From assembly GCA_950073835.1 (NCBI GenBank), contig CATMRP010000039.1, positions 1-33,644 on the forward strand: DNA of 33,644 bases, written 5' to 3'. The DNA comes from an uncultured Alteromonadaceae bacterium (lineage in GTDB: Bacteria > Pseudomonadota > Gammaproteobacteria > Enterobacterales > Alteromonadaceae). The translations under genes and the position numbers were made by a program. The notes beneath the pieces were generated by a model, which worked only from the letters and a program-made list of their open reading frames with translations, was not told the origin of the DNA and did no database searches. Positions 1-33,644 of the stretch are shown here, piece after piece (position 1 is the first letter of the stretch; each line of letters opens with the position of its first letter).

Positions 1-16
1 GTTATCTTGATACATG

Positions 17-77
17 TATGGACTCCGGTTTTTTTGTGGAAGAAATAACCTATCCTCCTTTGGGGGAGGAGTCCATA
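17..77. repeat. inverted repeat with nested small hairpin
   Basis: A perfect 10-bp inverted repeat (TATGGACTCC at 17-26, GGAGTCCATA at 68-77) encloses a second small stem (TCCTCC at 53-58, GGAGGA at 65-70). No gene is visible in 1-246. There is no T-tract on either side that would make it a clear terminator for the minus-strand gene ending at 247. Function unknown. Confidence 0.4.
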
Positions 78-155
78 TATCGGCCTCCGAGCCGGGAGCT
101 CCTCAGCAGACTGACTACCTGCAACAATCTTATTGAGTGAGTAACACTTTTTAGG

Positions 156-241
156 AGATCCCGGATAGTTTCTACTAAACTTCCGGGACGACGGGGTTTA
201 GCTAACGGATAGATGCATTCGCATCTTCGGGTATGACGGGG
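156..241. repeat. two copies of a REP-like palindromic intergenic repeat
   Basis: Two related units stand in tandem. Unit one (156-196) starts AGATCCCGGA and ends CCGGGACGACGGGG. Its arms (159-171 and 177-188) pair over about 12 bp with one bulged base and a 5-nt loop. Unit two (211-241) starts AGATGC, folds as GATGC-ATTC-GCATC (212-225) and ends CGGGTATGACGGGG. The shared outer ends with different inner hairpins suggest a dispersed intergenic repeat family. Other copies would lie outside this window. This stretch follows the stop of the M14 gene. Confidence 0.45.
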
Positions 242-246
242 TTATA

Positions 247-2892
247 TTAATCCTGCTCGGTTTCATCCTCGTCCTGCTCCTCGTATTCCACGTCTTCCAG
301 CGGGATGACTTCACTGCTGCTGTAACTTAAGCTCACCGGTGCAGAGTAGTTAGGTACGTCATCATAGCTGAAAACTGAATAGAACTTAGCAATATTAGGG
401 TTACCAAAATTGTCGTAAGTATAGTTATCCGGCCCGGCATACAGCTTTACGCCATCCAAAGGAGACTTGGGCGGATGGAACCTGTTACGCACCACAAAAC
501 TCCCGACAAAATCATCGTGTTCCGGATTCTTCCAGGTAAGTTTTACCTGCTTGTTTTCTACCGTGGCATCAAATTCTGCAGGAGCAGGTAAGGTTGTTTT
601 TCGGCGCTGGATATATTTGATCACCAGTTGGCAGACTAAACTGCTGCTTTCATTATGCCAGTCCACCAGCGCATTATGCTGAGGCGAAGAAGCCGTGGCC
701 CGAATGATAAAATGGAAAGGCTGATTGTCGGCGTATAAAGCTTCGAGGTGGGTTTTACAAAAACTGTCGAAGATAAAATGATGGGTATTGCGCTCTTTTA
801 ACTGCGCGTTACTCACCTCATAGCCGATAAATTCGATTTTTTGTCGGGCTTTCACACTGCTGTAGTCCAGGGCCTCAAGACCAGCCAGTTCAATGGTAAA
901 GCGAATGTCCTTGTGCGTATCCATGGCACTTTTACTTTGCATTACCAGGTAAGCTTCGGTGATCACAGTGCGATCCGGTGGTGGCAGGTTTTCTGGCATA
1001 AAGGCCATTTGCCCGTAAACAATCTCACCCTGTTCATCAAAGCCTGAGCGCAGTTCACCGTTAATGACCTGATCACGATAAATAGTATGCAGCGCGTTAG
1101 GCTTAAGTTCCAGGCGGTTGGTAGGCAGGGTATAAATTAGCTCCATATTCGGCCGGTAATGGATGCCTGCACCAAACTTACCGTAACCTATATCAAACTG
1201 CATCATTTGCGAGTCGGCACCAACCGGCAGTTTTTTAGGGCCTTCAATGCGCAGCAGTAAACGTCCGCCGTTGATGGAGCGCTTAATAATGTGTCGCTCT
1301 GCGACGTTTAATACCCATTCTGACCAGATACCCTGTGTTAGCTTGTCAGACGCGACAGACTGCCCAAAGGTTTGCACCGGTGTGGCCTGATGGATCTGAT
1401 TAAAATCAGTGATGTCGGCAATTTCATCACCATCGAGCACGGAAACCGTCCACTCGCCAAAGTTCTCGACTTTAGCATTCACCCGGTTCATCGGGTAGAG
1501 CGAAAAACGCGCGGCTTTTATCCGCGCGCCTTCCGGTAAACTGTCGAGGTTAAACTCAATCACGCCATAGCAAATACCGCGACGTTTATTAACGCCTACA
1601 AACAGCGAGTTATAGCCAAAATGATCGCGATTTTTCTCAATGGTGTACTGCCCCACGTAGCCCACATTCTGCCGGGCCGGGAACAAGCCGCGAAAATACT
1701 CGTCGCGAGAAAGTTTGGTGCGCAGTTTGATTTCCGGACTGAAGGGCGACTTAATACCAGAAATGCGATCAACAGCTCGGATATTGTAGTAATACTTGTG
1801 ACCACTCTTGAGCTGTACATCGGTAAACGTAAGCTGGCGGGTGCGGGCAATCAGATTGGCTTCGGTACAGGGGCTTTTCACCGACTCGGCGCGGTAAATC
1901 TCAAAGTAGATATCATCTGAAACCGCGTAATCCCAGCTCAGCGTAACCGTGTATACATCCACTTCAGACACGGTAAAGTTATCAACTCTGGCCGGTGCCG
2001 ACGGGGAATAATTAATGGCTTCCGACAGGGCATATTTTACCGCAGGAATATTCTCGTCCACGCTTTGCGACATATTGGTGAGGTAATCCGGAATATTACG
2101 CGTCCCCACTTCCACGACCGAGGCGAGGATCCCCAACGAATAATAGTACTCGCGGCCACTGCCGTGGATCAGATTAGCCGGTGGCTTACCCCGGTGAATC
2201 CCATATTTACGTCCGGTAACTTTATGAATTTCCTTATTCATATTCGCGCACAGTACGTTTAGATCGGTGCCTTCTATTTCTGACTCATGATTAAACTTAT
2301 GCGCCGGGAAGAACACGTTACCCTGCGAGTGGTAATCCAGCGCAATGGTAATATTAGGATGCGACAGCACGAAATCGCGGATCGCTGCCGTTTCCGGCTC
2401 AGAAAACGCCTCCGGCCCCGAATAAGTATTCAGGCTGGTATCAGTTGCGCGCTTAAAGCGCACCGCAAAGTTACGGTTAAGATCGACCCCAAAGGTACCA
2501 TCACCGTTATCCCGCCGATTTTTACGCCAGAATGAAAAATGGGTGCGCGAATACTCAAACCCATCCGGGTTTAAACAGGGCACCATATACAAGGTATTAC
2601 GGGTAAGAATTTGCTTCAGCGTCGGATCGCTGCGGTAATTATCAATAATGTGCTCAATCAGCTTAATGCCGAGTTCATTGCCGATCCATTCACGCGCATG
2701 AATAGTGCCGGTGTAGAGCAGCGCGGGTTTATTATCGGCAAATTCCACATCCAGTGAGACGGTCACCAGCATGATTGGCCGGCCTTCCCAGGTCGTTCCG
2801 ATAGACTGCAGACGTATAACGTGCGGATGCTCGCCCATCACTTTTTCAAGGTACTCAACGGTTTGAGGGTAGGACGTATATTGCTTTTTCAT
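247..2892 (-). CDS. M14-family zinc carboxypeptidase with C-terminal beta-sandwich domains
   Basis: The first 290 residues are an M14 (carboxypeptidase A-type) metallopeptidase domain. Zinc ligands are visible as H65/E68 (motif IHAREW) and H188 (DYHSQG). The substrate-side arginine is in DLNRNF (R140) and the general base is E261 in VVEVGTR. After it come a fibronectin type III domain (about 300-395), two beta-rich segments resembling DNRLRE-like sandwiches (about 400-760), a second FN3-like domain (about 765-860) and a very acidic tail. There is no signal peptide, so a cytosolic enzyme is inferred. It should remove C-terminal residues from a peptide or protein. It is the last gene of an operon behind two ATP-grasp genes, 21 bp after the second. 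A GGTGA element sits 7 nt before the chosen ATG. The substrate is unknown. Confidence 0.88.
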   Translation of the reverse strand: MKKQYTSYPQTVEYLEKVMGEHPHVIRLQSIGTTWEGRPIMLVTVSLDVEFADNKPALLYTGTIHAREWIGNELGIKLIEHIIDNYRSDPTLKQILTRNTLYMVPCLNPDGFEYSRTHFSFWRKNRRDNGDGTFGVDLNRNFAVRFKRATDTSLNTYSGPEAFSEPETAAIRDFVLSHPNITIALDYHSQGNVFFPAHKFNHESEIEGTDLNVLCANMNKEIHKVTGRKYGIHRGKPPANLIHGSGREYYYSLGILASVVEVGTRNIPDYLTNMSQSVDENIPAVKYALSEAINYSPSAPARVDNFTVSEVDVYTVTLSWDYAVSDDIYFEIYRAESVKSPCTEANLIARTRQLTFTDVQLKSGHKYYYNIRAVDRISGIKSPFSPEIKLRTKLSRDEYFRGLFPARQNVGYVGQYTIEKNRDHFGYNSLFVGVNKRRGICYGVIEFNLDSLPEGARIKAARFSLYPMNRVNAKVENFGEWTVSVLDGDEIADITDFNQIHQATPVQTFGQSVASDKLTQGIWSEWVLNVAERHIIKRSINGGRLLLRIEGPKKLPVGADSQMMQFDIGYGKFGAGIHYRPNMELIYTLPTNRLELKPNALHTIYRDQVINGELRSGFDEQGEIVYGQMAFMPENLPPPDRTVITEAYLVMQSKSAMDTHKDIRFTIELAGLEALDYSSVKARQKIEFIGYEVSNAQLKERNTHHFIFDSFCKTHLEALYADNQPFHFIIRATASSPQHNALVDWHNESSSLVCQLVIKYIQRRKTTLPAPAEFDATVENKQVKLTWKNPEHDDFVGSFVVRNRFHPPKSPLDGVKLYAGPDNYTYDNFGNPNIAKFYSVFSYDDVPNYSAPVSLSYSSSEVIPLEDVEYEEQDEDETEQD

Positions 2893-2913
2893 ACTGCGTT
2901 CACCAGATGTTGA

Positions 2914-4341
2914 TTATGCCGGAGCAAAGTGTTGTGTCTGGCCGGTAAACTCACCCCAGTGAGACACAATAAGGTCGCGTTTTTTCTCGCGCAGATTCTT
3001 CACCTGCATCAACTGCTCAGGGTCCTGAGTTAATGCCAGGGATAAGCCTTCCACCCCAAGAGTGGTAAAGATATCGGTGATCATTTTGGGACCCACGCCT
3101 TTAATACCGGCCAGAAACGCTTCAAGCTGGGCCTTGCTGTAGCTTACCTGGGGGGCTTGCAGGATATCGGTATCGTCTTGTTGTGCGTCTTCCAGACCAA
3201 TTTCCTGATGCTCCAGATGTAAATCCGGGATAGGGCGGCTTAACGTTTGTGGCGTATAGTTATCCTGAAAATTCCAGTACTCACTGGGCCATTCCTCACC
3301 ATCGCGTAATTCCACCGGCAGCAGCGGATATTGCTCGCGGGACACCCCGGCCAAGCTATCGGCACAGTCGTAGCTTGGCGTGTACTCACCAAAGGTGATA
3401 TGCCGCATAGTGCGTAGCAGTGATGAACGAATTTTGCCGAGCTCTTCCCAATTAAACAGTGGAATATAAGGCTTTTTAAAGGTGTCTTCGGCGAGCATCC
3501 ACATAATGTACTGACCAATCCAGTCACGCACGTAAGGGAAGGCCGCAAACGCAGTAGCGCATTCTAAGATACGGAACCTGCCATCTGTCCCCAGCGCAAT
3601 ATCACAGGCCCAGTATTCCGCCTGAGCCGCCTGGGAGGCACGCACGGCAATATCCAGCGCTTCTTTAGGTACATCCAGATAATCCATCGAGCCGCCCTGA
3701 CTGGTATTGGTTAACCAGTGCCCGGCAGGTGGACGACGCCAGAAAGCACAAATGGGCTTATGTCCCACCAGCATCACCCGGATATCGGCCGCCATGGGCA
3801 CAAATTCCTGCACATAAACCGGGTAGTATTTTTTCTGGCCAATAAGGGCCTGAGCTTCCTTAAAGCTATCGACTTTGTGCACAAAGTAGCCGCCATAGTT
3901 AGACGGTCCGTAAGACTTCTTAATGATCTTCGGATAGCTGGTGGACTGTAAAAAATCCAACGCCTCATCTTTTTCATAAAAGATATGCGTAGTGGGAATA
4001 GGCAAATCGTGTTTGCGACAAAAATGGGTCACATTTTCTTTGGATTTATTAGCAAACTGGGTATCCAGTGACGGCACAAAACGCACACCCGGCAATTGGC
4101 GGGCAATGTCACGAAATGTTTCATAAGCAGTAGCCGGTACGTTGCCAATCAGCACCTGGATACCTTTTTGCTTTACTTCACGAATAAAGCGGGCTTTATC
4201 ATTGCCCCAGTGATAGGTCACACTTTCAATGGGATCAGGCCAGCCTTTGAAATTTGATTTGTCAAAAAAACGCAGCACGTGATCAAGATATAAAAAACCA
4301 ATTTTAGGCAAGGGTTGGGCAGGGGTTACGGGCTTGGTCAT
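2914..4341 (-). CDS. RimK-like ATP-grasp protein with C-terminal helix-hairpin-helix
   Basis: This 475-residue protein has an ATP-grasp fold. The lid lysines are in KIIKKSYGPSNYGG (about 138-151), the QEFVPMAADIRV strand follows (178-189), and ACDI (D247) precedes the metal-binding segment ILECAT (258-263). The usual acidic-x-Asn metal motif reads E260-C-A here, so the Asn is absent. This is either a divergent active site or loss of activity. Residues 400-475 hold a helix-hairpin-helix (GIKGVGPK at 412-419), a fold that usually contacts nucleic acid and is unusual on an ATP-grasp ligase. The ATG lies 2 nt after the stop of the upstream ATP-grasp gene, so translation is probably coupled. An amide- or peptide-bond ligase or its regulatory partner is inferred; the substrate is unknown. 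Confidence 0.8.
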   Translation of the reverse strand: MTKPVTPAQPLPKIGFLYLDHVLRFFDKSNFKGWPDPIESVTYHWGNDKARFIREVKQKGIQVLIGNVPATAYETFRDIARQLPGVRFVPSLDTQFANKSKENVTHFCRKHDLPIPTTHIFYEKDEALDFLQSTSYPKIIKKSYGPSNYGGYFVHKVDSFKEAQALIGQKKYYPVYVQEFVPMAADIRVMLVGHKPICAFWRRPPAGHWLTNTSQGGSMDYLDVPKEALDIAVRASQAAQAEYWACDIALGTDGRFRILECATAFAAFPYVRDWIGQYIMWMLAEDTFKKPYIPLFNWEELGKIRSSLLRTMRHITFGEYTPSYDCADSLAGVSREQYPLLPVELRDGEEWPSEYWNFQDNYTPQTLSRPIPDLHLEHQEIGLEDAQQDDTDILQAPQVSYSKAQLEAFLAGIKGVGPKMITDIFTTLGVEGLSLALTQDPEQLMQVKNLREKKRDLIVSHWGEFTGQTQHFAPA

Positions 4342-4343
4342 GG

Positions 4344-5291
4344 CTAGGCACTCAATAATTCGATTACGGTTTGTTTAGACTGATTGTGGTGATGTGCTTT
4401 GGCTTTTTTCTCAATAAGACTCACCACTTTTTCAATTTTAAGGTCGTTAAAATTAAGCCCCATGGCTTCCTGCTCCGGCGTGGCAAAGGCCGGTATACCA
4501 TTGACTTCCAGCACCACATATTCTTCCTGCTCACGGTCGTAGATGATATCCACGCCAGCAATCTCCAGGCCGGTCACTTTGGCTGCTTTAATGGCAATAT
4601 TGACAAGTTCGTCATTGGGTTCGCGCACAATCACCTTTCCGCCACTGGTAACATTGGTTTTCCAGTCATCAGCGGGGGCCTGGCGGCCGTAACAACCAAC
4701 GTACTCACCGTCGACAATATCAATGCGATAATCAGTCATGTCGTAATTAACAAACCGTTCAATATAAAAATGCTGGATGTTGGTTTGATCCAGAAATGGC
4801 AGCAACATATCCAGTGAACGCTCATCCTCAATTTTTACGATCCCCATGCCACCCCAGCCATCGGTAGGCTTGTACACCAGGCGGCCGCCCCATTCGCGGA
4901 TGGTATTTTTAAGGATTTGCTTTTCATTGCGATTGCACAACCGGTAATCGGGGGTGCGCAGCCCGGCACGAGCTAAACGCTGAGAGGTACGAAACTTATC
5001 TTCAGATAACGCAAAGGAAGCGAAGTTATTGAGGCAGGGTATGCTTTCATCCAGCACCTGATATAAGTACACCTGATATTGCGATTGCTGGCCTGCGTTA
5101 TAAGAGAAGAAAGCGTCCAGCTCATCCATGGCCACGTTATTACACATAATATGACCGGCTTTTGCATAAGCATTAGCCAGGTTGAGATCGGTAATAACCG
5201 CCACATCCCGCTCCCGCAACAGATTAATAATTTTGGACTGGATGACATCGCCGCCACCGTTTTTGTACATCCACATTCCAGCTGTATACAT
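4344..5291 (-). CDS. RimK-like ATP-grasp ligase
   Basis: An ATP-grasp enzyme of RimK size (about 315 residues). The adenine-side lysine and flexible glycine loop are in VYKPTDGWGGMG (about 139-150), TNVTSGGK matches the position of the RimK loop SNLHRGG, and LEVNG (about 261-265) gives the canonical Glu-x-Asn magnesium ligands. Enzymes of this type join a carboxylate, activated as acyl phosphate, to an amine, as in adding glutamate to a protein or peptide end. It is first in a three-gene operon with a second ATP-grasp gene and an M14 carboxypeptidase. The longest frame begins at a GTG (5297), but AAGG at 5297-5300 overlaps that codon and sits 5 nt before the ATG at 5291, which is preferred. 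Substrate not known. Confidence 0.85.
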   Translation of the reverse strand: MYTAGMWMYKNGGGDVIQSKIINLLRERDVAVITDLNLANAYAKAGHIMCNNVAMDELDAFFSYNAGQQSQYQVYLYQVLDESIPCLNNFASFALSEDKFRTSQRLARAGLRTPDYRLCNRNEKQILKNTIREWGGRLVYKPTDGWGGMGIVKIEDERSLDMLLPFLDQTNIQHFYIERFVNYDMTDYRIDIVDGEYVGCYGRQAPADDWKTNVTSGGKVIVREPNDELVNIAIKAAKVTGLEIAGVDIIYDREQEEYVVLEVNGIPAFATPEQEAMGLNFNDLKIEKVVSLIEKKAKAHHHNQSKQTVIELLSA

Positions 5292-5542
5292 CGACACCTT
5301 GATACCTTTTGCATTGAAAATTTAAAGAACAACAGGCCTTACCCCCCGCCTGCTTAATGGCTCAGAAGACATCTTGTGTCGTGATTTTCATTCAGGCACC
5401 TCCGTGAGCGGGGCCTAGTTAACGCATCCTTTATGACAAGATGATGACGACTTTTTAACCAACACAAATTGTTCAAAAAAGTGTCATCCCCCGTTCACCT
5501 GTGGCCTATAAAAATGCGCCAGCTAAATTATGAGGATGCCCT

Positions 5543-6640
5543 ATGTCTGTTGATTTTGCCGAGCTGGCCACACTGATAAATCTCAACTCTCACAGTCACA
5601 ACAAAGCAGGAATTGATGCCAATGCGGCGATTTTCGGTAGCTGGATGGAAGCTCTGGGTTATGCCACCAACACCTATCATCGCGAAACCATCGGCAATCA
5701 TGTGCACTTTTGCTCAACACGCCACCACGGGCCGCGGGTGTTATTGCTGGGACATTTGGATACCGTATTTCCGCCAGGTACTTTTACCGACTTTAGTCAG
5801 GATGACGAATGGGTATACGGGCCCGGCGTGTGCGATATGAAAGGCGGAAACTACGTGGCCTTGTGTGCCCTACGAAATATACATGCGCAGCAAGGTAAAC
5901 TGGGCAATATTGATATGTTGCTGGTCAGCGATGAAGAAACCGGTAGCGAAGACAGCAAAACCCTTACGGCTAAACTGGCAGCAGAGTATGACATTGCCCT
6001 GGTGTTTGAAGCCGCGGGTAAAAATAATGAAGTCGTTATTGCCCGCAAAGGTATTGCGACCTACTTTATCGATATCACAGGGAAGGGCGCACATGCGGGT
6101 AATCATTACCGTGAGGGCGTCAATGCCAATCTGGCTGCCGCTCATCTGACTATTTACCTGACCTCACTTACCAGCCTGGAGAAAGGTACCACGGTGAACG
6201 TAGGAAAAATCAAAGGCGGTCTGAGCGCCAATACCATCTCTCCGCAGGCACAACTGGTGGTGGAAGCGCGCTTTACCGGTAATGATGAAAAACTACGCAT
6301 CCTTACTGCTTTTGAACACCTTGCGAAACATAACCCTGTCGCAGACAGCCACCTTACTGTCACCGGCGGCCTGCAACGGGATGTTATGCAGCCCTGTGCC
6401 GAACAACAGCAGTTATTGCGCCAGATAGAAGAAATACTGGGTTATCCGCTGACCGTTGAACAGCGTGGCGGCGTAAGTGACGCTAACGTAACCGCCGGCG
6501 CCGGGGTGGCCACCCTGGATGGTTTTGGTCCGTTTGGTGATGGCGATCATACGATTAATGAACGCGCCAGCAAGGCGAGTTTTCATCAGCGTGTTAACGA
6601 AGTCACGAAAATTCTGGCGGCGTTTAATCAGCCTCGATAA
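5543..6640 (+). CDS. M20-family metallopeptidase, glutamate carboxypeptidase-like
   Basis: A 365-residue M20 peptidase. The dinuclear zinc site is visible: H71-x-D73 in LLGHLDTVFPPG, bridging D98 in GVCDMKGG, general base E131 with E132 in DEETGS, E156 in VFEAAG, and a C-terminal H336 in GDGDHT. The dimerisation domain lies at about 170-280. The closest look is to carboxypeptidase G2 and ArgE/DapE-type enzymes, which remove C-terminal glutamate or deacylate amino acids. There is no signal peptide. A GAGGA box precedes the ATG. It is divergent from the ATP-grasp/M14 operon across about 250 bp, which suggests but does not prove a shared pathway. Its last 17 bases overlap the end of the convergent dehydrogenase gene. 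Confidence 0.85.
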   Translation: MSVDFAELATLINLNSHSHNKAGIDANAAIFGSWMEALGYATNTYHRETIGNHVHFCSTRHHGPRVLLLGHLDTVFPPGTFTDFSQDDEWVYGPGVCDMKGGNYVALCALRNIHAQQGKLGNIDMLLVSDEETGSEDSKTLTAKLAAEYDIALVFEAAGKNNEVVIARKGIATYFIDITGKGAHAGNHYREGVNANLAAAHLTIYLTSLTSLEKGTTVNVGKIKGGLSANTISPQAQLVVEARFTGNDEKLRILTAFEHLAKHNPVADSHLTVTGGLQRDVMQPCAEQQQLLRQIEEILGYPLTVEQRGGVSDANVTAGAGVATLDGFGPFGDGDHTINERASKASFHQRVNEVTKILAAFNQPR

Positions 6641-7553
6641 AGGCTTGTAAGCGCGCGACGGCGATTTGTACCAACCGCTGACGGGCCTCTTTCGCAGACC
6701 AGGCAGAATGCGGCGTGATCAACAGGTTGGGCAAATTAAGCTGCAACAGAGGGTGATCTGCCGGTGGCGGCTCAACGGATAAAGTATCAAGCGCAGCGCC
6801 AGCAATCTGCCCCTCATTTAACGCTGTTACCAGTGCCGCTTCATCAATAAGACCACCACGTGCGGTGTTGATAAGCAAAGCCGATGGTTTCATTAAGGCC
6901 AGTCGTTCGGCGTTGATCAGCTTGTCGGTTTGCGGACTCAACTGGCAGTGCAAACTCACTACGTCCGCTTCAGGGAGTAAATCATCCAGCGCTCTGCGCT
7001 CAGCAGAGATCGTTCCCGGCCTGGCCGCAACCGAGACATTCATCCCAAACGCCCGGGCCAGCTCCGCAAAGCGCTGACCCAACGTGCCATAACCTACAAT
7101 AATCAGGTGTTTACCGGCCAATTCAATAACCGGGTTGTCCAGCAAACAGAAAAAAGGCGAGCGTGACCAGTCTCCCTGTTTTACCTGCAGCGTGGTAGGC
7201 GTGAACGAGGTGGCCAGATTCAACAACAGCATCATGGCGTGCTGAGCAACAGAATCGGTGCCATAGCCGTCGACATTATTCACCGTAATACCGCGTTGCT
7301 GGCAGTATTCGGTATCTACATTATTCGTACCGGTTGCCAGCACGCCCACGTAACGCAATTTTTCAGCCTGACCTAATGCTTCGGCATTGAGGACCACTTT
7401 ATTCACCAGCACAATATCAGCATCGCGAATACGTTCACAAACCTGCTCAGGCGTGGTGGTAGGGTAACGGCTAAAAGTTACCGGTAATGATTCAAATTCA
7501 TTAAGGGTGAGATCGGTACCCAACGAATCGCTATCGAGCACAACCGCCCGCAT
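6624..7553 (-). CDS. D-2-hydroxyacid dehydrogenase (glycerate dehydrogenase-like)
   Basis: A 309-residue NAD(P)-dependent 2-hydroxyacid dehydrogenase. The Rossmann glycine motif is GYGTLG (154-159). The catalytic triad is R232 (NTARGGLID), E261 (LSVEPP) and H282 (TPHSAW). VLATGTNNVD (71-80) is typical of HprA-like hydroxypyruvate/glycerate dehydrogenases. At the end of the second Rossmann strand (VSVAARPG) the acidic residue that usually binds the NAD ribose is missing, so NADPH use is possible. The ATG overlaps the stop of the upstream thioesterase gene (TAATG), showing translational coupling. The exact 2-keto acid substrate cannot be read from sequence. Confidence 0.87.
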   Translation of the reverse strand: MRAVVLDSDSLGTDLTLNEFESLPVTFSRYPTTTPEQVCERIRDADIVLVNKVVLNAEALGQAEKLRYVGVLATGTNNVDTEYCQQRGITVNNVDGYGTDSVAQHAMMLLLNLATSFTPTTLQVKQGDWSRSPFFCLLDNPVIELAGKHLIIVGYGTLGQRFAELARAFGMNVSVAARPGTISAERRALDDLLPEADVVSLHCQLSPQTDKLINAERLALMKPSALLINTARGGLIDEAALVTALNEGQIAGAALDTLSVEPPPADHPLLQLNLPNLLITPHSAWSAKEARQRLVQIAVARLQAFIEAD

Positions 7554-7990
7554 TATAACGACTCGATAATGCGTTCAAGAGCGGTTCTGGTGCGGGCCGG
7601 TACAGGTACAACACGGCCGGTGGAACGGTCGACAAAGACATGCACAAACTGACCATGGGCTACCCGGCGCTCATTGGTACCGGCGTAAATTGACACCCCG
7701 TAGGTAACCGAACTGCGGCCAATCTTAGCGACCCGCACGCCCACATCCACGTCTTCCGGATAAGCAACCTGGGAGATAAACTGACATTGCGAGCTCACAA
7801 CATGGGCCACTACCGGACTGGTGCGAAAGTCCATGCCTGCTTCATCACATAAAAAACGGTTTACCGCAGTATCAAAGAAACTGTAGAACACTACGTTATT
7901 CACATTGCCGTAAATATCATTATCCTGCCAGCGGGTTGGCAAGGTCACCTGGTAAGGGTAATCGCTGAGGGACGGGGTAATATCCGTCAT
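7553..7990 (-). CDS. acyl-CoA thioesterase, 4HBT hotdog family
   Basis: A 145-residue single-hotdog protein. The 4-hydroxybenzoyl-CoA thioesterase-type motif is near the N-terminus: RWQDNDIYGNVNN (20-32), with the likely catalytic acid at D23 or D25. The long alpha helix follows (VVFYSFFDTAVNRFL). Such enzymes hydrolyse acyl-CoA thioesters in the cytosol; chain preference is not readable. It is co-transcribed with, and overlaps by one base, the downstream dehydrogenase gene. About 100 bp separate it from proA upstream, and no convincing terminator is seen there. Confidence 0.85.
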   Translation of the reverse strand: MTDITPSLSDYPYQVTLPTRWQDNDIYGNVNNVVFYSFFDTAVNRFLCDEAGMDFRTSPVVAHVVSSQCQFISQVAYPEDVDVGVRVAKIGRSSVTYGVSIYAGTNERRVAHGQFVHVFVDRSTGRVVPVPARTRTALERIIESL

Positions 7991-8090
7991 AATACTCTTT
8001 CATCCTTTATTGACTGACTGGCAACGAAGACACAATGTCCGCCACGAAAATTATAACACTACGCCATTTATAGTTGAGTTTAAACCACGT

Positions 8091-9341
8091 TTACGCCCGG
8101 GTTTGCCCTTGTCCGAGTACCACAAACTTTTCGGTGGTCAGGGATTCAGCCCCCATGGGGCCATAGGCATGTAATTTACTGGTCGAGATACCAATTTCAG
8201 CACCCAGCCCCAGTTCTCCGCCATCGGAAAACCGCGAGGACGCATTCACCATCACCACGGCAGAATTAATATCCCGGATAAACGCATTGGCCGTAGTGTA
8301 GTTTTGCGTAGCAATCACTTCGGTATGGCCGGAGCCGTACTCGGTGATATGTGCAACGGCATCATCGTAACTATCCACTACCCGCACGGCAATTTCCATA
8401 GCCAGGTATTCGGCCTGCCAGTCGGCGTGGGTGGCTGATACTGCCTCGGCAAAATGGCCAATCGACGAGTCGCAGGCGTGGATCATGGTGTTATGTTGTT
8501 TGAGCATGGCGGCCGCCCGGGGCAGAAACGTATCGGCCACCGCGCGATGCACTAAACAGGTTTCCAGCGCGTTACACACGCCGGTACGCTGGGTTTTGCC
8601 GTTTTCCAGCAGCCCCAGGGCCTGCTCAAGGTCGGCGTCTTTGTCGACGTACAAATGGCAAACCCCTTTGTAGTGCTGAATCACCGGGATCTGGCTGCGC
8701 TCGCTAACGTATTCAATTAAGCCTTCACCACCGCGGGGAATGATCAGGTCGATATACTCTTTTAAGGTCATGAGTTTATTCATGATCTCGCGATTCGGGT
8801 CGGGGATCACCGTAACCGCTGCCGTATCGATATCAAATTCGCGCAGCACATGGTGAATACAGGCAGCCAGCGCCAGATTAGAGTGCAGCGCTTCCTTACC
8901 GCCACGCAGGATCACCGCATTGCCCGCTTTGAAACACAACGCCGCAGCATCAATGGTGACATTGGGACGCGATTCGTAAATCATCGCAATCACGCCCAGT
9001 GGAATACGCATTTTGCCGACCTGAATACCACTGGCCATGGTTTTAAGCGCTTTGATTTCGCCCACCGGATCGGTTTGATTGGCAATTGAGGCTACTGCAC
9101 TGGCAATTCCCATAACCCGCTCTTCAGTAAGGGTTAAGCGGTCAACCATGGCAGCATCCAGCCCTACCGATTTAGCATGTTCCAGGTCGAGTTGGTTGGC
9201 GCTTAAGATGTTACTCACCTGACTCACCAGGTGCTTGCTGATGGCCATTAAAACCGCGCGTTTTTGCTCGCCACTTAAACGGGCAACTTGTCTGGCGGCC
9301 ACTTTTGCCTCACTGGCGGCTTTGCGAATTGAAAAACTCAT
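8091..9341 (-). CDS. proA: gamma-glutamyl phosphate reductase (proline synthesis)
   Basis: A 416-residue ProA, the usual family length (about 417). It reduces gamma-glutamyl phosphate to glutamate-5-semialdehyde with NADPH, the second step of proline synthesis. The active-site cysteine is C256 in RTGVCNALET. The aldehyde-dehydrogenase-type fold shows IYESRPNVT (121-129), ILRGGKEA (144-151) and IPRGGEGLI (201-209). It lies 79 bp downstream of proB on the same strand, the common proBA order. Confidence 0.97.
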   Translation of the reverse strand: MSFSIRKAASEAKVAARQVARLSGEQKRAVLMAISKHLVSQVSNILSANQLDLEHAKSVGLDAAMVDRLTLTEERVMGIASAVASIANQTDPVGEIKALKTMASGIQVGKMRIPLGVIAMIYESRPNVTIDAAALCFKAGNAVILRGGKEALHSNLALAACIHHVLREFDIDTAAVTVIPDPNREIMNKLMTLKEYIDLIIPRGGEGLIEYVSERSQIPVIQHYKGVCHLYVDKDADLEQALGLLENGKTQRTGVCNALETCLVHRAVADTFLPRAAAMLKQHNTMIHACDSSIGHFAEAVSATHADWQAEYLAMEIAVRVVDSYDDAVAHITEYGSGHTEVIATQNYTTANAFIRDINSAVVMVNASSRFSDGGELGLGAEIGISTSKLHAYGPMGAESLTTEKFVVLGQGQTRA

Positions 9342-9420
9342 ACCGACTCCCTTTGCTTAACGGATCAGTTAATTGTAGCAGTGCTGCGGCGCAGTCATTA
9401 GCAGTACGCCGCACAATCCC

Positions 9421-10524
9421 TCAGGGCTTAAATAGCACCAGATCATCCCGATGGACAACCACTTCGCCACTGTCATACCCCAGGATAGTATTGATCTGTG
9501 CGCTCTTAGCGCCTTTGATTTGCCGCAACTCCTGCGCGCCATACAGCGCAATCCCTTTAGCAAGCACCTGTTTACCGCAGTAAATCTCGATCGCGTCGCC
9601 AGGACTAAAGTGACCACTTACTTCTACCACACCTGAGGGAAGTAATGATGCACCTTTATTGACTAAGGCCTTTTTAGCACCCTCATCTACCTCAACGCGT
9701 CCGCGGGTTTTTAACGTGTGTTCGAGCCATAAACGGCGAGCAGTTTTCTGCGACTGCTGTGCTTTAAACAGCGTGCCCGGTAGTTGTCCTTCGTGCAAGG
9801 CATCAAAAACCGTTCCATTGCGGCCGTTAACAATCAGCGTCTGAATACCACTGCGGGTGCATTTGTCCGCGGCTTCAATTTTGGTTCGCATTCCGCCGGT
9901 ACCCACTGACGTACCAGCGCCGCCAGCAATGGCATATATATCCGGGGTAATGTGGTCTACTTCGGGAATGAGCGTCGCGTCGGGATTTTTACGCGGGTCT
10001 GCACTGTACAGGCCATCAATGTCGGAGCAAATGATCAGCGTATCGGCGCCCGCCACCAGCGCGGTGTAGGCAGCCAGATTGTCGTTATCACCTACTTTCA
10101 GTTCATTGACTGCCACGGTGTCGTTTTCATTAACGATGGGCAGGGCCTGATGGTTGAGTAATTCGCGGATGGTATTTTTGATGTTTACATAGCGCGTGCG
10201 GTCGTGCAGATCGTCATAGGTCAGCAGCACCTGAGCACAGGGAAAATCAAAAAAACGCTGCCAGTTTGCCATCATATCAATCTGACCAATGGCCGCCATA
10301 GCCTGCTTTTCGGCGATGGATGCCACGTGATTAACCGGAATTTTGGCTCTTCCGGCGGCAACACTGCCTGAAGACACCAAAATCACTTCTTTACCCGCTT
10401 CACGGCTGGCATTGATAAATCGCGCTATGGGAAGTAAGTACCGGCCACTGCATCGCTGTCCGTCTGGCGCAATCAGAGCGCTTCCTATCTTGATAACAGC
10501 GCGTTGCCAGGAAAATGTACTCAT
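9421..10524 (-). CDS. proB: glutamate 5-kinase (proline synthesis)
   Basis: Glutamate 5-kinase phosphorylates the gamma-carboxyl of glutamate, the first and feedback-regulated step of proline synthesis. The N-terminal amino-acid-kinase domain shows VIKIGSALI, LVSSGSVAAG, the segment NENDTVAV and the GTGGMRTKI loop. A C-terminal PUA domain covers about the last 90 residues (PSGVVEVSGHFSPGDAIEI). The open frame extends 21 codons further upstream, but starting at the ATG at 10524 gives 367 residues, exactly the E. coli length, and begins in the family-typical way (MSTFSWQRAVIKIGSAL). No strong ribosome binding site is seen before it. Confidence 0.96.
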   Translation of the reverse strand: MSTFSWQRAVIKIGSALIAPDGQRCSGRYLLPIARFINASREAGKEVILVSSGSVAAGRAKIPVNHVASIAEKQAMAAIGQIDMMANWQRFFDFPCAQVLLTYDDLHDRTRYVNIKNTIRELLNHQALPIVNENDTVAVNELKVGDNDNLAAYTALVAGADTLIICSDIDGLYSADPRKNPDATLIPEVDHITPDIYAIAGGAGTSVGTGGMRTKIEAADKCTRSGIQTLIVNGRNGTVFDALHEGQLPGTLFKAQQSQKTARRLWLEHTLKTRGRVEVDEGAKKALVNKGASLLPSGVVEVSGHFSPGDAIEIYCGKQVLAKGIALYGAQELRQIKGAKSAQINTILGYDSGEVVVHRDDLVLFKP

Positions 10525-10651
10525 CTGGAGAAATCGATAGATAAACGGGGTGTTAAGAATATTACAACGCGCCCGCAAAACAAACAAAAACCATGAATAT
10601 CTTGCCTTGTGAAGCTGTGTTTGCGTTCAGCTTTTGGCTATTTACGGTCAG

Positions 10652-10679
10652 TTGCTGGCAAATTTCACCGTATTAGAAT
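10652..10679 (+). promoter_or_regulatory. possible sigma-70 promoter for the M1 peptidase gene
   Basis: A TTGCTG box (10652-10657) and a TAGAAT box (10674-10679) are spaced by 16 bp and lie about 100 bp before the M1 start. The -10 match is good and the -35 match moderate. This leaves a leader of about 90 nt, which holds the structure described next. Confidence 0.4.
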
Positions 10680-10716
10680 TAAACTATGTGTCTTCTAATA
10701 AATATAGGTGACGATG

Positions 10717-10773
10717 CGTTAAGGAATTCCTTCTCGTCAATCTGAACCATTTTCCACTTAACGACGAAGGAAT
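10717..10773 (+). promoter_or_regulatory. leader structure covering the M1 ribosome binding site
   Basis: ATTCCTT plus CGTC (726-732, 735-738) can pair with GACG plus AAGGAAT (10763-10773), an 11-bp stem with a 2-nt bulge that buries the Shine-Dalgarno of the M1 gene. A separate perfect 7-bp pairing, CGTTAAG (10717-10723) with CTTAACG (10757-10763), crosses it, so the leader could form an H-type pseudoknot or switch between two folds. AAGGAATTCCTT (10721-10732) is also self-complementary. Pairing is seen in the sequence; regulation is inferred. Confidence 0.35.
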
Positions 10774-10777
10774 ACCT

Positions 10778-13264
10778 ATGAGTAAGCGTATGCCGAAGTT
10801 AGTTTGGTTGATGCCAGTGCTGTCGATTATGTCAGCTACGCCAGCTTTTGCGGATGGTGCAATCAAGCAAACCAAAGGTGATTTTGAGGATAAGTTCCGC
10901 CAGTTGGAAGAAGTGTTACCCACGCCAAACGTTTATCGTAACGCCGCGGGTGAACCAGGCCACCAGTACTGGCAACAACAAGTTGACTACGATATTGATG
11001 TAACGCTGGACGAAGAAAAGCGTCGTATTGATGCCAGCGAAGAAATTGTTTATCACAACAATGCGCCGGATACGCTGAAATACCTGTGGATCCAACTGGA
11101 CCAGAACAAATTCCGTGACGACTCCATGTCGGCACTGACCACCACTTTTGGTGGTATTGGTAACCGTGGGCCAGCAACTTCTGCCGCCTCTGGCAGCTCA
11201 CCAGCCAAATTATCCATGGGCGCCATTCGTCGCCAGCAGTTTGTTGACGACAACGAACTGGGCTACCAAATCAAGAAAGTCACCGATGGCCGTGGTAAGC
11301 CACTGCACTACGTGATTGTTGGCACCCTGATGCGTGTTGATCTGGCTGAGCCATTAAAGCCGGGCAAGAAAACCGAACTGAACATCGACTTTGGCTACAA
11401 CATTGTTGAAGAAGATGCGGTATCAGCGCGTTCTGGTTACGAGCACTTCCCGGATGACGAACGTGAAGGCGGTAACGATATTTTCCTGCTGGCTCAATGG
11501 TTCCCGCGTCTGGCGGCCTACACCGATTACGAAGCCTGGACTAACAAAGAATTTATCGGTCGCGGTGAATTTACCCTGGAATTCGGTGATTACGAAGTCT
11601 CCATGACCGTACCGGCTGACCACATCGTCTCTTCTACCGGTGTGCTGCAAAACCCCAGAGATGTGCTGACCAGCGAACAGCGCGATCGTCTGGAAGAAGC
11701 CGAAGATGCTGATCGTCCTGTCTTTATCGTTACACCAGAAGAAGCATTGGAGAACGAAAAAGAAGGCACCAGCGACACCAAAACCTGGCACTTCAAAGCT
11801 GACAACGTACGTGACTTTGCCTGGGCTTCTTCACGTAAGTTTATGTGGGATGCCAAAGGCGTTAAGCAGGGCGGTCCGCAGAAACACGTAATGGCGATGT
11901 CGTTCTGGCCAAAAGAAGGTGGCGATCTGTGGAAGAAATATTCTACTGAGTCCATCGTACATACGCTGGAAGTGTACAACCGCTTTACCTTTAACTACCC
12001 GTACCCAACAGCGCAGTCGGTAAATGGTCCGGTTGGCGGCATGGAATACCCCATGATCACCTTTAACGGCCCGCGTACTGAATTGCAGGACGACGGCTCA
12101 CGCACATACTCACTGGCTGAAAAACGCTTCCTGATCGGCGTGGTTATTCACGAGGTGGGGCATACTTACTTCCCGATGATCGTTAACTCTGATGAACGTC
12201 AGTGGACCTGGATGGACGAAGGCTTAAACAGCTTCCTCGACGGCGTTGCCGGTCGTGAATGGGATCCGGACATTCCATGGGGTGTTGAACCGCGCGACGT
12301 AACAGGTTACATGAAGTCACAAACTCAGGTACCGATCATGACTCAGTCTGATTCAGTACTGCGTTTAGGCCCGAATGCGTATACTAAGCCAGCGGTGGCC
12401 CTGAACATTCTGCGCGAAACCATCCTGGGCCGTGAGCTGTTTGACTTTGCGTTTAAAGAATACGCCCAGCGCTGGATGTTTAAGCGTCCTACGCCATCTG
12501 ATTTCTTCCGCACCATGGAAGAAGCGTCAGGCGTTGATCTGGACTGGTTCTGGCGTGGCTGGTTTTACACCACGGATCACGTAGATATTTCACTGGACAA
12601 AGTGTACAAGCTGCGCCTGGATACTGAAGATCCGGATATCGACTATGCCCGTGAGCGTCAGTTCGAAAAAGACAAGCCGATGTCGCTGACCGTTGAACGT
12701 AACCAGGAAGAAGGCCGTAAACTGTGGGTAGAACGTTTCCCCGACATCACCGACTTCTACGACGAAAACGATCAGTTTACGGTGACCAACAAAGAGCGTA
12801 ATAAGTACCAAAGCTGGCTGAAGAAGCTTGAGCCGTGGGAACGTAAAGCCTTTGAACGTGCTATCGAAGAAGACAAAAACTACTACGTGATGGAATTTTC
12901 TAACGTGGGCGGTCTGGTTATGCCAATTATCCTGGAAATGACCTTTGCCGACGGTAGCAAGGAAATGCTGCGTATTCCGGCTGAAATCTGGCGTCGTACC
13001 CCCAAGGCTGTTAGCAAGCTGGTGGTGACCGACAAAGATAAAGAGCTGGTAAGCGTAACCGTAGATCCGCGCTGGGAAACGGCTGACGTTGATGTGGAAA
13101 ACAACCACTACCCGCGTCAAATCATTCCTTCGCGCATTGAAGCTTACAAGTCTAGTTCAACCAAAACAGGGGCTCGTCGCGATATCATGCAGGATATCAA
13201 AACTGAGCTGAAGACTGACGACGAAGACGAAGACGGTGAGAAGAAAGAAGGTGATGACAACTAA
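10778..13264 (+). CDS. secreted M1-family zinc metallopeptidase
   Basis: An 828-residue gluzincin aminopeptidase-like protein. A signal peptide (about 1-25, ending TPAFA) sends it across the inner membrane. The zinc motif is H458-E-V-G-H462, with the third ligand E481 in WMDEG exactly 18 residues on, as in M1. The exopeptidase motif appears as GGMEYP, and a likely catalytic tyrosine lies in GPNAYTK. Such periplasmic M1 enzymes of marine Gammaproteobacteria are thought to trim peptides at the N-terminus. The C-terminus is highly charged and ends in an acidic/lysine-rich tail. A GAAGGAAT ribosome binding site precedes the ATG and can be sequestered by the leader. The stop overlaps the start of the next gene, so the two are probably coupled. 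Confidence 0.9.
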   Translation: MSKRMPKLVWLMPVLSIMSATPAFADGAIKQTKGDFEDKFRQLEEVLPTPNVYRNAAGEPGHQYWQQQVDYDIDVTLDEEKRRIDASEEIVYHNNAPDTLKYLWIQLDQNKFRDDSMSALTTTFGGIGNRGPATSAASGSSPAKLSMGAIRRQQFVDDNELGYQIKKVTDGRGKPLHYVIVGTLMRVDLAEPLKPGKKTELNIDFGYNIVEEDAVSARSGYEHFPDDEREGGNDIFLLAQWFPRLAAYTDYEAWTNKEFIGRGEFTLEFGDYEVSMTVPADHIVSSTGVLQNPRDVLTSEQRDRLEEAEDADRPVFIVTPEEALENEKEGTSDTKTWHFKADNVRDFAWASSRKFMWDAKGVKQGGPQKHVMAMSFWPKEGGDLWKKYSTESIVHTLEVYNRFTFNYPYPTAQSVNGPVGGMEYPMITFNGPRTELQDDGSRTYSLAEKRFLIGVVIHEVGHTYFPMIVNSDERQWTWMDEGLNSFLDGVAGREWDPDIPWGVEPRDVTGYMKSQTQVPIMTQSDSVLRLGPNAYTKPAVALNILRETILGRELFDFAFKEYAQRWMFKRPTPSDFFRTMEEASGVDLDWFWRGWFYTTDHVDISLDKVYKLRLDTEDPDIDYARERQFEKDKPMSLTVERNQEEGRKLWVERFPDITDFYDENDQFTVTNKERNKYQSWLKKLEPWERKAFERAIEEDKNYYVMEFSNVGGLVMPIILEMTFADGSKEMLRIPAEIWRRTPKAVSKLVVTDKDKELVSVTVDPRWETADVDVENNHYPRQIIPSRIEAYKSSSTKTGARRDIMQDIKTELKTDDEDEDGEKKEGDDN

Positions 13265-13775
13265 ACTCAATCGAGTAAAAAGTGTCATGCAGGCAGGGCT
13301 TTATGCCCTGCTGTTCTTTGTGGCCTGTGGTCAGGCTGTGGCACATCAGCAAAAAATCGCTATCACAACGGTGTTGTTTAATCCGCGCACTGAGAATATT
13401 GAAATTATGCACCGGTTTAACCTGCATGATGCAGAGCACGCCGTTAAAGCGCTGTTTAAGAAAACCGCCGATATTCTGGATGACAAGGAAACCCAAACCC
13501 AGTTTGCCCGTTACGTAGCCAATCGCTTTGTGCTGTTTAATGCACAAAATGACTCGCTGCCGCTTAACCTGGTGGGGTTTGAGGTGGAAGGTAAGCACTT
13601 CTGGGTTTATCAGGAAACGGCACAGCCACCCGCACTGCAGGGCCTGCAAATTCGCCACGATGCGCTGCGGGATTTATGGCCGGAGCAGGTAAATACCATC
13701 AATGTGGAAGGCAATGGCGATTTAAAAACGCTGACCTTTACCGACAGTGTTGAATTACTGGAAGTCCACTTTTAA
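13254..13775 (+). CDS. secreted DUF6702-like protein
   Basis: A 173-residue exported protein. The signal peptide (hydrophobic AGLYALLFFVACGQAVA, cleaved before HQQK) is followed by a compact beta-rich domain whose pattern (H at the mature end, TTVLFNPRTENIEIMHRF) fits the DUF6702 family, function unknown. The longest frame begins at a GTG (13236), but the ATG at 13254 is preferred because AGAAGG lies just upstream and it still yields a full signal peptide. It overlaps the M1 stop by 11 bases, so the pair is an operon, and a strong terminator follows. A role with the M1 peptidase in the envelope is plausible but unproven. Confidence 0.75.
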   Translation: MTTKLNRVKSVMQAGLYALLFFVACGQAVAHQQKIAITTVLFNPRTENIEIMHRFNLHDAEHAVKALFKKTADILDDKETQTQFARYVANRFVLFNAQNDSLPLNLVGFEVEGKHFWVYQETAQPPALQGLQIRHDALRDLWPEQVNTINVEGNGDLKTLTFTDSVELLEVHF

Positions 13776-13783
13776 TTAATTCT

Positions 13784-13815
13784 AAGTACCGCTGGAACCC
13801 TTGCGGTACTTTTTA
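13784..13815 (+). terminator. intrinsic terminator after the M1 operon
   Basis: A perfect 9-bp stem AAGTACCGC (13784-13792) / GCGGTACTT (13803-13811) with a 10-nt loop runs into a five-T tract, 9 nt after the DUF6702-like stop. Confidence 0.9.
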
Positions 13816-13889
13816 TTCAGACCAAGGTCGCATTTGACCTGACCTTCGTAAATGGTCATGATGCTCAAAACAATGACAGGGCAATCTGA

Positions 13890-14165
13890 ATGACCGACAC
13901 CAAGCAAACCGACGCACCCGCAGCGAAAAAGAAAAACATTATCTTTGTGTTTCTTTCCGGGGCCATGGCTCTCACCATTATTGTAATGATGTTCTTACCT
14001 GACAGCGGTATGGGCACAGGCTTAATGGCCATTTACGGCAGTATGCTGTGGTGCGGTATCTTCGGCGCCTCACTGGCCCGTTATCTGGGCAAAAACGGTT
14101 GGTTCGGTTTTGGTTTTGGCAGTGCCGCCGGCATGCTGATCCAGTTTATATCGCAATTCGTTTAA
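13890..14165 (+). CDS. small inner-membrane protein of unknown function
   Basis: A 91-residue protein. A charged lysine-rich N-terminus (TKQTDAPAAKKKN) is followed by hydrophobic segments at about 17-37, 44-62 and 70-90, the last rich in Gly and Phe (GWFGFGFGSAAGM). No family is recognised. It stands 6 bp before the ABC1 kinase gene and is likely co-transcribed with it. An AGGG element lies upstream of the ATG. Confidence 0.7.
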   Translation: MTDTKQTDAPAAKKKNIIFVFLSGAMALTIIVMMFLPDSGMGTGLMAIYGSMLWCGIFGASLARYLGKNGWFGFGFGSAAGMLIQFISQFV

Positions 14166-14171
14166 GGATGT

Positions 14172-15485
14172 ATGAGCCAGCCCCCGAAAAATAAACCCGT
14201 TCCCAGCTCACGCATAGCCAGGCTTTCGCGGATCGGTTCGCTGGCCACCAGAATTGCCGTTAGTGTTATTTCTAACGGCACCACTAAGCTGCTTTCAGGC
14301 CAACGGCCGGTCTTATCAGACCTGGTTCTCACCCCTAAAAATATTCAGCGCATTACCGACCAGCTGGCGTCTTTGCGGGGTGCCGCCATGAAACTGGGCC
14401 AGCTCATTTCCATGGACAGCGGCGAATTGCTGCCGCCAGAGCTCAGCGCCATTTTAGCCCGCCTGCGGGAAGACGCCGATCCGATGCCCAAAGCGCAATT
14501 ACAACAGGTACTCGACGATGCCTGGGGTACAGGCTGGTTCGACACGCTACTGTATTTTTCCTATGCGCCCATTGCTGCGGCCTCAATTGGCCAGGTGCAC
14601 AAAGTAATTACCATGCAAGGTGAAACGCTGGCAGTCAAAGTGCAGTATCCGGGCATTGGAAGCAGCATCGACAGCGACGTCGACAATGTCGCCAGTATTA
14701 TAAAGCTTTCCGGGTTGCTACCCGGCTCCTTTGATATAAAGCCACTGCTGGGCGAAGCCAAACTGCAACTGCATGACGAAGCAAATTATGTTCGCGAAGC
14801 CGATATGATGACCCGCTATCACCAGGCAGCAGCAGACTACCAAAGTTTTGTAGTACCCGAGGTGTATACAGCACTCAGCACGCCCAATGTACTGGCGATG
14901 ACGCATATTATCAGTAGCCCCATTGAAGCACTCAGCGAGCAACCACAGGCAGTGCGTAACCACCTGATGACGGAGCTGTTCAGGCTGTTCTTTGATGAGG
15001 TGTTTGCTTTCCGGCTCATCCAGAGCGACCCGAATATGGCGAATTACCGCTACCTGCCCGACACGCAGCAAATTGCCCTGTTGGATTTTGGTGCCTGCCG
15101 GGAGATACCAGCGGCTATATCTGCCAGCTATTTACAGCTTCTGCGCAGTATGGCCAAAGAGGATATGCCAGGGGTGGCCGAAGCCGCTTTAGCGATTGGC
15201 CTAATGCAGGAGTCTCACTCGGAGGAACAACAAGCGAGTGTTCTGGCCATGGGGCGTCTGGCTTGTGAGGCATTGTACTGTGACGGGGCCTATGACTTTG
15301 GCAACAGCGACCTGTTGGGACGATTACAATCGGCAGGCATGGCGCTTAGCTTCGAGCAGGACTTCTGGCATGTACCGCCCATAGACGCAGTATTTATCCA
15401 TCGCAAACTTGGCGGCCTGTATTTATTGGCTAAACGCCTTAACACGCAGGTGAATATGCACGAGGCCGCCGCGAAGTGGCTTTAA
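14172..15485 (+). CDS. ABC1/AarF (ADCK) family atypical kinase
   Basis: A 437-residue member of the ABC1/UbiB/ADCK atypical kinase family. The family-specific KxGQ motif is visible as AAMKLGQLISM (about 71-81). It is followed by PPELSAILARLREDADPMP, the Ala-rich loop AAASIGQVHK that replaces the P-loop, VKVQYPG with the ATP-binding lysine, and DPNMANYRY...LLDFG, carrying the catalytic Asp/Asn and the DFG aspartate. Relatives act in ubiquinone synthesis or lipid handling. There is no C-terminal membrane anchor like that of UbiB, so it may belong to the soluble AarF group rather than UbiB itself. An AAGGA box sits 4 nt before ATG. The end overlaps the convergent DUF6482 gene by 4 bp. Confidence 0.88.
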   Translation: MSQPPKNKPVPSSRIARLSRIGSLATRIAVSVISNGTTKLLSGQRPVLSDLVLTPKNIQRITDQLASLRGAAMKLGQLISMDSGELLPPELSAILARLREDADPMPKAQLQQVLDDAWGTGWFDTLLYFSYAPIAAASIGQVHKVITMQGETLAVKVQYPGIGSSIDSDVDNVASIIKLSGLLPGSFDIKPLLGEAKLQLHDEANYVREADMMTRYHQAAADYQSFVVPEVYTALSTPNVLAMTHIISSPIEALSEQPQAVRNHLMTELFRLFFDEVFAFRLIQSDPNMANYRYLPDTQQIALLDFGACREIPAAISASYLQLLRSMAKEDMPGVAEAALAIGLMQESHSEEQQASVLAMGRLACEALYCDGAYDFGNSDLLGRLQSAGMALSFEQDFWHVPPIDAVFIHRKLGGLYLLAKRLNTQVNMHEAAAKWL

Positions 15486-15790
15486 TAAGGTAAATCCATG
15501 CTGAAAGGCAGCGCCATGGAGTGTTTGGCCTTGGGCGGATTACCGATCATTTCATCGTAAGGGGTATCGTGGGTCATAAATGAATTAGCCACCTCACAAT
15601 GGGCGAAAAACTCACGAATATGGCCGGCACTGTAAAACCGCATGGGCTGGTCTTTATCACTAAACACCAGGCCGGTATTGCCATCAATGGTTAGCTGAAC
15701 CAGATAGACATTCATTTCGTACGACTGAACTTCCAGGTTCTCAATTTCCAGCGGGCCTTTCTCAATATCGCTGCTTATAAACTTGTGCAT
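15482..15790 (-). CDS. DUF6482-like small protein
   Basis: A 102-residue soluble protein with no signal peptide and a beta-rich pattern (EIENLEVQSYEMNVYLVQL, GLVFSDKDQPMRFYS). It resembles the DUF6482 family of marine Gammaproteobacteria, function unknown. The open frame begins at a GTG (15796), but GGAG sits 5 nt before the ATG at 15790, which is chosen. It is convergent with the ABC1 kinase gene, with a 4-bp overlap at the stops. Confidence 0.65.
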   Translation of the reverse strand: MHKFISSDIEKGPLEIENLEVQSYEMNVYLVQLTIDGNTGLVFSDKDQPMRFYSAGHIREFFAHCEVANSFMTHDTPYDEMIGNPPKAKHSMALPFSMDLPY

Positions 15791-16054
15791 GAACACTCCG
15801 AAATCAGTAATTCGTCATTTAGTACGCACGAAAGTAAAGAAAGGATGAAGTGAACCAAATTCCCCCCAAAGCATCTATAAAATCGTACCTGTTAACGGTT
15901 TACTCTTGCTGCCAAGTCCTGTATTCAATAAAGATAGACGCAGCAAGTGAGTTTTCACAATCGAAAAGTTTTGCAAAAGTGCATTGATTTTCAGCGGATT
16001 GTCATTAACTCTGATAGTATGGAAGTCCGCAGCCAATGATCAAGGTAGACAAAT

Positions 16055-16903
16055 ATGAGCGAAAATACTGAGCAACGATCCTGGTTACCTTATGCCATTG
16101 TTATAGGCGTAATCGTTGTTGTGTTGCTGGTGGTGCTGATGTGGCCATCGAGCGAACCAGAGCCGCAACCAGTTGTTGAACCAGAAACGCCAGCAGTTGC
16201 CCAACCTGAACCGATTGAGCCTGAGCCAGCCGATACCTTTGAAGCTACGCCACCGCCAGAACCGGTAGAAATCGATCCGGATCAGGAAGTAGAGCCCATG
16301 CCGGAACCGGCTCCCGAGCCAGAGCCCCTGGACGTGAGCGACACAGCCATTAAAGCTGCGCTGGAAACCATTGCCACCTCACCGGCCCTGAGTCGCCTGT
16401 TGGTTAATGATGGTCTGTTACAACGCTTTGTTGTAGCCGCAACCAACCTGGCCGATGACGAAATGGCGCCAAATCATCGCTTGCTCACGCCACCGGACCA
16501 GGACTTCCGGGTATACACCCAGGCCGACCGCGAGTGGATAGACTCCGCCAGCTACAAGCGTTACACCCCGTATGTGGATGTACTGGAGTCAATGAGCAAC
16601 GAAGATCTGATTGCCCTGTATGAAACTTATCAGGACGAAATTCAGACCAAGTATGCCGAAATTGGCGACCCTGACCAGCCTTTCACCGAGGTACTGATCG
16701 AAGCCATTGATACACTTCTGGATACACCAGAAGTAAAAATGCCGGTAGAAGTTTACACCGATTCCGTTATGTACAAGTACGCCGATGAGCGCCTGGAAGG
16801 CTTATCTGACCCGCAGAAACAACTACTGCGCACCGGCCCGGATAACATGCGCCGCATTAAGGCCAAATTACGTGAGCTGAAAGACAGCCTGATGGCCCGG
16901 TAA
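16055..16903 (+). CDS. DUF3014 family inner-membrane protein
   Basis: A 282-residue protein. It has a short cytosolic N-terminus, one transmembrane helix (about 12-30, very Val-rich), a long Pro/Glu spacer (about 32-110, repeated EPEP) and a helical C-terminal domain containing SPALSRLLVNDGLLQRFVVAATNLA, typical of DUF3014. The spacer would let the C-terminal domain reach through the periplasm. Function unknown. AAGG lies 8 nt before the ATG. It is monocistronic: about 260 bp of gene-free sequence precede it and a strong terminator follows. Confidence 0.82.
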   Translation: MSENTEQRSWLPYAIVIGVIVVVLLVVLMWPSSEPEPQPVVEPETPAVAQPEPIEPEPADTFEATPPPEPVEIDPDQEVEPMPEPAPEPEPLDVSDTAIKAALETIATSPALSRLLVNDGLLQRFVVAATNLADDEMAPNHRLLTPPDQDFRVYTQADREWIDSASYKRYTPYVDVLESMSNEDLIALYETYQDEIQTKYAEIGDPDQPFTEVLIEAIDTLLDTPEVKMPVEVYTDSVMYKYADERLEGLSDPQKQLLRTGPDNMRRIKAKLRELKDSLMAR

Positions 16904-16924
16904 TCAAGCAAAGCAAACCTGAGC

Positions 16925-16951
16925 AAAAAGCCACCTGACGGTGGCTTTTTT
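16925..16951 (+). terminator. intrinsic terminator after the DUF3014 gene
   Basis: An 11-bp stem AAAAAGCCACC (16925-16935) / GGTGGCTTTTT (16940-16950) closes a TGAC tetraloop and ends in six T. The A-rich 5' arm makes it usable from both strands, but only the plus-strand gene abuts it. Confidence 0.93.
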
Positions 16952-17052
16952 GATCGTCTGCTCACTTATTGCGCTGATTAATTATTGTACTCAATTAAAT
17001 TGTCTGACATAGTAAACTTGCACTTACACCACAGATCAACAGGGAGCGTTAA

Positions 17053-18261
17053 ATGTGGGGTTCAATGGTATATGCTCAGGTTAATCCCCCCCGCCACACT
17101 TTTCTTTTTTCCAGGCATATGAAGCTGCTATTTTCTATTGTTCTGCCATGGTGGTTGCTGTCGGGCCAGGTGTTGGCAAAGCCTGTTATCTATTATGCTG
17201 GGGTGTCATATCTTGGCGATGCGAAACATGCAGACACCAGCTACCCCGTTGTTACTTCGATTAATCGATCACCTGAAGCCGGGGCGCCCGCGCCACTGGA
17301 TAAGGCGTTTTATGCAATTCTACAACAAGCATCGAGTCTCCCGTTTAGCATCACTAACGCTCAATTGGGCGATTATGAATCCGGTCCGTCTATCGCGATG
17401 ACGCTGGCCATAGAAAGAGAATCAGTGAGCACGGATAGATTTCCCAACCACTATAAACTGGTTGCCGAGATCAGTGCCCAAATCCTGTTCTTTGATTTTC
17501 AAAGTATGCGTCTGATAGCCAGCATTCCACTGGATATCGCCCGTAACGATGTCGTTAATGTAAAAGGCGATCTGGCAAAGGCCAAAGCAATGAACCTTAA
17601 AGCCTTGTACCAGCCGAATCACACGAACACCAATTTATTTACCCTTGCCAGAGAGCAAATCGCCCGTTTTACCCTGCCAGAAGAAAACATGCTTCGCTTT
17701 CAGGTCAACTCCCTGTCCTTTAGCGACAAAGCCAAACCGTTAATTCCGGCATCGGTAAATACAGACTCACTTAGCCAGGCCTTTGGTCAGTACTTTACCG
17801 CCCAACTTACCCAGCACGCCCGGCTGAATATGATCCCCTACACTAAGGGCTATGCCATTGGCAATAAAATGTCGGGACGAATGTCTAACGGCGACGTATA
17901 TCAGCTTAGCCTGCCAGAGCCGGACTATGTGTTCGATGTTAACGTTACAAATTTTAAAACCATCAATAAAGCCAGTAAGAATCTCTACGCTTCGCGGATC
18001 CTGCTACGAGCCCGCGAGGCCACTGATACAGAGCTGTTAATCGATGATCATCTGCACTTTGCGGTGCAAATGCTGGTTGCTGAAAATCAGAGGGCAGAGA
18101 CCGACTGGCCAGGCTATGAAGATGCACTGGAAATGTTGCTCATGGACATTGCCCGGCAGTTGCAGCAGCCCGATAAAAACTGGTTTAACACGCATTCACA
18201 GAACAAACGCAAGACCTACCAATCTTTTAACTCGTGGAGCGAACAGTTCAATGATATTTAG
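17053..18261 (+). CDS. exported protein of unknown function, first gene of envelope cluster
   Basis: A 402-residue protein, family not recognised. An export signal is clear only from M23 on (MKLLFSIVLPWWLLSGQVLA, cut before KPV). The ATG at 17053 is kept because AGGGAG lies at good spacing before it, but the ATG at 17119 would give a normal signal peptide and could be the true start. The mature part is mixed alpha/beta (ILFFDFQSMRLIASIPLDI, VFDVNVTNFKTI), somewhat like periplasmic assembly proteins. The end overlaps the next gene by 11 bp, so the two are coupled. A weak promoter candidate (TTGTAC at 16985, CATAGT at 17008, 17-bp spacing) is upstream. Confidence 0.65.
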   Translation: MWGSMVYAQVNPPRHTFLFSRHMKLLFSIVLPWWLLSGQVLAKPVIYYAGVSYLGDAKHADTSYPVVTSINRSPEAGAPAPLDKAFYAILQQASSLPFSITNAQLGDYESGPSIAMTLAIERESVSTDRFPNHYKLVAEISAQILFFDFQSMRLIASIPLDIARNDVVNVKGDLAKAKAMNLKALYQPNHTNTNLFTLAREQIARFTLPEENMLRFQVNSLSFSDKAKPLIPASVNTDSLSQAFGQYFTAQLTQHARLNMIPYTKGYAIGNKMSGRMSNGDVYQLSLPEPDYVFDVNVTNFKTINKASKNLYASRILLRAREATDTELLIDDHLHFAVQMLVAENQRAETDWPGYEDALEMLLMDIARQLQQPDKNWFNTHSQNKRKTYQSFNSWSEQFNDI

Positions 18262-19216
18262 CAAGCTACTGACTATTAGTGTAATCCTGATCTTACTGTC
18301 TTTGCCTGCTTTGGCTGCCGAGTACAAGGGGGTTATTGAACACCCCTACTCAGGTAGGCTGGATGACGACGAGCGAGCACAGGCTTATGCTGAGGCAAAG
18401 CTTAAGGCAATCGAGGCATGGGTTGCCAAAACACAGGAATATCAAACCGCTAACTTCGAATTAATCAAAGGTAAGATACGCTCAAATATCGATGACTATT
18501 TGTTAAATTCGGTGGTTATCTCTAAAAAGGAAAACAAGGATGACAACCTCTTCCGGGTTGTGATGCGTGTAAGCATCAACGAACCCAAGTTGCTGGCAGA
18601 ATTCACAGAAGCGGGAAGACAGCAAAGCCCGGCGAGTAACGAGGATCAGTACATCACTTTTGTTTTTGTCGCCCGGGAACTTGCCTCGAGAATCGAAGCG
18701 AAAGACACCTCGGAAGGCGACTTTCAACGAGGCGAAAATAGCTGGCAGGCAACCACTACTAACGAAGTGGATATTGCCGTTGGCGCCGTATTTTCCGCGG
18801 CAAATTATTACGTAATTGACGCAGCCTTGCTGGAAGAAGAGACCGAAGGACAGTTGGATGTGACTAATTTTATTATGGATTACGAACAGGGTGATGACCT
18901 GACGCCAACCACTAAACGCGATGCAGTTCGCGGTTTACGAGGACTTCTTGATCCGGTGCAGTATCTGGCTATCGGGACCCTTGATGTGGATGAACACAGT
19001 ACCGATAGCGCCAGCGGACTCTATAAGGTACCGGTTTCCGTTACCGCAAAAATTCTTGATGTTAAACGCCGGGGTTCGGCCGTTGCTTCAGTTGGACCAG
19101 TACAATACATCGGACTTGGTCCTACACCGATCGTTGCTAAAAATAATGCTCTTAAACTTGCTGCCGAAAAAATGGCTGCTGGCCTCATAGGGCAACTCAG
19201 TTCTAAATCCATTTAA
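18251..19216 (+). CDS. exported protein with LPP20/FlgT-like N-terminal region
   Basis: A 321-residue protein beginning MIFSKLLTISVILILLSLPALA, a signal peptide. After cleavage, the helix AQAYAEAKLKAIEAWVAKTQ and strand FRVVMRVSINEPKLLAEF recall the LPP20/FlgT-N fold, where an alpha helix packs on a sheet. The rest includes FSAANYYVIDAALLEEE and VQYLAIGTLDVDEH, like the nucleotide-free CsgG-related proteins. The open frame runs further upstream inside the preceding gene; the ATG at 18251 is chosen because it begins the signal peptide, with GGAG about 10 nt before it. It sits between two other exported proteins in one transcription unit. Function unknown. Confidence 0.7.
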   Translation: MIFSKLLTISVILILLSLPALAAEYKGVIEHPYSGRLDDDERAQAYAEAKLKAIEAWVAKTQEYQTANFELIKGKIRSNIDDYLLNSVVISKKENKDDNLFRVVMRVSINEPKLLAEFTEAGRQQSPASNEDQYITFVFVARELASRIEAKDTSEGDFQRGENSWQATTTNEVDIAVGAVFSAANYYVIDAALLEEETEGQLDVTNFIMDYEQGDDLTPTTKRDAVRGLRGLLDPVQYLAIGTLDVDEHSTDSASGLYKVPVSVTAKILDVKRRGSAVASVGPVQYIGLGPTPIVAKNNALKLAAEKMAAGLIGQLSSKSI

Positions 19217-19232
19217 TAAGGAAATACACATT

Positions 19233-20066
19233 ATGAAGTTGAATCGTTTGCGTTTGTTCGTTCCCGTAACCCTGCTGGTCGGTTCTGCGGTAAGCTTTAC
19301 AGCCAGTGCCGGATTTGGCGATCTGTTTTCAGATGATGACAAAAAGCCAGCCCCATGGGCAAAAGAGGCCTTCCTGACTAAAGAGAACTGTGCTGATCTT
19401 AATTACACTGACATGAGCGATTTCCTGGTAAAATATTTACCGGCTTCCGATAATGGTAAAAACATTCAGCGCGCCGCAGATAAGGTAATGACTTCATACA
19501 TGTTGGCGGCGTTAGCGGTTAATCAGGCAAATATTTGTCTGGCTGAATCACTGGATTTAAAAGAGGCTAAGGAAGAGCTGTTAAAGGAGCGGGAAATTCT
19601 TACCTCGGGCACCAGCATGAGTGCCAAAGAGATGGAAAAGCATCGTGAATATGCCAGTAACGCCAGTGCGGCCATCCGAGAAAAAACGCTACGCTCTAAA
19701 AACATCGAGCCTGCCCAACAAAAGTCCTTTATTTTAGGCGCATCCACTTATCTTCTGGGTACCTATAAAACCTATGAAATTAAAGAAGATGCTGACAAAC
19801 TTATGGAAGTGGCTGAGGCCGATGCCAAGCGGGAAAAGAAAAAGTCCTCCGGTGGCTTTTCAATCGGTGGTTTAACTGACTCGATAACGAAAGGCGGCGA
19901 CTATCTGGCAGCCACCGGTCTCCTCCAGGATGTACTTGAAGGCTTACCTGAGCACTTACCAAAACTCATCACCACGGCCACTTTTTTTATTGAATATGCT
20001 AAGACCCAGGAGCTAGAACTCAACGAAGATGCTACTGAAGAGTTCAACGAAACAATCCAGTGGTAA
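19233..20066 (+). CDS. exported helical protein of unknown function
   Basis: A 277-residue protein with signal peptide (cleavage around TASA-GFGD). The mature part is almost all helical and rich in Lys and Glu, with a Ser/Gly break (SSGGFSIGGLTDSITKGGDY) before a C-terminal helix. Two cysteines (in ENCADL and ANICLAES) could form a disulfide. The family is not recognised. AAGGA lies about 10 nt before ATG, 16 bp after the previous gene, and a terminator follows, so it is the last gene of the three-gene unit. Confidence 0.65.
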   Translation: MKLNRLRLFVPVTLLVGSAVSFTASAGFGDLFSDDDKKPAPWAKEAFLTKENCADLNYTDMSDFLVKYLPASDNGKNIQRAADKVMTSYMLAALAVNQANICLAESLDLKEAKEELLKEREILTSGTSMSAKEMEKHREYASNASAAIREKTLRSKNIEPAQQKSFILGASTYLLGTYKTYEIKEDADKLMEVAEADAKREKKKSSGGFSIGGLTDSITKGGDYLAATGLLQDVLEGLPEHLPKLITTATFFIEYAKTQELELNEDATEEFNETIQW

Positions 20067-20093
20067 CACAGGCATTTGCCGCTTGCTACGAAG

Positions 20094-20119
20094 AACGGGC
20101 TATTTAACGGCCCGTTTTT
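20094..20119 (+). terminator. intrinsic terminator after the envelope cluster
   Basis: AACGGGC (20094-20100) pairs with GCCCGTT (20110-20116) and is followed by a run of T. The loop is about 9 nt. It lies between two convergent units. Confidence 0.85.
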
Positions 20120-20167
20120 CGTTTCGCTGTTCTTCATTATGCAGTGTCGGCGAACGGTTACTGAATA

Positions 20168-21163
20168 TTAGTACACTTTAATATTGAGTAACGCCGCAGG
20201 TGTCTTCTGTTTAATCTTCAGTTTCAGTGACTTTATGGCTTTATCCAGCGCCTGTGCCTCGCGCTTGTAATCGCGCCCTTTACTCTGAATAGTGGTATGA
20301 CCTATCTCACCAAGGCCTTCAGATTGCACAGTGATAGTAGTGAATAATTCTGTAATGTAAGCATCACGCTTATCCTGGTACGCATCAATGGTCGTCGTTA
20401 GTTCGAGCACATCTGTTTCTGCTGACTTAGCATCGGCCAGATTGACACCCTGCTCAGATAACCAGTTACGGAATTCCTTAGCCACCAGGGAGTTTGCCTG
20501 TTTATCTTCTAAATATACCTGATTTCCTGCGGTTGCCTGTTGCAGCTGCTTTAAATACTGGTTGTACTGATCCACATAGGCGGAAGTAGAAAAATCCGCT
20601 GAGTAAAATTTAATCTGCATCAACAGGCGCTTCAGTTGCGTTATGGATTTCGCCGCAGCATTTGCCTGCAGGAGTTGCATAAACATCGATTGGTTCAGCA
20701 ATCCATCCATTTGCGTTGTCAGGGTGCCGTGGTCAATTTCAAATTGTGCTTTTAAGTCGTTGGCCATTTTGGTTTTATCTAACACCAGCTCTACCCAGTA
20801 AACACTGCCAACCTGTTGCGTTTGATTAACGTAAAAGTACCTGAGATCGGTCGCTCCAACTTCCACCCTGGTATCAATTGCCATCAGGCTTGAATAAGCA
20901 TCTTTCACGGCCTGTTCCTGCATTTGAAACAGCTGTTGAACCTGACTACTCACTTTACCCGCAAGCTCAGCCAATGCCAGGTTTTTAGCCTGCTCCAGAG
21001 AATTACCGGACCCCACGCCATACATATGGGTGCTGGTATCAGGGGTAGCCTTTTGCACCCAATCTGGCATTTGTGCCACCGCGCCGGTAGTCACCAGCAT
21101 TAATGGTAAAAAACATCCGCAAACAATGCCTGTATACCGTAACGTCCTGATTAGCCACGTCAT
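20168..21163 (-). CDS. LPP20-family exported protein
   Basis: A 331-residue protein. After a signal peptide (ending TTGAVA-Q) comes the LPP20-type start: PDWV, then YGVGSGNSLEQAKNLALAELAGKV, the usual Trp, Gly-x-Gly and Ala-rich helix of that family. No lipobox cysteine stands at the cleavage point, so it is probably soluble periplasmic rather than a lipoprotein. A long helical segment covers about 140-300. It is convergent with the three exported-protein genes before it. A shared structural theme (LPP20-like) suggests they belong together, but no function is known. Confidence 0.72.
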   Translation of the reverse strand: MTWLIRTLRYTGIVCGCFLPLMLVTTGAVAQMPDWVQKATPDTSTHMYGVGSGNSLEQAKNLALAELAGKVSSQVQQLFQMQEQAVKDAYSSLMAIDTRVEVGATDLRYFYVNQTQQVGSVYWVELVLDKTKMANDLKAQFEIDHGTLTTQMDGLLNQSMFMQLLQANAAAKSITQLKRLLMQIKFYSADFSTSAYVDQYNQYLKQLQQATAGNQVYLEDKQANSLVAKEFRNWLSEQGVNLADAKSAETDVLELTTTIDAYQDKRDAYITELFTTITVQSEGLGEIGHTTIQSKGRDYKREAQALDKAIKSLKLKIKQKTPAALLNIKVY

Positions 21164-21257
21164 AAACGGGTAGCCTCCTGCCTATCCAAACAGTTTAAAA
21201 AACAAACAACACCTTTATCCGACTATATCAGTTAACTGGCTTAATGCAAAAGGGCCT

Positions 21258-21554
21258 CTATTCACTCGCTTCCAGAGTAACCTTTACGCCGCCGGTCAGT
21301 TTAGCCAACAGGTTATAGATAAACGCCATAATCAGCGTAAAAATGTAAGTGAAAATAAAATAGAAGACCGGCATTACAAATGTCATCGCACCGGTGAACA
21401 TAAACGGCATGGCATTTTGCTCAGGCATATTCGGTACCAGTGATGTCATCATAAACATAAACGGCAGCATAAATATCAGTGACAGAATGGCAAACACCAG
21501 TGCCAGGTGGATAGCCAGTGAATGGGCCGAAATTTTCTTTAATCTTTGTTGCAT
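21258..21554 (-). CDS. small two-helix membrane protein, DUF3566-like layout
   Basis: A 98-residue protein. A basic N-terminus (QQRLKKI) is followed by two long hydrophobic stretches (about 14-40 and 52-85) rich in Met and Phe, then a hydrophilic tail (LTGGVKVTLEASE). The two-helix layout recalls DUF3566-type transmembrane proteins, but this match is tentative. AAGGA lies 9 nt before the ATG. It stands alone, with about 95 bp to the LPP20 gene downstream. Confidence 0.65.
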   Translation of the reverse strand: MQQRLKKISAHSLAIHLALVFAILSLIFMLPFMFMMTSLVPNMPEQNAMPFMFTGAMTFVMPVFYFIFTYIFTLIMAFIYNLLAKLTGGVKVTLEASE

Positions 21555-21663
21555 GGCGGGAGTTCCTTTTATCTTCTTATGATTTCCTGTTGCTCTTCAG
21601 GGAGCATGTGATGTGGGTGTTAGTGTGCCGGGTATTTTGTAAAAGCGCCAGTCATGACATAAA

Positions 21664-21678
21664 GTGAAGTGACTTCAC
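21664..21678. promoter_or_regulatory. perfect palindrome, possible operator
   Basis: GTGAAGT-G-ACTTCAC is a perfect 7+1+7 palindrome ending 20 bp before the amidohydrolase start. Size and position fit a repressor site. No regulator gene is adjacent, so this is a candidate only. Confidence 0.35.
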
Positions 21679-21698
21679 AACAATAAGAGCAAAGCATA

Positions 21699-22988
21699 AT
21701 GAAGAACACGATTAAATCTATCCTGGTGGCTGTGGCCCTGCTTCCTGTTAGTATCTTGCAGGCCGCCACGGTGATCCATGCGGGCAATGCCTTTACCGGC
21801 ACTGACGACAAGCTAACCGGCCCGGTATCACTGATTATCGACAACGACACCATCAGCGACATCCGCAAAGGCCATATTAAGGTGGCAAAGTCCGACAGGC
21901 TTATCGATCTTTCTGATTCCGTTATACTGCCAGGCTTAATGGACATGCATGTTCATCTGAGCTCGCAGCAAAGCGGCACCTCGTCGTACCTGAAACGGTT
22001 TACCCTCAATGAAGCGGATTACGCGCTGGCAGCGGCCCATTACGCCCATAAAACCCTGATGGCGGGCTTTACCACCGTGCGCAATTTAGGCGACAGCTAC
22101 AACGAGACGGTATCACTGCGTAACGCAATTAATCAGGGCATGGCCACCGGCCCGCGTATTTACACAGCGGCTAAATCGCTGGCCACCACCGGCGGCCACG
22201 CCGATCCCAGCAACGGCATGGCGAAGCGAATTCGTCCGGATACCGGCCCGGCAGCGGGTGTTGTTAATGGTGTGGCCGAAGCGCGCCAGGCCGTTCGGCA
22301 GCGCTATCAGGATGGTGCCGACGTGATTAAAATTACTGCCACAGGCGGCGTGTTAAGCGTCGCTAAAAGCGGTCAGAATCCCCAGTTTATGAACGATGAA
22401 CTCGATGCGGTGGTCGCTACCGCAAAAGACTACGGTATGACGGTTGCGGTGCACGCCCACGGTAAGGAAGGCATGATCCGCGCTATCAAAGCCGGCGTCA
22501 CCTCCATTGAACATGGCACCTACATGGACGAAGAGGTGATGGCGCTGATGAAAGAGCACGGCACCTATTATGTGCCTACCATTCTGGCCGGTGAGTTTGT
22601 CGCCGAAAAAGCGAAAATTGACGGCTACTTTCCCGACATCGTTCGCCCTAAAGCCGCGGCAATCGGCCCCCTGATCCAGGCCACATTTGGCAAGGCGTAT
22701 AAAAACGGCGTAAACATCGCCTTTGGCACCGACAGTGGCGTTTCAGCCCACGGTGATAATGGTCAGGAATTTGGTTTGATGGTAGAAGCTGGCATGCCCC
22801 CTGCAAAAGCAATACAAGCCGCAACGATAAACGCAGCCACCATGCTCGGCATTGAAGATAAGCTTGGCACCCTGGAGGCCGGTAAATTCGCTGATATCGT
22901 CGCAGTTAAGGGCAATCCGCTGGAGGATATTACGACACTGGAAAACGTACAGTTTGTAATGAAAGGCGGAAAAATTTACAAACAATAG
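21699..22988 (+). CDS. exported metal-dependent amidohydrolase (Xaa-Pro dipeptidase-like)
   Basis: A 429-residue amidohydrolase-superfamily enzyme. A signal peptide (about 1-22, ending LQA) exports it. The binuclear metal site is complete: H84-x-H86 in MDMHVHL, carbamylated-lysine position K211 in [10 protein letters not shown]252 (with H254) in VAVHAHG, H272 in IEHGT, and D345 in GTDSG. Relatives of this subgroup cleave dipeptides with C-terminal proline, arginine or lysine, but the exact substrate cannot be read. It probably acts in the periplasm on peptides. A palindrome just upstream may be its operator. The next gene begins 12 bp after its stop and may be in the same operon. Confidence 0.88.
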
Positions 22989-23000
22989 GGGCGTTTTCCC

Positions 23001-23576
23001 TTGGTGAAAGACAAACTAAAACGTAAGACCAAGGCACTTGTGGATTCTCAGCATATGCTGCGCGGGCTCACGATTGCCTCCTTTCTGGAATCCACCATTG
23101 TGCCTATCCCGCTGGAAGCAGTATTGATTCCGTTAATGCAGGCCAAACGGGAAAAGCTCTGGCTCATTGCCTTAATGGCCACGGTGGGGTGTATTATCGG
23201 CGCGCTGTTTGGCTATGCCATTGGCTATTTTCTGTTTGATGCCGTGGGTCAGGACCTGATTAGCTGGTTTGGATCCGAACAACAGTTTGAGCGCGTTACG
23301 CAAAAAATGGAGGCTCAGGGCTTCTGGTTTGTGCTAACACTGGGCATTGTGCCAGTACCCTTTCAGATAGCAATGCTCGCAGCCGGCGCCACCAAATATT
23401 CTATCTGGCTGTTTTTACTGGCGACTGTTATCGCCCGCTCACTAAGGTACTTTGGCCTGGCGCTGATAGTCAAAGTATTCGGGAATAAAGCCGAACGCTT
23501 TATTCGTCGCTACAAAACCAAAGCCATGATCGGCATTACCGTTGTAGCCGCAGGGCTGTGGCTGATACTCAGCTAA
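23001..23576 (+). CDS. YqaA/DedA-type (VTT domain) membrane protein
   Basis: A 191-residue integral membrane protein with about four hydrophobic segments. It shows the re-entrant-loop features of the DedA/VTT superfamily: FLESTIVPIPLEAVLIPLM near the N-terminus and GIVPVPFQIAMLAAGATKYS in the middle, both with conserved Pro and Gly. It most resembles the YqaA branch. Family members are linked to membrane-potential upkeep and lipid-carrier flipping. The start is a TTG (23001) with a GTG one codon later; an AGGGG element lies about 10 nt before, and no ATG gives a complete first loop. Confidence 0.8.
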   Translation: MVKDKLKRKTKALVDSQHMLRGLTIASFLESTIVPIPLEAVLIPLMQAKREKLWLIALMATVGCIIGALFGYAIGYFLFDAVGQDLISWFGSEQQFERVTQKMEAQGFWFVLTLGIVPVPFQIAMLAAGATKYSIWLFLLATVIARSLRYFGLALIVKVFGNKAERFIRRYKTKAMIGITVVAAGLWLILS

Positions 23577-23599
23577 CAACAAGCTCAAAAACCACTATT

Positions 23600-23618
23600 G
23601 ATAATAATTCTCATTTAG
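23600..23618 (+). promoter_or_regulatory. candidate Fur box
   Basis: GATAATAATTCTCATTTAG agrees with the 19-bp Fur consensus at 13 positions, including the whole first hexamer and the core TCATT. It overlaps a TTGATA element that could serve as a -35 box and lies about 50 bp before the next gene, a normal site for iron repression. Confidence 0.55.
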
Positions 23619-23670
23619 ATTAACTTAGTAATGACTCTCATGCATTGCTGGATTAAAGGAGACAGTGGTT

Positions 23671-24108
23671 ATGCGCAGCTCATTACTTTGCCCGGTCTAT
23701 CGGAAATGGTTACAACTGCATCCGGAGCAGGCCCGGTTCGAACGACAAAAGCTCAAACTCGAGGCACTGCAACTCAGACGTGATGGCGAGCTATCCCGGG
23801 CCAGAAAGCTCTACACTCAGGTATGGGAGATTGCACAGTCCATATTATTTGCCCTGCGTCGACCAGACAACACATCGCAAATTTACCATCAGGATCTGGT
23901 GAGTTTCGTGGCGGCCGCAATGGCGGTTAACCAATGCAGTAAAGCGCAGCCGGAATTCAGCCAGGATGTGCTCAATGATACCCAGCAACAACTCTCAGCG
24001 CTGATGCCCTTGTATGCATCGGAGCCACAACTACTATCGACCATTCACCAGTTAAAAGAATGGTTACGTCATGATGATGTTATGCAGTTTTCAACCCATC
24101 TGCATTGA
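23671..24108 (+). CDS. uncharacterised protein, probably iron-regulated
   Basis: A 145-residue soluble, mostly helical protein, not assigned to a family. It contains a TPR-like stretch (RRDGELSRARKLYTQVWEIAQSIL, about 35-60, held in one helical hairpin) and ends in HLH. The frame opens at a GTG (23665), but AAGGAG (23656-23661) has normal spacing (9 nt) only to the ATG at 23671. A Fur-box candidate is directly upstream, and a 56-residue gene follows 17 bp on, so this is the first gene of a small putative iron-responsive operon. Confidence 0.6.
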   Translation: MRSSLLCPVYRKWLQLHPEQARFERQKLKLEALQLRRDGELSRARKLYTQVWEIAQSILFALRRPDNTSQIYHQDLVSFVAAAMAVNQCSKAQPEFSQDVLNDTQQQLSALMPLYASEPQLLSTIHQLKEWLRHDDVMQFSTHLH

Positions 24109-24125
24109 TCAGGGAGGAGATTCCA

Positions 24126-24296
24126 ATGAAAACATTTCAGCCACAACCGGAGTTCGTTAATGTGCAGTTGAGGGTGTCGGTACTAAAGCAGTTACTGCAG
24201 GGTCAGAAGATTCATTTAAGTGACATTCACAGCACGTCGCTGGAACATAAGTACTGCCTGCAACAGTTAGTGTTGCAGGCAGCGTCCGAAGGTTAG
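24126..24296 (+). CDS. small uncharacterised protein (56 aa)
   Basis: A 56-residue protein with the very strong ribosome binding site GGGAGGAG 7 nt before its ATG, supporting real translation. The frame opens 7 codons earlier, but that start has no binding site. It is hydrophilic, with a helix [15 protein letters not shown] and a C-terminal helix [12 protein letters not shown]; no family is recognised. It is the second gene of the putative Fur-controlled pair. Its last codons contain an 11-bp hairpin, and its stop overlaps the convergent tusA stop. Confidence 0.6.
24254..24282. repeat. 11-bp hairpin at a convergent gene junction
   Basis: CTGCCTGCAAC (24254-24264) and GTTGCAGGCAG (24272-24282) pair perfectly around a 7-nt loop, inside the last codons of the 56-residue gene and 11 bp beyond the tusA stop. 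No T-tract follows on either strand, so it is not a standard terminator, but it could stabilise both 3' ends. Confidence 0.5.
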
Positions 24297-24550
24297 AGGC
24301 CTTTCTTCAGTAAGTAGCGATAGGGGAGCTGTTCGGTATCGGCTGCTACCAGAGTGTGCTGCATAAAGCGGCAAAAACTGGGGATGTCTCTGACCGTTGC
24401 CGGATCATCGGCGGTTATGCACAGCGTCTGGCCATCTTCGAGCTTACGCATTTGCAAACGCACCATCATTACCGGCTCCGGGCAACGCAGGCCCTGCGCA
24501 TCCAGTTGATGATCGGCGTCCTGCCAGTTAACCGCAGGCTCAGATGCCAT
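24293..24550 (-). CDS. tusA: sulfur carrier / sulfurtransferase TusA
   Basis: An 85-residue TusA. It carries the persulfide cysteine C23 in the family signature [11 protein letters not shown] and the second-half motif [16 protein letters not shown], nearly as in E. coli. TusA accepts sulfur from IscS and passes it on for tRNA 2-thiouridine and other sulfur chemistry in the cytosol. The frame opens 16 codons earlier inside pyrE; the ATG at 24550 gives the family length. It overlaps the end of pyrE by 11 bp on the same strand, so it may be translated by coupling, an unusual partner for tusA. Confidence 0.93.
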
Positions 24551-25181
24551 AGTTTGCCCGATAGGCTTCGATAGCGCTGATCGCCTCATCGTATCCACCG
24601 GCAGACTTAAGATAAGTCACTACATCAGCCAATGAAACAATAGACACCACTTTGGTGTTGTAGTCGCGCTCGACTTCCTGGATTGCCGACAGCTCACCGG
24701 TACCACGCTCCTGACGGTCCAGTGCGATCAGCACGCCAGCAAGCACAGCTTCATTGGCTGCAATCAGGGTCATGGATTCACGGATCGCGGTACCCGCAGT
24801 AATCACATCGTCCACCAGCATCACTTTACCTTCCAGCGGACTGCCCACCAGATTGCCGCCTTCGCCATGGGCTTTAGCTTCTTTACGGTTGAAGCAGTAG
24901 GGCACATCCCTATCATGATGGTCGGCCAGTGCCACCGCGGTAGTCGTAGCAATTGGGATCCCTTTGTAGGCAGGACCAAACAATACATCAAAGTCGATAC
25001 CCGCATCGGTTAATGCATCAGCATAATAACGACCCAATCTGGCTAGATCACCACCGCGATTAAACAAGCCCGCGTTAAAAAAATAAGGGCTCTTGCGGCC
25101 AGACTTTAGGGTAAATTCACCAAATTTCAGAACGCCACGGGCAATCGCGAACTCAATAAACGCCTGTTGGAATGCTTTCAT
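24540..25181 (-). CDS. pyrE: orotate phosphoribosyltransferase
   Basis: A 213-residue PyrE, identical in length to the E. coli enzyme. It joins orotate to PRPP to make orotidine 5'-phosphate in pyrimidine synthesis. The PRPP-binding motif [17 protein letters not shown] (about 120-136) and [18 protein letters not shown] (about 68-85) are clear, as is the mobile loop [14 protein letters not shown]. It lies 14 bp after rph on the same strand, the conserved rph-pyrE order, and overlaps tusA. Confidence 0.97.
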
Positions 25182-25195
25182 GGGATCTCCGAACC

Positions 25196-25909
25196 TTAAT
25201 TTAATGCGGCTTTCTGAATATCAAACAATTCACGCAAGCCATGCTTGGCAATGTCCAGCAGCTCATGCATTTCTTCAAAGGAGAAGGGTTCGCCTTCGGC
25301 CGTACCCTGCACTTCAATTAGCTTACCGGTTTCGGTCATCACCACGTTCATGTCTGTTTCAGCCGCTGAATCTTCGATGTACTCCAGATCGGCGATAGGT
25401 GTACCTTCGTAAATGCCTACCGACAGCGCAGCAATCATGTGCTTAAGCGGGTTAGCTTTAATTATGCCTTTGTTACGCATGTAGGTAAGGGCGTCGATTA
25501 ACGCCACACAAGCACCAGTAATAGAGGCAGTGCGGGTACCGCCATCGGCCTGGATCACGTCGCAATCAAAGGTAATGGTATTTTCACCGAGTAATTTAAG
25601 ATCTACCGCAGCACGTAAAGAGCGGGCAATCAAACGCTGTATTTCAAGGGTACGACCGCCTTGCTTGCCACGCGCAGCTTCGCGTTGCGAGCGGGTATGC
25701 GTAGAACGGGGCAGCATGCTGTACTCAGCGGTGATCCAGCCTTTTCCCTGACCTTTCATAAAACGTGGTACGCCCTCTTCAACCGTGGCATTACACAAGA
25801 CTTTGGTATTGCCAAACTCCACCAGCACAGAACCTTCTGCATGGCAGGTAAAGTTGCGGGTAATGGTAACGGGGCGGATTTGGCTGGCAGTTCGGCCACT
25901 TGGGCGCAT
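25196..25909 (-). CDS. rph: ribonuclease PH
   Basis: A 237-residue RNase PH, the normal length (238 in E. coli). This phosphorolytic 3'-5' exonuclease trims tRNA precursors. The motif [14 protein letters not shown] starts it, [20 protein letters not shown] gives the phosphate-binding arginine region, and [18 protein letters not shown] contains the catalytic aspartate. Unlike the truncated form in E. coli K-12, the reading frame is intact to its end. AGGAGAT lies before the ATG. It is divergent from yicC and first in the rph-pyrE-tusA run. Confidence 0.97.
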
Positions 25910-25952
25910 GGTAATCTCCTGAAATTGGGTGCTCGGCTAATTTAACGGCGCT

Positions 25953-25958
25953 AGTATA
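25953..25958 (-). promoter_or_regulatory. possible -10 box of the rph-pyrE promoter
   Basis: Read on the minus strand this is TATACT, five of six matches to TATAAT, about 45 bp before the rph start. The -35 partner is weak (TTCAAC-like at 19-bp spacing), so the call is tentative. Confidence 0.35.
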
Positions 25959-26116
25959 CCGTAATTAATGGCATAAGTTGAACGTTGAATCATTCCAGGC
26001 TGAGCGATGTTCCATGTGAAACGCGGCTCTGTGGCAACGAAGCAAAGGCATAGGGTTAAGGTGCGGACTGTAGTACAATAGGTTACAACACAAGCAATAT
26101 GCCGACGGACAATACA

Positions 26117-26980
26117 ATGATTTACAGCATGACGGCTTTCGCGCGCAGCGAAGTAAAAAAAGACTGGGGAACCGCAGTATGGGAAATTCGCTCAGTTAAC
26201 CAACGCTACCTGGAAACCTATTTTCGTTTACCGGAGCAGTTCCGTAGCTTAGAGCCGTTGCTACGCGACCGCTTCAGAAAGCGTTTGCAACGAGGCAAGG
26301 TAGAGTGCGCCTTACGCTTCACCGCCAACGACGCAGCCGTCAATAAGTTAACCCTTAACGAAGAGCTCGCCAAACAAGTATTACATGCTGCCGACTGGGT
26401 TCAATCCCACGGTCAGTCTACCGGCGTCAACCCCCTCGACGTACTGCGCTGGCCCGGCGTGATTGCCGCTGAAGAAGCTGATATGGATGCCATTCAGGCC
26501 GACTTACTGGCTGGCCTCGATAAAGCCATGGATGACTTTATTACCGCCCGTGGCGATGAAGGTGAAAACCTGAAATCGCTGATTGAGCAGCGCCTGGATG
26601 CCATCGAAGTAGAAGCAAAGAAAGTTGCCGGGCGCATGCCGGAGATCCTAAACTGGCAGCGTGAACGTATTCTGACCCGTTTTGAAGAAGCCAAGCTGGA
26701 ACTAGACGCCGCACGTATTGAGCAGGAGATGATCCTGTTAGCGCAAAAAGTGGATGTGGCTGAAGAGCTCGATCGCCTAAATTCTCACGTAGGTGAAACC
26801 CGCAAGATCCTGAACAAAGGCGGTGCCTGTGGTCGTCGCCTGGATTTCATGATGCAGGAATTTAACCGAGAATCGAACACGCTGGGCTCAAAATCCATTA
26901 ACACCGAGATCACCCAATCTGCAGTAGAGCTTAAAGTGCTTATCGAGCAGATGCGCGAGCAGATCCAGAATATTGAGTAG
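26117..26980 (+). CDS. yicC: YicC family endoribonuclease-like protein
   Basis: YicC, at 287 residues exactly the E. coli length when started at 26117 (MIYSMTAFARSE, the family start). The frame is open 6 codons further, but that start has no ribosome binding site. Features are the N-terminal YicC domain, the central LDVLRWPGV and the C-terminal DUF1732 region with GRRLDFMMQEFNRESNTLGSKS (about 240-262), the conserved signature. YicC has been reported as an endoribonuclease acting on a regulatory RNA. It is divergent from rph, as in E. coli. The reading frame is intact to the stop, directly next to an integrase gene, so if the island sits at its 3' end the element restored the end of the gene. 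Confidence 0.95.
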   Translation: MIYSMTAFARSEVKKDWGTAVWEIRSVNQRYLETYFRLPEQFRSLEPLLRDRFRKRLQRGKVECALRFTANDAAVNKLTLNEELAKQVLHAADWVQSHGQSTGVNPLDVLRWPGVIAAEEADMDAIQADLLAGLDKAMDDFITARGDEGENLKSLIEQRLDAIEVEAKKVAGRMPEILNWQRERILTRFEEAKLELDAARIEQEMILLAQKVDVAEELDRLNSHVGETRKILNKGGACGRRLDFMMQEFNRESNTLGSKSINTEITQSAVELKVLIEQMREQIQNIE

Positions 26981-27131
26981 TGTAATTTTGAGAGTTGTCG
27001 ATTGTTGTTAAGTGACCATTTTTATTTATTTTTTACATTTAAAACAACAAGTTAATTGTTTGTCTGCTGCAGTAATCATCAGTGAGTTATGACTTATTAG
27101 GCCTACTTATGTCTAGTTATACTGATATCTA

Positions 27132-27202
27132 TTGGTGACATAAATGGTGGCATGAATCGTTCGTTTTTTATTTTTTGTGATAGAATATTGCTATGTCACC
27201 AA
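27132..27202. repeat. inverted and direct repeats before the integrase
   Basis: TTGGTGACATA (27132-27142) and TATGTCACCAA (27192-27202) form a perfect 11-bp inverted repeat flanking the likely promoter region of the integrase. A third related copy, ATGGTGGCATG (27144-27154), lies beside the first in the same direction. Spaced short repeats of this kind fit arm-type sites for the integrase or an excisionase, or an operator. Confidence 0.5.
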
Positions 27203-27222
27203 GTTGTTAATAGGGCATTGCA

Positions 27223-28518
27223 ATGGACGCAAGAAATACACTTCCCGATAAAGTCGCGAGCGCAAGCTCTGCTGACAAAGTTGTAAAAGATGGAAAAATT
27301 AAGCGCTGGCCGGTCGGCAATGGAATTTATCTCCGCGTAAGAGGTAAGGGTCTAGCTAGTTGGGAATTTAGGTTTTCTATCGCAGGTCAGCGTTATACAG
27401 AAACATTAGGACAATACGGAAGAAGACCTCAGGGGATTCCGTTTGGCGACATCAAGGACAAAACAGCAGAAGTCAGATATCAGCTGAAAGAGGGTCTTAA
27501 GGTTCCCGGGGTCGTTACTCGCTCTATTGATGGCGAAGTTCGTACTGTGAATGACCTAGCAGATCGTTGGTTCGAAAAGAAAAAGAAAAGTGTCGGTAAG
27601 CTGGAAATTGTTGTCAATCGCTATAACAATTGGATAAAGCCTCATATCGGCAATAGACCTTTCGACAAAGTACAAACGGAAGAAATTGAGCGCCTTCTTG
27701 ATAATATTATGTCTCATGGCTACAGAACTGTTGCAAACAAGGCGCTCTCAGACTGCAAACATATTTTCAATGTAGCAGTAAAACGAAAACGAATTGCTTA
27801 CAATCCAGCCCAGCTTCTCGATCGAACCGATGCTGGCGGTGAAGAATCTAGCCGCAAACGAAAACTGTCAATTGAGGAAATACAGACGGTATTCAAGGTG
27901 CTCAGGCATCATCAGATACAATTCACTCGAGACAATTACTTAGCAACAGCCATATTGTTAATTACAGGTGTTCGTAAAAATGAGCTTTTAAAAGCAACTT
28001 GGAATGAGTTTGATTTTAAACAGAAGATTTGGCGTATTCCCACGAGGAGGGTAAAAAAGAAGAACACTGGAGGGTACTGCGTGCCAATCGTCCCAGCGGT
28101 AGAGCAGTGGCTTGATGAACTAAGAGTAAAAAGTTCGGGTTCGGCTTTCGTGTTTCCAGCAAGGCGGAAAAGTAAATCAGGACATGTCTGTGAAAATACA
28201 CTCAATGCAGCTTTGCAAAAAATGTTTGGCAAAGGGAAATCGAATGGTAAACATACATACCCTAATCTGTTTGAGGAACACTGCATTGAGCATTTCGTCA
28301 TTCATGACTTGCGTAGGACTTCTCGAACGCTCATGCGTTCAAAGGCTTTTCTTGGCAACAAAAGAGCCTCTTTCGAAGCAGCCGAAAGACACTTAAACCA
28401 TCGCTTACCCGCATTGGCTGAAACATACGATCCAGATGATTTTTTTGATGAAAGAAAAGATGCCATGGTCTTTATGAGTGAGAAGCTAGCTTCATTTATA
28501 AACTCGCCTCTCACCTAA
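27223..28518 (+). CDS. tyrosine-recombinase integrase
   Basis: A 431-residue tyrosine recombinase. The N-terminal arm-binding/DUF4102-like part (about 25-100: GNGIYLRVRGKGLASWEFRF) is followed by a SAM-like core-binding domain (about 107-205) and the catalytic domain. The active site is complete: R251 (ITGVRKNEL), H361-x-x-R364 (HDLRRTSRT), H393 (HLNH) and Y402 (ETYDPDD). It is the P4-like type used by genomic islands. Its location next to yicC indicates integration there. No excisionase gene is found near it in the window. The ATG at 27223 follows a weak AGGG element. Confidence 0.93.
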   Translation: MDARNTLPDKVASASSADKVVKDGKIKRWPVGNGIYLRVRGKGLASWEFRFSIAGQRYTETLGQYGRRPQGIPFGDIKDKTAEVRYQLKEGLKVPGVVTRSIDGEVRTVNDLADRWFEKKKKSVGKLEIVVNRYNNWIKPHIGNRPFDKVQTEEIERLLDNIMSHGYRTVANKALSDCKHIFNVAVKRKRIAYNPAQLLDRTDAGGEESSRKRKLSIEEIQTVFKVLRHHQIQFTRDNYLATAILLITGVRKNELLKATWNEFDFKQKIWRIPTRRVKKKNTGGYCVPIVPAVEQWLDELRVKSSGSAFVFPARRKSKSGHVCENTLNAALQKMFGKGKSNGKHTYPNLFEEHCIEHFVIHDLRRTSRTLMRSKAFLGNKRASFEAAERHLNHRLPALAETYDPDDFFDERKDAMVFMSEKLASFINSPLT

Positions 28519-28542
28519 GGCTATTGGTTCAGGGCATACTTA

Positions 28543-28570
28543 TTGATTTTAACGCCTAATCCAATACACT
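28543..28570 (+). promoter_or_regulatory. possible promoter of the four-gene cargo operon
   Basis: TTGATT (28543-28548) and TACACT (28565-28570) are spaced by 16 bp, in the only gap (about 92 bp) between integrase and cargo. Each box matches the consensus at four of six positions. Confidence 0.35.
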
Positions 28571-28610
28571 GGAAACATAAACAGAGTACTATGCAAAGAA
28601 ACGATAATTT

Positions 28611-29507
28611 TTGATTGTGAAAGTATCCAAAGACTACAACATATCAGCCATATCTAGACTTTTCTCAGCTAACGTTGTAAAGGAATTAGCGAGAAAGGGA
28701 AGGTCCCCCCTATTTGCTCGACTAGTTAACGAAGCAGAGATCTCAGTAAATGCGCATTCACACTGTAATGTTAGGGATGTTTTTGATGATGCTTTCACAA
28801 TACTCAAAAGAAAGAGTAATCGACACGAGTATGTATACAAATCTGCGCTGACTCAAAACGTTCTACTTGGAAAGCACTCTCTTAATACAGCGTCCATGAT
28901 TACAGAGTTCCGAGTAGACGACTGCAAAGCAGATGTTGTTATTCTCAACGGTACTGGAACAGTCTACGAGATCAAATCTGAACGCGATTCGCTCACTCGC
29001 CTAGTAAAACAAGTTAATGCATATAGAAAGGTATTTGCAAAGGTTTTTGTAATTGCTGGGGAAAATCACATTGATGCTATCAGCGATTCGGTGCCACATG
29101 ATGTAGGCATTCAGGTTTTGTCTAGCGGCTACAATATTTCTGAGGTGCGTGACGCCTTAGATTTACCAGAACGCACTTGCTCTACATCAATATTTAATTC
29201 CATCAGAATTAAGGAAGCCAAGTTAATTCTTAATACAGTAGGTATAAAATATCCGGATGTACCTAATACTGAGCAATATGCAGCATTAAAAGAAGTGTTT
29301 TCAAAACTTCCCCCGCAAGTTGCTCATCATACAATGGTAAAAATTCTGAAACAGACTCGCAGTCTACTCCCCTTACAGAAAGTAGTAGAGCAACTACCAA
29401 TATCATTGAGAGCTGCAGCACTGAATACACCAATAAGAAAATCGGATCAACCAAGGCTAATTGATGCGGTTAATACACCAATCGATGAAGCACTACAATG
29501 GATGTAA
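28611..29507 (+). CDS. sce7726 family protein, PD-(D/E)xK nuclease-like
   Basis: A 298-residue protein recognised as sce7726-type from the start SKDYNISAISRLFSANVVKELARKG and the central LLGKHSLNTASMITEFRV. Its middle reads as a PD-(D/E)xK nuclease core: E99 (ITEF), D108 (KADVVIL), E120-x-K122 (YEIKSERDS), then a basic helix RLVKQVNAYRKVF. A metal-dependent nuclease is therefore inferred; the target is unknown. The start is non-ATG: TTG at 28611 or GTG at 28617, with no clear ribosome binding site, and the ATG just upstream hits a stop. It is followed 8 bp on by the sce7725-type gene. These two families are commonly found side by side in islands and defence regions. Confidence 0.75.
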   Translation: MIVKVSKDYNISAISRLFSANVVKELARKGRSPLFARLVNEAEISVNAHSHCNVRDVFDDAFTILKRKSNRHEYVYKSALTQNVLLGKHSLNTASMITEFRVDDCKADVVILNGTGTVYEIKSERDSLTRLVKQVNAYRKVFAKVFVIAGENHIDAISDSVPHDVGIQVLSSGYNISEVRDALDLPERTCSTSIFNSIRIKEAKLILNTVGIKYPDVPNTEQYAALKEVFSKLPPQVAHHTMVKILKQTRSLLPLQKVVEQLPISLRAAALNTPIRKSDQPRLIDAVNTPIDEALQWM

Positions 29508-29515
29508 AGTAAGCA

Positions 29516-30460
29516 ATGTATTACCCATATTTCCGCGGAAAACAAAATGAGTTAATTACCATAAGAAACAATGCTCAATTGATGGCAAACGCGAACTTCG
29601 TTCCCATTATTGAACCGGTAAAAGAGACGCTAAATGGATTGAAAAGAGCATTGGATGCAGTTGTTCAAGCCGATGGAAAGGCTGTTGTGATAGTTAACCC
29701 TTTTCATGGTGACTATTCTGATAATGGCGACTCTTTAACAAGACTTTTGGCTGAACATTTTGAGGACAAGGATGGCATTTATGCGGGGATACTCCTTACC
29801 AGTGATGTTTCACTTGAGGATGCAGTTTCTTGTTGTAATGCACATTCAAACCATAATTTAACTCTTATTCATGCAGGTTTTTCAAATGCCAAGGGCTTAA
29901 GCGCAGCATTGGGAAACAAACTGAATGATATTACTCATTGTTTCTTTGAGGATGATGCGGGAAAGCTTTATCAGAAACACTTTTTTTCAGCTCCACAGAA
30001 AATTTTAATACGGGATGGGTTTAAAAAACGAAAGAACAGGGAACACCCTGATGTTGAATTTTTTTCTGATCTACATGCAACGTTTACCCTAGAAAATATG
30101 GAGGGGTTCGGTGATTTTCTGATTGTGGGCGATGAGTATTCTGAAAGTGGTGGCCCTGCATATGCTGTAGCGATACATCTGACTTTTATTGATAACGAAC
30201 AAGACGATGCAATGTTTATATATCATTTCATCTCAGACCGACAAGAAACGCCACAAGATCCGGCAGGCAAGTTCTTGGAAGCGTTGAACAAATTAATCAT
30301 CAAAGCCGATGAACCAAATTCAAAAATTCTAGCCACAAATGCATTAAGTGAGTTTCGTGACTTCCATGCCCGAAAACATTTCCCTGGGTTGGGCTATGCA
30401 AAGAAACTATCAATGCAGCATCATATAGAAGTCCTCGCTAATTACTTTGAAAACAATTAG
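29516..30460 (+). CDS. sce7725 / beta family protein
   Basis: A 314-residue protein beginning MYYPYFRGKQNELITIRNNA and then FVPIIEPVKETLNGLKRAL and VVIVNPFHGDY, the features of the sce7725 (beta protein) family, which occurs next to sce7726-type genes. The pattern of alternating strands and helices, with AVVIVNPFHGD, ILLTSDV and LTLIHAGF, suggests a TIM-barrel-like fold. No catalytic residues can be assigned. The biochemical role is unknown. It lies 8 bp after the nuclease-like gene and 8 bp before the RES gene. Confidence 0.7.
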   Translation: MYYPYFRGKQNELITIRNNAQLMANANFVPIIEPVKETLNGLKRALDAVVQADGKAVVIVNPFHGDYSDNGDSLTRLLAEHFEDKDGIYAGILLTSDVSLEDAVSCCNAHSNHNLTLIHAGFSNAKGLSAALGNKLNDITHCFFEDDAGKLYQKHFFSAPQKILIRDGFKKRKNREHPDVEFFSDLHATFTLENMEGFGDFLIVGDEYSESGGPAYAVAIHLTFIDNEQDDAMFIYHFISDRQETPQDPAGKFLEALNKLIIKADEPNSKILATNALSEFRDFHARKHFPGLGYAKKLSMQHHIEVLANYFENN

Positions 30461-30468
30461 GCATTATC

Positions 30469-31500
30469 ATGAATTGTTGCTCAAATTGTTTTGGCGATAA
30501 CGGCCTTAAGTCTCATATTGAGTTTCTCTCCCAAGAAACTGGTGATTGCGACTATTGCGGTTCAACCAAAGTTCCAGTTGTTGCACCACCTATGTTAGAA
30601 GACAAGTTTGCTGCCCTCCTAAATACATACGAACAGAATGAAGCAGGCTGTTCAATTGTCGAATTACTGAAGAAAGATTGGTGTCTTTTTTCACACGACC
30701 AAATGTCAATCGCTCAGGGGCAGATGTTACTGGGAGATGTTTTAGATGACGGGCAATTAGTTCGACAAAACTTTGTGCCGTCTGAGCAATATCTGTCGAA
30801 TAGACTTGGCAAGTGGGAGGAACTCCGACAGGAATTAATGCATAAAAACAGGTTCTTTCCCGAGACTGAAATCGATCTGGAGCGTCTCGAAGAACTTCTT
30901 TCACATATATCTCTCAGCTCAAACGAACTTCAGCTCGAGTGGCACCGTGCTCGGACTAAAACCCGCGACGAGCTATTTTCAGCAGCGGAAATGTCCGCCC
31001 CTCCCTCGCATGTTGCTTCCCATGGTCGAGCTAATCCAGCCGGAATTCCGTATCTATATCTGGGTTCTGAAATTGAAACCGCTGTTTCAGAAATCAGGCC
31101 GCATACCGGTGACATTACATGTGTTGCAAGTTTCAAAATCCCAAACAACCTCACTCTTGTAGATTTACGTGCAGCAAGAAATTCTGTTTCCCCCTTCATA
31201 TTAGAGGATGAAAAAGATATCGGAAGAATGCGATCAGATCTTGTATTCTTGGAACGTTTGGGACACGAATTGACCCGACCAGTAAGGCAAATGGCTGCGG
31301 CTTTTGATTACACGCCAAGCCAGTACTTGTGTGAATTTATCAAAAAGAGTCGGTATGACGGAGTGCTTTACAGGAGTTCCGTAAGCGACGGCTTTAACCT
31401 TGCTTTATTTGACCAATCAAAAGCACAAATCGGAATCATTTCCCAACGCCGTGTTGAAAAAGTAGGTGTGGAAATATCCGCTGAAAATGTTGATGTTTAA
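30469..31500 (+). CDS. RES-domain protein with N-terminal zinc ribbon and HEPN-like region
   Basis: A 343-residue protein. The first 30 residues hold two CxxC pairs (C4/C7, C27/C30), a zinc ribbon. Residues about 45-150 are helical, like the HEPN-RES N-terminal domain. Residues about 155-325 are a RES domain with the three name-giving residues: R160 (WHRARTK), E208 (AVSEIRP, in the NPAGIPYLYLGSEIETAVSE context) and S303 (YRSSVSDGFNLALF). Known RES toxins degrade NAD+ (phosphorolysis) or ADP-ribosylate a target and arrest the cell. The usual Xre-type antitoxin gene is not present next to it. A growth-arresting effector of a defence operon is inferred. Confidence 0.8.
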   Translation: MNCCSNCFGDNGLKSHIEFLSQETGDCDYCGSTKVPVVAPPMLEDKFAALLNTYEQNEAGCSIVELLKKDWCLFSHDQMSIAQGQMLLGDVLDDGQLVRQNFVPSEQYLSNRLGKWEELRQELMHKNRFFPETEIDLERLEELLSHISLSSNELQLEWHRARTKTRDELFSAAEMSAPPSHVASHGRANPAGIPYLYLGSEIETAVSEIRPHTGDITCVASFKIPNNLTLVDLRAARNSVSPFILEDEKDIGRMRSDLVFLERLGHELTRPVRQMAAAFDYTPSQYLCEFIKKSRYDGVLYRSSVSDGFNLALFDQSKAQIGIISQRRVEKVGVEISAENVDV

Positions 31501-31524
31501 TAAGTTAAATTAGGGAGAACTACG

Positions 31525-32949
31525 TTGAACGACATTACAAAATCAACAGGCACCGACTTAGTTGATCCGCAGGCTCAGCGTATAGTTGATTTTCTTGGTC
31601 ATATTGGACTCCCGACCGACAACATAATAGCAGAGCAGTCAGAACGAAACATAATTGGTCAGAATCTACCGGCTTACATCGAGTCTTTGCCGGATGAAGC
31701 GAAGAGAAATGCTCGCTATCTTTCCAAGTTTGTTGTCGGCGCTGGATTCGGGTTATTCGATTACTCTCTAAATGCAATCTGGAACGAAGTTGTTATCGAT
31801 TTACGGAAGAAGGCTATTGGCTATGGTCTTGATATATTTTATGACTCTGCCGTAGGAGGAAAAGCTCGTGAGTTTTATCAAACGGAAGATGATTTAGCAT
31901 CGCTTAAAGATTCAGTGCTGTTGGATACGTGTAGAAAGCTTGAGCTTATTTCTGACACAACCTACAAAAAACTGAAACACATACTGGAAATGAGAAATGA
32001 TATAGGAATATCTCATCCAACCAACTACACAATAAATGCCTTCGAGCTTCTTGGTTGGCTTCAGACTTGTATTCAAGATGTTCTGAATGATAGACCAACA
32101 GAAGCTGCGCTGCAGGTTCAGGCGTTCATTCAAAATCTCAAGGCATACACATCCCCTATTGATCCAGCAACCCAACAGACTATTCAGACGAGAATTGGTG
32201 AGCTTGCAACTCATCACCTAGCTAGCATTCTTAGAACTACTTTTGGAATTTATGTTTCAGCCGACACAGACCCCCAAGTCAGGAAAAATATCTCTCTGAT
32301 TGCGCCTTCAGTGTGGGCAAACTGCGCAGATGAACCTAAATACAAATTGGGAATAACGCTAGAGGGCTACAATACCAATCTGCACAAAGATAAGTACGAG
32401 CTTGGTAGTCAATTCTTTAGTTTCGTAAATGGTAATACGTTCCGTTCACCGAATGAACGAGCAATTATTGTTGACAGTCTAGTCGACCAGCTTCTCGAAA
32501 AACACAATGGGTGGGATAATTTCCACCACGAGGCTCCTGTAGCTGACAATTTAGTGTCATTCATTCAAGAACATAAAGATGTAATCCCGAATAACATTGA
32601 AAAACTAGTAAAAGTGACTCTCATGTGTCGTATAGGCAGAGGTGTTAGCTATAATCAAGGAGTCTCACCAAGGGGGAAGGCATACTACGATCATATTTTG
32701 GGGCTGCTCGGAGACAAGTATGCACCACATGCAATGGCAGCATTGGGTCATTATGAGATTCAACGGAAACTTGAAATGTCTGTGTGCCGAACTCAAGGAA
32801 AACTTGCATTAGAAATTATTAGGCAAGGAGTGGTTAACGACCGCCTGATTGAATGTCTAAACTTTCTTATTGAACACATTGAGGGTACTGGAAAGTGTGT
32901 GTTTGATAGCCAGTTCAAAGTACTTTCTAGCGGCTATATAAATTGGTAG
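31525..32949 (+). CDS. uncharacterised protein with HEPN-like R-x6-H motif
   Basis: A 474-residue protein with no known family recognised. It starts at a TTG (31525) with a strong AGGGAG ribosome binding site about 6 nt before, so the rare start is well supported. Helical throughout. Residues R157-N-D-x4-H164 (MRNDIGISHP) match the R-x4-6-H signature of HEPN ribonucleases, including the polar residue after Arg, at the end of a helix pair beginning near 130. The C-terminal half (about 260-474) includes VKVTLMCRIGRGVSYNQGVSPRGKAYYDHIL and no recognisable motif. It is the last cargo gene, 24 bp after the RES gene. It might be an RNase effector or a sensor. Confidence 0.65.
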   Translation: MNDITKSTGTDLVDPQAQRIVDFLGHIGLPTDNIIAEQSERNIIGQNLPAYIESLPDEAKRNARYLSKFVVGAGFGLFDYSLNAIWNEVVIDLRKKAIGYGLDIFYDSAVGGKAREFYQTEDDLASLKDSVLLDTCRKLELISDTTYKKLKHILEMRNDIGISHPTNYTINAFELLGWLQTCIQDVLNDRPTEAALQVQAFIQNLKAYTSPIDPATQQTIQTRIGELATHHLASILRTTFGIYVSADTDPQVRKNISLIAPSVWANCADEPKYKLGITLEGYNTNLHKDKYELGSQFFSFVNGNTFRSPNERAIIVDSLVDQLLEKHNGWDNFHHEAPVADNLVSFIQEHKDVIPNNIEKLVKVTLMCRIGRGVSYNQGVSPRGKAYYDHILGLLGDKYAPHAMAALGHYEIQRKLEMSVCRTQGKLALEIIRQGVVNDRLIECLNFLIEHIEGTGKCVFDSQFKVLSSGYINW

Positions 32950-33067
32950 CTAGCCGCGCTAGCAGACTCGCATGAGCCAATTTGCCCCACGAGTAAATAA
33001 GTAAGAACAAGGTTAGAAGATACACTCAAAATAGGTTTAACGACTCGAAACACGAATCTCGTCAATC

Positions 33068-33567
33068 CTATCGTTGCCTTCTAAAAGGGCTTAATGCTTG
33101 AGATGGCCGTTCAAGTTTCTCATTATCACAAGGCTTCTGCTCCGGCTCTTCATAATCGAATTCAAACTCGTCCGCCCCCAAATGAAGTATCCGCCAACGC
33201 TTAATCATTTGTTCTTTCATGTAATGGTAAGAATACTTTATCACGCGTTTAAACTCTTCCACTTCCATTGAAATTTTCTGCTCCAGAGTTTTCAACGTGC
33301 CGCGCTTCTCGTTAATTTGTTGATCGAGCTTTTCATTCACTGACATCAACTCAACTTTTTCTTGTCGCAGTTTGGGCAACTGATTGTTAACGAGAGAGTT
33401 ATACTCCTTTAGCGATGTATGAGTCGCGCGAGAACCTTTCAGCCCCCTTGAGAAGCCGTGCTTCTTGGCGACAACTTCATAAAACTCGTCCTGAATTTCT
33501 GACATACGCTGCTTATGCCCCCCTAAAAGTTCACGGCAGTTCAGTGAGTTTTGTCCCTTGGGAATGG
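33068..33567 (-). pseudogene. MobV (Mob/Pre)-type relaxase, 3' part only, interrupted by an IS end
   Basis: Read on the minus strand, this is the central and C-terminal part of a plasmid Mob/Pre relaxase. IPKGQNSLNCRELLGG lies before the first methionine (33505) and matches the end of the catalytic domain. MSEIQDEFYEVVAKKHGFSRGLKGSRATH follows as in MobV proteins, then a coiled coil (about 35-75 of the ORF). The N-terminal catalytic part with the HxDE...H motif is missing: homology stops at about 33567, exactly where IS-like repeats begin, and a stop (TAA) appears at 33593-33595. Inactive remnant of mobilization functions. An ATG at 33505 gives 145 residues, but this is probably not a functional gene. 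Confidence 0.7.
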
Positions 33568-33644
33568 TGCGTATTCTGCTGAACGTGAACGCTTATTCTG
33601 GTGCATCGTGAACACCTAAGATTTCCCGCATTGGGCGAAGCCCA
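33568..33644 (+). mobile_element. end of an IS21-family-like insertion sequence (partial)
   Basis: From 33568 the sequence starts TGCGTATTCTGC and holds two near-identical 22-23 bp direct units, 33569-33590 and 33591-33613 (GC-TATTCTG...CGTGAAC in both). Multiple terminal repeats with TG at the outer end are typical of IS21-family elements. A hairpin stem (TGGGC-GAA-GCCCA at 33632-33644) is cut by the window end. Transposase genes would lie beyond the window. The family assignment is from memory of IS21-type ends and not searched. Confidence 0.5.

Follow-up and report, generated by a model that had tools for sequence, protein, structure and literature searches.

A conserved cassette of two ATP-grasp ligases and two metallopeptidases as a candidate writer and eraser of C-terminal acidic residues in bacteria

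Background

C-terminal extension of bacterial proteins with poly-alpha-glutamate has so far been described for ribosomal protein S6 only, and the RimK/RimB (RimABK) system of Pseudomonas encodes a RimK-type ligase together with the protease that removes its glutamates (both from excerpts of PMC11957791). The four-gene cassette described here resembles this arrangement but differs from it in having two ligases and no RimA, in having M14 and M20 metallopeptidases as putative erasers in place of the retropepsin RimB, in a first ligase (GRASP1) that falls below the RimK-family cut-off, and in that, by eye, the encoded S6 tails show no systematic difference between genomes with and without the cassette. 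A similar likeness exists to the LysX/ArgX-LysW-LysK systems, which also combine a RimK-like ligase with an M20 hydrolase; GRASP1 shares a Trp in the glycine loop and the second ligase (GRASP2) has LysX as its top model, whereas no carrier protein was found in the window's genome, the cassette has an added M14 enzyme and its M20 enzyme scores far under the LysK cut-off. The M14 enzyme recalls carboxypeptidase O (CPO) and the cytosolic carboxypeptidases (CCPs) in its basic S1' residue, which is Arg255 in CPO (excerpt of PMC9925722), but it is bacterial, shows no export signal and carries FN3 and DNRLRE-like domains. RimK-like ATP-grasp enzymes are also found in MyfA/MyfB and MptN/CofF, of which MyfA/MyfB glutamylate a non-protein acceptor (parts of PMC8141765, a paper with no instance of the word "peptidase" in its main text); unlike in these systems, no cofactor genes are seen beside the cassette. 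The four-gene set is described nowhere among the matches listed by our literature search, the coverage of which excludes most subscription papers, and a paper on the R2K ATP-grasp clade (PMC4431377) contains no occurrence of M14, M20 or carboxypeptidase.

Results and discussion

Layout of the cassette

The cassette lies in the window, i.e., the whole stretch of 33,644 nucleotides of Alteromonadaceae DNA that was analysed. A sequence-only reading had proposed two ATP-grasp genes and an M14 gene with gaps of 2 and 21 bp, and an M20 gene divergent across about 250 bp. ORF coordinates and Pfam matches bear out both the gene set and the spacing, and all four ORFs are intact at the coordinates first noted:

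M14: 2892-247, minus strand; 881 aa; CPA/B-type metallocarboxypeptidase without a visible export signal
GRASP2: 4341-2914, minus strand; 475 aa; RimK/LysX-like ATP-grasp ligase
GRASP1: 5297-4344, minus strand; 317 aa, GTG start; RimK/ArgX/MptN-like ATP-grasp ligase
M20: 5543-6640, plus strand; 365 aa; metallopeptidase with carboxypeptidase G2 (CPG2) as its nearest relative
Intergenic region separating the divergent GRASP1 and M20: 5298-5542, no strand; 245 bp, no Rfam match

The measured gaps are 2 bp between GRASP1 and GRASP2 (4342-4343) and 21 bp between GRASP2 and M14 (2893-2913). The peptidases match Peptidase_M14 (3.7e-56) and Peptidase_M20 (3.2e-21), and the Pfam RimK domain is matched above its cut-off in GRASP1 (3.9e-22) and GRASP2 (2.1e-12), and is hit in 30/30 aligned members of each ligase family. 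Searches for an RNA element or riboswitch gave no Rfam match across the window, and a lax search of positions 5200-5700 was likewise empty.

Co-conservation across genomes

The four genes are one old unit spanning two bacterial phyla. With one search per gene, all four were found in the identical 6 of 118 genomes sampled from the window's family; the chance of such agreement for a single gene pair is 1 in 3.3e9 if genomes are assumed to be independent, which they actually are not. Among 298 Campylobacterota genomes, GRASP2 is present in 31, M14 in 32 and both in 31, and in three of these 31 (G760, G774 and G894) the two genes are co-present yet unlinked. The complete set occurs at 79 of 86 distinct related loci (window excluded), where M20 is divergent in 76, co-directional in two and fused to M14 in one. 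Two genomes, one with M14 and no GRASP2 (G1020, Campylobacterota) and one with GRASP2 and no detected M14 (G761), count against a writer/eraser reading. Each gene belongs to a large and common superfamily, as would be expected of unrelated housekeeping peptidases and ligases that are neighbours by chance; but the identical presence pattern in the family sample, the order kept in two phyla, the M14-M20 fusion and the co-occurrence of M14 and GRASP2 even where unlinked contradict such a chance neighbourhood, which we dismiss. Thus, the co-conservation on which the earlier proposal depended is upheld by the family genomes, the Campylobacterota genomes and the related loci alike.

Among ORFs of at least 70 aa within 3 kb, the most widely shared neighbour clusters occur at 21 and 21 of the 86 loci, in Pseudoalteromonas only, and clusters common to both phyla occur at no more than four loci each. 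One replicon, a 2.1-Mb Photobacterium replicon with no annotated features there, was recovered in a plasmid search at E <= 1e-20, and the four proteins gave no matches to PADLOC models of anti-phage defence at E <= 0.01.

The M14 carboxypeptidase

The M14 protein comprises the following regions, with further beta domains after the last:

Catalytic domain: residues about 5-295
FN3 domain: residues 303-377, below the curated cut-off in the window's protein
DNRLRE-like domain: residues 422-469, below the curated cut-off in the window's protein

FN3 and beta-sandwich domains had been attributed to this protein from its sequence; at E <= 0.01, fn3 is matched in 21/30 orthologues and DNRLRE in 29/30. 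Export was assessed by a hydropathy heuristic, i.e., the most hydrophobic 10-residue stretch within the first 35 residues. From the conserved start, the peak does not exceed 1.23 in any of the 74 orthologues (13 of them have an in-frame upstream start 1-62 residues further, and this extension was excluded), whereas two other M14 proteins of the window's genome reach 2.16 and 2.27, the latter from an inner Met of our choosing. The absence of a signal peptide, proposed earlier, is therefore supported by this measure, and export of the enzyme does not emerge as an objection to the reading. A separate short M14 protein, CCP-like by eye, is encoded elsewhere in the window's genome.

The zinc-binding and catalytic set (His65, Glu68, Arg123, Asn139, Arg140, His188 and Glu261) is invariant in 74/74 orthologues. 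Equally invariant is Arg247, which aligns with specificity position 255 (CPA numbering) of the S1' pocket and stands opposite Asp of CPB, Ile of CPA4 and Asp of CPB2. The adjacent position 256 is Glu248 in 74/74, which could offset the charge of the pocket and argues against acid specificity. Also counted against it is the variable equivalent of CPA Tyr248 (Asn in 35/74, Gln in 22/74), although Tyr248 of CPA is not essential for small substrates. By sequence, the enzyme is closest to carboxypeptidase T and to enzymes of the CPA/B type; a comparison using about residues 1-297 of the structure model, which is poor in the active-site loops, aligned predicted M14 with CPO (PDB identifier 5mrv) with a Z score of 25.1 and an rmsd of 3.2 over 261 residues, and a search with a specificity-loop sub-profile gave only chance matches. 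In CPO, Arg255 confers acidic specificity, shown for the frog enzyme with FA-Glu-Glu (in the consulted parts of PMC9925722), and on the basis of Arg247 the cassette enzyme is predicted to trim C-terminal acidic residues. The pocket residue alone is not proof of specificity: a pocket Lys had led to the prediction that a CCP of Burkholderia is acid-specific, yet that enzyme cleaved a glutamate substrate only weakly (excerpt of PMC3940198).

The acidic C-terminal tail of M14 was considered as a self-substrate and rejected as a general feature, since it occurs in Alteromonas and some Pseudoalteromonas (L055, L057, L065) but is missing in others (e.g., L031-L034) and in the Campylobacterota rows. 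A phage origin of the cassette was likewise considered, given that the FN3 region of M14 has a match to tail fibre J of a phage (1.1e-13); but M14 had no record at E <= 1e-10 in a phage collection, and a GRASP2 pattern scan of IMG/VR, within the reach of which are close relatives only, found none. Structural matches of the M14 model to phage carboxypeptidases are weak, with TM-scores by query length of at most 0.24 among the matches listed.

The M20 peptidase

The nearest solved relative of M20 is CPG2 (3.3e-25), and the active-site set of metal and catalytic residues is kept in 79/79 proteins. The earlier description of the enzyme as glutamate-carboxypeptidase-like agrees with this nearest relative; its scores are below the curated cut-offs for glutamate carboxypeptidase (PRK06133, 179.4 vs 349) and for the hydrolase model PRK07338 (215.5 vs 357). 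No signal peptide is apparent by eye.

The two ligases

GRASP1 retains Lys101, Lys143, Arg191, Asp250, Glu264 and Asn266 as catalytic residues in 85/85 proteins. Arg191 and Asn266 are the counterparts of Arg189 and Asn262 of Pseudomonas RimK, which bind the last resolved glutamate (PMC10092738, in part). Its glycine loop reads DGWGG, in which Trp148 lines up with the ArgX motif GSWGR, the role of which is described in PMC10433800 (in part). GRASP1 scores below the RimK cut-offs (TIGR00768, 135.1 vs 143.4 bits; RimK equivalog, 59.4 vs 331).

GRASP2 is longer and is composed as follows:

ATP-grasp domain: residues about 12-285
Linker with EEWPSE motif: motif at 349-354, low model confidence
Helix-hairpin-helix (HhH) tail: residues 403-472, scoring under the Pfam cut-off in the copy of the window

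The HhH tail is usual, though not universal, among GRASP2 proteins and is modelled with pLDDT > 90 over most of the predicted domain; the structure comparison used about residues 9-357. GRASP2 also scores below the RimK cut-offs (rimK_fam, TIGR00768, 75.2 bits; RimK equivalog, 22.8). The third metal ligand, the Asn of the E-x-N motif, is replaced by Ala262, and this Asn is missing in 87/87 rows, so that GRASP2 may not ligate.

A proposed mechanism and candidate acceptors

We hypothesize that the cassette is a self-contained cytosolic writer and eraser of C-terminal acidic residues on an intracellular acceptor, to which we assign a probability of about 0.48. The writer/eraser pair proposed from the sequence alone is supported in part, by co-conservation and by Arg247, which predicts removal of acidic C-terminal residues by M14 and makes the reading more specific. 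GRASP1 would use ATP to join the amino group of glutamate (or aspartate) to the free carboxyl of the acceptor, as RimK and ArgX do, and GRASP2 would either ligate as well or be a partner that positions the substrate. M14 would trim C-terminal acidic residues singly by means of the S1' Arg at position 255, and M20 would remove the last or a differently linked glutamate, or finish the short peptide released. The usual HhH tail of GRASP2 might anchor the complex to nucleic acid or to a ribonucleoprotein. That the added residue is glutamate, which way each enzyme works, what kind of acceptor is used and what the HhH tail does are inferences. A bolder form, in which reversible acidic C-terminal tagging is ancient and relies on paired unlike ligases, one anchored by an exchangeable HhH tail to nucleic acid or the translation machinery, and on two dedicated intracellular erasers, is speculative and rather doubtful as a whole.

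In some Campylobacterota, the cassette lies beside rplS, or its genes lie apart beside efp and rpsF, a hint of a translation-related acceptor. S6 was suggested by two related Campylobacterota (L108, L110) in which a single gene separates the unlinked M14 gene from rpsF, and was then examined by comparing encoded S6 tails by eye in 24 genomes (13 carriers of the cassette, 10 non-carriers and G761, with GRASP2 only). There is no systematic difference between carriers and non-carriers, and S6 of the carrier G763 ends in KKVAK; encoded tails are unable to reveal modification. S6 finds no support as acceptor in the encoded tails and remains only a lead.

Alternative explanations

The main rival is that no protein is modified and that the ligases instead build, and the peptidases degrade or trim, a small acidic peptide, an osmolyte or a cofactor side chain like the glutamate tails of methylofuran or F420/H4MPT; we regard this as less likely than the writer/eraser reading, although it has several points in its favour. 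M20 enzymes of the CPG2 type have small glutamate conjugates as substrates, and many of the named carrier genera are, we presume, marine or vent bacteria, which could fit an osmolyte. GRASP1 scores alike against MptN (tetrahydromethanopterin:glutamate ligase, 134.2 bits) and rimK_fam, and the RimK-like MyfB elongates the glutamate tail of a methylotroph cofactor (excerpt of PMC8141765); but the MptN score is far under its cut-off of 350, no dedicated biosynthetic or transport neighbour is seen among ORFs of at least 70 aa within 3 kb at the 86 loci, and an 881-aa carboxypeptidase with multiple beta domains and an HhH-tailed ligase seem, in our opinion, oversized for such a role.

Improbable to a greater degree is a LysW/ArgW-like carrier, on the C-terminal Glu of which a ligase would load an amino acid for M20 to release as product. 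LysX_arch tops the NCBIfam matches of GRASP2 (75.8 bits, just ahead of rimK_fam), Trp148 of GRASP1 is in register with the ArgX loop, and the EEWPSE motif, found in 82/96 GRASP2 proteins, recalls the EDWGE tail of LysW. Against this, EEWPS is missing in 10/96, M20 scores 41.2 against the [LysW]-lysine hydrolase (LysK) cut-off of 363, we know of no place in the LysW pathway for a carboxypeptidase A-type M14 enzyme, and a LysW homologue had no matches in the window's genome, the sole carrier genome tested (the control was found in 4/14 genomes), so that this explanation was already strained by the missing carrier. Slighter still are the prospects of a graspetide-like RiPP, in which the ATP-grasp pair would make lactam or lactone links in a precursor peptide trimmed by the peptidases: a content of ATP-grasp ligases and peptidases is typical of graspetide clusters, but GRASP2 scores 26.5 of 350 bits against TIGR04187 and 15.4 of 425 against TIGR04185, GRASP1 scores 16.9 of 230 against TIGR04192, and no widely shared neighbour is found among ORFs of at least 70 aa, a precursor being expected to be smaller than these.

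Significance

The presence pattern makes one testable system of four generic-looking enzymes. Should the cassette make a small molecule, it would represent a pathway to an acidic peptide or cofactor that has not been described before. If the writer/eraser reading is true, it would be a second such set, with different erasers and in two phyla, which would make tagging a broader form of bacterial control, and it would offer a compact set of four genes with which to identify the acceptor.

Gene layout and family assignment

The sequence-only reading had proposed that two ATP-grasp ligases (GRASP1 and GRASP2) and two metallopeptidases (M14 and M20) may form a module that adds and removes a peptide tag. 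All four ORFs proved to be real and intact, and Pfam confirmed their families.

Genes of the cassette in the window
5297-4344, - strand: GRASP1, first in transcription order, ORF intact
4341-2914, - strand: GRASP2, 2 bp after GRASP1, ORF intact
2892-247, - strand: M14, 21 bp after GRASP2, ORF intact
5543-6640: M20, divergent from GRASP1 across 245 bp, ORF intact

Sequence comparison identifies GRASP1 as a RimK/MptN/ArgX-like ligase. The top NCBIfam match of GRASP2 is LysX_arch, with the RimK family and MptN close behind, and structural comparison of its model does not favour RimK (4iwx; Z 20.2, rmsd 3.5, 261 residues) over ArgX (3vpb; Z 20.1). M14 resembles carboxypeptidases A, B and T, and its modelled catalytic domain could be superimposed on human carboxypeptidase B (1zli) with a Z of 26.6 and an rmsd of 2.8 over 253 residues, many relatives scoring within about 1.5 Z units of this match. 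The nearest relative of M20 is carboxypeptidase G2 (1cg2, 3.3e-25). A separate short M14 gene, of the cytosolic carboxypeptidase (CCP) type by eye, lies elsewhere in the same genome (L002:1393-2523).

Co-conservation and age of the cassette

Within the window's family, 6 of 118 genomes in the sample (the window's own included) have GRASP2 at E <= 1e-20; the class sample gave 1 of 321 (its own only) and the phylum sample 4 of 349 (its own and three of other families). The four genes occur together in all eight foreign matches of the family and phylum samples. When M14 (E <= 1e-40), GRASP1 (1e-20) and M20 (1e-40) were searched separately, over a family sample matching the first in size and handles, each search gave these same six genomes; the window's genus group has three other members in the sample, and all four genes are absent from them. 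A collection scan with GRASP2 gave 337 relatives, the best 80 of which, together with eight earlier loci and minus two duplicate contigs (L014 = L027, L017 = L036), make up 86 loci. All four genes are present in 79 of these 86, counting loci in which a contig end truncates M14 or M20, and also L061 and L064, whose M14 frame is broken. The seven incomplete loci comprise two contigs starting at GRASP1 (L072, L099), two with GRASP1 and GRASP2 (L086, L093), two with M20, GRASP1 and GRASP2 (L088, L098) and one with GRASP2 alone (L092). Among the 79, M20 is divergent in 76, all genes are co-directional in two, and in L021 a single protein of 1243 aa joins M14 (residues 1-855) to M20 (873-1228), with GRASP1 and GRASP2 coming after it. 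Co-conservation, which the earlier proposal had named as one of its checks, is borne out, and the four genes are a genuine functional unit.

The M14 frame is in pieces, with the other three genes open, in Veronia nyctiphanis (L061:12141-14723) and in an Endozoicomonas MAG (L064:4044-6708), where an assembly error is possible.

In 298 Campylobacterota genomes searched at E <= 1e-60 (raw counts, kinship ignored), GRASP2 is present in 31 and M14 in 32, all 31 being common to both. By coordinates the two genes adjoin in 28 of the 31. They are separated in G760, G774 and G894, and in the last two M20, GRASP1 and M14 form an operon 0.84 Mb (G774) and 0.75 Mb (G894) along the contig from GRASP2. Of the five Campylobacterota genomes without M14 at the cassette locus, four encode an orthologue at another site (about 52-57% identity with the M14 of the window), and none was found in the fifth, G761. 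The exception is G1020, with M14 present and GRASP2 not found at E <= 1e-60. Its M14 occupies the place that the complete cassette has in G972, with argG on one side and, on the other, a gene that resembles carbonic anhydrase (both by eye), and is apparently a remnant of loss, M14 and GRASP2 being the genes searched across the whole of G1020.

In the GRASP2 tree (87 rows) a supported branch (100/99) separates 26 Campylobacterota rows from the 54 gammaproteobacterial rows, which are joined by four unnamed or window rows; three sequences of other Pseudomonadota families stand far off on long branches as a group of their own. Pairwise distances correlate between the four proteins at 0.82-0.88 (72 rows, window included). 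Patchy presence and a phylum-faithful tree together suggest an old, often-lost cassette; transfer within families may also have occurred.

Active sites and cellular location

Across the 74 full-length M14 rows, from which copies that are fused, broken or partial were excluded, the zinc-binding and catalytic residues are invariant, as is Arg247. HMMER places Arg247 opposite the specificity residue of carboxypeptidases B, where it is Asp, and A4, where it is Ile, and opposite the equivalent Asp in carboxypeptidase B2; by our own count from carboxypeptidase A (CPA) numbering, this site is 255. According to PMC9925722, Asp at position 255 goes with basic, Leu/Val with hydrophobic and Arg (carboxypeptidase O) with acidic C-terminal specificity. 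The eraser therefore looks acid-specific from its sequence. Caution comes from position 256, which is Glu248 in 74/74 rows, and from CPA Tyr248, which is not kept, though PMC3940198 describes it as not critical with small substrates. The same paper reports that a Burkholderia CCP, for which glutamate binding was predicted from the pocket, cleaved a glutamate test substrate only weakly. Caution is also due because several active-site loops of the M14 model have pLDDT under 50.

The lack of a visible export signal in M14 extends to its orthologues: in all 74 rows the conserved start directly adjoins the catalytic domain, and no hydrophobic stretch is seen. N-termini were read from this start, also in the 13 rows that offer an in-frame one further upstream. 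The FN3 and DNRLRE-like domains, the latter label being a sub-threshold match in the window's own M14, therefore probably belong to an intracellular enzyme, unless it takes another export route. A hydrophobic N-terminus is present in two further M14 proteins encoded by this genome.

In M20, His71, Asp73, Asp98, Glu131, Glu132, Glu156 and His336 are invariant (79 rows), with roles assigned by family membership. In all 85 rows GRASP1 keeps the two lysines typical of ATP-grasp enzymes and the metal-binding residues of D...E-x-N. Its Arg191 and Asn266 correspond to the RimK residues that, according to PMC10092738, hold the last resolved glutamate; the other glutamate-chain contacts described there (Ser7, Arg8, Ser14, Arg64, Ser68) fall outside the part aligned with GRASP1. 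By eye the N-terminal motifs of GRASP1 differ from those of RimK, and so an acceptor other than RimK's is plausible. GRASP2 has Glu260-Cys-Ala262 in place of E-x-N in every one of 87 rows, and may bind ATP differently or serve as a partner. An EEWPSE motif (residues 349-354; 3280-3297, - strand), in a linker of low model confidence, is found in 82 of 96 GRASP2 proteins (EEWPS in 86) and resembles the EDWGE tail of LysW; GRASP1, with GWGG in 85/85 rows, parallels ArgX in its glycine-loop Trp. Docking of the two ligases via these elements is possible.

A helix-hairpin-helix (HhH) tail matching HHH_5 occurs in 22 of 30 GRASP2 proteins (E <= 0.01). Among six further Campylobacterota proteins, two have strong HHH_3 matches instead or as well (3.8e-27, 4.4e-27), two match HHH_5 and two match neither; the tail is missing in G465, G536 and G543 (349, 322 and 322 aa). 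The tail is variable but recurrent, which suggests that binding to nucleic acid or to a ribonucleoprotein helps but is dispensable.

Genomic context

The neighbours compared were ORFs of at least 70 aa lying no more than 3 kb from the cassette in the 86 loci (best 80 of 337 plus eight, less two duplicates). Their widest clusters cover 21 loci each and are confined to Pseudoalteromonas; none spanning both phyla exceeds four loci. Some Campylobacterota sites adjoin translation genes, the EF-P, S6 and L19 identities being confirmed by Pfam.

Campylobacterota sites beside translation genes
L138:9984-11573; L140:9888-11498; L144:4040-5620; L148:5278-6858: rplS (L19) preceding the cassette or three of its genes, same direction (G774, G894, G1051, G775)
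L139:6336-8418; L141:6020-8040; L092:8632-10682: GRASP2 directly downstream of efp by 29-47 bp (G774, G894, L092)
L108:8154-11500; L110:8437-12622: unlinked M14 with a small ABM-domain gene and then rpsF-ssb-rpsR directly downstream, hence next but one to rpsF (S6) (related genomes G759, G762; ssb by eye, S18 checked in L110)

In the genomes of L139 and L141 the rest of the cassette lies far from efp-GRASP2; on the L092 contig these three genes were not seen. Other Campylobacterota cassettes lie beside argG and elsewhere. Looser gammaproteobacterial cases are an EF-P-like gene about 2.7 kb off in L065 (by clustering) and an L19-like ORF about 1.7 kb off in L071 (motif only). As the genomes are few and related, and translation genes are common neighbours, we take these sites as no more than a hint.

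Elsewhere in the window, 27223-32949 looks like a small integrated island. A tyrosine-integrase-like gene (NCBIfam below cut-off) is followed by members of the sce7726 and sce7725 families, both over cut-off, and by two genes that NCBIfam does not match. PADLOC model PDLC02989 hits the sce7726 gene (28611-29507) at 4.9e-21.

Function of the cassette

The main rival explanation is that the enzymes turn over a small acidic peptide or cofactor tail, to which we give a probability of a little under one third. The writer/eraser proposal has been strengthened in one direction, in that M14 looks acid-specific and the set is a functional unit. Our best reading, with a probability of a little under one half, is that the cassette is a cytosolic writer/eraser of C-terminal acidic residues.
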